Below, in pieces: positions 1-64,000 of a stretch of 64,000 bases of DNA (positions are counted from its first letter, which is position 1; the number at the start of each line of letters is the position of its first letter). A program made the position numbers and the translations under genes. The notes under the pieces were generated by a model. That model saw nothing but the letters and a program-made list of their open reading frames with translations. It was not told the origin of the DNA and searched no databases. The stretch lies in contig NZ_JAERQZ010000001.1 in assembly GCF_016735515.1 (NCBI RefSeq), forward strand, positions 682,001 to 746,000, given 5' to 3'. The DNA is from Piscinibacter sp. HJYY11 (GTDB taxonomy: Bacteria; Pseudomonadota; Gammaproteobacteria; Burkholderiales; Burkholderiaceae_C).

Positions 1-147
1 CTCGTCGCCGAAGCCATCACAGGGCAAGCCGAGCGCTTCGACGTCTACGCTCGGCTGAAGCATCGCCCGTTCCCCGGCGGCCGCATGCTGCGCACCCCGG
101 CGCTCGTGCTCGGCATGGCGTACTACCGGCTGCGCGATCTGTTGTGA
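1..147 (+). CDS. puuB: C-terminal end of FAD-dependent oxidoreductase, PuuB-like (partial)
   Basis: Only the last 48 codons are present; the frame is open from base 1 and stops with TGA at 145-147. The peptide ends in FPGGRMLRTPALVLGMAYYR followed by LRDLL, a tail typical of DAO-family gamma-glutamylputrescine oxidoreductases. Members oxidise gamma-glutamylputrescine to the gamma-glutamyl aldehyde, releasing ammonia and H2O2. The assignment is helped by the adjacent puuD, puuA, aminotransferase and puuC genes. The N-terminal FAD-binding fold lies outside the window, so the substrate cannot be confirmed; another amine-oxidising DAO protein is possible. Confidence 0.75.
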   Translation, partial: LVAEAITGQAERFDVYARLKHRPFPGGRMLRTPALVLGMAYYRLRDLL

Positions 148-194
148 GGATGCCCATGCGGGGCGCGCGCCCGAGTTGACTTCGCCCGCCGGGC

Positions 195-210
195 AGGCAA
201 ACTGTTTGCA
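195..210 (+). promoter_or_regulatory. Candidate sigma-54 promoter upstream of puuD
   Basis: AGGCAAACTGTTTGCA has GG at 196-197 and GC at 208-209, exactly ten bases apart, with GGCA and TTGCA matching the -24 and -12 elements of the sigma-54 consensus. The initiating T and the C/G after GGCA are not conserved. Predicted start near 221 leaves about 50 nt before the puuD ATG. No enhancer-protein site was recognised. A second, better match lies before potF, which supports the call. Confidence 0.45.
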
Positions 211-271
211 TACACATGGTCAACAGCAAGCCCAGTGCAACCCGGCCAAGAACCGGCGTGCAGCAAGCCCA

Positions 272-1063
272 ATGAGCGCCCTTCCCGCCTCCGCGCCTGC
301 CCGCAAACCCGCGGTCCTGGTTCCCGCCTGCAACCGCATGGTCGGTCAACACCCCTTCCACATCGCTGGAAAGAAGTACATCGACGCGATCCGGCTCGCC
401 GGCTGCCTGCCGTTGATCGTGCCCTTCGTGCAGTCCGACGAGATCGATGAGCTGCTCGACCACGCCGACGGTGTGCTGCTCACCGGCTCGCCGTCCAACG
501 TGCACCCCAGCCACTTCGGCGAAGACGTGTACGACCCGAGCCTTCCCCTCGACCAGGACCGCGACGCCTGGACGCTCCCCATGATCCCGCGCGCGCTGGC
601 ACGCGGCATCCCGCTCTTCGCCATCTGCCGCGGTTTCCAGGAAGCGAATGTCGCGCTCGGCGGCAGCCTCTACCAGGCGGTGCAGGAAGTGCCCGGCCAG
701 CGAGACCACCGCGGCATCACCGACAAGACGCCCGAAGAGCAGTACGACTTTGCCCATGAGGTGATCGTCGAAGCGGGCGGCGCCCTCGAGCCCATCGTCG
801 GCACGCGCGAATTCCAGGTGAACACCGCGCATGGCCAAGGCGTGAAGCAACTGGCCCCCGGCCTGCGCGTCGAAGCCCGCGCCCCTGACGGCCTGATCGA
901 AGCCTTCTCGATGGCCAACGCCCCGGGCTTCAACCTGTGCGTGCAGTGGCATCCCGAGTGGAAGGCCGCCAGCAACCCCATCTCCGTTCAACTGTTCACC
1001 GCTTTCGGCGACGCCTGCCGCGCCTACCGCGACCGCCACCGCCAGCCTGACCCGGATCGCTAG
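272..1063 (+). CDS. puuD: Gamma-glutamyl-GABA hydrolase, class I glutamine amidotransferase family
   Basis: A 263-residue cytoplasmic hydrolase that releases GABA from gamma-glutamyl-GABA, the last step of the glutamylated putrescine pathway. The nucleophile is Cys119 in the LFAICRG elbow. The His/Glu pair is H227 and E229 in WHPEW. The HPFHIAGKKYI segment near the N terminus is typical of the family. An in-frame TTG at 176 would overlap the sigma-54-like promoter and adds a composition unlike the family, so the ATG at 272 was chosen. The gene lies 124 nt after the PuuB-like gene and 65 nt before puuA. Confidence 0.9.
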   Translation: MSALPASAPARKPAVLVPACNRMVGQHPFHIAGKKYIDAIRLAGCLPLIVPFVQSDEIDELLDHADGVLLTGSPSNVHPSHFGEDVYDPSLPLDQDRDAWTLPMIPRALARGIPLFAICRGFQEANVALGGSLYQAVQEVPGQRDHRGITDKTPEEQYDFAHEVIVEAGGALEPIVGTREFQVNTAHGQGVKQLAPGLRVEARAPDGLIEAFSMANAPGFNLCVQWHPEWKAASNPISVQLFTAFGDACRAYRDRHRQPDPDR

Positions 1064-1064
1064 T

Positions 1065-1081
1065 GTTGCCTTCATGGCAAC
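1065..1081 (+). other. Short perfect hairpin between puuD and puuA
   Basis: GTTGCC (1065-1070) and GGCAAC (1076-1081) are perfectly complementary around a 5-nt loop, starting two bases after the puuD stop codon. There is no U tract, so it is not a typical terminator. It could be an mRNA stability element or a dyad operator. Function is unknown. Confidence 0.35.
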
Positions 1082-1128
1082 GACCGCCGGTGCTGCCCGC
1101 CGGCCAACCGATCCAGACAGGTGCCCTC

Positions 1129-2496
1129 ATGGTGGACAAGAACAACTTCAGCTTCAGCGACCTCGAGCAGTGGCTCAACGACCGCCGCGTGACCGAGATC
1201 GAGTGCCTCGTGCCCGACCTCACCGGCGTGGCGCGCGGCAAGATCCTGCCGCGCGAGAAATTCACCGAAGACCGCGGCATGCGCCTGCCCGAAGCCATCG
1301 TCGCCATCGGCGTCACGGGTGAGTTTCCCGACGAAGGCCCGTACTACGACGTCATCCACGCGACCGACCGCGACATGCATTTGCGCCCCGACCCGAGCAC
1401 GGTGCGCATCGTGCCCTGGGCGGTGGACCCGACCGCGCAGGTGATCCACGACTGCTTCGACCGCGACGGCAACCTCATCCCCTATGCGCCGCGCTCGGTG
1501 CTGCGCCGCATCTGCGACCTCTACGCCGCCGAGGGCTGGAACCCGGTGGTCGCGCCTGAACTCGAGTTCTACCTCGTCGAGCGCAACTCCGACCCCAACA
1601 CGCCCCTGCGCCCGCCCAAGGGCCGCAGCGGCCGTGCGGAGACCTCCCGCCAGGCCTATTCGATCGACGCGGTCAACGAGTTCGACCCGCTGTTCGAAGA
1701 CATCTACGCCTACTGCGAGCAGATGGAGCTCAACGTCGACACGCTGATCCACGAAGTTGGCGCGGGTCAGATGGAGATCAACTTCTTCCACGACCACCCG
1801 CTCGGGCTGGCCGACGAAGTGTTCTTCTTCAAGCGCACCATCCGCGAGACGGCGCTGCGCCACGAGATGTATGCCACCTTCATGGCCAAGCCCATGGCCA
1901 ACGAACCCGGCAGCGCGATGCATGTGCACCAGAGCGTGGTGCACTCGGGCAGCGGCCAGAACATCTTCAGCAACCCGGACGGCTCGCCGAGCAAGGAGTT
2001 CTACTGGTACATCGGTGGCCTGCAGAAGTACACGCCGGCCGCGATGGCGCTCTTCGCGCCCTACGTCAACTCGTACCGGCGGCTCGCACGCTCGATGTCG
2101 GCGCCGATCAACATCCAGTGGGGCACCGACAACCGCACCGTCGGCATCCGCTCGCCGGTGGCGACGCCCTCGGCACGCCGCATCGAAAACCGCGTGATCG
2201 GTGCCGATGCCAACCCGTATGTCGCACTCGCTGCCACGCTGGCCTGCGGCTACCTCGGCATGAAGAACCGCATCGAGCCCTCGCCCGAGTGCAAGGGCGA
2301 CGCCTACCTCTCCGAGTACCAGTTGCCCCGTTCGCTGAGCGAAGCGCTTGGCTGGCTCGACGACGAGAAGGACTTGCACGACGTGCTCGGCAAGGAGTTC
2401 ATCACCGTCTACTCCGAGATCAAGGAGATCGAGCACGACGAGTTCATGAAGGTGATCTCGCCTTGGGAACGCGAACACCTGCTGCTGCATGTCTGA
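1129..2496 (+). CDS. puuA: Gamma-glutamylputrescine synthetase, glutamine synthetase family
   Basis: A 455-residue glutamine-synthetase-fold ligase that joins glutamate to putrescine (or another polyamine) at the cost of ATP, the first step of the Puu pathway. The N-terminal beta-grasp segment (CLVPDLTGVARGKILP) is typical of the PuuA/GlnT branch. The catalytic domain carries the PELEFYL, GAGQMEINF and GSAMHVHQS motifs and the NRTVGIRSP arginine region. The ATG at 1129 was preferred to a longer frame because family similarity begins just after it. Another amine or ethanolamine ligase of this fold is possible, but neighbours argue for putrescine. Confidence 0.88.
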   Translation: MVDKNNFSFSDLEQWLNDRRVTEIECLVPDLTGVARGKILPREKFTEDRGMRLPEAIVAIGVTGEFPDEGPYYDVIHATDRDMHLRPDPSTVRIVPWAVDPTAQVIHDCFDRDGNLIPYAPRSVLRRICDLYAAEGWNPVVAPELEFYLVERNSDPNTPLRPPKGRSGRAETSRQAYSIDAVNEFDPLFEDIYAYCEQMELNVDTLIHEVGAGQMEINFFHDHPLGLADEVFFFKRTIRETALRHEMYATFMAKPMANEPGSAMHVHQSVVHSGSGQNIFSNPDGSPSKEFYWYIGGLQKYTPAAMALFAPYVNSYRRLARSMSAPINIQWGTDNRTVGIRSPVATPSARRIENRVIGADANPYVALAATLACGYLGMKNRIEPSPECKGDAYLSEYQLPRSLSEALGWLDDEKDLHDVLGKEFITVYSEIKEIEHDEFMKVISPWEREHLLLHV

Positions 2497-2506
2497 GGCC
2501 ACGACC

Positions 2507-3880
2507 ATGACCCGCACCACGAAAGATTGGCAGGCCGCCGACGCCTCGCACTACCTGCATCCCTTCACCGACTTCAAGTCGCTGGCCCGCAAAGGCTCGC
2601 GCATCATCACGCGCGCCGACAACATCTACCTCTGGGACAGCGAAGGCAAAAAGATCCTCGACGCGATGTCGGGCCTGTGGTGCGTGAACGTCGGCTACGG
2701 CCGGCGCGAGCTGATCGATGCGGCCACGAAGCAGCTCGAAACCCTGCCCTTCTACAACTCCTTCTTCCAGACCACCACGCCGCCGGCGATCGAACTCGCC
2801 GAACTGCTGGCGCAGGTGACGCCGCCGCAGTTCAAGCATGTGTTCTTCAGCGGCTCGGGGTCGGAGGGCAACGACACCATCGTGCGCATGGTGCGTCGTT
2901 ACTGGGACCTGAAAGGCCAGCCACAGCGCAGCGTCATCATCAGTCGCCACAACGCCTACCACGGCTCCACCATGGCCGGCGCCTCGCTGGGCGGTATGAG
3001 CGGCATGCACGAACAAGGCGGCCTGCCCATCCCCGGCATCGTGCACATCGAGCAGCCGTTCTGGTTCGAGAGCGACCGGACGCTCAGCCGCGACGAGTTC
3101 GGCCTGAAGGCCGCGCGCGCGCTGGAGGCGAGGATCCAGGAGATCGGCGCCGACAAGGTCGCCGCGTTCATCGGTGAGCCCATCCAGGGCGCCGGCGGCG
3201 TGATTGTGCCGCCCGCCACCTACTGGCCCGAGATCCAGCGCATCTGCGACCAGCACGGCATCCTGCTCGTGTCAGATGAGGTGATCTGCGGCTTCGGCCG
3301 CACCGGCCAGTGGTTCGGCTGCGAGACCTTTGGCTACACCCCCGACCTCATGACCTTCGCCAAGGGCGTGACCTCGGGCTACATCCCGCTCGGCGGCGTG
3401 ATGGTCGGCGAGCGTGTCGCCAAGGTGCTGATCGAGGAAGGCGGCGAGTTCAACCACGGCTACACCTATTCGGGTCACCCGGTGGCCTGCGCGGTGGGCC
3501 TGGCGAACATCAAGCTCGTGCAGCGCGAAGGCCTGGTCGAGCGCGTGCGCACCGAGATCGGGCCCTATCTCGCCGAGAAGTTCGCCGCGCTCGCCGACCA
3601 CCCGCTCGTCGGCGAAGCCCAGACCTGCGGAATGATGGGCGCGCTGCAGCTCGTGAAAGACAAGGCCTCGGGCGAGATGTTCGACGGCAAGCTCGAGGTC
3701 GGCATGGTCTGCCGCGCGCACTGCTTCGGCAACGGTCTCATCATGCGCGCCGTCGGCGACCGCATGATCGTCGCGCCGCCCCTCGTGATGACCAAGGCGC
3801 AGATCGACGAGATGGCCGCGCTGATCAGGAAGTGTCTCGACCTGACACAACAGGAGTTGAAGCAACGCGGATGGTGGTAA
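2507..3880 (+). CDS. spuC: Class-III aminotransferase, putrescine/omega-amine:pyruvate type
   Basis: A 457-residue PLP enzyme. The Schiff-base lysine is K286 in LMTFAKGVTSGY, the ring-N aspartate is D257 in SDEVICGFGRTG, and SGSGSEGNDT forms the phosphate-binding turn. Family members transfer the amino group of putrescine or related omega-amines to pyruvate. An upstream ATG at 2489 overlaps puuA by 8 nt but lacks a ribosome-binding site; the ATG at 2507 has TGAGG at good spacing and was chosen. Its presence beside PuuA suggests that direct transamination and the glutamylated route coexist. Beta-alanine transaminase is an alternative. Confidence 0.85.
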   Translation: MTRTTKDWQAADASHYLHPFTDFKSLARKGSRIITRADNIYLWDSEGKKILDAMSGLWCVNVGYGRRELIDAATKQLETLPFYNSFFQTTTPPAIELAELLAQVTPPQFKHVFFSGSGSEGNDTIVRMVRRYWDLKGQPQRSVIISRHNAYHGSTMAGASLGGMSGMHEQGGLPIPGIVHIEQPFWFESDRTLSRDEFGLKAARALEARIQEIGADKVAAFIGEPIQGAGGVIVPPATYWPEIQRICDQHGILLVSDEVICGFGRTGQWFGCETFGYTPDLMTFAKGVTSGYIPLGGVMVGERVAKVLIEEGGEFNHGYTYSGHPVACAVGLANIKLVQREGLVERVRTEIGPYLAEKFAALADHPLVGEAQTCGMMGALQLVKDKASGEMFDGKLEVGMVCRAHCFGNGLIMRAVGDRMIVAPPLVMTKAQIDEMAALIRKCLDLTQQELKQRGWW

Positions 3881-3892
3881 GGCCGCGGTAAC

Positions 3893-3909
3893 TGGCACGG
3901 GGTTTGCCT
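3893..3909 (+). promoter_or_regulatory. Sigma-54 promoter upstream of potF
   Basis: TGGCACGGGGTTTGCCT matches the sigma-54 consensus TGGCACG-N4-TTGC without a mismatch. GG at 3894-3895 and GC at 3906-3907 are ten bases apart. The site lies in the 98-nt gap between the aminotransferase and the PotF-like gene; the predicted start is near 3919, about 60 nt before the ATG. Such promoters need an enhancer-binding activator; NtrC would fit nitrogen scavenging from polyamines, but I did not find a clear activator site. Confidence 0.7.
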
Positions 3910-3978
3910 CTAGAGCGCCCCATGGATGCGCTGCCTAGACTCGCGCAGCAAACAGATCCCAACATCAAGGAGAGAGCG

Positions 3979-5091
3979 ATGAAGCGAATGGCTGGTGTGG
4001 TGGGTGCGGTGATGGCGGCAACGGCCCTGATCTGGGGCACGGCAGCCACGGCGCAGGAGGAAGAAAAAGTCCTCAACATCTACAACTGGTCCGACTACAT
4101 CGCCGAAGACACGATCCGGAACTTCGAGAAAGAGACGGGCATCAAGGTCCGCTACGACAACTTCGACAACAACGAGATCGTCCACGCCAAGCTGGTGGCA
4201 GGCAAGACTGGCTACGACATCGTCGTGCCCTCCTCGCACTGGGCCAAGCTGCAGATCGACGGCGGCCTCTTGCGCAAGATCGACCGCAGCCTGATCCCCA
4301 ACTACAAGAACCTCGACGCCGACGTGCAGGCGCAGCTCGCCAAGCTCGACCCGGGCAACCAGTACATGGTCAACTGGCTGTGGGGCTACACCACGGTGGG
4401 CATCAACGTCGACAAGGTGAAGGCCGCGCTCGGCAGCACGCCGATGCCCGACAACGCCTGGGACCTCGTCTTCAAACCCGAATACATCAGCAAGCTCAAG
4501 AGCTGCGGCGTCTCCTTCCTGGATTCGCCCACCGAGGTGGTGCCGGCCGCCCTCTACTACCTGGGCAAGCCCGCCTACAGCAAGAACGCCGCCGACTACC
4601 AGGCCGCGGCCAACCTGCTGAAGACCATCCGCCCCTACGTCACGCTCTTCAGCTCGTCGGGCTACATCAACGACATGGCGGGCGGCTCGATCTGCGTGGC
4701 GCTCGGCTGGTCGGGCGACATCAACATCGCCCGCCAGCGCGCCATCGACGGCAAGACCGGCCAGAAGATCGAGGCCCTGCTGCCCAAGACCGGCGGCCTG
4801 CTCTTCTTCGACGTGATGGTGATCCCGAATGACGCCGCCCACCCCGGTAATGCGCACAAGTTCATCAACTACATCTTGAAGCCCGAGGTGCACGCGTCGC
4901 TCACCAACAAGGTGTTCTACGCCAACCCCAACAAGGAATCGAAGAAGTTCATCAAGCCCGAGGTGGCGAACAACCCGACGGTGTTCCCGCCCGAGTCGGA
5001 GATGAAGAAGATGTCGGCGCCCGATGCGATCGCCAACGATCTGCGGCGCCTGATGACACGCACCTACACCTCGTTCAAGACCGGCCTCTGA
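3979..5091 (+). CDS. potF: Periplasmic putrescine-binding protein of ABC importer
   Basis: A 370-residue substrate-binding protein with a signal peptide (about residues 1-24, ending TAATAQ). The mature start VLNIYNWSDYIAEDTIRNFE closely matches PotF-type polyamine receptors, as do the FDNNEIVHAKLVAGKTGYD and ALGWSGDINIAR segments. It captures putrescine in the periplasm and delivers it to PotH/PotI. The ATG at 3979 follows an AAGGAGAG ribosome-binding site; an upstream in-frame start at 3904 overlaps the sigma-54 promoter and was rejected. It starts the potFGHI operon. Spermidine or another polyamine as ligand cannot be excluded. Confidence 0.92.
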   Translation: MKRMAGVVGAVMAATALIWGTAATAQEEEKVLNIYNWSDYIAEDTIRNFEKETGIKVRYDNFDNNEIVHAKLVAGKTGYDIVVPSSHWAKLQIDGGLLRKIDRSLIPNYKNLDADVQAQLAKLDPGNQYMVNWLWGYTTVGINVDKVKAALGSTPMPDNAWDLVFKPEYISKLKSCGVSFLDSPTEVVPAALYYLGKPAYSKNAADYQAAANLLKTIRPYVTLFSSSGYINDMAGGSICVALGWSGDINIARQRAIDGKTGQKIEALLPKTGGLLFFDVMVIPNDAAHPGNAHKFINYILKPEVHASLTNKVFYANPNKESKKFIKPEVANNPTVFPPESEMKKMSAPDAIANDLRRLMTRTYTSFKTGL

Positions 5092-5109
5092 TTCCCCGGA
5101 GGCGCCGGC

Positions 5110-6198
5110 ATGGCATTCCTGCAAATTCAGCAGGTGGTGAAAGACTTTGACGGCGTCAAAGCCGTCAACGACGTCAGCCTCGACATCGAGAAGGGCGAGA
5201 TCTTCGCGCTGCTGGGCTCCTCGGGCTGCGGCAAGACCACGCTGCTGCGCATGCTGGCCGGCTTCGAGACACCGACCACCGGCAGGATCGTCCTCAACGG
5301 TCAGGACCTCGCCGGCCTCGCGCCCTACGAGCGGCCGCTGAACATGATGTTCCAGAGCTATGCGCTCTTCCCCCACCTCACGGTCTGGGACAACATCGCC
5401 TTCGGCCTCAGGCGCGACCGCCTGCCGAAAGACAAGATCGCCGCCCAGGTCGACGACATGCTCAAGCTCGTGCAGCTCGGCAAGTACGCCAAGCGTAAGC
5501 CGCACCAGCTCTCCGGCGGCCAGCAGCAGCGGGTGGCGCTCGCGCGCAGCCTCGCCAAGAAACCGCAGCTGCTGCTGCTCGACGAGCCCCTCGGCGCACT
5601 CGACAAGAAGCTGCGCGAAGAAACCCAGATCGAGCTCGTCAACATCATCCACAACGTGGGCGTGACCTGCGTGATGGTCACGCACGACCAGGAAGAGGCC
5701 ATGACCATGGCCACGCGCATCGGCATCATGAGCGAGGGCCGCCTCCTGCAGGTGGGGGTGCCGGAAGAGGTGTACGAGACACCTGCCACCCGCTTCGTGG
5801 CCGACTTCATCGGCAACGTCAACCTGATGGACGGCACGCTCACCGTCGACCAGCCGGACCACGTGGTGATCACCTGCGACGGCTGCACCCATTACGTGGG
5901 GCACGGCATCACCGGCACCGAGGGCATGCCGGTCACGGTGGCAGTGCGGCCCGAGAAGATCCGCCTCGACGCCGCGCCACCCGCCAGCCCCCACAGCCCG
6001 CACAACCAGGTGCAGGGCACGGTGAAGGACATGTCGTACTTCGGCAGCTACACCGTCTACCACCTGCTGCTCGCGAACGGGAAACAGCTCAAGGTCAGCG
6101 AGAGCAACACCGAGCGCCATTACGACCTGCCGATCGCGCGGGGTGACAGCGTGTGGGCGCACTGGTCGCCCACCGCCCAGGTGGTGCTCACCGCATGA
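5110..6198 (+). CDS. potG: Polyamine ABC transporter ATP-binding protein
   Basis: A 362-residue ATPase that powers putrescine import. It has Walker A GSSGCGKTT near residue 37, the Q-loop in MMFQSYALFPH, the signature LSGGQQQRVALARS, Walker B LLLLDEPLGALD and the switch His in VMVTHDQEEA. The C-terminal part after about residue 240 is the TOBE-type regulatory domain of PotA/PotG/MalK proteins. A ribosome-binding site (CGGAGG) precedes the ATG, and the stop overlaps the next start by 4 nt, indicating translational coupling to potH. Confidence 0.93.
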   Translation: MAFLQIQQVVKDFDGVKAVNDVSLDIEKGEIFALLGSSGCGKTTLLRMLAGFETPTTGRIVLNGQDLAGLAPYERPLNMMFQSYALFPHLTVWDNIAFGLRRDRLPKDKIAAQVDDMLKLVQLGKYAKRKPHQLSGGQQQRVALARSLAKKPQLLLLDEPLGALDKKLREETQIELVNIIHNVGVTCVMVTHDQEEAMTMATRIGIMSEGRLLQVGVPEEVYETPATRFVADFIGNVNLMDGTLTVDQPDHVVITCDGCTHYVGHGITGTEGMPVTVAVRPEKIRLDAAPPASPHSPHNQVQGTVKDMSYFGSYTVYHLLLANGKQLKVSESNTERHYDLPIARGDSVWAHWSPTAQVVLTA

Positions 6199-7124
6199 AG
6201 CTCGCGACGCGCCTGCACGCACTGGCGCGGGGTCGCAGCGCCGTGATCGGCCTGCCCTATCTCTGGCTGTTCGCGTTTTTCCTGCTGCCCTTCCTGGTGG
6301 TGCTGAAGATCAGCGTCTCCGAGATGGAGACGGTCCACTTCAAGGACCTCATCACCTTCAAGGACGGCACCCTGCAGTTCGCCATCCAGCTGCGCAACTA
6401 CCTCTTCATCGCCGAAGACGACCTCTACTTCAAGACCTACCTGTCGAGCCTCAAGTACTCGGCCATCGCCACCGGCTTGTGCCTCTTCTTCGGCTACCCC
6501 TTCGCCTACTTCATGGCGCGTGCCAGGCCCACCGTGCAGCCCGCCCTGCTGCTGCTGGTGATGCTTCCCTTCTGGACCTCGCTGCTGCTGCGCGTCTACG
6601 CCTGGAAGGGTCTGCTCAGCGACCACGGCTGGGCGCACACGCTCATCACCGGCCTCGGGCTCGACCACGGGCTCGTGGCGCTCGGTCTCATTGCGTCACC
6701 GGGGCAGCTCCTGAACTCGCCCTTTTCGCTCGTGCTGGGCATGAGCTACACCTACCTGCCCTTCATGGTGCTGCCCCTCTACGCGAACCTCGCCAAGATG
6801 GACCTGCGACTGCTCGAAGCGGCGGCCGACCTCGGCGCCACCGCCTGGGTCGCGTTCTGGAAGGTGACGGTGCCCCTGTCCAAGGCCGGCATCATCGCCG
6901 GCAGCATGCTCGTCTTCATCCCCTGCGTGGGCGAGCTCGTGATCCCCGAGCTGCTGGGCGGCCCGCAGACGCTGATGATCGGCCGCGTGATGTGGGACGA
7001 GATGTTCAGCAACAACGACTGGCCGATGGCGTCCGCCGTGGCCGTGGTGATGGTGCTGCTCATCATCGTGCCGCTCGCGCTCTTCAGCAAATACCAGGCT
7101 GAGGCGCAGGAGGCCCGTCGATGA
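6195..7124 (+). CDS. potH: Polyamine ABC transporter permease
   Basis: A 309-residue inner-membrane permease with about six hydrophobic segments, beginning with PYLWLFAFFLLPFLVV. The cytoplasmic EAA-like loop (EAAADLGATAWVAFWKVTVP) that contacts the ATPase is present. It pairs with PotI to form the channel. The ATG at 6195 overlaps the potG stop as ATGA; a longer frame from 6153 would reach into potG and was rejected. The stop overlaps potI in the same way. Confidence 0.92.
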   Translation: MKLATRLHALARGRSAVIGLPYLWLFAFFLLPFLVVLKISVSEMETVHFKDLITFKDGTLQFAIQLRNYLFIAEDDLYFKTYLSSLKYSAIATGLCLFFGYPFAYFMARARPTVQPALLLLVMLPFWTSLLLRVYAWKGLLSDHGWAHTLITGLGLDHGLVALGLIASPGQLLNSPFSLVLGMSYTYLPFMVLPLYANLAKMDLRLLEAAADLGATAWVAFWKVTVPLSKAGIIAGSMLVFIPCVGELVIPELLGGPQTLMIGRVMWDEMFSNNDWPMASAVAVVMVLLIIVPLALFSKYQAEAQEARR

Positions 7125-7954
7125 ACGGCCTCAACAAATGGTTCGGCCGCGGCTGGCTGTCGGCCTGCTACCTCTTCCTCTACCTGCCGATCGCCGCGCT
7201 GGTCATCTACTCGTTCAACGACTCGCCCATCCCCAACCTGTGGCGGGGCTTCACGCTGCAGTGGTACACGCAGCTCCCCGAGGACCGCGAGCTGCTCGCC
7301 GGCTTCTGGCTCTCGATCAAGATCGCCTTCTTCACCGCCTGCGGCTCGGTGGTGCTGGGCACGCTGGCCGCGTTTGCGCTCGTCAAGTACCGGCGCTTCC
7401 CCGGGCGCACGCTCTTTTCGGGCATGGTGAGCGCACCGCTCGTGATGCCCGAGGTGATCATCGGCCTGTCGCTCTTGCTCACGCTGGTGTCGGTGCAGCG
7501 CATGGTCGGCGTGCCCGAGCGCGGCATGCTCACCATCTGGATGGGCCACATGCTGCTCGGGCTGGCCTACGCCACGGTCGTCATCCAGGCGCGCCTGCGC
7601 GACCTGAACCCGCAGCTCGAAGAAGCCGCGATGGACCTCGGCGCCCGCCCCTGGCAGGTCTTCACGCTCGTCACGCTGCCGATGATCGCGCAGTCGCTGC
7701 TGTCGGCCTGGCTGCTCACCTTCACGCTGTCGCTCGACGACGTGGTGCTCTCCGCCTTCCTCTCGGGGCCGGGTGCGACCACCATGCCGCAAGTCATCTT
7801 CTCGCGCGCCCGCCTGGGCCTGAGCCCGAGCATCAACGCGGTGGCCACGCTGGTCGTGCTCGTCGTTGCCATCGCCGTCGCGTTCGCCAGCTGGCTGATC
7901 GCGCGCCACGAGCGGGAGCGCCAGCGCGAGATGGCCGAAGCCTATCGATCATGA
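7121..7954 (+). CDS. potI: Polyamine ABC transporter permease
   Basis: A 277-residue inner-membrane permease with six predicted membrane spans and the EAA loop EEAAMDLGARPWQVFTLVTLP. The YLFLYLPIAALVIYSFNDS start is typical of PotI/PotC. It completes the four-gene importer with potF, potG and potH and overlaps potH by 4 nt. The C-terminal tail is highly charged (ARHERERQREMAEAYRS). The next gene starts 44 nt downstream with its own ribosome-binding site, so cotranscription is likely. Confidence 0.92.
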   Translation: MNGLNKWFGRGWLSACYLFLYLPIAALVIYSFNDSPIPNLWRGFTLQWYTQLPEDRELLAGFWLSIKIAFFTACGSVVLGTLAAFALVKYRRFPGRTLFSGMVSAPLVMPEVIIGLSLLLTLVSVQRMVGVPERGMLTIWMGHMLLGLAYATVVIQARLRDLNPQLEEAAMDLGARPWQVFTLVTLPMIAQSLLSAWLLTFTLSLDDVVLSAFLSGPGATTMPQVIFSRARLGLSPSINAVATLVVLVVAIAVAFASWLIARHERERQREMAEAYRS

Positions 7955-7998
7955 GTTCCTGAAGACGTCCCCACCCTGCAGCCACAAGGAGAGAACCG

Positions 7999-9396
7999 AT
8001 GAAGAACAACAACCGGCACCTGAGCGCCCTGGCCCTGGCACTGCTCGCCGCCTTTCCGCTGGGCGCGACGGCACAGTCCATCGACGAGTTGCGGCGCGAG
8101 CAACGGGCGTTGAAGGAGAAGGTCGATGCACTCGAGAAGAAGCTGAAGGACGCCGAAAGCAAGCCGGCGACCGGCGGCATGACCGAGCAGGAGAAGCAGG
8201 ACTTCAACCGCATCGCCATCAAGACCGAAGCGCTGGAAGACAGCCAGGAATCCATGGGCTTCCGCCTGCTGAAGATCAGCGGCCAGATGGACCCGAGCTT
8301 CATCTACAACAAGCTGCAGCGGCGCTCGGGCTTCCAGTTCCTGAACAAGGTGGAAGACGGCGGCTACAACTACGACAACTCCTACTTCGGCATGGCCATC
8401 CTCGACTTCCAGAAGGAGCTGGAAGGCGGCACCAAGTGGCGCTTCACGCTCGCGCCCAACCGGGGCGTGGGGTCGGTGTTCGATGGCAACTCACCGGTCC
8501 ACGAAGCCTCGGTCTCCATTCCGCTGTCCGACCTGCAGACCCGCTTCATCGCCGGGCAGATTCCCGACTGGTCGGGCTACGAGTACCTGCAGCCCACGCT
8601 CAACAAGCTCATCACGCACAACCTGCTGTTCGACTTCACCCTGCCCACTGCCTACACCGGCGCGGGCATGGAGATCGTGCGCGGCAAGTGGATCTACAAG
8701 GGCGTGGTCGCCAACATGAACAAGAGCATGCGCGACCAGCGCGAGCGCTCGCCGGTGTTTGCCTACCGGGTGGACTACTCGCGCGGCGAGTTCCAGGGCT
8801 TCGGCTTCGCGGGCACGCACGGCAAGGCGGCCAACTTCACCGAAAACATCGTCGACGGCCTCGGCGAGCCGATCCCGCAGCGCGACTCGACGGTGCACCT
8901 CTTCGAGTTCGACGCCTATTTCATCCGCGGCGACTGGACGGCCCAGGCCCAGCTCAGCTACGGCATGCAGCGCAAGGCCGCGATCAGCGTCGACCCGGTG
9001 ACGGGCGACCTGCGAGACGCGCGCTGGTGGGGCATCTCCACGCTGGCGGCCCACAAGTTCACGCCGCGCTTCGAGGGCATCCTGCGCATGGACTACCTCA
9101 ACAACCGCAAGAACGGCGGCGGCCTGCTGGGCTACACCGCGTCTGACGACCGCAACGGCATCGGTCCCGGCTGGACCGACGACGGCACCGGCACCTGGAC
9201 GCAGAACGACACGGAGAAAGGCACCAACCGCTTTGCCCTTTCCATGGGCGTGGGCTACCTCTTCAACCTCAACACCACGCTCAAGGCCGAGTACCGTATG
9301 GACCGCGCCACCGAGGCCGTGTTCCTCGACGCCAAGAACGGCGGCTACAAGAAGACCAACCACCTGATCGGCCTTGGCGTGGTGGTGAGTTTCTGA
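7999..9396 (+). CDS. Outer-membrane porin-like protein (DUF3138 type) in polyamine cluster
   Basis: A 465-residue exported protein. A signal peptide (residues 1 to about 26, ending ATAQS) is followed by a coiled coil (about 28-55, rich in E/K heptads) and then a long stretch of alternating amphipathic beta-strands ending in LIGLGVVVSF, with a terminal Phe as in outer-membrane barrels. The layout resembles trimeric porins with a periplasmic coiled coil. I believe this matches the DUF3138 family, which has no firmly known role. It sits between potI and puuC with an AAGGAGAG ribosome-binding site, suggesting it passes polyamines or their conjugates through the outer membrane. That role is an inference. 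Confidence 0.7.
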   Translation: MKNNNRHLSALALALLAAFPLGATAQSIDELRREQRALKEKVDALEKKLKDAESKPATGGMTEQEKQDFNRIAIKTEALEDSQESMGFRLLKISGQMDPSFIYNKLQRRSGFQFLNKVEDGGYNYDNSYFGMAILDFQKELEGGTKWRFTLAPNRGVGSVFDGNSPVHEASVSIPLSDLQTRFIAGQIPDWSGYEYLQPTLNKLITHNLLFDFTLPTAYTGAGMEIVRGKWIYKGVVANMNKSMRDQRERSPVFAYRVDYSRGEFQGFGFAGTHGKAANFTENIVDGLGEPIPQRDSTVHLFEFDAYFIRGDWTAQAQLSYGMQRKAAISVDPVTGDLRDARWWGISTLAAHKFTPRFEGILRMDYLNNRKNGGGLLGYTASDDRNGIGPGWTDDGTGTWTQNDTEKGTNRFALSMGVGYLFNLNTTLKAEYRMDRATEAVFLDAKNGGYKKTNHLIGLGVVVSF

Positions 9397-9412
9397 CCTG
9401 CCTGGAGTGCCG

Positions 9413-10909
9413 ATGAACCGACCGCAACCCGACTGGCATGCCCGCGCCGCGGCCATCTCGTACGACGGTCGGGCCTTCATCGGCGGCCAGCGCGTGCCGT
9501 CGGTGGATGGCGAAACCTTCGGCTGCGTCTCGCCGATCGATGGCCGCACGCTGACGCAGGTCGCCCGCGGCCGGCAGCGCGACGTCGATGCTGCCGTCGC
9601 CAGCGCCCGCCAGGCCTTTGCCGATGGCCGTTGGTCGACACAAGCCCCGGCCGCGCGCAAGCAGCTGCTGGTCCGCTTCGCCGAGAAGATCCACGCCGCC
9701 CGCGAAGAGCTGGCGCTGCTGGAGACGCTCGACATGGGCAAGCCCATCCAGTACAGCCTGTCGGTCGACGTGGCACTCGCGGTGCGCTGCATCGGCTGGT
9801 ACGGCGAGGCCATCGACAAGGTCTACGACGAGGTCGCGCCGACGCCGCACAACGCGCTCGCGCTCATCACGCGCGAGCCCATGGGTGTGATCGGCGCCAT
9901 CGTGCCCTGGAACTACCCGATGATCATGGCCGCCTGGAAGCTCGGGCCGGCGCTGGCGGCGGGGAACTCAGTCGTGCTGAAGCCGAGCGAGAAATCGCCG
10001 CTCACGGCATTGCGACTGGCCGAGCTGGCCATCGAGGCCGGCCTGCCCGAAGGCGTGTTCAACGTCGTGCCCGGCTACGGCCACGAGGCGGGCGAGGCGC
10101 TCGCGCTGCACATGGACGTCGACGCCATCGGCTTCACCGGCTCCACCCGCGTGGGCCGCAAGATGCTCGAGTACGCCGGCCGGAGCAACCTGAAGCGCGT
10201 CTACAACGAGCTCGGCGGCAAGTCGGCCTTCGTCGTGTTCCCCGACTTCGATGACCTCGAGCGCGCCGCCAAGACCGTGGCCGGCAGCATGTTCTTCAAC
10301 CAGGGCGAGTCGTGCAACGCGCCCTCGCGCGTGTTCGTGCACGAGAGCATCGCCGACGACTTCGTGAAGGTCGTCGCCGGCACGGCACCCGCGCACCAAC
10401 CGGCCGACCCGCTCGATGCGAAGACCGAGATGGGCGCCCTCGTCGACGACACGCAGCTCAAGACGGTGCTCGGCTACATCGAGGCCGGCCGCCGCGAAGG
10501 CGCGAAGATCGTCGCCGGCGGCGAGCAGGCCCGCGCCGAGACCGGCGGCTTCTACGTGCAGCCCACCGTGTTCGACGGCGTGGCCAACGGCATGAAGATC
10601 GCCCGTGAAGAAATCTTCGGCCCGGTGCTCTCGGTCATCCGCTTCAAGACCGAGGAAGAAGCCATCGCCATGGCGAACGACTCCAGCTACGGCCTGCAGG
10701 CCAGTGTCTGGAGCAGCAACCTCAACCGCGCACACCGCGTGGCCCGCGCGCTGCGGGCCGGCACCGTGCACGTGAACCAGTACGACGAAGACGACATCAC
10801 CGTTCCCTTCGGCGGCTACAAGCAGAGCGGGAACGGACGCGACAAGTCGCTGCATGCGTTCGACAAGTACACCGAGCTCAAGACCACTTGGATCCGCATC
10901 GACAGTTGA
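9413..10909 (+). CDS. puuC: Gamma-glutamyl-gamma-aminobutyraldehyde dehydrogenase
   Basis: A 498-residue NAD(P)-dependent aldehyde dehydrogenase. The nucleophile is Cys301 in NQGESCNAPSR and the general base is Glu266 in NELGGKSAFV; GSTRVGRKM is the cofactor-binding turn. In the Puu pathway it oxidises gamma-glutamyl-gamma-aminobutyraldehyde (or free 4-aminobutanal) to the acid used by PuuD. The ATG at 9413 follows CTGGAG; an in-frame GTG two codons upstream is less likely. It ends the polyamine cluster, and its stop codon shares a base with the next gene's ATG. Confidence 0.88.
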   Translation: MNRPQPDWHARAAAISYDGRAFIGGQRVPSVDGETFGCVSPIDGRTLTQVARGRQRDVDAAVASARQAFADGRWSTQAPAARKQLLVRFAEKIHAAREELALLETLDMGKPIQYSLSVDVALAVRCIGWYGEAIDKVYDEVAPTPHNALALITREPMGVIGAIVPWNYPMIMAAWKLGPALAAGNSVVLKPSEKSPLTALRLAELAIEAGLPEGVFNVVPGYGHEAGEALALHMDVDAIGFTGSTRVGRKMLEYAGRSNLKRVYNELGGKSAFVVFPDFDDLERAAKTVAGSMFFNQGESCNAPSRVFVHESIADDFVKVVAGTAPAHQPADPLDAKTEMGALVDDTQLKTVLGYIEAGRREGAKIVAGGEQARAETGGFYVQPTVFDGVANGMKIAREEIFGPVLSVIRFKTEEEAIAMANDSSYGLQASVWSSNLNRAHRVARALRAGTVHVNQYDEDDITVPFGGYKQSGNGRDKSLHAFDKYTELKTTWIRIDS

Positions 10910-11859
10910 TGCCGCATCATCGCGGCCTCATGTCGCAACGCCCTCCCGTCTACGCCTACTTCTTCCTCGCCAGCTCGATGGCACTCGTCGGCAGCTACGT
11001 CGCGCTGTCGAAGACGCTGGTGCTGGTCTTCCCCATCTTCCTGCTGGCCTGGCTGCGCTTCGGCATTGCCGCCGTGGCGATGGCCTCGTGGGTCAAGCGC
11101 TCGCCCACCGAGGCACCGCTCAGCCAGCACGACCGCGTGCTGCTCTTCTTCGAGTCGTTCTTCGGCAACTTCCTGTTCTCGATCTGCATGCTCTTCGGCG
11201 TGTCGATGACTTCGGCGCTCGCGGCCGGCGTGATCATGGCGGCCATCCCGGCGATGGTGGCGCTGATGTCGTGGGTGGCATTGCGCGAGCGCATCACCGC
11301 GCAGGTCGCGGCGGGCATCGCCTGTGCGGTGGGCGGCATCGCGCTCGTGTCGCTGGCCAAGCATGAAGGCGCGGCGAGCGGCACCTCGCTGCTCGGCAAC
11401 GTGCTGCTCTTCTGCGCCGTGGCCTGCGAGGCCAGCTACGTGGTCATCGGCAAGAAACTCACGGGCCAGGTCTCGGCCAAGCGCATCAGCGCACTCGTCA
11501 ACCTGTGGGGCCTCGCGCTCGTCACTCCATTCGGCCTGTGGCAGGCGATGCGCTTCGACTTCGGCGCGGTGGGCGGGCCGTCATGGACGCTCCTCGTCTT
11601 CTACTCGCTGGCTGCGAGCATGATCACCGTCTGGCTGTGGATGACCGGCCTCAAGCACGTGCCAGCCTCGTCGGCCGGGGTGTTCACCGTCTTCCTGCCG
11701 GTGAGCACGGCGCTCGTCGGGGTGATCTTCCTCGGTGAGCGTTTCGATGCGCTGCAGGTCGGCGCGTTTGGGCTGGCGCTGCTCGGCGTGGTCCTCGCGA
11801 CCTGGCCGCGCCACTCAGGCCGCGACGGCCGCAGCGCCGCGCCGGTGCGCGAGCTCTGA
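10909..11859 (+). CDS. EamA/DMT-superfamily transporter
   Basis: A 316-residue membrane protein with about ten hydrophobic helices in two EamA repeats (roughly residues 15-145 and 165-300). The first ATG overlaps the puuC stop as TGATG, but an ATG seven codons later (10930) is also plausible; neither has a clear ribosome-binding site. DMT proteins export metabolites or amino acids. Position at the end of the polyamine cluster hints at export of an amine or amino acid, but this is weak. The last 45 nt overlap the convergent dusA gene. Confidence 0.8.
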   Translation: MPHHRGLMSQRPPVYAYFFLASSMALVGSYVALSKTLVLVFPIFLLAWLRFGIAAVAMASWVKRSPTEAPLSQHDRVLLFFESFFGNFLFSICMLFGVSMTSALAAGVIMAAIPAMVALMSWVALRERITAQVAAGIACAVGGIALVSLAKHEGAASGTSLLGNVLLFCAVACEASYVVIGKKLTGQVSAKRISALVNLWGLALVTPFGLWQAMRFDFGAVGGPSWTLLVFYSLAASMITVWLWMTGLKHVPASSAGVFTVFLPVSTALVGVIFLGERFDALQVGAFGLALLGVVLATWPRHSGRDGRSAAPVREL

Positions 11860-12810
11860 CACGCGCTGCGGCGCTTCGCCCTTGAGCCGGTGGTCCGACC
11901 ACACCTGGCGCCACTTGCGCGCGCCGGGCGTGCCGTTCCACAGGCCAAGCATGTGGCGCGAGGCATGCGACCACGGCACGCCGGCGGCCTGCAGCCGGCC
12001 CATGTAGGCCACCATGCGCGACTCGATCTCGGCGCGGTCGAGCGCGGGGTGCTCGTCGCCGAAGTAGCGCGCGTCCCAGTCGGCCATCACCCAGGGGTTG
12101 TGATAGGCCTCGCGGCCGAGCATCACGCCATCGAGGTGCGCGAGTTGCTCGTCGATCTGCTCGCGCGTCGTCACGCCGCCGTTGAGCACGATGGTGAGCT
12201 GCGGAAAGTCGCGCTTGAGCCGATGGACCATCTCGTAGCGCAGCGGCGGGATCTCGCGGTTCTCCTTCGGGCTCAGGCCCTTGAGCCACGCGTTGCGCGC
12301 GTGCACGATGAAGACTTCGCAGCCCGCCTGCGCGATGGTGCCCACGAAGTCGCGCACGAAGTCGTAGCTCTCGTTCTGGTCGATGCCGATGCGGTGCTTG
12401 ACCGTGACCGGCAGGCTTACCGCATCGCGCATGGCCTTCACCGAGTCGGCCACCAGCTGTGGCTCGTTCATCAGGCAGGCGCCGAATGCGCCGCGTTGCA
12501 CACGCTCGCTGGGGCAGCCGCAGTTGAGGTTGACCTCGTCGTAGCCCCACTGCTCGGCGAGCTTCGCGCACCGGGCCAGGTCCTCCGGCTCGCTGCCGCC
12601 CAGTTGCAGCGCGACGGGGTGCTCCTCGTCGTTGAAATCCAGATGGCGCGGCACGTCGCCATGCAGCAGCGCACCGGTGGTGACCATCTCGGTGTACAGC
12701 AGGGTGCGGCGCGTCAGCAGACGGTGGAAGTAGCGGCAATGCCGGTCCGTCCAGTCCATCATCGGCGCGACGGACAAGCGCCAGGGGGAAAAGCTCGATT
12801 GATCAGCCAT
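11815..12810 (-). CDS. dusA: tRNA-dihydrouridine(20/20a) synthase
   Basis: A 331-residue FMN enzyme that reduces U20/U20a in tRNA D loops. The VAPMMDWTDRHCRYF start is diagnostic for DusA. The catalytic cysteine is C99 in NLNCGCPSERVQ, and HARNAWLKGLSPKENR and NGGVTT are conserved FMN/tRNA-binding motifs. The ATG at 12810 was chosen over an in-frame GTG at 12828 because that start lies inside a strong hairpin. It converges with and overlaps the DMT transporter gene by 45 nt. Confidence 0.93.
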   Translation of the reverse strand: MADQSSFSPWRLSVAPMMDWTDRHCRYFHRLLTRRTLLYTEMVTTGALLHGDVPRHLDFNDEEHPVALQLGGSEPEDLARCAKLAEQWGYDEVNLNCGCPSERVQRGAFGACLMNEPQLVADSVKAMRDAVSLPVTVKHRIGIDQNESYDFVRDFVGTIAQAGCEVFIVHARNAWLKGLSPKENREIPPLRYEMVHRLKRDFPQLTIVLNGGVTTREQIDEQLAHLDGVMLGREAYHNPWVMADWDARYFGDEHPALDRAEIESRMVAYMGRLQAAGVPWSHASRHMLGLWNGTPGARKWRQVWSDHRLKGEAPQRVSELAHRRGAAAVAA

Positions 12811-12813
12811 AAA

Positions 12814-12845
12814 GCGCGTGGGCGCCACGGCGGCGCCCCACGCGC
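12814..12845 (-). terminator. GC-rich hairpin between DUF3606 gene and dusA
   Basis: GCGCGTGGGCGCC (12814-12826) pairs with 12832-12845 with a single bulged C and a 5-nt loop. On the - strand it is followed by TTT and then directly by the dusA ATG; on the + strand it is followed by ATTTTC. It may terminate the DUF3606 transcript, or fold in the dusA leader just upstream of its start. Confidence 0.5.
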
Positions 12846-12868
12846 ATTTTCGCAGGGAATGCCGAGCC

Positions 12869-13099
12869 TCAGCCTGGCCGGTCGCCGCTCGCCTTCAAGG
12901 CCTGCTTCGTGCGCTCGGCATTCGTGGTGCTGCGGCTGCCCTTGAGGTGCTCCTCCACGTCGGAGGCGCGGTCGCCCACGGCCTGCACGGCCTCCTTGAT
13001 CTGCGCTTCCGAGGCATCGAGCTTCTTCGCCCATTGCTGCAGGTCGGCGTCACGCTGAACGTCGATGCGTTGGTCGGGGGAGTTGGTGTTGCGATCCAT
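12869..13099 (-). CDS. DUF3606 family small protein
   Basis: A 76-residue hydrophilic protein. The pattern RIDVQRDADLQQWAKKLDAS followed by EAQIKEAVQAVGDRASDVEEHLKG matches the DUF3606 family: a short N-terminal strand, then a helix that resembles a small DNA-binding or ferritin-like helix pair. The function of this family is unknown; members are often found near stress genes. The ATG at 13099 is preceded by AGGAGAG. It is transcribed away from the mscS-like gene, from which it is separated by 90 nt. Confidence 0.8.
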   Translation of the reverse strand: MDRNTNSPDQRIDVQRDADLQQWAKKLDASEAQIKEAVQAVGDRASDVEEHLKGSRSTTNAERTKQALKASGDRPG

Positions 13100-14216
13100 T
13101 TGTCTCTCCTGGAAAGGTGAAGGTGATCACCGTTGCCGGCAAACACCATTCCGCTCCTTGAGCGGCACCCGGTTTGCCCAGGCCGCCACATGAACATCGA
13201 CCTGCTCGGCCCGTGGGGCCAGTTCGCGCTCGTGGTGCTGGCGATCGTCGTGGTGTCGCAGCTGGTCCATCGGCTGATGCTGCCGGTGGTGCGGCGGCTG
13301 GCCGGCTACTCGACGCTCTTTCGCGCCATCATCAGCCGCTGCGACCGGCCCATGCAGTGGCTGGTGCCGCTGATCGCCATCCAGGTGGCGCTGCAAGGCC
13401 TGCCGGAAGACCTGCGCGGCCTGTCGAGCGTGCAGCACCTGACGAGCGTGCTCATCATCTGCGCGACCTCGTGGACGCTGATCGGCGTGTTGCAGGGCCT
13501 GGCCGATGGCGTCATCGCGCTGCACCCGGCCACCGTCAGCGACAACCTCAGCGCGCGGCGCGTGCACACGCAGACACGCGTGCTGTCGCGTATCGCCAGC
13601 ACCGGCGTGCTGATCGCCGGGTTCGCCTTCGTGTTGATGACCTTCCCGCGCGCCCGGCAATTCGGTGCGAGCCTGCTGGCGTCGGCCGGTGTGGCCGGCC
13701 TGGTGGTCGGGCTTGCGGCGCGCTCAGTCTTCAGCAACCTGCTGGCGGGCCTGCACATCGCGCTCGCGCAGCCCATCCGCATCGACGACGCCGTCACCAT
13801 CGAGGGCGAGTTCGGCAACGTGGAGGAGATCACCGCAACCTACGTGGTCGTGAAGATCTGGGACGAGCGGCGGATGATCGTGCCGCTCGGGTGGTTCACC
13901 GACCACCCCTTTCAGAACTGGACGCGCCAGGGCTCCAACCTGCTCGGCAGCGTGCTGCTGTGGGTGGACTACAGCCTTCCGGTGGAGGCCGTACGCGCAG
14001 AGGCCAAGCGACTGTGTGAAGCATCCGCCCTCTGGGACAAGCGGGTGTGCAGCGTTGCCGTCACCGACGCCAACGACCGGGCGATGCAGGTGCGCGTGCT
14101 GGTGAGCGCGTCCAACTCGGGCGCCAACTTCGACCTGCGCTGCGAGCTGCGCGAGAAGCTCATCGCCTTCGTGCAGCGCGAGTTCCCGCAGACGCTGCCC
14201 CGGCTGCGCGCCGAGC

Positions 14217-15617
<1,401 letters not shown>

Positions 15618-15654
15618 AGTCGGGCTCCTTCGGGTGCGTCGACTGTGAACCGTA

Positions 15655-16473
15655 TCAGGTGGAGTGGCGTGCCGGTTGCGGCGATACCGGTGAGCCGGGC
15701 GTGGTCTTGAAGAGCCACTTGCCCGCGCCCTGCGGCTCGAACGGCCGCCACTGCCCCGGCGTCTGCGCCAGGCGGTCGGCCACCACGTAGAGCGCGAGCG
15801 GGTTCATGCCCAGGCCGAAGTGGCTGGCGTGGATGCCGATGTTCTCGGTCAGCGGCGAGGCTTCGTTCAGGCTGCAGCGCCACGAGACCACGCCATCGGT
15901 GCGCGAATAGACCGAGGTCGTGGGCACCGGCGGCGCCTGGCGCACGCGGTCGATCAGCGGGTCGGCCTCGCTCAGCGTGTGGCCGCTGAGGAATTCATAC
16001 AGGCGCCACGCGTTGTTGGCCCGCGGGTGGCCGCTGAAGGGCGTGCCGAGGGTGATGACGCAGCGCGTGTGCTGGGGCACTTCCTTCGCGATCTCGCGGG
16101 CATAGATGCCGCCCAGGCTCCAGCCGACCAGGCTCACCGCTTCGCCATGCTTTTGCGCCAGCATCTCGGCGCGTTCGCGGCAGCGCTGCAGCACGCCTTC
16201 GCGCGGGCCGAGGTTGAAGCCCTGCTCCCATTCGTACGGTGTGTAGCCGCGCGAGCGGAGGAAGGTGCGCAGCGGCAAGGTGGTGATGTCGGGGGCGCTG
16301 AGGCCGGGGAAGACCAGCACGGGGTGCCCGTCGCCGGCCGGCAGGCGGCTGTAGAGCGGCGCGGCGGCAATGCTCGCGGCCAGCTCCCACGGCGCCCGCC
16401 CCTCCATCAGCAACAGCAAGGCACTGGGGGCCTTGGGATCGGTCGGTTGGTCGGCAGGCAAGTCGGAAGGCAT
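15655..16473 (-). CDS. Alpha/beta hydrolase, esterase/lipase-like
   Basis: A 272-residue protein with the nucleophile elbow GWSLGG (Ser119) and an oxyanion segment VLVFPGLSA. SYTDGVV-like residues (SRTDGVVSW) supply a probable acidic residue, and IHASHFGLGMNP a probable catalytic His. No signal peptide is evident from the chosen ATG at 16473, although hydrophobic residues 30-40 are present. Substrate is unknown. It is upstream of fumC on the same strand and divergent from the TonB receptor gene. Confidence 0.75.
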   Translation of the reverse strand: MPSDLPADQPTDPKAPSALLLLMEGRAPWELAASIAAAPLYSRLPAGDGHPVLVFPGLSAPDITTLPLRTFLRSRGYTPYEWEQGFNLGPREGVLQRCRERAEMLAQKHGEAVSLVGWSLGGIYAREIAKEVPQHTRCVITLGTPFSGHPRANNAWRLYEFLSGHTLSEADPLIDRVRQAPPVPTTSVYSRTDGVVSWRCSLNEASPLTENIGIHASHFGLGMNPLALYVVADRLAQTPGQWRPFEPQGAGKWLFKTTPGSPVSPQPARHST

Positions 16474-16673
16474 GGCGTGCAAGAGGCGCAAGCAGCGTGG
16501 GCAACGAACCGATGGTACCCATGACTTATGCACGATCCCTGGGGCATTCGCTCTAGCAGCGGCCCGGGTTTGGCCCCAGGGCGTCAAGTGCGACGAGGGG
16601 CTGCCGATACCGACACATCGTTGTCCCTTTCCAGCGCCCGCTCTTGGGGCCACGCGTTCAGGCGCGCCCACAC
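16474..16673. other. Divergent intergenic region with 9-bp inverted repeat
   Basis: The 200-nt gap between the hydrolase gene and the TonB receptor gene holds CCCTGGGGC at 16537-16545 and its exact complement GCCCCAGGG at 16573-16581, spaced by 27 nt. It could be a leader stem-loop of the receptor mRNA or an operator. I looked for cobalamin and cyclic-di-GMP riboswitch core motifs and saw none. Confidence 0.4.
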
Positions 16674-18680
16674 ATGCAGTCTTCAGGCCCCTCCTTCGCC
16701 GGCAAGCGACAGTTGCTTGCCGCCGCTCTTGCCACGTCCGTTGCCGTTGCCCTTGCGGCCTTCCCGAGCCCCGGCCATGCCGCAGGCAGCGACGAGCCCT
16801 CGCGTCCGCCTTCGGCCAAGGTCGACGCGCTGGCGGCCCTGCCGCTCGACACCCTCCTCGACATGGAGGTCACCGGCGCTTCGCGCTTCGCACAACGGCG
16901 CAGCCAGAGCGCGTCATCCGTCACGGTCATCAGCGCGGCCGAGATCCGCGCCTTCGGCTGGCGCACACTCGCCGACGCGCTCACCTCGGTGAAGGGCCTG
17001 CAGGTCGCCAACGACCACACCTACTCCTACCTGGGCGTGCGGGGTTTCTTCGCGCAGGGCGACTACAACAGCCGTGTGCTGCTGCTGATCGACGGCAACC
17101 GCATCAACGAGAACGTCTATGACATGGCGTTCCTCGGCACCGATTTTCCGCTCGACATCGAGCTGGTCGACCGCATCGAGTTCATCCCCGGCCAGGGCTC
17201 GGCAATCTATGGCGCCAACGCGCTCTTCGCGGTGGTCAACGTGATCACGCGCGAGTCCGGTCGCGACGGGCTGGAGGGCAGCCTTTCCACCGGCACCGGC
17301 CACCACCACATCGTGCGGGTGGGCGGCACGAAGCGCCTGGAGAACGGCGCCTCGATCTTCGCCTCGGCGTCCCGCACCCGTGCCCGCGGCCCCGAGATCT
17401 ACCTGGCCGAGTACGACAACCCGCCTGCCACCGATGGCCGCGCGAACAACACCTACGAGCAGCGCAAGAGCCTCTACCTGCGCGCCGAGCAAGGGCCCTG
17501 GCGCGCCTCGCTCGTGCATGCCGAGCGCTTGAAAGGTGCCGCGACCTACATCGACTTTGCCTTCAACGACCCGCGCAGCTACTACCACGACACCGAGACG
17601 CTGGTCGACCTGGCGTGGGAGCGCGAGCTCGCCGAGAAGACCCGTGCCCAGCTGAGGGGGTTTGCCGGCCGCTACAGCTTCGACGGCGAATACGCCCTCA
17701 GCTCCACGCCGGTGATCAACCGCGAGGAGGCCCTCGGCCAGTGGTGGGGCGTCGACGCCCGGCTGCTGTCGACCCGCTGGAGCGGCCACATGCTCGTGGC
17801 CGGGGTCGAGTTCCAGAAAGCGCCGCGCCAGAACATCAAGAGCTTCGACCTCGATGCGGCGCAGACGACCTACTGGGACGTGCAGACCCGCTCGACCCGG
17901 GTCTCCGTCTACGCCGAAGACCAGGCGAGCCTTTCGGACCGGGTGACGCTCACGCTGGGCGGACGCTACGACCACATGAGCAACGGCCCGAGCGCGTGGA
18001 ACCCCCGCCTCGCGCTCAACTGGAAACCCAACGACCAGCTCGTCGCCAAGTTCATCCACGGCAGTGCCTACCGCCTGCCCAACCGCAGCGACCTCGTCTA
18101 CAGCGACGGCAGCCTGCACAGCGAGAAGGTCAGAGGCAACGAGCTCGCGCTCGAGTGGCAGCCCGGCAACCGGCGCCGCTTCAGCCTATCGTGGTACCAC
18201 AACGCGGCGCGCCACCTGGTGGCCGGCAGCATCGATCCGTCGACGCTGCTTTGGGTCAACCGCAACGTCGGCCGCCTGACCGCTGAAGGCGTGGAGCTGG
18301 AGGCCGAGCAGCGCTTCGCCTCGGGCGCCCTGCTTCGCGCGAACGCGACCTTCCAGCACGCGCACGACACCGGCGAGCTGCCCATCGCGCAATACGCGGC
18401 GCGCCAGATCGGCAACGTGCTGGTCGCCCTGCCACTGGATGAGCGCTGGACGCTCGGCATGGACCTCAACGCCGCGTCGCGCCGCGGCCAGGCAGCAGGC
18501 TACGGCGTCTTCAACCTGACGCTGTCGCAGTCGATCGATGCACGTGGGGCGAGCCTGGCCTTCGGCATCCGCGACGTGTTCGATCGCCGGCCCGACGATC
18601 CGGGCAACGACCCCACCCTGCAGCCGCGCATCGCGCAACTCGGCCGCACCTGGACGGCGCGGCTGGACTTCCGCTTCTGA
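16674..18680 (+). CDS. TonB-dependent outer-membrane receptor
   Basis: A 668-residue outer-membrane protein. It has a signal peptide (about 1-36, ending GHAAGS), a plug domain (about 55-190; SASSVTVISAAEIRAFGWRT, LLLIDGNRINENVYD, IEFIPGQGSAIYGANALFAV) and a 22-strand type barrel ending in TWTARLDFRF. At 668 residues it is at the small end of the family, closer to vitamin B12/colicin-type receptors. The ligand is unknown. It starts an operon: the yfiR-like gene begins 5 nt after the stop, so the receptor may feed a signal to the cyclic-di-GMP enzyme downstream rather than only import nutrients. Confidence 0.88.
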   Translation: MQSSGPSFAGKRQLLAAALATSVAVALAAFPSPGHAAGSDEPSRPPSAKVDALAALPLDTLLDMEVTGASRFAQRRSQSASSVTVISAAEIRAFGWRTLADALTSVKGLQVANDHTYSYLGVRGFFAQGDYNSRVLLLIDGNRINENVYDMAFLGTDFPLDIELVDRIEFIPGQGSAIYGANALFAVVNVITRESGRDGLEGSLSTGTGHHHIVRVGGTKRLENGASIFASASRTRARGPEIYLAEYDNPPATDGRANNTYEQRKSLYLRAEQGPWRASLVHAERLKGAATYIDFAFNDPRSYYHDTETLVDLAWERELAEKTRAQLRGFAGRYSFDGEYALSSTPVINREEALGQWWGVDARLLSTRWSGHMLVAGVEFQKAPRQNIKSFDLDAAQTTYWDVQTRSTRVSVYAEDQASLSDRVTLTLGGRYDHMSNGPSAWNPRLALNWKPNDQLVAKFIHGSAYRLPNRSDLVYSDGSLHSEKVRGNELALEWQPGNRRRFSLSWYHNAARHLVAGSIDPSTLLWVNRNVGRLTAEGVELEAEQRFASGALLRANATFQHAHDTGELPIAQYAARQIGNVLVALPLDERWTLGMDLNAASRRGQAAGYGVFNLTLSQSIDARGASLAFGIRDVFDRRPDDPGNDPTLQPRIAQLGRTWTARLDFRF

Positions 18681-18685
18681 CGAGC

Positions 18686-19231
18686 ATGCGCCGCCTCCCT
18701 GGGTTCTCGCAATGGCCGTGCCGATGGGCGCTGCGGTGGGCGTTCGCCCTGCCGCTGCTCGCGCCCGGCCAGGCCGCGCATGCGGTGGACGCACCGGAGC
18801 TGAAGGTCGCGATCGTCTACAACATCCTGCAGTTCGTCGAATGGCCTGCCGATGTGGACGGGTCGCGTCTCACGCTGTGCGTCGACACGGCCGGCATGCT
18901 GGGCGGCTATTTCAAGGCGCTCGCCGGCCGCCCGGTCAACAAGCGGCAGCTCGAGGTCGCCGAGATGGGCGAAGGCTTCGACAGCTGGAAGCAGTGCCAG
19001 GCCGTGTTCCTCGACTCCGGCAGCCGCCGCACGGCCGGCTTTGCCGCCCGCCTGCCGCGCACCCTGCCCGTCCTCGTGCTGGGCGACCACGCCGACGGCC
19101 AGGGCCTCACCGTGCACCTCATCGAAAGCGCCGGCCGCATCGGCTTCAACGTCGACCTCGCCGCCGCCCGCCACGCCCGACTGCAGATCAGCTCGCGGCT
19201 GCTGCGGCTGGCCAAGAAAGTCACCGAATGA
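18686..19231 (+). CDS. YfiR-like periplasmic regulator (DUF4154)
   Basis: A 181-residue exported protein with a signal peptide (about 1-33). ELKVAIVYNILQFVEWP matches the opening strand-helix of the YfiR/DUF4154 fold. In Pseudomonas, YfiR binds the periplasmic domain of the diguanylate cyclase YfiN and represses it. Cysteines 65 and 104 are 39 residues apart, the same spacing as the C71-C110 disulfide I recall in Pseudomonas YfiR; the second disulfide is missing. The stop overlaps the GGDEF/EAL gene by 4 nt, so the two products are probably made together. Confidence 0.85.
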   Translation: MRRLPGFSQWPCRWALRWAFALPLLAPGQAAHAVDAPELKVAIVYNILQFVEWPADVDGSRLTLCVDTAGMLGGYFKALAGRPVNKRQLEVAEMGEGFDSWKQCQAVFLDSGSRRTAGFAARLPRTLPVLVLGDHADGQGLTVHLIESAGRIGFNVDLAAARHARLQISSRLLRLAKKVTE

Positions 19232-21183
19232 CCCGACGCCTCTTCGGAAGCTCAACGCCCGCCGCGGCACCGACCCAGGTGCTCGGCCTGCCGCACCAGC
19301 GGCTGGCGCACCGCCTCACGCGCGCGGCCGTCGTGGCAGCCGGCCTCGCGCTCGTCTCGGCGGGCGTGGCGCTGAATGTCTTCCTCTATTTCTCCGCGCG
19401 CTCGGCCATCCTCGACGACATGATGGTCCAGGCGCGTGCGGTGGCCGACAACAGCGCCCCGGCGGTGCTGTTCGACGACAACACGGCAGCCACCGACACG
19501 CTCGCCACGTTGACCTCGCTGCGCAGCGTGACCTCGGCCTATCTCTTCGACGAGCACGGCGAGCTGATCGCCTTCTACCGCCCCAAGCTCGGAGGTGGAG
19601 AAGTCGACCCGCCGCTGTCGGTGCACATTGCGGCGCGCACCACCGGGTCGCGCGTGACGGGGCGCCACATCTACGTCACGCAGCCGGTGCTTCACCAAGG
19701 CAAGCTCATCGGCCGCCTGGCGATGGCCGTCAGCCTGCGCACGCTGCACCAGCGCACGCTTGCCTTCGCCGGTGTGACCGCGCTGTCCACGCTCGGGGCC
19801 CTGTGCCTGGCCTACCTCTTCGCGCTCGGCGTGCGCCGCGACATCCACCGCACAGAAGCACGCCTGGACGAGCTCGCCTACGTTGACGCGGTGACCGGCC
19901 TCTACAACCGCCACGCCGCGGGCGAGCACATGCGCGAGCTGGTGTCGCGCCGGCAGCCCTTCGGCGTGATGATGCTCGACCTCGACGACTTCAAGCACGT
20001 CAACGACACGCTCGGCCATGCGAGCGGCGACCTGCTGCTGCGCACGATCGCCGATCGGCTGCGCAAGAGCTTCGAGGGGCGCGGGCAGGTGTTCCGCCTG
20101 GGCGGCGACGAGTTCATGAGCATCTTCGCGCTGCCGGCCGACGAGAGTGGGCTCGACCGCATCGGACAGGAGTCGATCCGCGTGCTGCGCGAGCCGGTGC
20201 GGCTGGGCGCCGACGAGCTCTTCGTGCGAGGCTCCGCCGGCATGTCGTCGTTCCCGTCCGACGGAGCCGACTGGAGCGAGCTGCTGCGCAGCGCCGATGC
20301 CGCGATGTATGCCGCCAAGGCCTCGGGCAAGAACGTCTACGCGATCTTCAAGGCGGAGATGCTGCACCGCTCGCAATTGCGGCTCACGCTCGACAGCGAA
20401 CTGCGCCACGCGATCGCGCGCGGCGAGCTACGCCTGTACTACCAGCCGGTGGTGGCGCTCGACAACGGGAAGATCCTCGGCGCCGAGGCCCTGGTGCGCT
20501 GGGAGCACCCCAAGCGCGGCCTGATCGGCCCGGCGGATTTCATCGCCGCCGCCGAAGAGAGCGGCCTCGTGGTCGAGCTCGGCCAGTGGGTGCTGGCCGA
20601 AGCCGCCCGCCAGGTGGCGCAGTGGCACGCTGAGGGACACGAGAACTTCTACGTCGCGGTGAACGTCTCGGGCCGTCAGATCAAGCGCGGCATCCTGCAG
20701 CGCCAGGTGCGGCATGCCCTGGAGCAGAGCGGCGCCGAGCCCTCGTGGCTGGAGATCGAGATCACCGAGCACTCGCTGGTCGAGGACCTGCAGGCCAATC
20801 TTGACTCGCTCGCGAGCCTGCGCGAGATGGGCATGCGCATGGCGATCGACGATTTCGGCACGGGGCTGTCGTCGCTGTCGTACCTGAAGCGCCTGCCGCT
20901 CAACAAGCTGAAGATCGACCGCAGCTTCGTGCGCGAGCTGCCAGAGCAGCGCGACGACGTGGCCATCGCCACCGCGGTGATCTCGATGGCGCGGGCGCTC
21001 GGCCTGATGGTGGTCGCCGAAGGGGTGGAGACGGTGGAACAGCGCGACGCGCTGCTCAGCATGGGCTGCGACTATGCGCAGGGCTATCTCTTCAGCCGGC
21101 CGGTGCCCGCAAGCGAGATGCAGCGCTTGCTGCAGGAGGAGCGCGAAGCAGTGCTCCGGAGCGCGGCGCCCGCGCCGGTCTGA
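19228..21183 (+). CDS. Membrane CHASE8-GGDEF-EAL protein, cyclic-di-GMP turnover
   Basis: A 651-residue inner-membrane protein. Helices at about 33-55 and 179-200 flank a periplasmic CHASE8 domain (ARAVADNSAPAVLFDDNTAA). The GGDEF domain has DLDDFKHVND and GGDEF at 292-296, so cyclase activity is expected, but the usual RxxD inhibitory site is absent. The EAL domain has EAL at 420-422, NVSGRQ, EITEH, DDFGTG, LKIDRSF and AEGVE, all apparently intact, so phosphodiesterase activity is also possible. YfiR, encoded just upstream, is the likely repressor acting on CHASE8. The ATG at 19228 is supported by the 4-nt overlap. Confidence 0.9.
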   Translation: MTRRLFGSSTPAAAPTQVLGLPHQRLAHRLTRAAVVAAGLALVSAGVALNVFLYFSARSAILDDMMVQARAVADNSAPAVLFDDNTAATDTLATLTSLRSVTSAYLFDEHGELIAFYRPKLGGGEVDPPLSVHIAARTTGSRVTGRHIYVTQPVLHQGKLIGRLAMAVSLRTLHQRTLAFAGVTALSTLGALCLAYLFALGVRRDIHRTEARLDELAYVDAVTGLYNRHAAGEHMRELVSRRQPFGVMMLDLDDFKHVNDTLGHASGDLLLRTIADRLRKSFEGRGQVFRLGGDEFMSIFALPADESGLDRIGQESIRVLREPVRLGADELFVRGSAGMSSFPSDGADWSELLRSADAAMYAAKASGKNVYAIFKAEMLHRSQLRLTLDSELRHAIARGELRLYYQPVVALDNGKILGAEALVRWEHPKRGLIGPADFIAAAEESGLVVELGQWVLAEAARQVAQWHAEGHENFYVAVNVSGRQIKRGILQRQVRHALEQSGAEPSWLEIEITEHSLVEDLQANLDSLASLREMGMRMAIDDFGTGLSSLSYLKRLPLNKLKIDRSFVRELPEQRDDVAIATAVISMARALGLMVVAEGVETVEQRDALLSMGCDYAQGYLFSRPVPASEMQRLLQEEREAVLRSAAPAPV

Positions 21184-21186
21184 CGA

Positions 21187-22278
21187 TCAGGCGAGCCCGC
21201 GCAGCGGGTGTGCGTGTGCCGGCCAGGGGCTCTCGAAGAAGGGGTCAACCAAGGCCGGCGTCACCTCGTCGATCGTGGCGGGCTGCCAGCGCGGCTGGTG
21301 GTCCTTGTCGACCGCCAGCGCGCGGATCCCTTCCACCGTTTCGCTGGCGGCACCCGGGCGCAGGTGGAAGCAACGGCGCACCAGGCCACGCTCCATGCGC
21401 AGCTCGTCGGCCAGCGACATCGCGCGGGCCCGGCGCACCTGCTCGAGCGTGACCGCCATCATCAGCGGCGAGCGCTGGCGCAGGGCCTTCAGCGTGTCAG
21501 CCGCCCACGGGTTGCCATCGGCTGCTAGCGAAGCGGCGATGTCGGCCATCGACGCCGCGGCAAAGTGGCGGTCGATCTCGGCGCGGTGCGGCGTGAGCGG
21601 CGCATCGCCCACGGCCTGCGACCTTGCTCGCACCACGGCCAGCGCCTGCTCGCTGTTGTCGAGGGGCTGGTCGGCGAGCGCCTCGGCCAGCACCGGCAGC
21701 TCGGCCGAAGGCATGAACACATCGGCGAGGCCGACGGCGATGGCATCGGCCGCACCCAGCGCCTGCCCGGTGAGCGCGAGGTACTCGCCGACCCGGCCCG
21801 GGCAGCGGCCCAGGAACCAGCCACCGCCCACGTCGGGAAACAGGCCGATGTGGGTCTCGGGCATGGCGAGCTTGCTGTGCTCGGTCGCCACCCGGAGGCG
21901 GCAGCCTTGCGCGAGGCCCATGCCACCGCCCATGGTGATGCCGTCCATCAAGGCGATGGTCGCCTTGCCGTAGGTGTGGATGAGGTGGTTGAGGCTGTAT
22001 TCCTCGGTGAAGAAGTCTTCCAGCGTCGGATCGCCGGCCAACGCGGCCTGGTGGAAAAAGCGGATGTCGCCGCCCGCGCAGAAGGCCGGCGCCTTGCCTT
22101 CGCGGCCCGCGCCGCGCAGCAGCACCGCACTCACCTGGTCGTCATGGCGCCACCGCTGCAGGGCCGCGGTGATCTGGCGGATCATCGAGAGCGACAGCGC
22201 ATTCAGGGCCGAGGGCCGGTTCAGCGTGATCACGCCGAGTTGGCCACGCACTTCGGTCAGGACGGTGTTGTCGCTCAT
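21187..22278 (-). CDS. 3-hydroxyisobutyryl-CoA hydrolase-like enoyl-CoA hydratase family protein
   Basis: A 363-residue crotonase-fold protein. FCAGGDIRFFHQAA, MDGITMGGGMGLAQGCRLRV and PETHIGLFPDVGGGWFL are typical of the 3-hydroxyisobutyryl-CoA hydrolase branch (valine degradation), which is longer than standard hydratases. The ATG at 22278 has AGGGAAA upstream and overlaps the preceding DMT gene by 4 nt. No other valine-pathway gene is adjacent, so the physiological substrate is not certain. Confidence 0.82.
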   Translation of the reverse strand: MSDNTVLTEVRGQLGVITLNRPSALNALSLSMIRQITAALQRWRHDDQVSAVLLRGAGREGKAPAFCAGGDIRFFHQAALAGDPTLEDFFTEEYSLNHLIHTYGKATIALMDGITMGGGMGLAQGCRLRVATEHSKLAMPETHIGLFPDVGGGWFLGRCPGRVGEYLALTGQALGAADAIAVGLADVFMPSAELPVLAEALADQPLDNSEQALAVVRARSQAVGDAPLTPHRAEIDRHFAAASMADIAASLAADGNPWAADTLKALRQRSPLMMAVTLEQVRRARAMSLADELRMERGLVRRCFHLRPGAASETVEGIRALAVDKDHQPRWQPATIDEVTPALVDPFFESPWPAHAHPLRGLA

Positions 22279-23168
22279 GTTCGTTTCCCTGAGGCGCGCA
22301 TCGCCACGAGTTCGTTGGCCACCAGTGCGCCGATCACGAGCGCACCACCGGTGAGGGCCGTCGTGCCCGGCGCCTCGCCTGCACCCCACCACGCCCACAG
22401 CACGCCGAAGATCACTTCCAGCAGGCCCAGCAGCGACAGCTCGGGCGCGGGCAACACACGGCTCAGGCGGACGACGAGCAGGCAGGGAATGGCGAGCTGG
22501 ACCACGCCGAGCATGCCGAGCAACGCGACGTCATGCGGCGTGGCCTTGAAGGGCATGGCGAGCGGCAGCGTGACGAGCGAGGAGATCACGGCGCCGATCA
22601 GCACCGCGGGCAGCATGTCGTGCGCGTCGTCAGTGCCATGGTTCACGTGCTGCAGCACCGTCCAGTTGATCGCCGCCGCCACCGGCACGGCGAACGCCAC
22701 CGCGATGCCGGCCAGCGCGCCGGCTTCGTTGGCGCTGGCGCCCTGGCTGAACATCCACGCGATGCCGGCCCCGGCCACCACGATGGCCGCCCAGGTGCGA
22801 GGCGCGAGCTTGTGGTGCAGGAAGATGCGTGCAAAGAGCGCGGTGATCAACGGCCCGAGCGCCATCGTCACCAGCACGTTGGCCACACGGGTGAGCGTCA
22901 GCGCCACCATGAAGGCGGTGAACATCACCGACCAGCACAGGCCCGAGACCCACACCGGCCACGGCGAGCGCACGAGCCCGCGCCACAGCGCCGGCCCGCG
23001 CATCCAGTGCAGCGCCAGCCCCAGGCCCAGCGCGTTGAAGGCGCTGCGCCAGAAGGTGACTTCAAAGCTGGCCGCCGCATCCAGGTGGCGGGTGACGACG
23101 CCGGCGATGCTCCAGAGGAGCGTCACCAGCACCATCAGCGCGGCTGCGCGGCCGTGGGTGAGCCGCAT
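22275..23168 (-). CDS. EamA/DMT-superfamily transporter
   Basis: A 297-residue membrane protein with about ten helices in two EamA repeats (about 5-140 and 150-285). It begins 6 nt after the typA stop and overlaps the HIBCH-like gene by 4 nt, so it is probably transcribed with both. Substrate unknown. It is not closely similar by eye to the other DMT protein at 10.9-11.9 kb, which begins with a different helix pattern. Confidence 0.8.
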   Translation of the reverse strand: MRLTHGRAAALMVLVTLLWSIAGVVTRHLDAAASFEVTFWRSAFNALGLGLALHWMRGPALWRGLVRSPWPVWVSGLCWSVMFTAFMVALTLTRVANVLVTMALGPLITALFARIFLHHKLAPRTWAAIVVAGAGIAWMFSQGASANEAGALAGIAVAFAVPVAAAINWTVLQHVNHGTDDAHDMLPAVLIGAVISSLVTLPLAMPFKATPHDVALLGMLGVVQLAIPCLLVVRLSRVLPAPELSLLGLLEVIFGVLWAWWGAGEAPGTTALTGGALVIGALVANELVAMRASGKRT

Positions 23169-23174
23169 CCGAAC

Positions 23175-25004
23175 TTACGCGGCTTCGCGCGAAGCGCGCT
23201 TGCGCTCGTGTTCCTTGAGGTGGCGCTTGCGCACGCGGATCGACTTGGGCGTGATCTCGACCAGCTCGTCGTCGTCGATGAACTCGACGCCGTATTCCAG
23301 CGTGAGGTCGATCGGCGGCGTGATCTTGATCGCATCTTCCTTGCCCGACACGCGGAAGTTGGTGAGCTGCTTGGTGCGGGTGGCGTTGACCACGAGGTCG
23401 TTGTCGCGGTTGTGGATGCCGACGATCATGCCCTCGTAGACCGGGTCGTTCGCCTTGACGAACATGCGGCCGCGGTCGTCGAGCTTGCCGAGGGCGTAGG
23501 TGAAGATCTCGCCGTCGTCCATGGAGATCAGCACGCCGTTCTTGCGGCCGCCGATCTCGCCCTTGTGCGGCTCGTAGCCGTCGAAGATGTTGCTGATGAG
23601 GCCCGAGCCGCGGGTCAGGTTCATGAACTCGTTGCTGAAGCCGATCAGGCCACGCGCCGGGATGCGGTACTCGAGGCGCACGCGGCCACGGCCGTCCGGC
23701 TCCATGTTGACCATCTCGCCCTTGCGCTCGCCGAGGGCCTGCATCACGCCGCCCTGGTGCTGCTCTTCCACGTCGGCGGTGACGAGCTCGATCGGCTCGC
23801 ACTTCTCGCCGTTGATCTCCTTGAAGACCACGCGCGGCTTGCTCACCGCAAGCTCGTAGCCTTCGCGGCGCATGTTTTCCAGGAGGATGGTCAGGTGCAG
23901 TTCGCCGCGGCCCGAGACTTCGAAGATGCCGTCTTCGTCGGTCTCCTTCACGCGCAGCGCGACGTTGTGCTGCAGTTCCTTCTGCAGGCGGTCCCAGATC
24001 TGGCGGCTGGTGACGAACTTGCCCTCGCGGCCGGCCAGCGGGCTGGTGTTCACGCAGAAGTTCATCGTGAGGGTCGGCTCGTCGACCTTCAGCATGGGCA
24101 GCGGCGCCGGGTCGGTCGGGCTGGTGACGGTGACACCAATGCCGATGTCTTCGATGCCGTTGATCAGCACGATGTCGCCGGGGCCGGCTTCGGTGGTCTG
24201 CATGCGGTCCAGGCCCTGGAAGGTCAGCACCTGGTTGATGCGGCCCTTGGTGGCCTTGCCGTCCGGGCCTTCCATCACGAGCACGTCCATCGCCGGCTTG
24301 AGCGTGCCCTGGCTGATGCGGCCCACGCCGATGCGGCCGACGAAGGAGGAGAAATCGAGCGCCGAGATCTGCAGCTGGAGCGGGGCGTTCGGGTCGCCGG
24401 CGTTGGGCGGCACGTGCTTCAGGATGGTGTCGAAGAGCGCCGACATGTCGGGGCCCCACTGCTCGCCGGGCGCGCCTTCGGTCAGCGAGCTCCAGCCGTT
24501 GATGCCGGAGGCGTAGACCACCGGGAAGTCAAGCTGCTCGTCGCTTGCGCCGAGCTTGTCGAAGAGGTCGAAGGCGGCGTTGATCACCGCGTCGGGCTTG
24601 GCGCCCGGCTTGTCGACCTTGTTCACCACCACGATGGGCTTGAGGCCGAGGGCCAGTGCCTTCTTGGTCACGAAGCGCGTCTGCGGCATCGGGCCTTCCT
24701 GCGCGTCGATCAGCAGCACCACGCCGTCGACCATGGAGAGCGCACGCTCGACCTCGCCGCCGAAGTCAGCGTGCCCCGGGGTGTCGACGATGTTGATGTG
24801 GGTGCCCTGCCAGCTCACCGCGCAGTTCTTCGCCAGGATGGTGATGCCGCGTTCGCGTTCGATGGCGTTGTTGTCCATCACGGTGTCGACGACCTTCTCG
24901 TGTTCGGCGAAGGTGCCGGACTGGCGGAGCAGCTGGTCCACCATGGTCGTCTTGCCATGGTCGACGTGGGCGATGATGGCGATGTTGCGGATCTGTCTTG
25001 TCAT
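23175..25004 (-). CDS. typA: Ribosome-associated GTPase TypA/BipA
   Basis: A 609-residue translational GTPase. The G domain starts at the N terminus with [16 protein letters not shown], then [25 protein letters not shown] and NKVDKPGA. Domain II and the EF-G-like domains III/V follow, ending with the charged TypA-specific tail. It binds 70S ribosomes and helps ribosome assembly and stress adaptation. The ATG overlaps the truB stop by 4 nt, linking it to the rimP-truB operon. Confidence 0.96.
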
Positions 25005-25957
25005 GTGAAGCTCTCTTGCGCAGGATGGGTGTTGAGGAGGCCCTGCACCTCCAGCGGACTCAGGAGCCGCGTTGAAATCAGTTCACCGGCGGTGATGTGG
25101 CCGCTGCCCAGGAAGGCCTGGGGCTGCGGGCCGTAGACACGCACCTGTTTGGTGTCGGCGAGCGGTGTGCGGCGGCGCACGCCACTGAGGAATCGGCCAG
25201 CGTCTTCGTCGTTCAGGCGCACCAGCGGGCAATCGGCCAGCAGCGTGTCGGCGGGTTGCAGCAGCGCATCGCGCTCGGCTTCGGTCTTGGCCGCCAATTG
25301 TTCCAGGGTCACGGCGCCCGTGAGCGTCAGCGGGCCGCTGCCGGTGCGGCGCAATGCGGACAAATGCGCGCCACAGCCGAGTGCCTCGCCGATGTCTTCG
25401 GCGAGCGTGCGGATGTAGGTGCCCTTGCTGCAGCGGACGTCGATCACGAGGCGGTCATGCTGCCAGTCGAGGATGTCGATGCTGTGAATGGTGACGCTGC
25501 GGGCGTCGCGCTCGACGTTCTGGCCGGCGCGGGCGTATTCGTAGAGGGCACGGCCGTCCTTCTTCAGTGCCGAGTGCATCGGCGGCACCTGGTCGATCGG
25601 GCCGGTGAAATGCCGGCAGGCGGCGTCGATCTGCTCGCGGGTCACGGCGACCTCGCGTGTCTTCGTCACCTCGCCTTCGGCATCGGCCGTCGTCGTGGTC
25701 TCGCCGAGCTTCAGCGTGGCGGTGTAGCGCTTGTCGGCGTCCAGGCTGACCTGCGAGAACTTGGTCGCAGCACCGAAGCACAAGGGCAACAGGCCGGTCG
25801 CCAGCGGGTCGAGCGTGCCGGTGTGGCCGGCCTTCTCGGCGCGGTAGAGGCGCTTGGCTTTCTGCAACGCGTCGTTGCTCGACAGGCCGAGCGGCTTGTC
25901 GAGCAGCAGCACGCCATGCACGGCGCGCTTGGGGATGCGGACGCGTTGCGGCTCCAT
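25001..25957 (-). CDS. truB: tRNA pseudouridine(55) synthase
   Basis: A 318-residue enzyme that converts U55 of the T loop to pseudouridine. The catalytic aspartate is D50 in [39 protein letters not shown] and [16 protein letters not shown] are the other conserved TruB blocks; the C terminus forms a short PUA-like domain. It starts 4 nt after the rbfA stop. Confidence 0.95.
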
Positions 25958-25961
25958 CGGC

Positions 25962-26327
25962 TCAGTCGTCTTTCGCTCGGCTCGAGTTGGCTTGCTGAAT
26001 GAGCGCGCTCAGCTCGGCGGCACGCTCGGTGGTGCGGTCGAACTGGAAGTGCAGCGTCGGCACCGTGTGGATCTGCAGGCGCTTGAAAAGGCCATTGCGC
26101 AGGAAACCGGCCGCTTCGTTGAGTGCTGCTTCGCACTCGGCCACGTCGCCCACCAGCACCGAGAAGAACACCTTCGCGTGCGCGTAGTCGGGCGACACCT
26201 CGACCGCCTGCAGCGTGACCATGCCGATGCGCGGATCCTTCAGCTCGCGGATCAGCTCCGACAGATCGCGCTGGATCTGGTCGGCAATGCGGAAGCCTCG
26301 GTTGGGGATGGATCGTTTGTGTCGCAT
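25962..26327 (-). CDS. rbfA: Ribosome-binding factor A
   Basis: A 121-residue KH-fold protein that binds the 30S subunit during 16S rRNA 5'-end maturation. [20 protein letters not shown] at the start and [15 protein letters not shown] in the middle are standard for RbfA. AAGGAG precedes the ATG at 26327. It lies between infB and truB, separated from infB by an 81-nt gap with a strong hairpin. Confidence 0.95.
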
Positions 26328-26356
26328 CGGGTACTCCTTTCAGGTGCCCTCAAAGA

Positions 26357-26386
26357 CAAACCCCGCCTTGTTGCGGGCGGGGTTTG
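26357..26386 (-). terminator. Terminator-like hairpin between infB and rbfA
   Basis: CAAACCCCGCC (26357-26367) and GGCGGGGTTTG (26376-26386) form a perfect 11-bp stem with an 8-nt loop. On the - strand the stem ends in GGGGTTTG and continues TCTTTG, a weak U-rich tail. It may partly terminate transcription between infB and rbfA or protect the infB mRNA end. Confidence 0.6.
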
Positions 26387-26408
26387 CGTTCGAGGCCAAC
26401 TCCGCGCC

Positions 26409-29252
26409 TTACAGCGTTCGCGCCACCTCTTTGAGTTCGAAGAACTCGAGCTGGTCGCCTTCCTTGATGTCGTTGAAGTTCTTGAGCTTGATACCGCACT
26501 CGAACCCCGCCGCCACCTCGCGCACGTCGTCTTTCAGGCGGCGCACCGATTCGACTTCGCCGGTGTAGACCACCACGTTCTCGCGCAGCAGGCGGAAGCG
26601 CGCGTTGCGGCGCACCACACCCGCCGTGACCATGGAGCCGGCCACCGTGCCGATCTTGGAAGCCACGAACACCGTGCGGATCTCGGCGGTGCCGATGACC
26701 TCTTCGCGCTGCTCGGGTGCCAGCATGCCGGTCATCGCGGCCTTCACGTCATCGACCGCGTCGTAGATGATGTTGTAGTAGCGGATGTCGACGCCGTTGT
26801 GCTCGGCCAGCTTGCGCGCGCCGGCATCGGCACGCGTGTTGAAGCCGATGAGCACCGCCTTCGAAGCAATGGCCAGGTTGACGTCGGACTCGCTGATGCC
26901 GCCCACCGCGGCGTGCACGATCTGCACCTTGACCTCGGCGGTCGAAAGCTTGAGCAGCGACTGCGCCAGCGCTTCCTGCGAGCCCTGCACGTCAGCCTTG
27001 ATGATCAGCGGCAGGGTCTGCGCCTGGCCTTCGCCCATGTTCTCGAACATGTTCTCGAGCTTGGCGGCCTGCTGCTTGGCGAGCTTCACGTCGCGGTACT
27101 TGCCCTGGCGGAAGGTCGCAATTTCACGGGCGCGGCGCTCGTCGGCCAGCACCATGAACTCGTCGCCCGCCTGCGGCACGTCGGTCAGGCCCTGGATCTC
27201 CACCGGCAACGACGGGCCGGCTTCGGTCGCGTTCTTGCCGTTCTCGTCGAGCATGGCGCGCACGCGGCCGTAGGTCGAGCCGGCCAGCACCACGTCTCCA
27301 CGCTTGAGCGTGCCCGACTGCACCAGCACGGTTGCGACCGGGCCGCGGCCCTTGTCGAGCTGGGCTTCGATCACGAGGCCCTTGGCCGGTGCGTCCTTGG
27401 CGGCCTTGAGTTCCAGCACTTCGGCCTGCAGCAGCACCTGCTCCAGCAGGTCGTCGATGCCCTGGCCGGTCTTGGCCGACACGGGCACGAAGGGCGAATC
27501 GCCGCCGAATTCTTCAGGCACCACTTCCTCGGCCACGAGCTCGCTCTTCACGCGCTCGGGGTTCGCTTCGGGCTTGTCGATCTTGTTCATCGCCACGACG
27601 ATGGGCACGCCCGCCGCCTTGGCATGGTGGATGGCTTCCTTCGTCTGCGGCATCACGCCGTCGTCGGCTGCCACCACGAGGATGACAATGTCGGTCGCCT
27701 TGGCACCACGGGCCCGCATCGCGGTAAACGCCGCGTGGCCGGGGGTGTCGAGGAAGGTGATCATGCCGCGCGGCGTGTCGACGTGGTACGCGCCGATGTG
27801 CTGCGTGATGCCGCCGGCTTCGCCCGCGGCCACACGGGCACGGCGGATGAAGTCGAGCAGCGAGGTCTTGCCATGGTCGACGTGGCCCATCACGGTCACG
27901 ACCGGTGCGCGAGCCAGCTGCTCGTACTGCGCTTCGACGGCTTCGTCCTCGAGGAAGGCATCGGGGTCGTCCAGCTTGGCGGCAAAGGCCTTGTGGCCCA
28001 TTTCCTCGACGAGGATCATGGCCGTCTCCTGGTCGAGCTGCTGGTTGATGGTGACCATCTGGCCCAGCTTCATCATCTGCTTGATGACCTCGGAGGCCTT
28101 GACCGACATCTTGTGCGCGAGGTCGGCGACGCTGATGGTCTCGGGCACGTGCACTTCCTGCACCTGTTGCTCGACCGGCGCGACGAAGGTCGACTGCGCC
28201 GAATCGCCACGGTCGCCGCGGCGGCCGCTGCGGGGCGCACGCCAGCCCGGGCGGGCGCTCGCGCCGGCCGGTGCATCGTTGCGGCCCTTTACGGCACCAC
28301 GCTTCTTCGCGGCATCGTCGGCCCAGCTCGAGGAGAGCTTTTCCGACTTGATGGATTTCTTGTCGCCCGGCTTGGCGGCCGTGGTCGAGGCCGGCGCAGC
28401 ACCTGGTGCGGCGGTCGGCTTGTGGATCGTGCCCTTGATGCCTTCCTTGGCGGCTTCAGGCTTGGGCGCCTCGACCGGCTTGGCCTGCAGCACCTTCTTG
28501 GGCGCGTTCATCATCGCGCGGATGGCCTGGGCTTCGTCCTCGGCGGCCTTGCGGCGCTTGGCCAGGTCTTCTGCGCGCTTCTTTTCTTCGTCCACCACAT
28601 CAGCGGCCTTGACCACACGCAGTGCGGGCTTCGCAGCTTCGACCGGCGCCGGTGCGGGCGCAGCAGGTGCGGGCGCGGGCGCAGGCTCGGCCTTCTTGCC
28701 GGCAGCGGCAGCAGCGGCCTTGGCCGCGGCGGCTTCAGCCTCGGCCTTGGCGGCGGCTTCCGCGGCTTCGCGGGCGCGCTGCTCGGCGGCCTCGCGCTCG
28801 CGCTGCTCCTGCTCTTCACGCAGGCGGCGCTTCTCGGCCAGCTCGGCTTCCTGGCGGCGCAGCAACTCGGCCTGAGCGTCGGCCTCGGCCTGGCGGCGGG
28901 CGAGTTCTTCTTCGCTCACGACCGGCGCGGCCGGCTCCTCGGGCGCAGCCTCGTCACGCTTCACGAACGTGCGCTTCTTGCGCACCTCGACCTGGATGGT
29001 GCGAGCCTTGCCACTGGCATCGGCCTGCTTGATCTCGCTGGTCGACTTGCGGGTGAGCGTGATCTTCTTGCGCTCGCCGCCGGCGGTGCCGTGCGACGTG
29101 CGCAAGAAGTCGAGCAACCGCTCCTTGTCGGATTCGGTCAGCGCGTCTTCGGTCGATTTCTTGGCGACGCCGGCCGATTGGAGCTGCTCGAGCAGCGCCG
29201 CTGCGGAGCGGTTCAGCTCGGCGGCCAACTGGGCAACGGTGGTCACTGCCAT
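26409..29252 (-). CDS. infB: Translation initiation factor IF-2
   Basis: A 947-residue initiation factor that places fMet-tRNA on the 30S subunit. The N-terminal IF2N domain ([20 protein letters not shown]) is followed by a long Ala/Glu/Arg-rich linker (about 110-370), a second IF2N-like motif ([20 protein letters not shown]), the G domain near residue 450 ([39 protein letters not shown]) and C-terminal domains ending in ELKEVARTL. The start at 29252 matches the family; an upstream ATG at 29342 overlaps nusA and was rejected. The linker is long, as in other betaproteobacteria. Confidence 0.97.
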
Positions 29253-29319
29253 TGTGGGATTCCTTGCGTGGGTCTTGCGGTGCGGCTGCGTTCGGTGGGC
29301 GGGTGTGCGGTCGAGGCGA

Positions 29320-30798
29320 TCAGGTGGTGAACCAGTGTTCACGCGCCTTCATGATCAGCGTCTTGGCCTCGTCCTCGCCCACGCCGGTCAGGTCGGTGAG
29401 TTCGTCGACGGCCAGGTCAGCCAGGTCATCACGCGTGTGCACGCCACCATCGGCGAGCTTGGCGATGAGCTGGGGCGTGAGGCCGTCGAGGTCCTTCAGG
29501 TTCTGCGAGACGTCGTCGACCTTCTCTTCGCGCACGATTTCCATCGTGAGCAGCGCGTCCTTGGCACGGGTGCGCAGCTCGTTGACGGTGTCTTCGTCGA
29601 AGCCTTCGATCTCCAGCATTTCCTGCATGGGCACGTAGGCCACTTCTTCCAGGCTGCTGAAGCCTTCGGCGATCAGGATGTCGGCCACTTCGGCATCGAC
29701 GTCGAGCTTCTCGACGAAGAGCGTGCGCACCGCATCGCTCTCTTCGTTCTGCTTCGCCTGCGATTCCTCGGCGGTCATGATGTTGATCCGCCAGCCGGTC
29801 ATTTCGGACGCGAGGCGCACGTTCTGGCCGCCGCGGCCGATGGCGATCGCGAGGTTTTCCTCGTCGACCACCACGTCCATCGCATGGCGCTCTTCATCGA
29901 CCACGATCGACTGCACGTTGGCCGGGGCCAGCGCACCGATCACAAATTGGGCCGGATCCTCGGACCACAAGACGATGTCGACACGTTCACCGGCCAGCTC
30001 GTTGGTCACGGCGTTGACGCGCGAGCCCCGCACGCCGACGCAGGTGCCGATCGGGTCGACACGCTTGTCGTGCGAGATCACCGCGATCTTGGCGCGCGAG
30101 CCGGGGTCGCGGGCGCAGCTCTTGATCTCGAGCAGGCCTTGCTCGATCTCGGGCACTTCCTGACCGAAGAGTTCGATCATGAAACCGGGGGCGCTGCGCG
30201 AGAGCATGATCTGCGGGCCGCGCAGGGTCGGGTCGACGCCGGTGATGAAGGCACGCACGCGGTCGCCCGAGCGCAGGTTTTCCTTCGGGATCATTTCGCT
30301 GCGCTTGAGGCGCCCTTCGACACGGCCTGACTCGACGATCACGTCGCCCTTGTCGAGACGCTTGACGGTGCCGACGAAGATCTTCTCGCCGCGTGCGAGG
30401 AAGTCGTTCAGCAACTGCTCGCGCTCGGCATCGCGGATCTTCTGCAGGATGACCTGCTTGGCCGCCTGCGCACCGATGCGGCCGATGGTCACCGACTCGA
30501 CCGGCTCTTCGATGTAGTCGTCGACCTCGATGTCGGCAATCTGCTCCTGGGCTTCGAACAGGAGGATTTCGGAGTCAGGCAGCTGCAGGCCGGCCTCATT
30601 GGGCACCACGTGCCAACGGCGGAAGGTCTCGTAGTCGCCGCTTTCGCGATCGATGGTGACGCGGATGTCGACCTCACCGCCATGCAGCTTCTTGCTGGCC
30701 GAGGCGAGGGCCGCCTCGACGGCGTTGAACACGACTTCGCGATCCACGCTCTTTTCGCGCGAGATGGCGTCCACCAGCATCAGCAGTTCACGATTCAT
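29320..30798 (-). CDS. nusA: Transcription termination/antitermination factor NusA
   Basis: A 492-residue RNA-polymerase-binding factor. The N-terminal domain starts [21 protein letters not shown]1 ([20 protein letters not shown]) and two KH domains ([38 protein letters not shown]) follow, then two C-terminal acidic helix-hairpin repeats, as in E. coli NusA. The ATG overlaps the rimP stop by 4 nt. In relatives NusA controls its own operon; here a terminator-like hairpin in the rimP leader could be the target. Confidence 0.96.
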
Positions 30799-31337
30799 TG
30801 CTTGTGATCTCCGTCTACTTCATCAGCCGTCGCCGGGCTGCCCTCGTCGGACTGCGCGGCCGGCAGGAAACGCCGGCCCTTGAAGTCCAGTTGGGGCACC
30901 AGGCGGGCCTCCTTTACTTCTTGGAGCGAAAAATCCAGGGCGGTCTCGGTCTTCCCGTCGAGGAAGACCAATCGCCAGCCCTCAGGCAGCGCCTCGAGCG
31001 TGCCCTTGTAGTGCTTGCGGCCCTGGAAGGCCACCTTGAGGCTGAGCTCGATTTCCTGCCCGGCAAACCGCTCGTAATCGGCCTGCTTCTTCAGCGGCCG
31101 GTCCAGCCCGGGCGACGACACTTCCAGGCGCTCGTAGGCGCAACCCTCGACCTCCAGCACGTGCTGGAGCTGACGGGTGACCTTCTCGCAGTCTTCGACG
31201 ACGATGAACTCGCCTGCCGGGTCATTGGCCACACGGTCGATGTAGACACGCAGCAACCCCTTGGCGCTGCGTTCGCAGTCCACGAGGTCGTAACCGAGCC
31301 CGGTCACGGTGTTTTCAACGACGGTTTGCCAATTCAA
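30795..31337 (-). CDS. rimP: Ribosome maturation factor RimP
   Basis: A 180-residue protein needed for 30S maturation. [20 protein letters not shown] and [21 protein letters not shown] are the family signatures. No ATG is available near the conserved start; TTG at 31337 ([20 protein letters not shown]) fits the alignment of the family, whereas the longer frame to 31463 would extend across the promoter and hairpin. The tail after about residue 155 is less conserved. It is the first gene of the rimP-nusA-infB operon. Confidence 0.9.
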
Positions 31338-31366
31338 GGTTATGCAGCGCCCAAAAGCATCAAAGC

Positions 31367-31394
31367 AAAAAAAAAGGGCTGGAAGAATCCGCCC
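31367..31394 (-). terminator. Terminator-like hairpin with nine U in the rimP leader (candidate attenuator)
   Basis: On the - strand GGGC-GGA pairs with TCC-GCCC (positions 31376-31394, one bulged base, 4-nt loop) and is followed at once by nine T (31375-31367). It lies between the predicted promoter (31419-31447) and the rimP start (31337), so it is inside the 5' leader rather than at the end of a gene. This is the arrangement expected for transcription attenuation. Confidence 0.6.
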
Positions 31395-31418
31395 ATGCAG
31401 TTTTCTTGCGAAAAGCGC

Positions 31419-31447
31419 ATTGTAGCGGGCACTCCAGGTACCGGCAA
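31419..31447 (-). promoter_or_regulatory. Sigma-70 promoter of the rimP-nusA-infB operon
   Basis: On the - strand TTGCCG (31447-31442), a 17-base spacer and TACAAT (31424-31419) form a good sigma-70 promoter. The start of transcription would be near 31412, giving a leader of about 75 nt before the TTG start that includes the terminator-like hairpin. Confidence 0.65.
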
Positions 31448-31578
31448 GAGCTGGCGTTGTCAAGTCGGCAGGTTTTGCGGGGCTGCCAAGGAGTTGTCAC
31501 GCGTGGCGAGCGCGGGAATCTGCCCCTGCCTGCGTGCCAGAATCGCGCCCTGACTTTTTTCAACAGTGCGGAGACAGC

Positions 31579-32361
31579 ATGGGATTCCTGGCCGGCAAAC
31601 GTTTCTTGATCACCGGGGTGCTCAACAACCGCTCGATCGCCTATGGGATTGCCCGCGCCTGCCACCGCGAGGGTGCCGAGCTGGCATTCAGCTACGTGGG
31701 CGACCGTTTCAAGGAGCGCGTGACCGAGTACGCCGCCGAATTCGGCTCCAAGCTGGTGTTCGACTGCGATGTCGGCAACGACGAGCAGATCGAGTCCACC
31801 TTCAAGGGCCTGAGCGAAGCGTGGCCCCAGTTCGACGGTTTCGTGCACTCCATTGGCTTCGCCCCCCGCGACGCCATCGCCGGCAACTTCCTCGACGGCC
31901 TGACCCGCGAGAACTACCGCATCGCCCACGACATCTCGGCCTACAGCTTCCCGGCAATGGCGAAAGCCGCCCTGCCCCACCTGCGCCCAGGCGCCGCCCT
32001 GCTGACGCTGACCTACCTGGGCGCAGTGCGCTACGTGCCCAACTACAACACCATGGGCCTGGCAAAGGCCTCACTCGAGGCCAGCGTGCGCTACCTTGCC
32101 CAGGCCCTGGGCGACAAGGGCATCCGGGTCAACGGCATCTCGGCCGGGCCGATCAAGACGCTGGCCGCCTCGGGCATCAAGGACTTCGGCAAGCTCCAGG
32201 CCGAGTTCGCCGCCACCGCGCCCATCCGCCGCAACGTGACGATCGACGACGTGGGCAACGCTGCGGCCTTCCTGCTGTCGGACCTCGCCGCTGGTATCAG
32301 CGCTGAAATCACCTATGTCGACGGCGGTTTCAGCCAGGTGATGGGCGGCGGCGAAGGCTGA
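31579..32361 (+). CDS. fabI: Enoyl-[acyl-carrier-protein] reductase (NADH) FabI
   Basis: A 260-residue short-chain reductase that carries out the last step of each fatty-acid elongation cycle. It has the nucleotide-binding [16 protein letters not shown] motif, [10 protein letters not shown], and the FabI catalytic pattern [14 protein letters not shown] with the Tyr-x6-Lys spacing. GGAGA precedes the ATG at 31579. A possible extended -10 (TGCCAGAAT, 31535-31543) lies upstream. The gene ends one base before the convergent glk gene. Confidence 0.96.
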
Positions 32362-33336
32362 TCAGAGCTCGTCGAGCGCCCGCGAAGCACCGGCCAGGGC
32401 CGGCGACTGCTTGGCTGTGATCACGTAGACGGGAATCGCGGCCAGGTAGTTCTGGTAGCGGCCCTTCTGCTCGAAGGCCGTGCGGAAGCCGGACCGCATG
32501 ATGCGGTCGCCACCAAGCCGCGGCAGGATGCCGCCGCCGACGTACACGCCACCCAGCGCCCCCAGCGACAGTGCCAGGTTGCCGGCGACCGTGCCGAGCA
32601 TGCCGAGGAAGAGCGCCAGTGCTTCGACAGCCTGGGTGTTGCTCCCACTGACCGCTGCATCGCTGACCTCGGCTGCGGTCTGCAACGACGCGTCGGCACC
32701 ATCGAGGCCGCACAAGGCCTGGTACAGGTTGACGAGCCCAGGGCCCGACAGGGCCCGCTCCGCAGACGCATGGCCGAAACGGTCGCGCAGCACGCGTGTC
32801 ACCGCTTCTTCCCGATCGTTCGTCGGCGACAGGGTCACATGACCGCCCTCGCCCATGATCGGCACCAGACCACCACCGCGTGGCGACGGCAGCAGCCCGG
32901 AAACCCCGAGCCCCGTCCCGGGTCCGATCAGCGCCACCGGCGCCCCCGCCCTCGGCTGCCCGCCGCCAACCTGCAGCAGGTCTTCGGCCGGCAGGCTCGG
33001 CAGTGACAAGGCCAGCGCCGTGAAGTCGTTGATGACCAGCAGTCGCTTGACGCCAAGGGCCCGCTCCAGCGCGGAGATCGAGAACGACCAATGGTGGTTG
33101 GTCATCTTCACCTCGTCGCCGACCAGCGGCGTGGCGATGCCGATGCTGCACGAATGCGGCACCGGCTTGCCCTGCTCCTTCAGGTAGTGCTGCAGCGCCG
33201 CCAGCAAGGACTCGTGGTCCTTGCACGGGTAGGTGCAGACCGACTCGATCGGCTGGCCCGCGCTCGCCTGCCAGGCAAAACGCGCATTGGTACCGCCAAC
33301 ATCGCCCAACAGGCGGGGATAGCTCATCTCACTCAT
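32362..33336 (-). CDS. glk: Glucokinase
   Basis: A 324-residue ROK-unrelated Glk-family kinase that phosphorylates glucose with ATP. LLGDVGGTNARFAW is the phosphate-binding loop, LLVINDFTALALSLP carries the catalytic Asp, and LIGPGTGLGVSGL and MGEGGHVTLSP bind ATP and sugar. Two starts are possible: ATG 33336 (overlapping the upstream decarboxylase by 8 nt) or ATG 33327 (just after its stop, preceded by a GAG-rich stretch). Same-strand overlap suggests cotranscription with the decarboxylase. Confidence 0.92.
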   Translation of the reverse strand: MSEMSYPRLLGDVGGTNARFAWQASAGQPIESVCTYPCKDHESLLAALQHYLKEQGKPVPHSCSIGIATPLVGDEVKMTNHHWSFSISALERALGVKRLLVINDFTALALSLPSLPAEDLLQVGGGQPRAGAPVALIGPGTGLGVSGLLPSPRGGGLVPIMGEGGHVTLSPTNDREEAVTRVLRDRFGHASAERALSGPGLVNLYQALCGLDGADASLQTAAEVSDAAVSGSNTQAVEALALFLGMLGTVAGNLALSLGALGGVYVGGGILPRLGGDRIMRSGFRTAFEQKGRYQNYLAAIPVYVITAKQSPALAGASRALDEL

Positions 33337-35590
33337 CTCGGACGCAATCGACGTAATAGCTGTGGGTGCCCGAGTCACCGTCTTCTTCGACGAGGCCGTG
33401 CACGTCGGTGTCGAAGCCGGGGAACTGGGCGTTGAATTCGCGCGTGAAGCGCAGGTAATCGACGATCTTGCTGTTGAAGCGCTCACCGGGGATCAGCAGC
33501 GGAATGCCCGGCGGGTACGGCGTGACCAGCGAGGCGGTGATGCGCCCTTCCAGATCGTCGATGGCCACGCGCTCGGTCTGTCGGTGCGCAATGCGGGCGA
33601 AGGCATCGCTCGGCTTCATGGCCGGTTGCAGGTCCGACAGGTACATCTCGGTCACCAGGCGCGCGATGTCGCTCTTCGCGTAGGCCTCGTGGATGGCCTG
33701 GCTCAGGTCGCGCAGGCCCATGCGCTCGTAGCGTGGGTGCTGCGCCACGAACTCGGGCAACACGCGCCACAGCGGCGCGTTGCGGTCGTAGTCGTCCTTG
33801 AACTGCTGCAGCGCGGTGAGCAGCGTGTTCCAGCGGCCCTTGGTGATGCCGATGGTGAACATGATGAAGAACGAGTACAGGCCCGTCTTCTCGACCACCA
33901 CCCCGTGCTCGGCCAGGAACTTGGTGACGATGCTCGCCGGAATGCCTGCCTTCGCGAACTTGCCCGACATGTCGAGCCCCGGCGTGATGATGGTGCTCTT
34001 GATCGGGTCGAGCATGTTGAAGCCGTCGGCCAGGTCACCGAATCCATGCCACTTCTCGCCGGCCTTGAGCATCCACTCGTCGCTCTTGCCGATGCCGGTG
34101 GTGGCCAGCTTGTCCGGCCCCCAGACCTTGAACCACCAGTCCTTGCCGTACTCCTTGTCGACCTTGCGCATGGCGCGGCGGAAGTCGAGCGACTCCTGGA
34201 TGCTCTCTTCCACCAGCGCGTGCCCGCCGGGTGCTTCCATCATCGCGGCGGCCACGTCGCAGCTCGCGATGATCGCGTACTGCGGGCTGGTGGAGCTGTG
34301 CATGAGGTACGCCTCGTTGAAGAGGTGCCGGTTCAGCTTGCGGGTCTGCGAATCCTGCACGAGCACTTGCGACGCCTGGCTGATGCCTGCGAGCAGCTTG
34401 TGGGTGGACTGGGTGGCAAAGACGAGCTGGTCCTTCGGCCGCTTCCGCGCCCGGCCCATCGCGTGGTACGTGCTGTAAAAGGTGTGGAAAGCCGCATGGG
34501 GCAGCCAGGCCTCGTCGAAATGCAGCGTGTCGATGTAGCCGTCGAGCGAGTGCTTGATGGTCTCGGTGTTGTAGAGCACGCCGTCGTACGTGCTCTGCGT
34601 CAGCGTGAGGATGCGCGGCTTGACCTTCTTGGCGTCCACGCCGGCCAGCAACGGGTTGGCCGCGATCTTCTGCTGGATGGCTTCCTTCGAGAACTCGCTC
34701 TCCGGGATGGGACCGATGATCCCGTAGTGGTTGCGCGTCGGTCGCAGGAATACCGGCACGGCGCCCGTCATGATGATCGCGTGCAGGATCGACTTGTGGC
34801 AGTTGCGGTCGACGACCACCACGTCGCCCGGCGCCACCGCGTGGTGCCACACCATCTTGTTGCTGGTGCTGGTGCCGTTGGTGACGAAGAAGCAGTGGTC
34901 GGCGTTGAAGATGCGCGCCGCGTTGCGTTCGCTGGCTGCGATCGGGCCGGTGTGGTCGAGCAGCTGGCCGAGCTCGTCGACGCTGTTGCACACGTCGGCG
35001 CGCAGCATGTTCTCGCCGAAGAACTGGTGGAACATCTGGCCGACCGGGCTCTTCAGAAACGCCACGCCACCCGAGTGCCCCGGGCAGTGCCAGGAGTACG
35101 AGCCGTCCTGCGCGTAGTCGACCAGCGCCCGGAAGAACGGCGGCGCCAGCGAATCGAGATACGCCTTGGCCTCGCGGATGATGTGGCGCGCCACGAACTC
35201 CGGCGTGTCCTCGAACATGTGGATGAAGCCGTGCAGCTCGCGCAGCACGTCGTTGGGCAGGTGCTGCGAGGTGCGCGTCTCGCCATAGAGGTAGATCGGG
35301 ATCTCGGCGTTCTTGAAGCGGATCTCCTGGATGAACTTGCGCAGGTTGAGCACCGCCGGGTCGATGTCGGGGCCGCCCGAGAACTCTTCGTCGTCGATCG
35401 ACAGGATGAAGGCACTCGCCCGGCTCTGCTGCTGGGCGAACTGCGCCAGGTCACCGTAGCTCGTGGCGCCGAGCACCTCGAAGCCTTCCTTCTCGATGGC
35501 CTGGGCCAAGGCGCGAATGCCCAGGCCCGAGGTGTTCTCGGACCGGTAATCCTCGTCGATGATCACGATGGGAAAACGAAAGCGCAGCAT
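33329..35590 (-). CDS. Orn/Lys/Arg decarboxylase, class I (PLP)
   Basis: A 753-residue PLP decarboxylase with an N-terminal receiver-like wing domain (residues 1-125), the large PLP domain and a C-terminal domain. The PLP lysine is K398 in ATQSTHKLLAGISQASQVLV, and D359 in LHFDEAWLPH is the pyridine-binding Asp; HCPGHSGGVAFLKSPVG is conserved. The class includes lysine, arginine and ornithine decarboxylases and I cannot tell the substrate from the sequence alone; HFDEAW rather than HFDSAW favours a form seen in Pseudomonas/Burkholderiales. Its product (cadaverine, agmatine or putrescine) would be a potential substrate of the polyamine cluster. The ATG at 35590 was chosen over an upstream in-frame start at 35677 because family similarity begins there. 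Confidence 0.9.
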   Translation of the reverse strand: MLRFRFPIVIIDEDYRSENTSGLGIRALAQAIEKEGFEVLGATSYGDLAQFAQQQSRASAFILSIDDEEFSGGPDIDPAVLNLRKFIQEIRFKNAEIPIYLYGETRTSQHLPNDVLRELHGFIHMFEDTPEFVARHIIREAKAYLDSLAPPFFRALVDYAQDGSYSWHCPGHSGGVAFLKSPVGQMFHQFFGENMLRADVCNSVDELGQLLDHTGPIAASERNAARIFNADHCFFVTNGTSTSNKMVWHHAVAPGDVVVVDRNCHKSILHAIIMTGAVPVFLRPTRNHYGIIGPIPESEFSKEAIQQKIAANPLLAGVDAKKVKPRILTLTQSTYDGVLYNTETIKHSLDGYIDTLHFDEAWLPHAAFHTFYSTYHAMGRARKRPKDQLVFATQSTHKLLAGISQASQVLVQDSQTRKLNRHLFNEAYLMHSSTSPQYAIIASCDVAAAMMEAPGGHALVEESIQESLDFRRAMRKVDKEYGKDWWFKVWGPDKLATTGIGKSDEWMLKAGEKWHGFGDLADGFNMLDPIKSTIITPGLDMSGKFAKAGIPASIVTKFLAEHGVVVEKTGLYSFFIMFTIGITKGRWNTLLTALQQFKDDYDRNAPLWRVLPEFVAQHPRYERMGLRDLSQAIHEAYAKSDIARLVTEMYLSDLQPAMKPSDAFARIAHRQTERVAIDDLEGRITASLVTPYPPGIPLLIPGERFNSKIVDYLRFTREFNAQFPGFDTDVHGLVEEDGDSGTHSYYVDCVRDE

Positions 35591-35686
35591 GGCAACCCCG
35601 GGGTAGGCTTCTTGGAAAAGCGCGAAGTGTAGAACCAGGATGCGACCGGAATACACTGCGCCGACAACAACCTGCATGGAGGAGGA
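35591..35686. promoter_or_regulatory. Divergent promoter region, decarboxylase / nfeD
   Basis: Two oppositely directed TACACT hexamers, 35626-35631 on the - strand and 35652-35657 on the + strand, could be the -10 boxes of the decarboxylase and nfeD genes. No good -35 boxes are visible at 17 nt, so activators may be needed. Confidence 0.3.
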
Positions 35687-36127
35687 ATGGACCTTTCAAC
35701 GGCGACGTTCTGGTGGGTTCTGGCCGGTGTGGCGATCGCCGCCGAGCTGACCACTGGCACCTTCTACCTGCTGATGATCGCCCTGGGCCTCGCCGCCGGT
35801 GCCGTTTCGGCGCACCTCGGCCTGTCGACCAGCCTGCAGATCGCGATGGCCGCCGTCGTCGGCGGCGGCGCCACGGCGCTGTGGCATTGGCGTCGCATGA
35901 AGCTTCCCACGTCGGCCCCGGCGGCCGAGAACCGCGACGTCAACCTCGACATCGGCGAGCGTGTGCAAGTCGACGCCTGGAACCCCGACCGCACCACCCG
36001 CGTCAGCTACCGCGGCACGATGTGGACGGCCCGCCTGCAGCCCGACAGCCCTGCCCTGCCCGGCACGCACCTCGTCACAGCCGTCGAAGGCAACTGGCTG
36101 GTGCTCGTGCCATCGTCCTCCCCCTGA
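35687..36127 (+). CDS. nfeD: NfeD-like membrane protein
   Basis: A 146-residue protein with hydrophobic helices near residues 6-30, 33-48 and 50-66, then a soluble beta-barrel (OB-fold) domain (LDIGERVQVDAWNPDRTTRV, MWTARLQPDSPALPGTHLVT). This is the short NfeD type that partners stomatin-like proteins. A GGAGGAGG ribosome-binding site precedes the ATG. The slipin gene starts 24 nt downstream. The pair is thought to organise membrane microdomains or chaperone membrane proteins. Confidence 0.88.
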   Translation: MDLSTATFWWVLAGVAIAAELTTGTFYLLMIALGLAAGAVSAHLGLSTSLQIAMAAVVGGGATALWHWRRMKLPTSAPAAENRDVNLDIGERVQVDAWNPDRTTRVSYRGTMWTARLQPDSPALPGTHLVTAVEGNWLVLVPSSSP

Positions 36128-36151
36128 AGGTCTTCAACCGAAAGCGCGCCC

Positions 36152-37063
36152 ATGGAAATCGCCCTCATCCTCGCGGTCATCGCCGTCATCTTCGTCGTCC
36201 GCACCTTCAAGATCGTGCCCCAGCAGCACGCCTGGGTCGTCGAGCGCCTCGGCAAGTACGACCGCACGCTCACGCCGGGCTTGAAGTTCGTCGTGCCCTT
36301 CATCGAGCGGGTGGCCTACAAGCACTCGCTGAAGGAAGTGCCGCTCGACGTGCCGAGCCAGGTCTGCATCACACGCGACAACACCCAGCTGCAGGTCGAC
36401 GGGATCATCTACTTCCAGGTCACCGACCCGATGCGCGCGAGCTACGGGTCGTCGAACTACATCATGGCCATCACCCAGCTCGCGCAGACGCTGCTGCGTT
36501 CGGTGATCGGCAAGATGGAGCTCGACAAGACCTTCGAGGAGCGCGACGCGATCAACTCTTCGGTCGTCAACGCGCTCGACGAGGCCGCCGCGAACTGGGG
36601 CGTGAAGGTGCTGCGCTACGAGATCAAGGATCTGACGCCGCCCGCCGAGATCCTGCGCGCGATGCAGGCGCAGATCACCGCCGAGCGCGAGAAGCGCGCA
36701 CTGATCGCGGCCTCGGAGGGCCGCAAGCAGGAGCAGATCAACATCGCGACCGGCGAACGCGAGGCCTTCATTGCCCGCTCCGAAGGTCAGCGCCAGGCCG
36801 ACATCAACCAGGCACAGGGTGAAGCCGCGGCGATCGTGGCCGTGGCCGATGCGACAGCCGATGCCATCCGCAAGGTGGCGCAGGCCATCCAGTCACCCGG
36901 CGGCGAACAGGCGGTCCAGCTCAAGGTGGCCGAAAAGGCCGTCGAAGCCTTCGCCCAGCTCGCGCAGAAGAACAACACGATGATCGTGCCCGGCAACATG
37001 AGCGAAGTCGCCGCGCTGATCTCGACGTCGATGGCGCTCATCAAGCAGAAGACACCGGTTTGA
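36152..37063 (+). CDS. SPFH-domain stomatin-like protein (slipin, QmcA type)
   Basis: A 303-residue inner-membrane protein. One N-terminal helix (IALILAVIAVIFVV) anchors it, the SPFH domain spans about 22-190 (IVPQQHAWVVERLGKYDRTL, GVKVLRYEIKDLTPP), and an Ala/Glu-rich coiled coil (about 190-260) drives oligomer formation. The short C terminus is hydrophobic. It forms the usual pair with NfeD upstream. Confidence 0.92.
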   Translation: MEIALILAVIAVIFVVRTFKIVPQQHAWVVERLGKYDRTLTPGLKFVVPFIERVAYKHSLKEVPLDVPSQVCITRDNTQLQVDGIIYFQVTDPMRASYGSSNYIMAITQLAQTLLRSVIGKMELDKTFEERDAINSSVVNALDEAAANWGVKVLRYEIKDLTPPAEILRAMQAQITAEREKRALIAASEGRKQEQINIATGEREAFIARSEGQRQADINQAQGEAAAIVAVADATADAIRKVAQAIQSPGGEQAVQLKVAEKAVEAFAQLAQKNNTMIVPGNMSEVAALISTSMALIKQKTPV

Positions 37064-37086
37064 GTCGGCTAGAATCCGCCGCTTCC

Positions 37087-37177
37087 GGAGAGGTGGATGA
37101 GCGGTTTAAGTCGCACGCCTGGAAAGCGTGTGAGGGTTAATAGCCCTCCGCGGGTTCGAATCCCGCCCTCTCCGCCA
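37087..37177 (+). tRNA. tRNA-Ser (GGA)
   Basis: A 91-nt tRNA with encoded CCA. The acceptor stem GGAGAGG (37087-37093) pairs with CCTCTCC (37167-37173), discriminator G. The long variable arm is typical of serine tRNA. The anticodon GGA is at 37121-37123 in the loop CTGGAAA. A possible -10 box TAGAAT (37070-37075) lies 12 nt upstream. Confidence 0.97.
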
Positions 37178-37183
37178 GACATG

Positions 37184-37211
37184 AAAAAGGGCGCCTCGCG
37201 GCGCCCTTTTT
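37184..37211 (+). terminator. Bidirectional intrinsic terminator
   Basis: AAAAAGGGCGCC (37184-37195) and GGCGCCCTTTTT (37200-37211) form a perfect 12-bp stem with a TCGC loop and T/A tracts on both sides. It ends tRNA-Ser on the + strand and the livK-like gene on the - strand. Confidence 0.92.
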
Positions 37212-37230
37212 GTTGGCCCTGAACCGGAGC

Positions 37231-38442
37231 TCAGCGCACCACGGCGATCTGCTCGCGCTTCTCACCCTTGTAGGTATAGAGCGTCAGCGCGCCGTTCTTC
37301 ACGTCGCCCTTCTCGTCGAACGAGATGGTGCCGGTCACGCCCTTGAAGTCGGTCGTCTTGGCCAGCTCGGGCAGGTACTTGGCGGGGTCGGCCGAGTCGG
37401 CCTTGACCATCGCGGCGACCAGCACGTTCACGGCGTCATACACGTACGGTGCATAGATCTGCACGTCGGTGTTGAACTTGGCCTTGAACTTGGTCTTGAA
37501 CTCCTCCAGGCCTGCCTTGGCTTCGCCTTCGACACCACCGGCCTCGGCGCACACCACCTGGCCGTCGGCCATCGCTCCACCGGCCAGCTTGGGCAGCTCG
37601 CCCGTGCAGATGCCGTCGCCGCCCATGAACTTGGCCTTGATGCCGAGTTGCTTGGCCTGGCGGATCATCGGGCCGGCCACCGCGTCCATGCCGCCGTAGA
37701 ACACGACGTCAGGCTTGACGGCCTTCACTTTGGTCAGGATGGCGGTGAAGTCCGTAGCCTTGTCGGTGGTGAACTCGTGGGCCGCGACCTTGCCGCCAGC
37801 AGCCGCCACGCCCTTCTCGAACTCTTCGGCCACGCCCTGGCCGTAAGCCGTGCGATCGTCGATCACGGCGATCGACTTGCCCTTGAGCTGGGTGACCGAG
37901 TACTTGCCGAGCGTGCCGCCGAGGTGCACGTCATCAGCAACGACGCGGAAGGTGGTCTTGAAGCCCTGGCGGGTGAACTTGGGGTTGGTCGCCGACGGCG
38001 AGATCTGCGGGATGCCGGCGTCGCTGTAGATCTTCGAGGCGGGGATCGAGGTGCCCGAGTTCAGGTGGCCGACCACGCCGTTGACCTTGGAGTCGACCAG
38101 CTTCTGCGCGGCAGCGGTGCCTTGCTTGGGGTCGCCTGCGTCGTCTTCGGCGACCAGCTCGAACTTGACCTTCTTGCCGCCGATCGTCACGCCCTTGGCG
38201 TTCAGCTCTTCAATCGCGAGGCGGGCGCCGTACTCGTTGTCCTTGCCCAGGTGAGCGATGCCACCGCTGGTGGGACCCACGTGGCCGATCTTGATCACCG
38301 ACGGGTCGGCAGCGGCAGCGGCCGGTGCCGAGGCGGGCGCCGAGGCGGCCGGAGCGGCGGCTTCTTCCTTCTTGCCGCAAGCCGACAACATCACCACGGC
38401 GATGCTGGCCACCGCGGAGAGCGCAAAGGTCGATCTCTTCAT
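37231..38442 (-). CDS. livK: Branched-chain amino acid ABC transporter substrate-binding lipoprotein
   Basis: A 403-residue Leu/Ile/Val-type binding protein. The signal peptide ends with a lipobox LSAC (Cys22), so it is probably a lipoprotein, followed by an Ala/Pro-rich linker. IKIGHVGPTSGGIAHLGKDN opens the binding domain; IYSDAGIPQISPSATNPK is the middle hinge region. The transport ligand may be branched-chain amino acids or another amide. No permease or ATPase genes are adjacent, so it is an orphan receptor here. A sigma-54-like promoter lies 36 nt upstream. Confidence 0.88.
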   Translation of the reverse strand: MKRSTFALSAVASIAVVMLSACGKKEEAAAPAASAPASAPAAAAADPSVIKIGHVGPTSGGIAHLGKDNEYGARLAIEELNAKGVTIGGKKVKFELVAEDDAGDPKQGTAAAQKLVDSKVNGVVGHLNSGTSIPASKIYSDAGIPQISPSATNPKFTRQGFKTTFRVVADDVHLGGTLGKYSVTQLKGKSIAVIDDRTAYGQGVAEEFEKGVAAAGGKVAAHEFTTDKATDFTAILTKVKAVKPDVVFYGGMDAVAGPMIRQAKQLGIKAKFMGGDGICTGELPKLAGGAMADGQVVCAEAGGVEGEAKAGLEEFKTKFKAKFNTDVQIYAPYVYDAVNVLVAAMVKADSADPAKYLPELAKTTDFKGVTGTISFDEKGDVKNGALTLYTYKGEKREQIAVVR

Positions 38443-38476
38443 ATAAGTGTTTCCTTGAGGGTTGGGAAAGCTGATG

Positions 38477-38493
38477 AGCAAAGCTTGTGCCTA
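38477..38493 (-). promoter_or_regulatory. Sigma-54 promoter upstream of livK
   Basis: On the - strand TAGGCACAAGCTTTGCT has GG (38491-38490) and GC (38479-38478) exactly ten bases apart, with GGCAC and TTTGCT matching -24 and -12. The start of transcription would be near 38466, about 24 nt before the livK ATG. The dyads at 38500-38512 and 38552-38570 lie upstream and could bind an activator. Confidence 0.6.
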
Positions 38494-38499
38494 TGCCTG

Positions 38500-38512
38500 C
38501 TGTCTCAGACAG
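38500..38512. promoter_or_regulatory. Perfect 13-bp dyad next to the livK promoter
   Basis: CTGTCTCAGACAG is a perfect inverted repeat with a 1-bp centre. It sits just upstream of the sigma-54-like element, at about -34 to -46. It is a candidate operator; the protein is unknown. Confidence 0.4.
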
Positions 38513-38551
38513 GCCGCCATGATCTCGAATCCAAAGGAAAAAGCAATACGA

Positions 38552-38570
38552 GGTGTTGCTCTAAAACACC
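38552..38570. promoter_or_regulatory. Inverted repeat GGTGTT-N7-AACACC upstream of livK
   Basis: GGTGTT (38552-38557) and AACACC (38565-38570) are perfect complements. The position, about 85-105 bases upstream of the predicted livK start site, fits an enhancer-binding protein site. Alternatively, on the - strand it is a weak 6-bp hairpin that, nine bases before a T5 run, could end the pepA-holC transcript. Confidence 0.35.
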
Positions 38571-38590
38571 CGCCGGCGTGGCGCCGTGAA

Positions 38591-39046
38591 TCAGCGCTTT
38601 TGCAGCCGGTCGAGCTCGAGCGAGACCGCCCGGGCGACCATCTCGCGCAGGTTGGCCGCCAGCTGTGCGCGCATCTCGCGCACGAGGCTGTCGGTCATGC
38701 GGGCCAGCACCGGCGAGAGCGATTCGCGCAGGCGGTGCTCGAACATCAGGTCGAGCTGCTTGTCCAGGTCGGCCAGCACGCGCTGCACCACACGGGCTTC
38801 GTCGACGACAGCCACAGCGGGTGAGAACGCCGCCTGCACCGGCACGGCCGGGGCGGCCTGCACCGGCGGCACGTAGGGCTCCGGTCTGCCCATCGGCGTG
38901 GGCGCGGTCTCGGCGAACGCCGGGTTGACCGGCAGCGGCGGGAATTCGTCGACCTCGGGCACCGCTTGCGCCTTGGGCAACACCACGACCTCGGTGAGCA
39001 CCGGGACGCGCTGCGGCGGCTGCTGCGGCGGAACGGTGGGCTTCAC
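38591..39046 (-). CDS. Small disordered protein with C-terminal amphipathic helix, next to holC
   Basis: A 151-residue protein of unknown function. Residues 1 to about 75 are rich in Pro, Ala and Val with a VPVLTEVVVLP segment near the N terminus; residues about 80-150 form a long charged amphipathic helix (VVQRVLADLDKQLDLMFEHR and following). No membrane segment or signal peptide. The segment recalls short proteins encoded next to holC in other Burkholderiales (I think DUF2486), not verified. The ATG overlaps the holC stop by 4 nt, so production is coupled to it. Confidence 0.65.
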   Translation of the reverse strand: MKPTVPPQQPPQRVPVLTEVVVLPKAQAVPEVDEFPPLPVNPAFAETAPTPMGRPEPYVPPVQAAPAVPVQAAFSPAVAVVDEARVVQRVLADLDKQLDLMFEHRLRESLSPVLARMTDSLVREMRAQLAANLREMVARAVSLELDRLQKR

Positions 39047-39486
39047 GACTGCGGCTCCTGCGCCACGTCGTGGCGGGCGATCTCATAGCCACGATCGCTG
39101 TAGTGTTTCCAACGGGCGCGGCCGGCCTGGCGGTCTTCCCCGTCGTGCGAGACCAGCTCGATCACACGGGCGAAGCCCTCGAAACCATCGACCAGCTCGT
39201 GGCCCAGGTTGAGCAACACCTCGTGGTGCGGTACCTCGCGCACCTGCTCGCTCAGCCAGACCGGGGTGTCGCGCAGGCGGGCCGCAGGTGCCTGGCCCGG
39301 CCGTGCGTAGACATGCGGCACGAAGTCGAGGGGCTCGAAGACCCATAGCTGCTTGTCGAATCGCGCGAGGACGTCTGCTGGTGCGCAGACCACCACTTTG
39401 GCGCCTCGGCGCACCGCTTTGCGCAGCAGGCGGCACGCATAGGCCATGCGGTCAGGCACGTTGAAATGGAAGCTGACCTCGGTCAC
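39043..39486 (-). CDS. holC: DNA polymerase III subunit chi
   Basis: A 147-residue protein that links the clamp loader to single-strand-binding protein. TEVSFHFNVPDRMAYACRLL and RKAVRRGAKVVVCAPADVLA open the protein as in HolC; VWLSEQVREVPHHEVLLNLG and RARWKHYSDRGYEI are also typical. The start is GTG at 39486, 20 nt after the pepA stop; the longer open frame extends into pepA and was rejected. Its usual neighbours pepA and (in others) valS support the call; valS is not here. Confidence 0.9.
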   Translation of the reverse strand: MTEVSFHFNVPDRMAYACRLLRKAVRRGAKVVVCAPADVLARFDKQLWVFEPLDFVPHVYARPGQAPAARLRDTPVWLSEQVREVPHHEVLLNLGHELVDGFEGFARVIELVSHDGEDRQAGRARWKHYSDRGYEIARHDVAQEPQS

Positions 39487-39506
39487 GGCGACGGCCGGAT
39501 GAAACG

Positions 39507-40964
39507 TCAACGCGCCTGCGACAGCACGAAGTGCGTCAGCAACGGCACCGGCCGACCGGTCGAGCCCTTGGCGGCGCCCGACTTCCAGGCCGTGCCCGCG
39601 ATGTCGAGGTGGGCCCAGCGGTACTTGCCGGTGAACTTCTTGAGGAACATCGCCGCCGTCACCGCACCGGCCGCTCGCGGGCCGACGTTGCCCATGTCGG
39701 CGAAGTTGCTCTTCAGGCCTTCGGCGTATTCCTCGTCGAGCGGCATGCGCCACGCCGGGTCGAGGGAGGCGCGGCTGGCCGCAATGAGCTCATCGGCCAG
39801 GGCGTCGTCGGGCGAGAAGAGACCGGTGTTGTGGTGGCCGAGGGCGATCACGCAGGCCCCGGTGAGCGTGGCCACGTCGACCACGGCCGCAGGCTTGAAA
39901 CGCTCGGCGTAGGTGAGCGCATCGCAGAGGATCAGCCGGCCTTCGGCGTCGGTGTTCAGGATCTCGATGGTCTGGCCGGACATGCTCGTGACGACGTCGC
40001 CCGGCTTGACCGAGCGGCCGTCGGGCATGTTCTCGCAGGCCGGCACGATGACGACAACGTTCACCTTGGGCTTGAGTTCGGCCACGGCGCGCAGGGTGCC
40101 CAGCACGCTGGCGGCACCGCACATGTCGAACTTCATCTCGTCCATCTCGGCCGCGGGTTTGATGGAGATGCCGCCGGTGTCGAAGGTAATGCCCTTGCCG
40201 ACGAGCACGATGGGCGCCTGCGTCTTGGCCGCGCCGTTGTAGCGGGCCACGATGAACTTCAAGGGCTCATGCGAGCCCTGGGCGACGGCGAGGAAGGAGC
40301 CCATGCCGAGCTTCTCGACGTCCTTGCGGTCGAGCACCTCGACCTTGAGCTCGTGCTCGCGGCCGAGCTTCCTGGCCTGGTCGGCCAGGTAGGTCGGCGT
40401 GCAGTGGTTGGCCGGGCGGTTGCCGAGGTTTCGCGCAAAGGTCACGCCCGCCGCGATGGCCTGGCCGCGCTGCAGACCGGCCTGCACGGCCTTGGTCTGC
40501 GCCTTGGTGCAGACGAGCGTGAGCTTGTCGAGCGGCGACGCTGCCGGTGCGCTGGGCTTGGTATCGCGGTACTGATAGAGCGCGTCGGCCGCGGCCGTGG
40601 CGGCGGCTTCGGCGTGCGCCTCGTCCAGCTCCGCGCCGACCAGTGCCACCGCCACGTGGCGTGCGCCGAGGCCCTTGATCTGGCCCACGCCGCCGGCCAC
40701 TGCCGACTTGAATTCCTTCACCCCGCCCTTGCCGGCCGCGACCGCGAGCACGCGCGCCACTTTCACGCCGGCCGGTCGGTGCAGGTAGAGCTTGTTGCCG
40801 GCCTTGAGCTTCCAGTCGTGCTGCGCCAGCGCGTCGTTCAGCGGTGAGGCGAGCTTGGCATCGAGCGACGCATCGACCGCCTCGCCCACGACCACCAGCA
40901 GCAGCGCATCGGCAGCAATGGAAGACAAGGCCGCAGGTGCGGCGATCTGATGACGGAAGTCCAT
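39507..40964 (-). CDS. pepA: Leucyl aminopeptidase
   Basis: A 485-residue M17 two-metal aminopeptidase. The signature NTDAEGRLILCDALTYAE is intact, and GKGITFDTGGISIKPAAEMD carries metal ligands; VGPRAAGAVTAAMFLKKF is at the C-terminal end. It removes N-terminal residues from peptides and in some bacteria also binds DNA. It is first in a pepA-holC-small protein operon and divergent from lptF, with only 30 nt between the start codons. Confidence 0.95.
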   Translation of the reverse strand: MDFRHQIAAPAALSSIAADALLLVVVGEAVDASLDAKLASPLNDALAQHDWKLKAGNKLYLHRPAGVKVARVLAVAAGKGGVKEFKSAVAGGVGQIKGLGARHVAVALVGAELDEAHAEAAATAAADALYQYRDTKPSAPAASPLDKLTLVCTKAQTKAVQAGLQRGQAIAAGVTFARNLGNRPANHCTPTYLADQARKLGREHELKVEVLDRKDVEKLGMGSFLAVAQGSHEPLKFIVARYNGAAKTQAPIVLVGKGITFDTGGISIKPAAEMDEMKFDMCGAASVLGTLRAVAELKPKVNVVVIVPACENMPDGRSVKPGDVVTSMSGQTIEILNTDAEGRLILCDALTYAERFKPAAVVDVATLTGACVIALGHHNTGLFSPDDALADELIAASRASLDPAWRMPLDEEYAEGLKSNFADMGNVGPRAAGAVTAAMFLKKFTGKYRWAHLDIAGTAWKSGAAKGSTGRPVPLLTHFVLSQAR

Positions 40965-40994
40965 AATGCGGCGGCCCTACGAGATGATCCAACG

Positions 40995-42101
40995 ATGTTA
41001 TTCGATTCCTCTCTGAGAAGAGACCTGTCGCGATCCTTCGGCGCCACGCTGGTGGTCATCCTCACCATCGTGGTGACGATGATGCTGATCCGCACGCTCG
41101 GGCAGGCCGCGGTGGGCCGCATCGCACCGCAGGACGTGGTGCTGCTGCTGGGCTATTTCGCCCTCGCCCACCTGCCGACGATGCTCGCGCTCTCGCTGTT
41201 CATCTCGGTCGTGGCCACGCTCGGCCGCATGTACCGCGAGAGCGAGATGGCCATCTGGTTCGCAAGCGGCGTGGGCCTCTCCCGCTTCGTGCGGCCGGTG
41301 CTGCGCGTGAGCTGGCCGGTGCTGCTGGTGGTGGCGCTGCTGGTGCTCTTCGTGTGGCCGTGGGTCAACCAGAAGAGCAACGAGATGCGCGAGCGTTTCG
41401 AGCAGCGCTCCGACCTGTCGCGCGTGGCGCCCGGCCAGTTCCAGACCTCCCGCGACGGGCAGCGCGTGTTCTTCATCGAACGCTCCACCGACAACGGCCG
41501 TGATGCGCGCAACGTGTTCATCCTCGCGCGGCAAGGCGACAGCGAGTCGGTGACCTCGGCCCGCAGCGGCCGCATCGAGAACACGCCCGAGGCCAACTTC
41601 CTCGTGCTCGACCGGGGCCAGCGCAACGAGCAGAACCTGAAGAGCAACGAGAAGACCGTCTCGAGCTTCGAGACCTACCGCGTGCAGGCCGGCGAAAAGG
41701 CGCTCAGCGGCGTGGACAAGCTGCCGCCCAAGGCGCAGCGCAGTGCCGAGCTCGTGCGCGACACCGACCCGGCTGGCCGAGGCGAGCTGGCCTGGCGGCT
41801 CGGCCTGGCGCTCGGTGCGGGCAACCTGCTGCTGCTGGGCATCGGCCTGTCGGCCACGTCGCCACGGCGTGCCAGCAACTGGAACCTGCTCTTCGCGCTG
41901 CTCGCCTTCGTCGTCTACTACAACCTCATCAACCTGAGCAAAGCCTGGGTCTCGAGCGGCAAGCTGGAGATGGGCGCGGCGCTGGCCGTGATCCACGGCG
42001 GCGCCTTCCTGGCGGCGCTCGCCTTGATCTGGTGGCGCGACCACGGCACGCACCTGCAGCTGCGGCCGAGGCGCCCAACCTCGACGGTGGCGCCCGCATG
42101 A
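40995..42101 (+). CDS. lptF: LPS export ABC transporter permease LptF
   Basis: A 368-residue inner-membrane protein with six predicted spans (three near residues 15-120, three near 275-365) and a periplasmic beta-jellyroll domain between. ATLVVILTIVVTMMLIRTL and YRESEMAIWFASGVG are typical. With LptG and the LptB ATPase it extracts LPS from the inner membrane. A CATAAT -10-like box (40962-40967) lies before the ATG. The stop overlaps lptG by 4 nt. Confidence 0.94.
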   Translation: MLFDSSLRRDLSRSFGATLVVILTIVVTMMLIRTLGQAAVGRIAPQDVVLLLGYFALAHLPTMLALSLFISVVATLGRMYRESEMAIWFASGVGLSRFVRPVLRVSWPVLLVVALLVLFVWPWVNQKSNEMRERFEQRSDLSRVAPGQFQTSRDGQRVFFIERSTDNGRDARNVFILARQGDSESVTSARSGRIENTPEANFLVLDRGQRNEQNLKSNEKTVSSFETYRVQAGEKALSGVDKLPPKAQRSAELVRDTDPAGRGELAWRLGLALGAGNLLLLGIGLSATSPRRASNWNLLFALLAFVVYYNLINLSKAWVSSGKLEMGAALAVIHGGAFLAALALIWWRDHGTHLQLRPRRPTSTVAPA

Positions 42102-43210
42102 GGACTGTCCGCCGCCTGCTTTATCGCGATATCGTGTCGTCGGTGCTCTTCGTGGCGCTGGCGTTCCTGTCACTCTTCTTCTTCATCGACTTCGTCGACG
42201 AGCTGGCCGACGTGGGCAAGGGCTACACCGCCTTTCATGCAGCGCTTCACTCGGTGCTGGAGCTCCCCGGGCACCTGTACGAGCTGGTGCCGATCGCCGT
42301 GCTGATCGGCACCATCTACGCCTTGTCGCGCATGGCGCAATCGTCGGAGTTCACCATCCTGCGCACCGGTGGGCTCGCACCAGGGCGGGCGCTTTCGCTG
42401 CTGGCGGGGCTGGGCGCGGTCTTCGCCGTCCTGACCTTCGTGGTGGGCGACTATCTCGCGCCGCTCAGCGAGCGCGCCGCGACCATGGTGCAGACACGCG
42501 CGAAAGGCGGCTTCAGCGTGGGCGGCTCCGGGGCCTGGCTGAAGGACAAGAGCATGACGCCACAAGGCGAGCGTTCGTACTCGATCAACGTCGGCCGCGC
42601 GACCTCGGGCGGCGAACTCGCCAACATCCGCATCTTCGAGTTCGATGCCAACGGCCGGCTGCTGCGGCGCATCGGCGCCGGCAGCGGCTCCGTCAACCAG
42701 GACGGCGTCTGGTCACTCGCCGACGTGACCCTCACCGACTGGAGCACCGTCGGTGCGCCGGACTTCCAGCCCAGCGTCAACGAAGAGAAACGCCCGGCCT
42801 ACGAATGGGCCAGCACCTTGCCGGCCAGCGTGGTGGCGGCCGCCGTGCTCCCCGAGAAGTCGATGTCGACCCTGGAGCTCTTTCGCTACATCACCCACCT
42901 GGCCGACAACGAGCAGGCCGCACAGCGCTACGAGATCCGCTTCTGGAAACGCGCGCTCTACCCGCTTGCCTGCCTGGTGATGGTGGCCCTGGCCCTGCCC
43001 TTCGCCTACCTGCACGGGCGCGCCGGCGGCGTGAGCCTCAAGGTCTTCGGCGGGATCATGCTGGGCATCAGCTTCGTGCTGCTCAACAACGTGGCCTCGC
43101 ACCTCGGCCTTCTGCAAGGCTGGACACCCTGGATCGTGGCGGCCACGCCGAGCCTGATCTACCTGCTGTTGTCGCTGGCGGCGTTCAGCTGGCTCGTGAG
43201 GTACCGATGA
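42098..43210 (+). CDS. lptG: LPS export ABC transporter permease LptG
   Basis: A 370-residue permease with the same plan as LptF. RLLYRDIVSSVLFVALAFLS opens it; SRMAQSSEFTILRTGG and FWKRALYPLACLVMVALALP are conserved. It starts within the lptF stop (ATGA) and its own stop overlaps the cbiX start in the same way. An alternative start at 42032 lies within lptF and was rejected. Confidence 0.94.
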   Translation: MRTVRRLLYRDIVSSVLFVALAFLSLFFFIDFVDELADVGKGYTAFHAALHSVLELPGHLYELVPIAVLIGTIYALSRMAQSSEFTILRTGGLAPGRALSLLAGLGAVFAVLTFVVGDYLAPLSERAATMVQTRAKGGFSVGGSGAWLKDKSMTPQGERSYSINVGRATSGGELANIRIFEFDANGRLLRRIGAGSGSVNQDGVWSLADVTLTDWSTVGAPDFQPSVNEEKRPAYEWASTLPASVVAAAVLPEKSMSTLELFRYITHLADNEQAAQRYEIRFWKRALYPLACLVMVALALPFAYLHGRAGGVSLKVFGGIMLGISFVLLNNVASHLGLLQGWTPWIVAATPSLIYLLLSLAAFSWLVRYR

Positions 43211-43578
43211 GCACGACTGGCCTGCTGCTCTTCGCGCACGGCGCGCGTGACCCGAACTGGGCCCTTCCCTTCGAGGCCGTGGCGCAGATCGTGCGCCAGC
43301 AGCGGCCCGGGATGCCAGTGGTGCTCGCCTTCCTGGAGTTCATGAGCCCCACCTTGCCGGTGGCCGGTGCGGCGCTCGCCGCCCAAGGCTGCACCGAGGT
43401 GGCCGTGGTGCCGCTTTTCCTTGGGGCGGGCGGCCATGTGCGCAAGGACCTGCCGGCCTTGCTCGCCGAACTGGCCGCGGTCTACCCGCAGGTCACCTGG
43501 TCCTTGCAGCCGGCCATCGGCGAGGTCGACAGCGTGGTCCGGGCCATGGCCGAAGCGGCGCTCAAGCTCGCCTCCTAA
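43207..43578 (+). CDS. cbiX: Sirohydrochlorin chelatase, CbiX/SirB type
   Basis: A 123-residue single-domain class II chelatase that inserts a metal (ferrous iron for siroheme, or cobalt) into sirohydrochlorin. The two metal/catalytic His are in LLLFAHGARDPNW and GAGGHVRKDLP. It is coupled to lptG by a 4-nt overlap but precedes a CysB-like regulator, which hints at a role in siroheme for sulfite or nitrite reductase. Its length is about half that of two-domain CbiK-type enzymes; two copies would pair. Confidence 0.88.
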   Translation: MSTTGLLLFAHGARDPNWALPFEAVAQIVRQQRPGMPVVLAFLEFMSPTLPVAGAALAAQGCTEVAVVPLFLGAGGHVRKDLPALLAELAAVYPQVTWSLQPAIGEVDSVVRAMAEAALKLAS

Positions 43579-43594
43579 TACTCTCAGTGGAATA

Positions 43595-43623
43595 ATCCAG
43601 ACAGCTCACATACTGCTCTGGAT
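43595..43623. promoter_or_regulatory. Inverted repeat at the cysB-like start
   Basis: ATCCAGA (43595-43601) and TCTGGAT (43617-43623) are perfect 7-bp complements, 15 nt apart, the second ending two bases before the ATG at 43626. LysR regulators often control their own gene from such dyads; a leader hairpin covering the start is also possible. Confidence 0.4.
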
Positions 43624-43625
43624 AT

Positions 43626-44594
43626 ATGAACCTTCACCAGTTCCGGTTTGTCCAAGAGGCGGTCCGGCGCGACCTCAACCTGACCGAGACCGCCAAGGCG
43701 CTCTTCACCTCGCAGCCCGGCATTTCCAAGGCCATCCTTGAGCTCGAAGGCGAGCTCGGGGTCGACATCTTCGCCCGGCACGGCAAGCGCCTGCGCCGGG
43801 TCACCGAGCCCGGCCAGCACGTGCTGGCGAGCATCGAGATCATCATGCGCGAGGTCAACAACCTGAAGCGCATCGGCGAAGAGTTCTCCAAGCAGGACAG
43901 CGGCACGCTCTCGATCGCCACCACCCACAGCCAGGCCCGTTACTTCCTGCCCGAGCCGCTGGCCCAGCTGCGCAAGCGCTTCCCCAAGGTCAACATCAGC
44001 TTGCACCAGGGTTCGCCCGCGCAGGTGGCGCAGATGCTGCACGAGGAGGTGGCCGACATCGGCATCGCCACCGAAGCCATCGGCGACGTGGACGAGTTGG
44101 TCGCCCTGCCCTGCTACGAATGGCAGCACGCCGTGGTGATGCCCCCCAGCCACCCGCTGGCGCAGGCCGAGCGCCTGAGCCTGGAAGACCTGGCGCGCGA
44201 GCCCATCGTGACCTACCACCCGTCGTTCAGCGGCCGCACCCGCGTCGACCAGGCGTTCACCGCCCGTCACCTGAAGCCCAACATCGTGCTGGAGGCCATC
44301 GACGCCGACGTCATCAAGACCTACGTGCGCCTCGGGCTGGGCATCGGCATCGTTTCCGAGATCGCGGTGCGCGACGACCCGCCCGGTGGCGACCTGATCT
44401 CCCGGCCGGTCGGGCATCTCTTCGGCCGCAGCATCACGCGCGTGGCCTTCAAGCGCGGCGCCTACCTGCGCAACTTCGTCTTCGCCTTCGCCGAGATGCT
44501 GTCGGAGCGGCTCAACCGCGCGCTCATCACCAAGGCGATGAGCTCCCGTGACGCCCACGGCGGCCCCCAGGACACCACCGACTACCAGCTCTGA
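43626..44594 (+). CDS. cysB: CysB-family LysR transcriptional regulator
   Basis: A 322-residue LysR protein. MNLHQFRFVQEAVRRDLNLT and the helix-turn-helix ALFTSQPGISKAILELEGEL match CysB/Cbl. The effector domain (about 90-300) contains IATTHSQARYFLPEPLAQLR, typical of CysB. It probably activates sulfate assimilation with N-acetylserine or a related ligand. An inverted repeat lies immediately upstream. Whether it is CysB or a Cbl-like paralogue cannot be settled from one locus. Confidence 0.9.
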   Translation: MNLHQFRFVQEAVRRDLNLTETAKALFTSQPGISKAILELEGELGVDIFARHGKRLRRVTEPGQHVLASIEIIMREVNNLKRIGEEFSKQDSGTLSIATTHSQARYFLPEPLAQLRKRFPKVNISLHQGSPAQVAQMLHEEVADIGIATEAIGDVDELVALPCYEWQHAVVMPPSHPLAQAERLSLEDLAREPIVTYHPSFSGRTRVDQAFTARHLKPNIVLEAIDADVIKTYVRLGLGIGIVSEIAVRDDPPGGDLISRPVGHLFGRSITRVAFKRGAYLRNFVFAFAEMLSERLNRALITKAMSSRDAHGGPQDTTDYQL

Positions 44595-44604
44595 ACACGC
44601 GACC

Positions 44605-45774
44605 ATGAGCACGACCTTCGCCACGCCCCGGATCACCAGCCGCCTGCCGCAGGTCGGCACCACCATCTTCACCGTGATGTCTGCGCTGGCGCAGCAGCAC
44701 AACGCCGTCAACCTCGGCCAGGGCTTCCCGGATTTCGACTGCGACCCCCGCCTGCTCGACGCCGTGAACGCCGCCATGCGCCGCGGCCTCAACCAGTACC
44801 CGCCGATGGCGGGCGTGCTGCCGCTGCGTGAAGCCATCGCCCAGAAGATCGCGCGGATCTACGGCCACGGCTACGACCCGGTCCACGAGATCACCATCAC
44901 CGCGGGCGCCACGCAGGCCATCCTGACCGCCATCCTTGCCATCGTGCACCCAGGCGACGAAGTCATCGTGCTCGACCCGAGCTACGACAGCTACGAGCCC
45001 AACATCGAACTGGCCGGTGGCCGCGCCGTGCATGTGCCGCTCACGCCGCGCACCTTCCGCCCCGACTTCGACCGCATCTCCGCAGCCATCAGCCCGCGCA
45101 CCCGTGCCATCCTCATCAACACGCCGCACAACCCGAGCGCCACTGTCTGGTCGGCTGACGACATGCGGCGCCTGGCCGAGCTGCTGCGCCCGACCGACGT
45201 CCTCGTGATCGCCGACGAGGTCTACGAGCACATGGTGTTCGATGGCGCGCAGCACGAGAGCGTGTCGCGCAGCCCCGAACTGGCGGCGCGCAGCTTTGTC
45301 GTGTCGAGCTTCGGCAAGACCTACCACGTGACGGGCTGGAAGGTCGGTTATGTGGCCGCCCCGGCAACGCTGATGGCGGAATTCCGCAAGGTCCACCAGT
45401 TCAACGTGTTCACCGTCAACACGCCGGTGCAGCACGGCCTGGCCGACTACATGGCGGACCCGGCACCCTACGAGCAACTGGCGGGCTTCTACCAGCGCAA
45501 GCGCGACCTCTTCCGCAGCGGCCTCGCCTCGACCCGGCTCAAGCTGCTGCCCACCACCGGCAGCTATTTCCAGAGCGTCGACTATTCGGAAGTGAGCGAC
45601 CTGAACGAAGAAGCGTTTTGCCGCTGGCTCACGAGCGAAGTCGGCGTGGCGGCGATCCCGCTGTCGGCGTTCTACCCCGGCGGCTTCGAGCAGAAGCTGG
45701 CCCGATTCTGCTTCGCCAAGAAAGACGAGACGCTGAAGCTCGCGCTCGAGCGTCTCAACGCTTGCTTTTCTTGA
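44605..45774 (+). CDS. Class I/II aminotransferase, methionine aminotransferase (YbdL) type
   Basis: A 389-residue PLP enzyme. The PLP lysine is K238 in SSFGKTYHVTGWKVGY; AGATQAILTAILAIVHPGDE binds phosphate; NTPHNPSATVWS carries the Asn and DEVYEHMVFDG the Asp. The YbdL-type N terminus (VGTTIFTVMSALAQQHNAVN) supports a methionine/aromatic oxo-acid transaminase, involved in the final step of methionine salvage. The start at 44605 is 10 nt after the cysB stop. The last 20 nt overlap the convergent FimV-like gene. Confidence 0.87.
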   Translation: MSTTFATPRITSRLPQVGTTIFTVMSALAQQHNAVNLGQGFPDFDCDPRLLDAVNAAMRRGLNQYPPMAGVLPLREAIAQKIARIYGHGYDPVHEITITAGATQAILTAILAIVHPGDEVIVLDPSYDSYEPNIELAGGRAVHVPLTPRTFRPDFDRISAAISPRTRAILINTPHNPSATVWSADDMRRLAELLRPTDVLVIADEVYEHMVFDGAQHESVSRSPELAARSFVVSSFGKTYHVTGWKVGYVAAPATLMAEFRKVHQFNVFTVNTPVQHGLADYMADPAPYEQLAGFYQRKRDLFRSGLASTRLKLLPTTGSYFQSVDYSEVSDLNEEAFCRWLTSEVGVAAIPLSAFYPGGFEQKLARFCFAKKDETLKLALERLNACFS

Positions 45775-47614
45775 ACTCGAACTCTTCCAGCGTCAGCGAC
45801 GGCTGTTCGGTGGAGACGTCGAGGTCGAGCGAGAAGCTTGCGAGTGGCTCGGCCTTCTCCGCCGACGCCGGCACGCTGGTCACCGTCGGCGCCGGCTCGC
45901 CACCGAGGGGCAGCAGGAGGTCGACTCCCTCCACGTCGACGGCACGCTCGGCCAGGTCACGCGCAGTGCTGTAGAGGAAAAGCAGCTCGCGATAGGCAGG
46001 CACGTCGAAGGTCGGCCCGGCATCACGGCGGAAGAGTGCCGTGTCGAGCAGCTCCATCGCCTGCGAAGGCCGGTTCCACACGTCCTGCAGGCGCTGCATC
46101 ACCTCGGGGTAGCCCTCGAGGTTGAGGCCGTCTTCCGGGTCCACGTCCCACTCGGGCGCGTAGGCATTGAAGCGGCGGTTGAAGCGCTCGCGGATGCGGT
46201 CGTACGGCTCGCGCTCGCCACGGCGGCGGTAGATCTCGAGCAGCTTCAGATAGGGCAAGGGGCTCACCCCGCCGGTGCTGCGCACATGGCCCATCAACAG
46301 GTCGATGGCGGCTTCATCCTGGCCGAGCACCACGAAAAACTCGGCCTGCTGCTCGAGATCGATCAGCTCTTCGGCCGACATGGGACGGCGTGGCTCGACC
46401 ACCGCATCGGGCTCGGCAGCGCGCAGCGTGGGCACCGGTGCAGCAGGCGGCGGCAGAGGCTCCGATGGCGGTGTGAGGGTCGGCAGCGGAGACGGTGCGG
46501 AGATCACACCGGGGATGCTGAGCGCCTTGGCCTCCTCCGTCATCTCACCCAGCGGCTCGGGCGCCACGCCAGCCCCTGCCGCGTGCTGGTCACCCCACCA
46601 TGCCGCAGCCGCTCGATCGCGGCGCCGCAGCCACCACATGGCGACGAGCGCGCTGGTCAGCAGCACGCACACCACGACCAGCAGATAGACGAGCGGGTTT
46701 GCATAGCGGCTGGCTTCGGCGGCTCGCACGCGCGCCTGCATGTCGTCCAGCGCCTTCTGGGTGACCTGACTGTCGGCTCGCAGCTTCAGCAGCGACGCTT
46801 CCATCGCCTTCAGGCGCTCCAGTTCCTCTTGCCGTTGCGCGACCTCGGGGTCGACATGGCGCCGCGCCGCGCCAGAGGCCGGCTCCTGCGGTGCAGTGCC
46901 GAGCCGCGTCTCCATCTGCAGCTGCGGAACGACGAGCGCATCGGTTTCGACGGGGTCCAGTCGAAGCATCGGGCCGCGCGGCTTGGCGGGAGCAGCCGGC
47001 GCAGCACGTGTCTCGCGAGCAGTACGTGCCGGTGGTGCCACGGTGGGCGCCACAGCAGGGCCGGTCGACGACGAGCCGGCCGCGTCGCCGCGCCGCTTGC
47101 GCGCACGTGGCGGCGCGGCGGGTGAGGCGGCCGGGGCGGAGGCCTCTGCGGCCGGCGGCACGGCCGCGAGCACCGGGGACACCGCGGTCTCGGCTCGATC
47201 GGGTGCCCAGCCGTCCTGGCCCGAGGCGGTGGTGGTCGCGCCCGGTGGATCGGCGAGCAACGTGAAGTTGCGTGAAAGGCTCGAAGGGCAGCCCAGTTGC
47301 AGATGCACGGCGACCACGGGCTCGTCGACCGCCTGAGTGGTCGTCACGCGGATGCGTCGCTCTCCCGTCGTGGCCGTCTCCAGGCGCGTGCGCACCACGC
47401 TCTCGGGCAGCACACGGTCACCGAAGCTCACCTCGGCCTTGACACAACGGGTCTCGATGGATTCGCCAGCGTCGAGTCGCACGGCGATGGTGAAGTTGAG
47501 AGGCTGGCCCAACACGGCTGCCGAACCGACCCTGCCAAGGCCCAGCGCCGTCGCCGCATCCATGCCCAACGCAAGGGCCAGGAACAGTGCGAGCGAGGGC
47601 AAAAATCTCTGCAT
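45755..47614 (-). CDS. FimV-like single-pass membrane protein
   Basis: A 619-residue protein with a signal peptide (about 1-24), a FimV-type N-terminal domain (about 25-120; LGLGRVGSAAVLGQPLNFTI, with CVKAEVSFGDRVLPES), an Ala/Pro-rich linker (about 125-250), a coiled coil (about 258-302), a transmembrane helix (307-329) and a cytoplasmic domain with a TPR-like DEAAIDLLMGHV...YLKLLEIYRRRGE region (about 415-490). No LysM peptidoglycan-binding motif was seen, unlike full FimV. FimV organises the cell pole and supports type IV pili. The start at 47614 is chosen because upstream residues lack a signal peptide. Confidence 0.75.
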   Translation of the reverse strand: MQRFLPSLALFLALALGMDAATALGLGRVGSAAVLGQPLNFTIAVRLDAGESIETRCVKAEVSFGDRVLPESVVRTRLETATTGERRIRVTTTQAVDEPVVAVHLQLGCPSSLSRNFTLLADPPGATTTASGQDGWAPDRAETAVSPVLAAVPPAAEASAPAASPAAPPRARKRRGDAAGSSSTGPAVAPTVAPPARTARETRAAPAAPAKPRGPMLRLDPVETDALVVPQLQMETRLGTAPQEPASGAARRHVDPEVAQRQEELERLKAMEASLLKLRADSQVTQKALDDMQARVRAAEASRYANPLVYLLVVVCVLLTSALVAMWWLRRRDRAAAAWWGDQHAAGAGVAPEPLGEMTEEAKALSIPGVISAPSPLPTLTPPSEPLPPPAAPVPTLRAAEPDAVVEPRRPMSAEELIDLEQQAEFFVVLGQDEAAIDLLMGHVRSTGGVSPLPYLKLLEIYRRRGEREPYDRIRERFNRRFNAYAPEWDVDPEDGLNLEGYPEVMQRLQDVWNRPSQAMELLDTALFRRDAGPTFDVPAYRELLFLYSTARDLAERAVDVEGVDLLLPLGGEPAPTVTSVPASAEKAEPLASFSLDLDVSTEQPSLTLEEFEFKKSKR

Positions 47615-47753
47615 TCTTGGGGCAGCGGGGTAGCGAGTCACTCTAGCATGAAGGCCCCGCTTCACGAGGTGAACCATGGCTCGTGGAGCGGCATTCCATG
47701 CTGCATGACACAATCGCCGCGTGCGTCTTGCACGCACCCACCTCACCCGCCAC

Positions 47754-48533
47754 ATGCCCTCAGAACTGCACGCCGAACGCCGTGATGCGGCCCTGGTCCT
47801 GACCCTCAGCGGCCCGGCCACGCGCAACACGCTGTCGGAGCAGGTATTCGCTGCAGGGATCGAAGCCCTCGACGTCGCCGAGAACGACAGCAGCGTGCGC
47901 TGCATCGTGCTGCGCGGCGATGGTGACTTCTTCTGCGCAGGCGGTGACATCCAGCGCCTCAAGGCCAACCGCGATGCCGAGCGCTCGGTGCAGGACAACA
48001 TGCTCCAGCGCTTCCACGATTTCGTCGAAGCCTTGCGCGTCTTTCCCAAGCCGGTGATCGCAGCCGTGGAAGGCGCCGCCGCCGGCGGTGGCTTCTCGCT
48101 CGCGCTGGCGTGCGACCTCATCGTCGCCGCCGACGACGCGAAGTTCATCCTCTCGTATGGCCGCATCGGCCTCTCGCCCGATGGCGGCGCGACCTGGCAA
48201 CTGATGCAGCGCCTGCCGCGCAACCTGGTGCTGCAGATGCTGTGGCTCTTCGAGCCCGTGAGTGCCGCGCAGTTGCAGGCCCACGGCCTGGTGAACTGGG
48301 TCGTGCCCAAGGGGCAGGCGAGCACGCAGGCGTTCGCCATCGCCGAGAAGCTCGCAGCCTGCGCGCCCAACGCGATCGCCAGCGCCAAGGAGCTCGTGAA
48401 CCAGTGGCCCGAGCGCAGCCTCGCGCAGCAGCTCGACCTCGAACGCGATCACTTCCTCGACAACTTCTTCCACCCGAACGGCGGTGAAGGCCTGCAGTCC
48501 TTCCTGGACAAGCGGCCACCGACGTTCGAGTAG
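47754..48533 (+). CDS. Enoyl-CoA hydratase/isomerase family protein
   Basis: A 259-residue crotonase-fold protein. FCAGGDIQRLKANRDAERSV and VEGAAAGGGFSLALACDLIV carry the oxyanion hole; ILSYGRIGLSPDGGATWQLM is the next conserved block. The second catalytic Glu of classic hydratases appears replaced here by Asp (LSPDGG in place of PEIG...), so isomerase or hydrolase activity is possible. A -10-like CACAAT lies 40 nt upstream. It may work with the phosphotransferase and acyl-CoA dehydrogenase downstream. Confidence 0.83.
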   Translation: MPSELHAERRDAALVLTLSGPATRNTLSEQVFAAGIEALDVAENDSSVRCIVLRGDGDFFCAGGDIQRLKANRDAERSVQDNMLQRFHDFVEALRVFPKPVIAAVEGAAAGGGFSLALACDLIVAADDAKFILSYGRIGLSPDGGATWQLMQRLPRNLVLQMLWLFEPVSAAQLQAHGLVNWVVPKGQASTQAFAIAEKLAACAPNAIASAKELVNQWPERSLAQQLDLERDHFLDNFFHPNGGEGLQSFLDKRPPTFE

Positions 48534-48550
48534 GACCACAGCAACACACG

Positions 48551-48562
48551 CTGTCGCGACAG
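48551..48562. promoter_or_regulatory. 12-bp palindrome before the Crp/Fnr gene
   Basis: CTGTCGCGACAG is a perfect palindrome ending 8 bases before the ATG at 48571. It is a candidate operator, for example for autoregulation by the encoded Crp/Fnr protein, though it does not resemble the known Crp or Fnr boxes. Confidence 0.4.
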
Positions 48563-48570
48563 AGACAACC

Positions 48571-49275
48571 ATGAACAGCCCCGTTCTTACAATCGAAGAG
48601 CAGTCCAACATCGAGTCCGGCGCGTGGTTCTCCAAACTCTCACAACCTCTGCGCGAAGCCATCTTGTCGAGAGCGCACGTGAGGCGCCTGGCCGATGGTG
48701 CGATGCTCGCGTCGCGCGGCGCGCAGGCCGAGAGCTGGTCGGGCGTGGCCAAGGGCGCGGTGCGCGTGAGTTCGGTGTCGCTCTCCGGCAAGGAGATCAC
48801 GCTCACCTACGTGGAGCCGGGCGTGTGGTTCGGCGACATCTCGCTGTTCGACAACTTCCCGCGCACGCACGATTCGTATGCGCATGGCGAGACCACGCTG
48901 CTCGTCGTGCGCAAGGCCGACTTCCAGGAGCTGCTCGCCCACTTTCCCGAGCTGTACGAAGCGCTGCTGCGCCTCAACTGCCGTCGCCTGCGCCTGATGT
49001 TCGACATGATCGAAGACCTCAACACGCGGCCGCTGTCGGCGCGCCTGGCCAAGCAGATCCTGCTTCTGGCACGTGGCTACGGCGTGAAGCAGGGCGACGA
49101 GATCCGCATCGGCTTGCAGCTGGCGCAGGAAGACCTGGCGCAGCTGCTCGGCGCCTCGCGCCAGCGCGTGAACCAGGAGCTCAAGGGCTTCGAGCGGGCG
49201 GGTGCGGTGCGCATCGAGCCCACGCGCCTCGTCGTGCTGTCGCGCGAGAAGCTCATCTCACTTTCCGAACGTTGA
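48571..49275 (+). CDS. Crp/Fnr-family transcriptional regulator
   Basis: A 234-residue regulator. The cyclic-nucleotide-binding-like beta-roll covers about 15-130 (VRRLADGAMLASRGAQAESW, EITLTYVEPGVWFGDISLFD), a dimer helix follows, and the winged helix-turn-helix (QEDLAQLLGASRQRVNQELK) is at about 180-220. The start has no Fnr-type Cys cluster, so an iron-sulfur oxygen sensor is unlikely; the ligand is unknown. It stands 24 nt before the phosphotransferase gene on the same strand and may control it. Confidence 0.85.
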   Translation: MNSPVLTIEEQSNIESGAWFSKLSQPLREAILSRAHVRRLADGAMLASRGAQAESWSGVAKGAVRVSSVSLSGKEITLTYVEPGVWFGDISLFDNFPRTHDSYAHGETTLLVVRKADFQELLAHFPELYEALLRLNCRRLRLMFDMIEDLNTRPLSARLAKQILLLARGYGVKQGDEIRIGLQLAQEDLAQLLGASRQRVNQELKGFERAGAVRIEPTRLVVLSREKLISLSER

Positions 49276-49298
49276 CGGCACCCTGGTGCCGGTGACCC

Positions 49299-50357
49299 AT
49301 GAATCCCGACACCAGTTCACACACCATCGACACGCAGGCGCTCGAGCGCTACCTGCAGGCGCATCTCCCCGGCTATCGCGGGCCGCTCCAGCTCGAGAAG
49401 TTCAAGGGCGGGCAGTCCAACCCCACCTACAAGCTCGTCACGCCGGAGCGCTCGTATGTGATGCGCTCCAAGCCCGGGCCGGTGGCCAAGCTGCTGCCCT
49501 CGGCGCATGCGATCGAGCGCGAATACCGCGTGATGTCGGCCCTGCAGGGCAGCGCCGTTCCGGTGCCGCAGATGCACTTGCTGTGCGAAGACGAGTCGGT
49601 GATCGGCCGCGCCTTCTTCATCATGGAGTTCATGCAGGGCCGCGTGCTGTGGGACCAGTCGCTGCCCGGCATGGCGCCCGAAGAACGCGCCGCGCTCTAC
49701 GACGAGATGAACCGCGTGATCGCGGCCATGCACCAGGTCGACGTGAAGGCCGTGGGCCTGGCCGACTACGGCAAGCCCGGCAGCTACTTCGAGCGCCAGA
49801 TTGCGCGGTGGAGCAAGCAGTACGTTGCCTCCATCACCCAGCCCATCGAGGCGATGGACCGCCTCATGGCGTGGCTGCCGGCGAACATGCCGGCGAGTGC
49901 GCGCGATGAGTCGCAGGTGTCGATCGTGCACGGGGACTACCGCCTCGACAACCTGATGTTCCACCCGAGCGAGCCGCGCGCCATCGCCGTGCTCGACTGG
50001 GAGCTGTCGACACTCGGCCACCCGCTCGCCGACTTCAGCTACCACTGCATGTCGTGGCACATCCCGCAGGCCACTTTCCGCGGGATCGGTGGGCTCGATC
50101 TTGCGTCGCTGGGCATTCCGCTCGAGGCCGACTACCTGCGTCGCTACTGTGAGCGCACCGGCCGTCACGACGTGGCCACGGTGGAGGCCGATTGGAATTT
50201 CTACCTCGCCTACAACCTCTTCCGCGCTGCCGGCATCTCGCAAGGCATCGCCAAGCGCGTGGAGAACGGCACCGCCTCCAGCGCCGAGGCGCGCCAAGTG
50301 GCCGCAAGCGCCCGGCCCCTGGCCGAAATGGCGTGGCAGTTCGCCCAGCAGGCCTGA
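49299..50357 (+). CDS. APH-fold phosphotransferase associated with acyl-CoA dehydrogenase
   Basis: A 352-residue kinase of the aminoglycoside-phosphotransferase fold. [12 protein letters not shown] is the nucleotide loop, HGD (H211-D213) in [14 protein letters not shown] is the catalytic loop, and [11 protein letters not shown] carries the metal-binding Asp. In animals (ACAD10/11) and in Pseudomonas LvaA this family phosphorylates 4-hydroxyacyl-CoA so that a partner ACAD can remove phosphate and form the enoyl-CoA. The next gene encodes such an ACAD, 34 nt away. Antibiotic resistance is unlikely. Confidence 0.85.
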
Positions 50358-50391
50358 ACCACTCAGCCCCGAATCACCCCAGGAGACAGAC

Positions 50392-51636
50392 ATGGACTTC
50401 GCCTACTCTCAACGCACCCAGGAGCTGCAAGCCAAGTTGCTGCGCTTCATGGACGACTACATCTACCCCGCCGAAACGCGCTACACCGCCGAGATCGAAG
50501 CCAACACCAAGGCCGGCAAGCGCTGGACGCCGCTACAGGTGATCGAAGAGCTGAAAGTCAAGGCCCGCGCGCAAGGCCTGTGGAATCTCTTCCTGCCGCC
50601 CAGCGCCGACGGCTCGGTGCGTGAAGCCGAATACGGCCCGGGCCTGAGCAACCAGGAATACGCGCCGCTGGCCGAGATCATGGGCCGCGTGATGTGGTCG
50701 AGCGAGGTCTTCAACTGCTCGGCGCCCGACACCGGCAACATGGAAACCATCATTCGCTACGGCACCGCCGAGCACAAGAAGCGCTGGGCCGAGCCGCTGC
50801 TCGACGGCAAGATCCGCAGCGCCTTTGCGATGACCGAGCCGGCGGTCGCCTCATCCGACGCGACCAACATCGAAGCGCGCATCGAGCGCCAGGGCGACGA
50901 GTACGTGATCAATGGCCACAAGTGGTGGATCTCGGGTGCCGGTGACCCACGCTGCGCCATCTACATCTTCATGGGCAAGACCGACCCGACCGCGCCTCGC
51001 CACAGCCAGCAGTCGATGATCCTCGTGCCGGCCGACACGAAGGGCATCACCGTGATCCGCCCCCTGCCCGTCTTTGGCTACGACGACGCGCCGCACGGGC
51101 ACTGCGAGATCCTGTTCGAGAACGTGCGCGTGCCGGCCAGCAACATCCTGCTGGGCGAAGGCCGTGGCTTCGAGATCGCGCAAGGCCGCCTCGGCCCGGG
51201 CCGCATCCACCACTGCATGCGCCTGATCGGCCTGGCCGAGCGCGCACTAGAACTCATGTGCAAGCGCGCGAGTTCGCGCGTGGCCTTCGGCCGCACCGTC
51301 GCCGAACAAGGTGTGACGCGTGAGCGCATTGCCGAGGCCCGCTGCATGATCGAGCAGGCCCGCCTGCTCACGCTCAAGTCGGCGTGGATGATGGACGTGG
51401 CCGGCAACAAGACCGCCAAGGCCGAGATCGCGATGATCAAGGTGGTGGCGCCGTCGATGGCCTGCCAGGTGATCGACTGGGCGATGCAGGCGCACGGCGG
51501 CGGCGGCGTGTCAGACGACTTCCCGCTCGCCTACTTCTACGCCATGGCCCGCACGCTGCGCTTCGCGGACGGCCCCGACGAAGTGCACCGCAACGCCATC
51601 GCCAAGATGGAACTCGGCCGCCACGCCGCGGCCTGA
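50392..51636 (+). CDS. Acyl-CoA dehydrogenase, ACAD10/11-like
   Basis: A 414-residue flavin enzyme. [20 protein letters not shown] and [16 protein letters not shown] bind FAD and substrate; [20 protein letters not shown] and the C-terminal [18 protein letters not shown] are characteristic of the ACAD10/11 branch, not of the short-chain type with a YEGT motif. AGGAGACAG precedes the ATG at 50392. It follows the APH-fold kinase and probably acts on its phosphorylated product, or on branched or long acyl-CoA. Confidence 0.9.
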
Positions 51637-51647
51637 CGGCAAGGTGA

Positions 51648-51670
51648 CGAAGGGGCTCAGCGCCCCTTCG
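51648..51670. terminator. Bidirectional hairpin between convergent genes
   Basis: CGAAGGGGC (51648-51656) and GCCCCTTCG (51662-51670) form a perfect 9-bp stem with a 5-nt loop, lying where the acyl-CoA dehydrogenase gene and the convergent hypothetical gene end. There is no long T tract, so termination efficiency is uncertain. Confidence 0.6.
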
Positions 51671-52400
51671 GCGGGTCTTCAGGGCCGAGCTGCGTCTGCC
51701 AGGCCGTGGAGCCCGTGGTGTGCCAGTCGGGCGAGCCTTCGGCGCCCACACCCGCCACGCGCAAGGCTTGCAGCACGGCCACCTCGAACAGGCTGACCGC
51801 CTGCGTCATCCACTTCACACTGGGCTCGGGCAACTGCAGGCGCAGGTAGGCCCGGCCGCGCAGCAGCATCAGCACGAAAGGTGGTTCGGACTTGAGGAAG
51901 CCCTTCATCGACTCTTCGAGTTGCTGAGCCAGTGCGCCTTCCACCCACGACGCGGCCTCGGCCTGCGCGCTGCTGACGAGCCCGAAACTCGAACGCACCT
52001 CTTTCGCCGCCTTGTACGGCACCTTCGGGAACATGGCCAGCCAGCGCATCTCTTCTGGCGTGTTCATGTCGATCACGGTTTGCGTGCTCTCGGTGAAACG
52101 CTCGAAGGCCTGGCGTTCGAGGTTCTCGAGCAGCGACTGCGAGATCAGCAGCACCTGCAGATTGGGAGACAAGCCGAGCTCCATGCGCAGGCGCAGCTCA
52201 TGGCCGTCGATGTACTGGCGTTGTGGCGGGCCCCATTCCAGGCGCCACGGCTTGCTTTCCATGCCGCCGCTGATCACGAAGCCCTCGCCTTCGGCTTCGC
52301 GCTTGTACTTGAGCTTGTTGTGCTTGGCCCACTCCACCACCTCGGGCCAGTCGGGGCCAGGGGCCGGCCTGGAAATCAGCTTCTTGAAGGCATCAAGCAT
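51657..52400 (-). CDS. Conserved hypothetical protein
   Basis: A 247-residue soluble protein that I do not recognise. It starts MLDAFKKLISRPAPGPDWPE, has WAKHNKLKYKREAEGEGFVI near the N terminus, and HELRLRMELGLSPNLQVLLI in the middle, suggesting a mixed alpha/beta fold. No signal peptide, membrane helix or catalytic motif was found. The frame extends upstream but the ATG at 52400 is the first that avoids the GST promoter region. The divergent GST gene begins 64 nt away. It probably belongs to a Burkholderiales-specific family. Confidence 0.7.
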   Translation of the reverse strand: MLDAFKKLISRPAPGPDWPEVVEWAKHNKLKYKREAEGEGFVISGGMESKPWRLEWGPPQRQYIDGHELRLRMELGLSPNLQVLLISQSLLENLERQAFERFTESTQTVIDMNTPEEMRWLAMFPKVPYKAAKEVRSSFGLVSSAQAEAASWVEGALAQQLEESMKGFLKSEPPFVLMLLRGRAYLRLQLPEPSVKWMTQAVSLFEVAVLQALRVAGVGAEGSPDWHTTGSTAWQTQLGPEDPPKGR

Positions 52401-52463
52401 GATGAGGTGGCATCCACTAGAGTGGGCACACGGCAGGTGCCGCGATGACTGGAGACTATAGCG

Positions 52464-53156
52464 ATGATCGACGTGTATTCGTGGGCTACCCCCAACGGCC
52501 ACAAGGTGCACATCATGCTCGAGGAATGTGGCCTGGCGTACCGCGCGCACCCGGTGAACATCGGTGCAGGCGACCAGTTCAAGCCCGAGTTCCTCTCGAT
52601 CAGCCCGAACAACAAGATTCCCGCCATCGTCGACCCGGACGGACCTGATGGCGAGCCCATCTCGATGTTCGAGTCTGGCGCCATCCTGCTCTACCTGGCC
52701 GGCAAGACCGGGCGCTTCCTGCCCGGCACCGTACGCGGCCGCTATGAGGTGCTGGAGTGGCTGATGTTTCAGATGGGCGGGGTGGGCCCGATGCTCGGCC
52801 AGGCGCATCACTTCCGCATCTACGCACCGGAGAAGCTGCCCTATGCCATCGACCGCTACACCAACGAAGCCAAACGGCTCTACGGCGTGATGGACAAGCG
52901 GCTGGCCAAGAGCAAATACATCGCCGGCAACGAATACACCATCGCCGACATCGCCATCTTCCCGTGGCTGCGCTCCTGGAAGAACCAGGGCATCGACTGG
53001 GCCGACTACCCGCACCTCAAGGGCTGGTTCGACGAGATCGCGGCGCGGCCGGCCGTGCAGCGCGGCGTGGAGGTGCTGGCCAACCTGCGCAAGCCGCTGG
53101 TCGACTCGCAGGCCCGCGACGTGCTGTTCGGTGCCCAGCAGTACCAGCGACGCTGA
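52464..53156 (+). CDS. yfcG: Glutathione S-transferase, YfcG/disulfide-bond oxidoreductase type
   Basis: A 230-residue GST. The thioredoxin-like half (1-85) starts MIDVYSWATPNGHKVHIMLE and contains SISPNNKIPAIVDPDG and FESGAILLYLAGKTG for glutathione binding; the helical half follows. This arrangement with Asn/Ser near the start, not a catalytic Tyr, is that of Ure2p/YfcG-type proteins, which reduce disulfides. CTGGAG precedes the ATG. It stands alone. Confidence 0.9.
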   Translation: MIDVYSWATPNGHKVHIMLEECGLAYRAHPVNIGAGDQFKPEFLSISPNNKIPAIVDPDGPDGEPISMFESGAILLYLAGKTGRFLPGTVRGRYEVLEWLMFQMGGVGPMLGQAHHFRIYAPEKLPYAIDRYTNEAKRLYGVMDKRLAKSKYIAGNEYTIADIAIFPWLRSWKNQGIDWADYPHLKGWFDEIAARPAVQRGVEVLANLRKPLVDSQARDVLFGAQQYQRR

Positions 53157-53245
53157 GCGTCGCTTGCCCGGCAGCGATTGCGCCCCCCAGACCCGGGGTC
53201 GCCAAAACGGCTGGTTCGCGTACTGTCCGCGTCAAAATACACACT

Positions 53246-53268
53246 TTCGCCCGCATGGGCGAAGTTTT
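53246..53268 (+). terminator. Intrinsic terminator after the GST gene
   Basis: TTCGCCC (53246-53252), loop GCAT and GGGCGAA (53257-53263) form a 7-bp stem followed by GTTTT. It lies 90 nt after the GST stop and 11 nt before the pseudokinase ATG at 53279, so it may end the GST transcript or act as an attenuator for the pseudokinase. Confidence 0.5.
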
Positions 53269-53278
53269 AGCGCGCCCG

Positions 53279-54637
53279 ATGAACTTGTCCGAGCCACTCC
53301 AGCCCTCAGGCCCGATGCCCGCCATCGCCGGCCAGACGCTCCTGCCGGGCGAAAGGCTGGAAGACTTCGAGATCGTGCAGGTGCTCGGCCTCACGAGCTT
53401 CGGCGTGCTCTACCTCGGGCGGCACCTTCACGACGGCAGCACGGTCGCGATCAAGGAGTACATGCCGTCGAGCCTGGCCACCCGCGTGCGCGGTGGCAAG
53501 GTGGACGTCCTCGACCCGGCGAACGTGCAGGCTTTCCAGCGCGGCCTGCAGGCCTTCCTGACGGAGGCGCTGACGCTTTCGCAGTTCGAACATCCCAACC
53601 TCTTGCGGGTGGTCAATGTGTGGGAGGCCAACGGCACCGTCTACCGGTCGATGCCCTACCTGCCCGGCACCACCCTGCTCGCCTGGCGACATGGCATCGG
53701 CGAGCCCGCGTCGCAGGCCCAGCTGCAGGCCTTCTTCGATGGGCTGCTGAACGCGTTGACCACGCTCTACCAGGCGGGGCTCGCTCATGGGCAGGTCGAG
53801 CCCATCAACATCTACCTGGGCGACGACGGCCAACCGGTGCTGATGGACTTCGACGCCGTCCACCTGGCGGTGCAGAGCGATCTGCGCAAGCCCTACGTCG
53901 ACGCCTACGCCGACCCGGAACGCATGCAGGCGATGGTCACCAGCGACCTGCACGCGGTGGCGGCAGTGCTGCACTTCGCGATCAGTGGTGAATGGACCGC
54001 CTTGCGACCGGGTCAGGCCTTGCGCTACCCGGCGATGGCTGATTTGCTGCTGCGCTTCAAGGACAGTGCCTCGGCGCTGGAGTACCAGCCGGATTTTCTT
54101 GCCGCGATTGACGCCGCATTGAGCCTCCCGCCCGCAGAGCGCCCCGGCACCGTCACGGAGTTCCGGGCCCTCTTTGCCGCCGACTCCGGCCCCGTGCCGC
54201 TGCAGCCGGACGGCACGCCGATGAAGAAGCGCGCGAAACGCCCCAGGCGCGAGCCGATCCCGACAGCGCCGCCGGCCTATCCGTTGAATTCAAGCGAAAG
54301 CGTGCTTGCGTTGCTGGCCAACTTCGACCGCGGCCCGGCGCCTGCCGCCGAAGACGTGGAGCCGTTCCAGGTGCCGGAGGTCCCGACGCTCACCGAAGAA
54401 GCGGAGCCGACGTTGCCGCCCCTGCGCATCGTCAACCCGTTCGATGACCTGGAGGGTCATGACTCGTTGCCGATGCTGTCGGTGGACGAACCGGTCGACT
54501 ACGAACCCTTGCCCTATACGCCGATGCCCAGCATCCGCCGACGCAAACCATGGCGGCAGCGCCTCGTGGTGATTGCAGGCATGGCTGTGATGTTCATCGC
54601 CGCCATCGGCGCGCTGGGCTGGCAGCTGTTCGGGTGA
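53279..54637 (+). CDS. Membrane-anchored serine/threonine-kinase homologue, predicted pseudokinase
   Basis: A 452-residue protein with an N-terminal protein-kinase fold (about 30-285), a low-complexity Pro/Glu-rich linker (about 300-420) and one C-terminal membrane helix (about 428-450). The G-loop (LGLTSFGVLY, from 36), the ATP lysine K59 in VAIKEYMPSS and E96 remain. The catalytic loop reads HGQVEPIN (170-177): the HRD aspartate is Gln172, the Lys is Glu174, but N177 is kept. DFG is DFD (190-192). It is probably a pseudokinase with possible ATP binding. An ATG at 53255 lies inside the terminator hairpin and was rejected. Confidence 0.85.
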   Translation: MNLSEPLQPSGPMPAIAGQTLLPGERLEDFEIVQVLGLTSFGVLYLGRHLHDGSTVAIKEYMPSSLATRVRGGKVDVLDPANVQAFQRGLQAFLTEALTLSQFEHPNLLRVVNVWEANGTVYRSMPYLPGTTLLAWRHGIGEPASQAQLQAFFDGLLNALTTLYQAGLAHGQVEPINIYLGDDGQPVLMDFDAVHLAVQSDLRKPYVDAYADPERMQAMVTSDLHAVAAVLHFAISGEWTALRPGQALRYPAMADLLLRFKDSASALEYQPDFLAAIDAALSLPPAERPGTVTEFRALFAADSGPVPLQPDGTPMKKRAKRPRREPIPTAPPAYPLNSSESVLALLANFDRGPAPAAEDVEPFQVPEVPTLTEEAEPTLPPLRIVNPFDDLEGHDSLPMLSVDEPVDYEPLPYTPMPSIRRRKPWRQRLVVIAGMAVMFIAAIGALGWQLFG

Positions 54638-54665
54638 GGCTGTCGGGTCGGCGTGACGGCCTGAC

Positions 54666-54742
54666 TGGCCTGCCCGGAGGGACTCGAACCCCCGACCTGC
54701 TGCTTAGAAGGCAGCTGCTCTATCCAGTTGAGCTACGGGCAG
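54666..54742 (-). tRNA. tRNA-Arg (TCT)
   Basis: A 77-nt tRNA on the - strand with encoded CCA (54666-54668). The acceptor stem CTGCCCG (5' end at 54742) pairs with CGGGCAG at the 3' end; discriminator G. The anticodon loop reads CTTCTAA with anticodon TCT. It lies 23 nt downstream of tRNA-Pro and is probably cotranscribed. Confidence 0.96.
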
Positions 54743-54765
54743 TGAGGGGGTGACCCACAGAAGAA

Positions 54766-54842
54766 TGGTCGGAGCGGCGGGATTCGAACTCGCGACCTAC
54801 TGGTCCCAAACCAGTTGCGCTACCAGGCTGCGCTACGCTCCG
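54766..54842 (-). tRNA. tRNA-Pro (TGG)
   Basis: A 77-nt tRNA on the - strand with encoded CCA. The acceptor stem CGGAGCG (5' end at 54842) pairs with CGCTCCG; discriminator A. The anticodon loop TTTGGGA gives anticodon TGG (54808-54806). Confidence 0.97.
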
Positions 54843-54852
54843 ATCGGCGCGC

Positions 54853-54858
54853 ATTGTA
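54853..54858 (-). promoter_or_regulatory. -10 element of the tRNA-Pro/tRNA-Arg unit
   Basis: On the - strand TACAAT lies 11 nt before the tRNA-Pro 5' end. No good -35 box is visible at 16-18 nt. The element lies just beyond the 3' end of hrpA. Confidence 0.45.
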
Positions 54859-54876
54859 CCCAGCAGATGGGGCCCT

Positions 54877-57800
54877 TCAGGCGTTGATCTGCGCCCAAGT
54901 TTTCTCGAGGCGCTTCACGCTGACGGGTTGAGGCGTGCGCAGTTCCTGTGCGAAGAGGCTCACGCGCAGCTCTTCGAGCAGCCAGCGGAATTCGTCCAGA
55001 CGCGCATCGCGCACGCCGCGGCGTTCAGCCTGCAGCCGCAGGTAGCGCTGCTCCAGAGGCCGCATCTCGGCCAGGCGCGCGCTGTCGCGTGAGGGGTCGG
55101 CACGCAGCTTGTCGAGCCGCATGACGATGCCTTTGAGGTAGCGCGGCAGGTGGGCCACTTGGGCCCATGGGGTTTCGAGCACGAAGCGCTTGGTCACGAG
55201 GCGCGTGAGTTGCGCGTGGATGTCGTCGGCCACGTCCTTCGACGGCCGGGCGTCTTTCAGCTTGCGGGCGGCGGCGGCGTACTCGGTCAGGATGGCCAGG
55301 GCGCTGCGTGCCACCTCGTTGGCGATCAAGGTAAGGCGGCCGCGGCCTTCGTCGATGCGCTTGCGAAAGGCCTGGGCATCGGTGGGCAACGGATCGCCAA
55401 GGAACGCCCGGTCGAGCGCCAGATCGATGATCTGCTGGCGCAGCTCGTCGGCCGTGCCGAGCGGCATGTAGGCCACGGCCATCTTCTGCAGGTCGGGGAT
55501 GTTTTTCTCGAGGTACTTCAGCGCGTCCTTGATCTGCAGCGCGACCAGGCGCCGCAAGCCGGCGCGGTGCTTCGCTGCGGCGATGTCGGGCTCGTCGAAC
55601 ACCTCGATCAGCACGTGGTCGCCTCTGTCGATCAAGGCTGGAAAGCCGACAAGGCTCTGGCTGCCGCGCTTCACTTCCATCAGCTCGGGCAGCTCGCCGA
55701 AGGTCCAGTCGGTGTAGCGCGCATCCGTTGCCGAGGACGGCGGCGGCGCAATTTCCGCCTTCACCGGCGCATGCGGCCGTTTCACGTCTGCGGCGAGCAC
55801 TTCCGGTTGTGCGGCTTTTGGCACGCTGGGTCGCAAGGCGGCGAGCGCCTGGAAGGCCGAGCGCGCCTGCCCGCCCAGCTCGGCCTTGAGGCTTGCGAGA
55901 TTGCGACCCATTGCGAGTTGCCGACCGTGCTCGTCGACCACGCGGAAGTTCATGAACAGGTGCGGCGGCAGCTGCTCCAGCTTGAAGTCATTGCGCTGCA
56001 CTGCGAGTTGGGTGCGCTCGCGCACCGCCTTCAGCAACGCGTCGACCAGGGAGCCTTGCGCGAACGGCGTGAGTTCGCAGAACTCGGCCGCGTAATCGGG
56101 CAAGGGCACCAGGCGCGACCTCGGTCGTTGGTGCAGACTTTTCACCAGGGCAAGCACCTTGTCTTTCAGCATGCCGGGCACCAGCCACTCGCAACGTTCG
56201 TCGCTCACCTGGTTGAGCGCAAAGATGGGCACGGTCACCGTCACGCCGTCCTTGGCATCACCCGGCTCGTGCAGGTAGCTTGCGCTGCAGTCCACGCCAC
56301 CCAGCCGGATGGTCTTCGGGAAGGCCGAAGTGGTGATGCCCGCGGCCTCGTGGCGCATCAACTCCTCGCGGGTGAGCAGTAACAGCTTTGGCTGGCGCTT
56401 CACCTCGTCGCGGTACCAGCGCTCCAGCGTGGCACCGCTCACCACGTCGGCCGGCAGCTGCTGGTCGTAGAAGGCGTAGATCAGCTCGTCGTCGACCAGC
56501 ACGTCCTGCCGGCGCGACTTGTGTTCCAGCTCTTCGACCTGCTGGATGAGCTTGCGGTTGGCGGCAAGGAACGGCAGCCGGGTTTCCCATTCGCCATTCA
56601 CCAGCGCCTCGCGGATGAAGATCTCTCGTGCCGCAACCGGGTCGACATTCCCGAAGTTCACACGCCGGTTGCTGTAGACGACGATGCCGTAGAGCGTGGC
56701 GCGCTCCAGCGCCACCACCTCGCCGGCCTTCTTCTCCCAATGCGGCTCCAGCAACTGGGTCTTCAGCAGGTGCGCCCCGACGATGGGCAGCCACTGCGGC
56801 TCGATGTTGGCGATGCCGCGACCGAAGAGCCGCGTGGTCTCGACCAGTTCGGCCGCCACGATCCAGCGGCCCGGCTTTTTGCTGAGGTTCGCGCCCGGGT
56901 GCTTGTAGAAGCGGATGCCGCGCGCGCCGAGGTACCAGTCGTCTTCATCGCTCTTGAGGCCGATGTTGCCGAGCAGTCCGGCCAGCATCGCCATGTGCAG
57001 CTGCTCGTAGGTGGCGGGCGAGCCGTTGAGGCGCCAGCCATGTTCGGCCACCACGGTGTGCAGCTGGGAATGGATGTCGCGCCACTCGCGCACGCGGCGC
57101 GGCGAGATGAAGTTGTCGCGCAGCAGCTGCTCCTGCTTGCGGTTCGACAGCTTGTGTTCGCCTTGGCCGCCCTTGCTGTCTTCCAGCCATTTCCAGAGCT
57201 TGAGGGTGCCCACGAACTCGGACTTCTCGTCATCGAACTTCCTGTGCGCGTTGTCGGCGGCCTGCTGCTGCTCGATGGGACGGTCGCGCACGTCCTGCAC
57301 GCTGAGGGCCGAGGCGATGACGAGCACTTCGGCCAACGCCTGGCGGTCGCGCGCCTCGAGGATCATGCGGCCGACGCGCGGGTCGAGCGGGAGCTTGGCG
57401 AGTTCGCGACCCGTGGCGGTGAGCTCGTTCTGGTCGTCGACGGCGCCGAGCTCGTTGAGCAGTTGGTAGCCGTCGGCCACCGCTCGCCGCGGCGGAGGCT
57501 CGAGGAACGGGAAATCCTCGACCAGGCCCAGGCCGAGCGACTTCATGCGCAGGATCACCCCTGCCAGGGACGAGCGCAGGATCTCGGGGTCGGTGAAGCG
57601 CGGGCGATCGTTGAAATCTTTTTCGTCGTAGAGGCGGATGCAGATGCCGTTGCTGACGCGGCCGCAGCGGCCGGCGCGCTGGTTGGCAGCCGCCTGGCTC
57701 ACCGGCTCGATCTGCAACTGCTCGACCTTGTTGCGGTAGCTGTAGCGCTTGACGCGAGCGGTACCGGCGTCGATCACGTATTGGATGCCGGGCACGGTCA

Positions 57801-58731
57801 ACGAGGTCTCGGCCACGTTGGTCGCGAGCACGATTCGACGGGCGCTGTGAGGCTCGAAGACACGGTCCTGCTCCTGCTGCGAGAGGCGAGCAAAGAGCGG
57901 CACCACTTCCACGCCGGGCGGATGGTGTCGCCGCAGGTGGTCCGCAGCCTCGCGGATCTCGCGCTCGCCCGGCAGGAACACGAGCACGTCACCGGCGCCT
58001 TCGCGCCAGAGCTCATCGACCGCGTCGCCGATGGAATCGTTGAGGCCGTACTCGCGGCTTTCCTCGAAGGGGCGGTAGCGCTGCTCCACCGGGAAGAGCC
58101 GCCCCGACACCATGATCACCGGCGCCGGCCCGTGGCGCGACGCGAAATGCTGCGCAAACCGGTCGGCATCGATGGTGGCCGAGGTGACGATGATCTTCAG
58201 GTCGGGCCGGCGCGGCAGGATCTGCCGCAGGTAGCCCAGCAGAAAGTCGATGTTGAGGCTCCGCTCGTGGGCCTCGTCGATGATCAGCGTGTCGTATGCC
58301 TTGAGCAGGGGGTCGGTCTGCGTCTCGGCCAACAGGATGCCGTCGGTCATGAGCTTGACGCTCGCGCCGGGCTGGAGGCGGTCCTGGAAGCGGACCTTGT
58401 AGCCGACGATTTCGCCCAGCGGCGTCTTCAGCTCGTCGGCGATGCGCTTAGCCACGCTGGACGCCGCGATCCGTCGCGGTTGGGTGTGGCCGATCAGCTT
58501 GCCGGTGTTGGCACGGCCCCGCCCCATCGCCAGCGCGATCTTCGGCAGCTGCGTGGTCTTGCCGGAGCCGGTCTCGCCGCAGACGATGACGACCTGGTGC
58601 TGCGACAGCGCGCGCTCGATCTCCTCGCGTTTGCCCGACACGGGCAGCGATTCGGGGAAGGTGATCGGTGGCAAGGGCGTCGCGGGAGCCTGAGCGGGCC
58701 GGCCGCGACGCGCGGAAGCGTCTGTCGTCAA
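54877..58731 (-). CDS. hrpA: ATP-dependent RNA helicase HrpA
   Basis: A 1284-residue DEAH-box helicase. Walker A GETGSGKTTQLPKIALAMG is near residue 55, the DEAH box in IIDEAHERSLN near 150, and LVFLPGEREIREA and TNVAETSLTVPGIQYVIDAG mark the second RecA domain, followed by QRAGRCGRV. The long C terminus is typical of HrpA, which splits collided ribosomes. The start is TTG at 58731 because no ATG or GTG occurs before the conserved helicase region. The divergent argA gene starts 54 nt away. Confidence 0.94.
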   Translation of the reverse strand: MTTDASARRGRPAQAPATPLPPITFPESLPVSGKREEIERALSQHQVVIVCGETGSGKTTQLPKIALAMGRGRANTGKLIGHTQPRRIAASSVAKRIADELKTPLGEIVGYKVRFQDRLQPGASVKLMTDGILLAETQTDPLLKAYDTLIIDEAHERSLNIDFLLGYLRQILPRRPDLKIIVTSATIDADRFAQHFASRHGPAPVIMVSGRLFPVEQRYRPFEESREYGLNDSIGDAVDELWREGAGDVLVFLPGEREIREAADHLRRHHPPGVEVVPLFARLSQQEQDRVFEPHSARRIVLATNVAETSLTVPGIQYVIDAGTARVKRYSYRNKVEQLQIEPVSQAAANQRAGRCGRVSNGICIRLYDEKDFNDRPRFTDPEILRSSLAGVILRMKSLGLGLVEDFPFLEPPPRRAVADGYQLLNELGAVDDQNELTATGRELAKLPLDPRVGRMILEARDRQALAEVLVIASALSVQDVRDRPIEQQQAADNAHRKFDDEKSEFVGTLKLWKWLEDSKGGQGEHKLSNRKQEQLLRDNFISPRRVREWRDIHSQLHTVVAEHGWRLNGSPATYEQLHMAMLAGLLGNIGLKSDEDDWYLGARGIRFYKHPGANLSKKPGRWIVAAELVETTRLFGRGIANIEPQWLPIVGAHLLKTQLLEPHWEKKAGEVVALERATLYGIVVYSNRRVNFGNVDPVAAREIFIREALVNGEWETRLPFLAANRKLIQQVEELEHKSRRQDVLVDDELIYAFYDQQLPADVVSGATLERWYRDEVKRQPKLLLLTREELMRHEAAGITTSAFPKTIRLGGVDCSASYLHEPGDAKDGVTVTVPIFALNQVSDERCEWLVPGMLKDKVLALVKSLHQRPRSRLVPLPDYAAEFCELTPFAQGSLVDALLKAVRERTQLAVQRNDFKLEQLPPHLFMNFRVVDEHGRQLAMGRNLASLKAELGGQARSAFQALAALRPSVPKAAQPEVLAADVKRPHAPVKAEIAPPPSSATDARYTDWTFGELPELMEVKRGSQSLVGFPALIDRGDHVLIEVFDEPDIAAAKHRAGLRRLVALQIKDALKYLEKNIPDLQKMAVAYMPLGTADELRQQIIDLALDRAFLGDPLPTDAQAFRKRIDEGRGRLTLIANEVARSALAILTEYAAAARKLKDARPSKDVADDIHAQLTRLVTKRFVLETPWAQVAHLPRYLKGIVMRLDKLRADPSRDSARLAEMRPLEQRYLRLQAERRGVRDARLDEFRWLLEELRVSLFAQELRTPQPVSVKRLEKTWAQINA

Positions 58732-58784
58732 GGGTCGTCGTGCAAAATCGCGGATTATTTCAGCCTCTCGCCAGCGGCGCGCGC

Positions 58785-60140
58785 ATGGACCTCATCTTTC
58801 CGCACACCTTCGTCCCGTGGTTCCGCTCGGTCGCGCCGCACATCCACGCGCACCGCGGCAAGACCTTTGTGGTGGCGATCGCTGGCGAGCTGATCGCCGC
58901 CGGCAAGCTCACCGCGTTCGCACAAGACCTTGCCTTGATGCAGGCCATGGGCGTGAAGCTGGTGCTGGTGCACGGCTTTCGCCCGCAGGTAGAAGAGCAA
59001 CTGAAGGCCAAGGGCCATGTGTCGAGCTTCAGCCACGGCATGCGCGTCACCGATCCGGTGGCGCTCGACTGCGCGCAGGAAGCCGCCGGGCAGCTTCGAT
59101 ATGAGATCGAGGCGGCGTTTTCACAAGGCCTGCCCAATACCCCCATGGCCGGTGCAGCCGTGCGGATGATCTCCGGCAACTTCATCACTGCGCGGCCGGT
59201 GGGCATCGTCGACGGCGTGGACTTCCAGCACACCGGCCTCGTGCGCAAGATCGACGCCATCGCCATCCGCCAGAACATCGACGCCGGCTCGCTGGTGCTG
59301 CTGTCGCCCTTCGGCTTCTCGCCGACCGGCGAGGCGTTCAACCTGAGCATGGAAGACGTGGCGACGAGTGCGGCGATCGAGCTCCAGGCCGACAAGCTGC
59401 TGTTTGTGACCGAGGTGCGCGGCATTCCGCAAGACCCGCACGCCGGCGACCCGCGCGACGAAGACGTGGAGATCGACCAGGAACTGGCACTGGCCGATGC
59501 GGAAAAGCTCCTGGCGCAGCTGCCCAACCCCACCCAGCCGACCGACACCGCCTTCTACCTGCAACATGCCGTCAAGGCGAGCAAGGAAGGCGTGGAGCGG
59601 GTGCACATCCTGCCGTTCAACGTGGATGGCGGCGTGCTGATGGAGGTCTTCACGCACGACGGCATCGGCACCATGATCGTCGACGAGAAGCTCGAGAGCC
59701 TGCGCGAAGCGACCGCCGACGACATCGGCGGCATCCTGCAGCTGATCGAGCCGTTTGAAAAAGACGGCACGCTCGTCAAGCGCGACCGTACCGAGATCGA
59801 ACGTGACATCGACCACTACACCGTGATCGAGCACGACGGCGTGATCTTCGGGTGCGCGGCGCTCTACCCCTACCCGGAAGCCAAGACCGGCGAGATGGCA
59901 GCCCTCACCGTGAGCAACAGCGTGCAAGGCCAGGGCGATGGCGAGCGCATCCTGAAGCGCATCGAGCAACGCGCGAAGGCCATGGGCATGACGAGCATCT
60001 TCGTGCTGACGACGCGCACCATGCACTGGTTCATCAAACGCGGCTTCGCACAAGTCGACCCCGACTGGTTGCCTGAATCGCGCAAGCGCAAATACAACTG
60101 GGACCGCCGCTCTCAGGTGCTGGTGAAGAAACTGGCCTGA
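58785..60140 (+). CDS. argA: N-acetylglutamate synthase, amino-acid kinase + GNAT type
   Basis: A 451-residue enzyme that makes N-acetylglutamate, the first step of arginine synthesis. The amino-acid-kinase-like domain (about 1-290) binds the arginine feedback inhibitor; KTFVVAIAGELIAAGKLTAF and VLVHGFRPQVEEQLK belong to it. The GNAT domain (about 310-451; EKTGEMAALTVSNSVQGQGDG-like, with the acetyl-CoA loop QGQGDGERIL) carries the transferase. The ATG at 58785 follows hrpA divergently. Confidence 0.93.
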   Translation: MDLIFPHTFVPWFRSVAPHIHAHRGKTFVVAIAGELIAAGKLTAFAQDLALMQAMGVKLVLVHGFRPQVEEQLKAKGHVSSFSHGMRVTDPVALDCAQEAAGQLRYEIEAAFSQGLPNTPMAGAAVRMISGNFITARPVGIVDGVDFQHTGLVRKIDAIAIRQNIDAGSLVLLSPFGFSPTGEAFNLSMEDVATSAAIELQADKLLFVTEVRGIPQDPHAGDPRDEDVEIDQELALADAEKLLAQLPNPTQPTDTAFYLQHAVKASKEGVERVHILPFNVDGGVLMEVFTHDGIGTMIVDEKLESLREATADDIGGILQLIEPFEKDGTLVKRDRTEIERDIDHYTVIEHDGVIFGCAALYPYPEAKTGEMAALTVSNSVQGQGDGERILKRIEQRAKAMGMTSIFVLTTRTMHWFIKRGFAQVDPDWLPESRKRKYNWDRRSQVLVKKLA

Positions 60141-60176
60141 TGGCCGCCAAGATTCTCAATACAAAAGGAGTACCCC

Positions 60177-60449
60177 ATGGCCCGCACCATTCAATGCGTG
60201 TATCTCAAGAAGGAAGGCGAAGGCCTTGATTTCGCCCCCTACCCCGGCGAGCTGGGCAAGCGCATCTACAACGAGGTGAGCAAGGAAGCTTGGCAGCTCT
60301 GGATGAAGCACCAGACCATGCTCGTCAATGAAAACCGACTCAATCTCGCCGACCAGCGTGCACGCCAGTATCTGGCGCGCCAGATGGAACGATTTTTCTT
60401 TGGTGAAGGCGCGGAGCAGCCGGCGGGGTATGTGCCGCCTTCTGCCTGA
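60177..60449 (+). CDS. yggX: Fe(2+)-trafficking/oxidative damage protection protein YggX
   Basis: A 90-residue cytoplasmic protein; [20 protein letters not shown] and [20 protein letters not shown] are the family core. The single Cys of the N-terminal part (CVYLKK) is conserved. It protects iron-sulfur clusters from oxidation. AAGGAG precedes the ATG, 36 nt after argA, so cotranscription with argA is likely. Confidence 0.95.
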
Positions 60450-60601
60450 CGGTTTCGCCCTCAATTGGCAATACCGGCTCATCCTCATATTGGAGGAGAC
60501 GAGTCTCATTTGACCCGACGTGCAATTCCACGAATAGCACGCGCGTTTCTCCGGCCATAAAATGGCCCGGCTATATATTTAGTCGCAGAAGGGAGATTCT
60601 C
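60450..60601 (+). promoter_or_regulatory. AT-rich upstream region of hns
   Basis: This 152-nt gap is more AT-rich than the genome. TTGGCA (60465-60470), 17 nt and TATTGG (60488-60493) form a possible promoter. GGCCAT-AAA-ATGGCC (60553-60567) is a perfect inverted repeat, followed by TATATATTTA (60572-60581) just before the ribosome-binding site. AT tracts of this type often bind H-NS itself; autoregulation is an inference. Confidence 0.4.
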
Positions 60602-60910
60602 ATGTCGTCGCTGCAAGATCTGCTGGCAAAGCGCGCGGCCCTCGAACAGGAAATCGAGGCGACCCAAAAGCGCGAACGCCAAGACGCCATCGCCAAAGTC
60701 AAGGCGATCATGGCCGAGTACGGCCTGACGGTGGCCGACCTGTCCGCGAAGAGCCCCGGGCAGAAGGCCGGCGTCAGTAAGGGCACCAAGGTGGCGCCGA
60801 AGTACCGCAACAGCGCGACCGGCGAAACCTGGAGCGGCCGCGGGCTCCAGCCCAACTGGCTGAAGGCCGCCATCGCCTCGGGCAAGAAGCTCAGCGACTT
60901 CGCCCTTTGA
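60602..60910 (+). CDS. hns: H-NS family nucleoid protein
   Basis: A 102-residue histone-like protein. The N-terminal coiled coil (SLQDLLAKRAALEQEIEATQ) gives oligomers, and the C-terminal domain YRNSATGETWSGRGLQPNWL binds AT-rich DNA through its WSGRGLxP loop. Short H-NS proteins of this type are common in Burkholderiales. AAGGGAG precedes the ATG. It sits between yggX and dnaG. Confidence 0.93.
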   Translation: MSSLQDLLAKRAALEQEIEATQKRERQDAIAKVKAIMAEYGLTVADLSAKSPGQKAGVSKGTKVAPKYRNSATGETWSGRGLQPNWLKAAIASGKKLSDFAL

Positions 60911-60949
60911 CCCTTCCGGGCTGAAGACGCGAGGCCCTAGACTGGTGGG

Positions 60950-62791
60950 GTGATCCCGCCCAGCTTTGTCCAGGAACTGCTTTCTCGCGTCGACATCGTC
61001 GAGGTCGTCGGCCGCCACGTCCAGCTCAAGAAGGCCGGCATCAACCACAAGGGCCTGTGCCCCTTCCACGGGGAAAAAACACCCAGCTTCGTCGTCAGCG
61101 CCAGCCGGCAGACCTACCACTGCTTCGGTTGCGGCGTGCATGGCAACGCCATCGGCTTCCTGATGGAAAACGCCGGCATGGGCTTCATCGACGCCGTGCG
61201 CGACCTGGCCCAGCAAGTGGGCCTCACGGTACCGGAGGACGACCGCTCAACGCAGGAGCGAGAGCGTGCCGCTGAGCTGAAGCAGAAGCAGGCCACCCTG
61301 AACGACGTGCTGGCCAAGGCCGCAGAGCATTACCGCAAGCAGCTCAAGGCCAGCCCGCGGGCCATCGAGTACCTCAAGGGCCGAGGCCTCACCGGCGAGA
61401 TCGCCGCAGCCTTCGGCCTGGGCTATGCGCCGGACGGCTGGCGTGGCCTGGCGAGCGTCTTTCCTCACTACGACGACCCCTTGCTCGAGGAGAGCGGCTT
61501 GGTCATCGCCCAGGGCGAGACGGAAGAGCAACGCAAGCGCTACGACCGTTTTCGCGACCGGGTCATGTTCCCGATTCGCTCGGTTCAGGGTGAAGTCATC
61601 GGCTTCGGCGGCCGGGTGCTCGACAAAGGCGAGCCGAAGTACCTCAACTCACCTGAAACACCGGTCTTCATCAAAGGGCGCGAGCTGTATGGGCTGCACG
61701 AGGCCCGCGCCGCCATCCGACAGCGCGGCTATGTGCTTGTGGTCGAGGGCTACATGGACGTGGTCGCACTCGCCCAGCTGGGATTTCCCAATGCTGTCGC
61801 CACCCTTGGCACGGCGTGCACCGCAGAGCACGTGCAAAAGCTCTTCCGCTTCACCGAATCGGTGGTGTTCAGTTTCGATGGGGACGCGGCCGGCCGGCGC
61901 GCGGCGGGGCGCGCCCTCGAAGCGTCTTTGCCGCACGCAACCGACACCCGCAGCATCCGCTTCCTCTTCCTCCCTACCGAGCACGACCCGGACTCCTATG
62001 TGCGGGAGCATGGCACCGAAGCCTTCGAGGAATACGTTGCCCAGGCCGTACCGCTCTCACGCCAACTGGTCGAGGCGGCCCGGGAAGGTGTTGACCTCGA
62101 CAGCGCGGAAGGCCGCGCCAGGTTCCTCGCCAACGCCAGGCCGCTCTGGAGCGCCCTGCCCAATGGTGCGCTCAAACTCCAGCTTCTCGGCGAACTGGCC
62201 CAGATGGCCGGCCTGGCAGGGCCGGACCTGGCGCGCCTGTGGCAGTCGGCCGGCAACCCGCGGCGTCATCCGACGTCCCGGGACGAGGCCGCTGAACCGT
62301 CGGCGCCAGTGGCCAAGTCATCCCGGGCCGGCTCACGCCCCCCCCGGTTCGCTGGCCGGGCCGCCCCGGCCCGCAAGGAAGACACTGCCCTGCGGATGCT
62401 GCTCCTGCACAGCGAGTGGTGGGAGCAACTCGACGCCGACGACCACGAGCTGCTCGCCGATCTGCCAGCGCCCCACGGGCCCTTGTGCGCCTGGCTGGAG
62501 CGCCATCTCCACGACCACGGCAATACCCCCTGGGCTGTGCTGGAGCAAGCCCTTCAAGAGACCGAATGGGCCGAGACCGTCGCCCGCTGGATGCCCGAGA
62601 GCGTGCTGGCCGACGAAGTCCACTTCAAGGACCTGCGCAGGGTGGTCGACAGCCTTCGCATCGATGCCCTGAAAGACGCTCAACGGGCGCTCATCGAGCG
62701 CGCCGGCAGCGATCCTGCCGCCCTCGCCCGCTGGCGGGAACTCGACAACCGCATCCGGCAACTCAGCGCCTCGCAAGCCTCTTTGACGTAG
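60950..62791 (+). CDS. dnaG: DNA primase
   Basis: A 613-residue primase. The zinc-finger (C37, H40, C58, C61 in CPFHGEKTPS...CFGCGVHGN) binds DNA; the TOPRIM domain contains E266 in VLVVEGYMDVVALAQLG and the FDGDAAGRRA Asp motif. The C-terminal part binds DnaB. The start is GTG at 60950. The 3' end overlaps the rpoD promoter. In other bacteria rpsU precedes dnaG; here hns takes that place. Confidence 0.95.
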   Translation: MIPPSFVQELLSRVDIVEVVGRHVQLKKAGINHKGLCPFHGEKTPSFVVSASRQTYHCFGCGVHGNAIGFLMENAGMGFIDAVRDLAQQVGLTVPEDDRSTQERERAAELKQKQATLNDVLAKAAEHYRKQLKASPRAIEYLKGRGLTGEIAAAFGLGYAPDGWRGLASVFPHYDDPLLEESGLVIAQGETEEQRKRYDRFRDRVMFPIRSVQGEVIGFGGRVLDKGEPKYLNSPETPVFIKGRELYGLHEARAAIRQRGYVLVVEGYMDVVALAQLGFPNAVATLGTACTAEHVQKLFRFTESVVFSFDGDAAGRRAAGRALEASLPHATDTRSIRFLFLPTEHDPDSYVREHGTEAFEEYVAQAVPLSRQLVEAAREGVDLDSAEGRARFLANARPLWSALPNGALKLQLLGELAQMAGLAGPDLARLWQSAGNPRRHPTSRDEAAEPSAPVAKSSRAGSRPPRFAGRAAPARKEDTALRMLLLHSEWWEQLDADDHELLADLPAPHGPLCAWLERHLHDHGNTPWAVLEQALQETEWAETVARWMPESVLADEVHFKDLRRVVDSLRIDALKDAQRALIERAGSDPAALARWRELDNRIRQLSASQASLT

Positions 62792-62811
62792 GCCCCCTCT
62801 TCGCCGATAAT
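62783..62811 (+). promoter_or_regulatory. Sigma-70 promoter of rpoD overlapping the dnaG stop
   Basis: TTGACG (62783-62788), 17-base spacer, GATAAT (62806-62811). Five of six bases match each consensus, at the ideal spacing. The start would be near 62818, giving a leader of about 320 nt before the rpoD ATG at 63139. Confidence 0.65.
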
Positions 62812-63138
62812 GGAAGGTTTGTTACGCGGCAAGAGTGACAGCAGCACCTCCGGTCCCCGGCCACCCTTTGATCCAGGGTCCCCATACAAGGCCAACCTCC
62901 CCCGCAAGGGCTGCGCTTCATTCGATGGTCACGCCAGCTTGTCCGCACACGGCTGCTTCTTCCCGGTCGAGGGTGTCACCCTTTTGCCGTTTTGAAGTGG
63001 CTGCGCCATGCCAGGTCTCTTCGTTGCCCTTGAACGAACGGCCCGAGCCTGTATCTACGACAGGTTCGGTTCGTCGTTTGGTGCGCCTTTGAGGCCCCGG
63101 CACCAAGCCGTGACGCCCATCACCATCCGAGGATTTGC
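62792..63138 (+). other. Long 5' leader of rpoD with hairpin
   Basis: This 347-nt region has no supported gene; the small frames in it lack ribosome-binding sites and are of random composition. A long hairpin at 63034-63074 pairs ACGAAC-CGAGCCTG with CAGGTTCG-GTTCGT (8 + 6 bp, a 4-nt bulge GGCC on one side, 9-nt loop). The rest is T/C-rich in parts. It may regulate rpoD translation or stability; function is unknown. Confidence 0.55.
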
Positions 63139-64000
63139 ATGACCGCGAAGAAGAGCGCTCCCGCCAAGGCAGCCCCCGCTGCGCCCACGAAGGCCAACAA
63201 GGCCGAAGTCGAGGACAAGAAGAAGACCAAGGCCGCAGCTGCGCCCGCGAAGCCGGCCGCCAAGGCCGCCGCACCTGCTGAAAAGGGCAAGCCGGGCCGC
63301 AAGCCCAAGGCCGGCGCCGCCAAGAAGGAAGAAGTGCCCGAAGAGGACTTCTCCGACATCGAAGCCGACCTGGCCGGTGAGCCCGAAGCCGAAGCCGATG
63401 CTGGCGAGGAAAAGGCCGCCAAGGCCAAGCCGCTTCGCATGAAGGTGTCGCGCGCCAAGGAGCGCGCGCTGATGCGTGAATTCGGCCTCGACGAGACCGC
63501 GCTCACCGAAGAGGAAGTCACCAAGCGCCGCCAGGAGCTGAAGACCCTCATCAAGATGGGCAAGACGCGTGGTTTCCTGACGCACCAGGAAATCAACGAC
63601 CACCTGCCCGAGAAGCTGGTCGACGCGGAAATCCTCGAAGCCATCGTGTCGATGCTCAACGACATGGGCATCGCCGTCTATGAGCAGGCGCCCGACGCCG
63701 CCACGCTGCTGATTGCCGGCAGCGGCACCGCCACCGCGACCGAAGAAGAAGCCGAAGAAGCCGCCGAAGCCGCGCTCTCGACCGTCGACTCCGAGTTCGG
63801 CCGCACCACCGACCCGGTCCGCATGTACATGCGCGAAATGGGCACGGTCGAGCTGCTCACGCGCGAAGGCGAAATCGAGATCGCCAAGCGCATCGAAGGC
63901 GGCCTGCAGGCCATGATGCTGGCCATCAGCGCCTCGCCGACCACCATCGCCGAGATCCTGGCCTATGCCGACAAGATCGCCGCCGGCGAGATGCAGATCT
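63139..64000 (+). CDS. rpoD: RNA polymerase sigma factor RpoD (N-terminal part, partial)
   Basis: The frame runs off the end of the window after 287 codons. The start has an unusually Lys/Ala-rich extension (about 1-95), followed by region 1.1 (GFLTHQEINDHLPEKLVDAE) and region 1.2 (DPVRMYMREMGTVELLTREG), which together identify primary sigma factors. RpoD directs RNA polymerase to housekeeping promoters. The ATG at 63139 is preceded by GAGG. The lysine-rich N terminus is longer than in E. coli, as in other Burkholderiales. Confidence 0.96.
   Translation, partial: MTAKKSAPAKAAPAAPTKANKAEVEDKKKTKAAAAPAKPAAKAAAPAEKGKPGRKPKAGAAKKEEVPEEDFSDIEADLAGEPEAEADAGEEKAAKAKPLRMKVSRAKERALMREFGLDETALTEEEVTKRRQELKTLIKMGKTRGFLTHQEINDHLPEKLVDAEILEAIVSMLNDMGIAVYEQAPDAATLLIAGSGTATATEEEAEEAAEAALSTVDSEFGRTTDPVRMYMREMGTVELLTREGEIEIAKRIEGGLQAMMLAISASPTTIAEILAYADKIAAGEMQI

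Follow-up and report, generated by a model that had tools for sequence, protein, structure and literature searches.

The closest described relatives of the locus analyzed here are the YfiBNR system of Pseudomonas aeruginosa and E. coli and a receptor-linked kinase triad represented in protein family models. The output of YfiN is GGDEF only. To our knowledge, the external input to YfiR-CHASE8 systems is an open question. In the published YfiBNR account, the outer-membrane partner sequesters YfiR and relieves repression (PMC4655355). The kinase version of the receptor-linked layout is already known, NCBI having named TOL_0244 and TOL_0243 families, and literature searches listed no publication on a receptor-YfiR-effector layout.

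Gene content of the locus

The window, a 64,000-nucleotide stretch of DNA from Piscinibacter sp. HJYY11, carries a receptor gene, a YfiR-like gene and a CHASE8-GGDEF-EAL gene (Table 1). The preliminary description had read these as three tightly spaced genes, and coordinates and Pfam cut-offs confirm that reading. The receptor matches the Pfam models for Plug (60.7 bits; cut-off, 23.9) and TonB barrel (116.9 bits; cut-off, 27), with no match to an STN domain at E 0.001.

Table 1. Features of the receptor-YfiR-CHASE8 locus, numbered from the first nucleotide of the window
Feature	Position	Strand	Basis or remark
TonB-dependent receptor, 668 aa	16674-18680 (ATG 16674, stop 18680)	+	Plug residues 77-186, barrel residues 261-633; signal peptide by eye
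YfiR-like periplasmic protein (DUF4154), 181 aa	18686-19231	+	Pfam; PDB YfiR fold match
CHASE8-GGDEF-EAL membrane enzyme, 651 aa	19228-21183	+	ATGA overlap with YfiR gene
Conserved pre-plug segment, proposed YfiR-docking element	16812..16883 (receptor residues 47-70)	+	Reaches into TonB-box region
CHASE8 periplasmic sensor domain, enzyme residues 60-166	19405..19725	+	Pfam, E 9e-17
GGDEF domain, enzyme residues 217-369	19876..20334	+	Pfam, E 1e-37
EAL domain, enzyme residues 391-625	20398..21102	+	Pfam, E 2.8e-79

The YfiR-like protein scores 101.4 bits against PF13689 (DUF4154, YfiR/HmsC-like; cut-off, 24.9) and 29.3 bits against the NCBIfam YfiR equivalog, below the cut-off of 85. Its predicted structure matches PDB YfiR 4zhu_B (TM 0.64/0.77), followed in the fold search by the ABC_sub_bind relatives 3lkv (E 1.6e-4) and 3lft (E 3.9e-3). 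Cys65 and Cys104, the only cysteines outside the presumed signal peptide, are invariant in alignment A1 and align with Cys71 and Cys110 of YfiR.

The enzyme was described earlier as having intact GGDEF and EAL motifs and no RxxD inhibitory site, and the motif positions agree: GGDEF lies at residues 292-296, EAL at 420-422 and DDFGTG at 541, and the sole RxxD, at 354, is downstream of GGDEF, so the I-site is absent. RxxD occupies the I-site place in 20 of 26 receptor-linked GGDEF enzymes. Because the site is absent only in the window copy and a few relatives, its loss is not part of the definition of the system. The EAL domain scores 266.3 bits and no HAMP domain was matched in the Pfam scan. 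The NCBIfam YfiN equivalog gives 155.2 bits, below its cut-off of 325; the top-scoring named models are phosphodiesterases, all below cut-off, and both active sites look intact.

The nearest genes on either side of the triad lie on the opposite strand and are unrelated to YfiB. The five flanking proteins scanned are an MscS-type channel, a fumarase, an alpha/beta hydrolase, an enoyl-CoA hydratase type and an EamA type; none is OmpA/YfiB-like, and the absence of YfiB from the locus, as first described, is upheld. The scan of positions 16400-21400 gave no sigma-70-type promoter site and two terminator-like sites, against 1.8 expected, an uninformative result.

Recurrence of the gene order

The receptor had been presented as a substitute for the usual third partner, YfiB. 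The notion of a YfiB norm finds no support: in an order-level sample of 49 DUF4154 loci, a receptor is directly upstream in 35 and a YfiB-like lipoprotein in 5, making receptor-YfiR-CHASE8 the commoner layout in that sample. CHASE8 is downstream of DUF4154 in 40 of the 49, and 12 have no same-strand receptor either up- or downstream. The three genes form a conserved unit, and a receptor in the position that YfiB occupies in YfiBNR agrees with the comparative data.

A second set of 80 named loci, gathered with a pattern based on window relatives and not an unbiased sample, gave a receptor upstream in 61 of the 75 with room and CHASE8 downstream in 72 of the 79 with room. In the upstream counts of the survey, the receptor was taken as present for L144, where it is spread over two open frames, and for L148, where it is a fragment. 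Domain calls in the survey relied on profiles grown from proteins of the window's own genome and from the loci themselves (also the source of the scores of 605-689 versus 175 bits), and the OmpA search was a motif pattern only. Within the own genome, a CHASE8 gene directly follows DUF4154 on the same strand in four of four cases, and a receptor adjoins three of the four pairs, two upstream and one downstream; locus L006 has none. The order recurs in loci of several phyla and is therefore not a chance layout. Receptor-YfiR fusions were absent by the Pfam column among the matches listed (120 of at least 516 receptor homologues, with part of the candidates scored).

A pre-plug segment in YfiR-linked receptors

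A conserved segment ahead of the plug is common to YfiR-linked receptors and is newly reported here. Its consensus is about L-S-L-E-E-L...E-V-T-S, continuing into the TonB-box region; in alignment A2, L61 is invariant and L58 is conserved in at least 90%. Helices are predicted with low confidence at residues 47-55 and 58-62. When five YfiB-like lipoproteins were compared with the segment, the resemblance at their N-termini was a vague helical pattern at best, and a YfiB-like docking helix is not proposed.

By eye, the segment is present in 3/3 linked and 0/12 unlinked receptors of the own genome. A segment profile was trained on other loci, with YfiR-linked test receptors at most 48.3% identical to any training receptor. 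The N-terminus was usable in 58 of 62 training receptors (missing L074, L105, L106 and L109) and 102 of 105 test receptors (missing L144, L148 and L180). All 38 usable YfiR-linked receptors (of 40) score 8.2-42, all 25 ABC_sub_bind-linked receptors at most 6.1, and all 11 usable unlinked receptors of the own genome (of 12) at most 2.9; YfiR-linked and ABC_sub_bind-linked receptors are separated with an AUC of 1.0. The gap is thin at its edge (ABC-linked L209, 6.1; unlinked L208 and L269, 6.7; linked L127, 8.2), and a cut at 2.9 bits, the top unlinked score of the own genome, would also pass 8 of 25 ABC-linked receptors and 13 of 28 with no YfiR nearby. Four of these 28 (L194, L197, L206 and L208) bear the segment, and ABC-linked L209 retains a degenerate LSLEEQM version.

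A crude position test used an early profile start (at most 12) as a stand-in for the segment, ignoring strand. Within the window's own order, at least 120 matches to the receptor profile A2 came from 59 of 150 genomes, with at most 8 candidates scored per genome; one match, a C-terminal piece of the L144 receptor, was left out. Among the matches listed, the 49 early starts comprise 40 with YfiR within 2.5 kb, 1 with YfiR within 5 kb, 1 with ABC_sub_bind and 7 with neither; the 70 others comprise 28 with ABC_sub_bind within 2.5 kb, 42 with neither and none assigned to YfiR, one of them having a neighbor's YfiR within 5 kb. Three of the seven early-start receptors with neither partner (L237-L239) have other N-termini; as the stand-in admits such false positives, the profile test was used.

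The stand-in is weaker outside the order, where at most 6 candidates were scored per genome, 113 of at least 127 matches were covered and those from own-order genomes were set aside. Among the matches listed, counts for YfiR, ABC_sub_bind and neither within 2.5 kb are 31, 4 and 28 for early starts (n = 63) versus 0, 8 and 42 for the rest (n = 50), and within 6 kb they are 43, 4 and 16 versus 1, 14 and 35. Profile scoring there covered 20 places. All eight ABC-linked receptors, including four seeming exceptions, score at most 5.9; among 12 early-start receptors with neither partner, five (L275-L279) score at least 7.8 and seven at most 6.7. Two of the segment-bearing five, L278 and L279, sit on short contigs.

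Shared ancestry of YfiR-linked receptors could also produce this pattern, with the segment marking subfamilies instead of docking YfiR. On a tree restricted to plug and barrel, nine changes of the YfiR-plus-segment label are required, at least seven of them forced by well-supported branches, and the pairing is thus not simply inheritance of one clade.

Proposed relay and alternatives

On balance, the triad is somewhat more likely than not a self-contained outer-membrane ligand-sensing relay in which the receptor segment would dock YfiR and thereby control the enzyme. A conserved unit with a receptor standing where YfiB stands fits the comparative data, which makes an outer-membrane ligand sensor the best reading. 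The observed basis consists of the genes, domains, active-site motifs, kept gene order and co-occurrence of segment and YfiR. The TonB-dependent receptor would sense an external ligand, and its N-terminal segment, which immediately precedes the TonB-box region and continues into it, may dock YfiR in a state-dependent manner, as their co-occurrence suggests. Undocked YfiR would bind CHASE8 of the inner-membrane enzyme and restrain it, a repressor role proposed by analogy with YfiBNR, and ligand binding would change c-di-GMP. By the same analogy, we lean towards capture rather than release of YfiR upon ligand binding, as with YfiB.

The wiring could be the inverse, the resting receptor holding YfiR until ligand and a TonB pull on the segment free it and switch the enzyme off rather than on. 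TonB pulls the TonB-box region in known transporters, and the segment continues into that region, as BtuB residues 6-7 align to residues 63-64 of the receptor model. This arrangement is nevertheless improbable, since in YfiBNR the outer-membrane partner sequesters YfiR and relieves repression (PMC4655355).

The genes could instead be coregulated and uncoupled, sharing an operon through a common niche, with the receptor importing a nutrient and the YfiR-CHASE8 enzyme sensing redox or envelope state. YfiR-CHASE8 pairs do occur without a same-strand receptor (L006 and the 12 loci of the order-level sample), and the best structural matches of the window receptor are to BtuB, which is a B12 importer. 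However, the five flanking proteins scanned include neither an ABC importer nor another partner for uptake through the receptor, the EamA-type permease being two genes off on the other strand; no riboswitch reaches threshold in the window, where Rfam gathering-threshold matches are three tRNAs only; and the co-occurrence of segment and YfiR across several receptor lineages is not expected under mere coregulation. We consider this explanation unlikely. Little credence is likewise given to the idea that the segment is no more than a variant TonB box suited to a particular TonB protein among several: the genome has five TonB_C matches and there is overlap between the segment and the TonB-box region, but segment type tracks the adjacent adaptor (YfiR versus ABC_sub_bind), which a TonB match would not predict.

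If receptors feed YfiR-CHASE8 proteins as the relay proposes, bacteria could couple biofilm or motility decisions, or kinase pathways, directly to one particular ligand outside the cell. The segment would then serve as a sequence criterion for recognizing sensors of this kind and as a short testable peptide. A broader and more tentative idea, somewhat doubtful at present, is that TonB receptors bear an exchangeable address tag that lies immediately before the TonB box, extends into it and selects a YfiR or ABC_sub_bind adaptor. The adaptor would inform CHASE8-type cyclases, phosphodiesterases or kinases of the ligand status, which would amount to a general mode of signaling by TonB receptors, present in several phyla alongside the FecA-FecR-sigma route.

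Comparison with known systems

FecA-FecR-FecI surface signaling resembles the proposed relay in that inward signaling would start from a TonB receptor. It differs in that the window receptor has no STN match and that no FecR or sigma factor is among the five flanking proteins scanned. With YfiBNR, the locus shares a YfiR-family protein adjoining a CHASE8-GGDEF protein and the YfiR fold; unlike YfiBNR, it has a receptor instead of YfiB, an EAL domain and no HAMP match. The window YfiR also lacks the Cys145-Cys152 pair, the second disulfide of YfiR, and Glu163, which participates in the YfiB complex.

The TOL_0244 receptor, the TOL_0243 YfiR-like protein and the histidine kinase near YfiR-like (NF053590, NF053591 and NF053592) share with the window the order receptor, YfiR-like protein and CHASE8 protein, a layout read from model names. 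The output of that triad is a kinase, whereas that of the window is GGDEF-EAL, and the window proteins fall far under the three cut-offs (125.5/645, 68.1/125 and 91.6/194 bits). Two other receptors of the own genome (L005 and L007) and the L005 kinase exceed the cut-offs of these models. A parallel receptor-adaptor-effector layout is described here in loci that combine a receptor, ABC_sub_bind (PF04392) and an sCache/CHASE8-like GGDEF-EAL protein or kinase. Their receptors are related to those of the YfiR loci, their periplasmic adaptor has a fold related to that of YfiR, and their output classes are the same; adaptor family and pre-plug segment differ.

Organization of the triad and its output enzyme

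The TonB-dependent receptor, YfiR-like, and CHASE8-GGDEF-EAL genes form a real, conserved unit. The tight spacing noted in the preliminary description was borne out: all three genes are on the plus strand, with a 5-nt gap between the receptor and YfiR genes and a 4-nt overlap between the YfiR and enzyme genes. Flanking genes on both sides are on the opposite strand and metabolic by appearance, and the triad is therefore a unit of its own. An STN domain was not detected in the receptor.

Genes of the triad and gene order at the other DUF4154 loci of the same genome
Feature	Position	Strand
TonB-dependent receptor, 668 aa	16674-18680	+
YfiR-like protein, 181 aa	18686-19231	+
CHASE8-GGDEF-EAL protein, 651 aa	19228-21183	+
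L005: receptor - YfiR - CHASE8 kinase with receiver		
L007: YfiR - CHASE8 kinase - receptor		
L006: YfiR - CHASE8 kinase, without receptor		

The sequence also confirmed the GGDEF and EAL motifs and the missing I-site previously described for the enzyme. Both active sites appear intact, and the top NCBIfam scores are to phosphodiesterases, all below cut-off (DibA, 472.5 versus 980). The I-site is present in 20 of 26 receptor-linked GGDEF enzymes and absent from six, including the window enzyme and that of surveyed locus L049, counted here because the GGDEF pattern itself found no match. HAMP was not detected in the window enzyme, nor at L042, L051, or L006; it scored over the cut-off in the L005 kinase and the enzymes of L134, L063, and L223 and under it at L007.

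All four DUF4154 genes of the genome directly precede a same-strand CHASE8 gene. At L007 (8573-12001), the third module of this genome, the receptor lies downstream of the kinase, and another sensor kinase comes after it. Three of the 15 Plug proteins, those beside YfiR, score 605 to 689 bits and the other twelve ≤175 bits, on a profile seeded from these three receptors themselves.

Distribution of the layout

DUF4154 was found in 31 of 150 sampled Burkholderiales genomes (53 matches), and surroundings were read for 49 loci outside the window's own genome. A same-strand receptor lies ≤700 bp upstream at 35 of the 49, including L144, whose receptor is split over two open frames, and L148, where it is a fragment; two further loci have a receptor ≤4 kb downstream, and 12 have one on neither side. 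CHASE8 follows DUF4154 at 40 of the 49. The outputs at upstream-receptor loci are kinases (21), GGDEF-EAL proteins (6), or CHASE8 proteins without an in-frame output domain (2), with CHASE8 not found at six. Five of the 49 loci (L152, L155, L162, L166, and L167) are YfiBNR-like, with an OmpA-type lipoprotein, no receptor, and GGDEF without EAL; EAL is present in 6/6 receptor-linked CHASE8-GGDEF enzymes of the sample. At receptor-linked locus L041, the EAL part is in a different frame from the GGDEF part. L169 (G015:C1, ~2027069) encodes DUF4154 and a histidine kinase in a single open frame, apparently a natural fusion, in a genome with seven DUF4154 matches.

Among 80 named loci retrieved with a window-relative profile, a receptor is present at 61 of 75 having ≥800 bp upstream and CHASE8 at 72 of 79 with room. 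Titles of receptor-linked loci include several proteobacterial classes as well as Nitrospirae, Acidobacteria, Planctomycetes, Opitutia, Gemmatimonadetes, Ignavibacteria, and Fulvivirga. The neighborhood survey proposed in the preliminary description thus found that the layout is widespread and its output exchangeable.

A receptor segment that varies with the adaptor

A stretch preceding the plug (window receptor residues 47 to 70) is conserved in the receptor alignment, with L61 invariant over 33 rows and L58 conserved in ≥90%. AlphaFold predicts, with low confidence, a helix at residues 47 to 62. BtuB residues 6 and 7 fall on model residues 63 and 64 in a structural alignment; the segment thus extends into the region of the TonB box (residues 6 to 12 in BtuB).

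A profile of 34 residues, trained on 58 named receptors, was scored on other receptors. The YfiR-linked set comprised 36 upstream and three downstream receptors and the window's own; all 38 usable members of these 40 scored 8.2 to 42.0. All 11 usable unlinked receptors of the window's genome scored ≤2.9, and all 25 receptors linked to ABC_sub_bind (PF04392), a periplasmic adaptor family, scored ≤6.1. Among 28 receptors with neither adaptor nearby, four scoring 6.7 to 38.2 bear the segment by eye, and the remainder scored ≤5.5. The AUC was 0.976 for YfiR-linked receptors versus all others and 1.0 versus ABC-linked receptors, although the edge between the latter classes is thin (8.2 versus 6.1). 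Near-copies were ruled out as the cause of this separation, since the closest training-test pair is 48.3% identical. Outside the order, a position test (20 places read) pointed in the same direction, more weakly. Two segment-bearing receptors with no YfiR nearby adjoin a GGDEF-EAL gene (L206) and an HD-domain gene (L208).

Many related receptors lacking the segment lie ahead of ABC_sub_bind, which in turn precedes an sCache/CHASE8-like GGDEF-EAL protein or kinase. Such parallel loci (L217 to L230, L232 to L236, L240, L201, and L209 to L212), with GGDEF(-EAL) or kinase outputs, have pre-plug segments of their own; visual inspection distinguished at least three kinds among ABC-linked receptors. 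Among the 119 order-sample receptors used from the matches listed, 70 lack an early profile start; PF04392 lies ≤2.5 kb from 28 of these, and YfiR was assigned to none. YfiR-linked receptors are spread over several places of a quick tree built from plug and barrel alone. L201 (ABC-linked, segment absent) falls inside a starred 17-row group holding 15 YfiR-linked receptors, and L209 (ABC-linked, degenerate segment) lies beside L161. The adaptor has thus been swapped repeatedly, mostly along with a change of segment. It is this match between segment and adaptor that may surprise a specialist.

The YfiR-like protein and comparison with known systems

In a fold search, the top match of the predicted window YfiR model was PDB YfiR; next came 3lkv from V. 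cholerae and Rhodothermus substrate-binding proteins, followed by 3lft, an ABC domain of S. pneumoniae (E, 3.9e-3). We read 3lkv and 3lft as PF04392 type. Cys65 and Cys104, counterparts of P. aeruginosa YfiR Cys71 and Cys110, are invariant in 27 aligned rows, and Cys145 and Cys152 have no counterpart in the aligned window protein. PMC4655355 compares YfiR with a V. cholerae protein and with an ABC domain from S. pneumoniae, and it describes a salt bridge between YfiR Glu163 and YfiB Arg96. A manual reading of the alignment pairs Glu163 with Asn155, and pocket residues Ala164, Ile169, Val176, Val180, and Leu181 with Val156, Ala161, Ile168, Leu172, and Leu173. The pocket thus stays apolar and YfiB-specific contacts are not retained, which fits, but does not prove, a different outer membrane partner on the same YfiR surface.

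The triad is probably a sensor relay. In YfiBNR, as described in PMC4655355, YfiB sequesters the repressor YfiR at the outer membrane; the authors suggest a shared region of YfiR for YfiB and YfiN. By analogy, the receptor segment before the TonB box would take the role of YfiB in the window system.

No paper on a TonB receptor acting with YfiR, and no functional work on the receptor-YfiR layout named by NCBI, was found in the open-licence literature; the former may be in print elsewhere. The words TonB and YfiR both occur in PMC8228696, PMC9611778, PMC12485182, and PMC8959810, whose titles suggest other subjects. PMC8846402 has a passage on CHASE8, and YfiR and TonB occur 0 times in its main text; PMC8294551 places a CHASE8-GGDEF enzyme within a YfiBNR-like operon. 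Among NCBIfam models named for a TOL_0244 receptor, a TOL_0243 YfiR-like protein, and a YfiR-associated kinase, cut-offs were exceeded by the receptors of L005 and L007 and by the kinase of L005, whereas the L007 kinase (175.5 versus 194) and the window proteins fell below cut-off. The triad is a GGDEF-EAL variant of this layout already named by NCBI.
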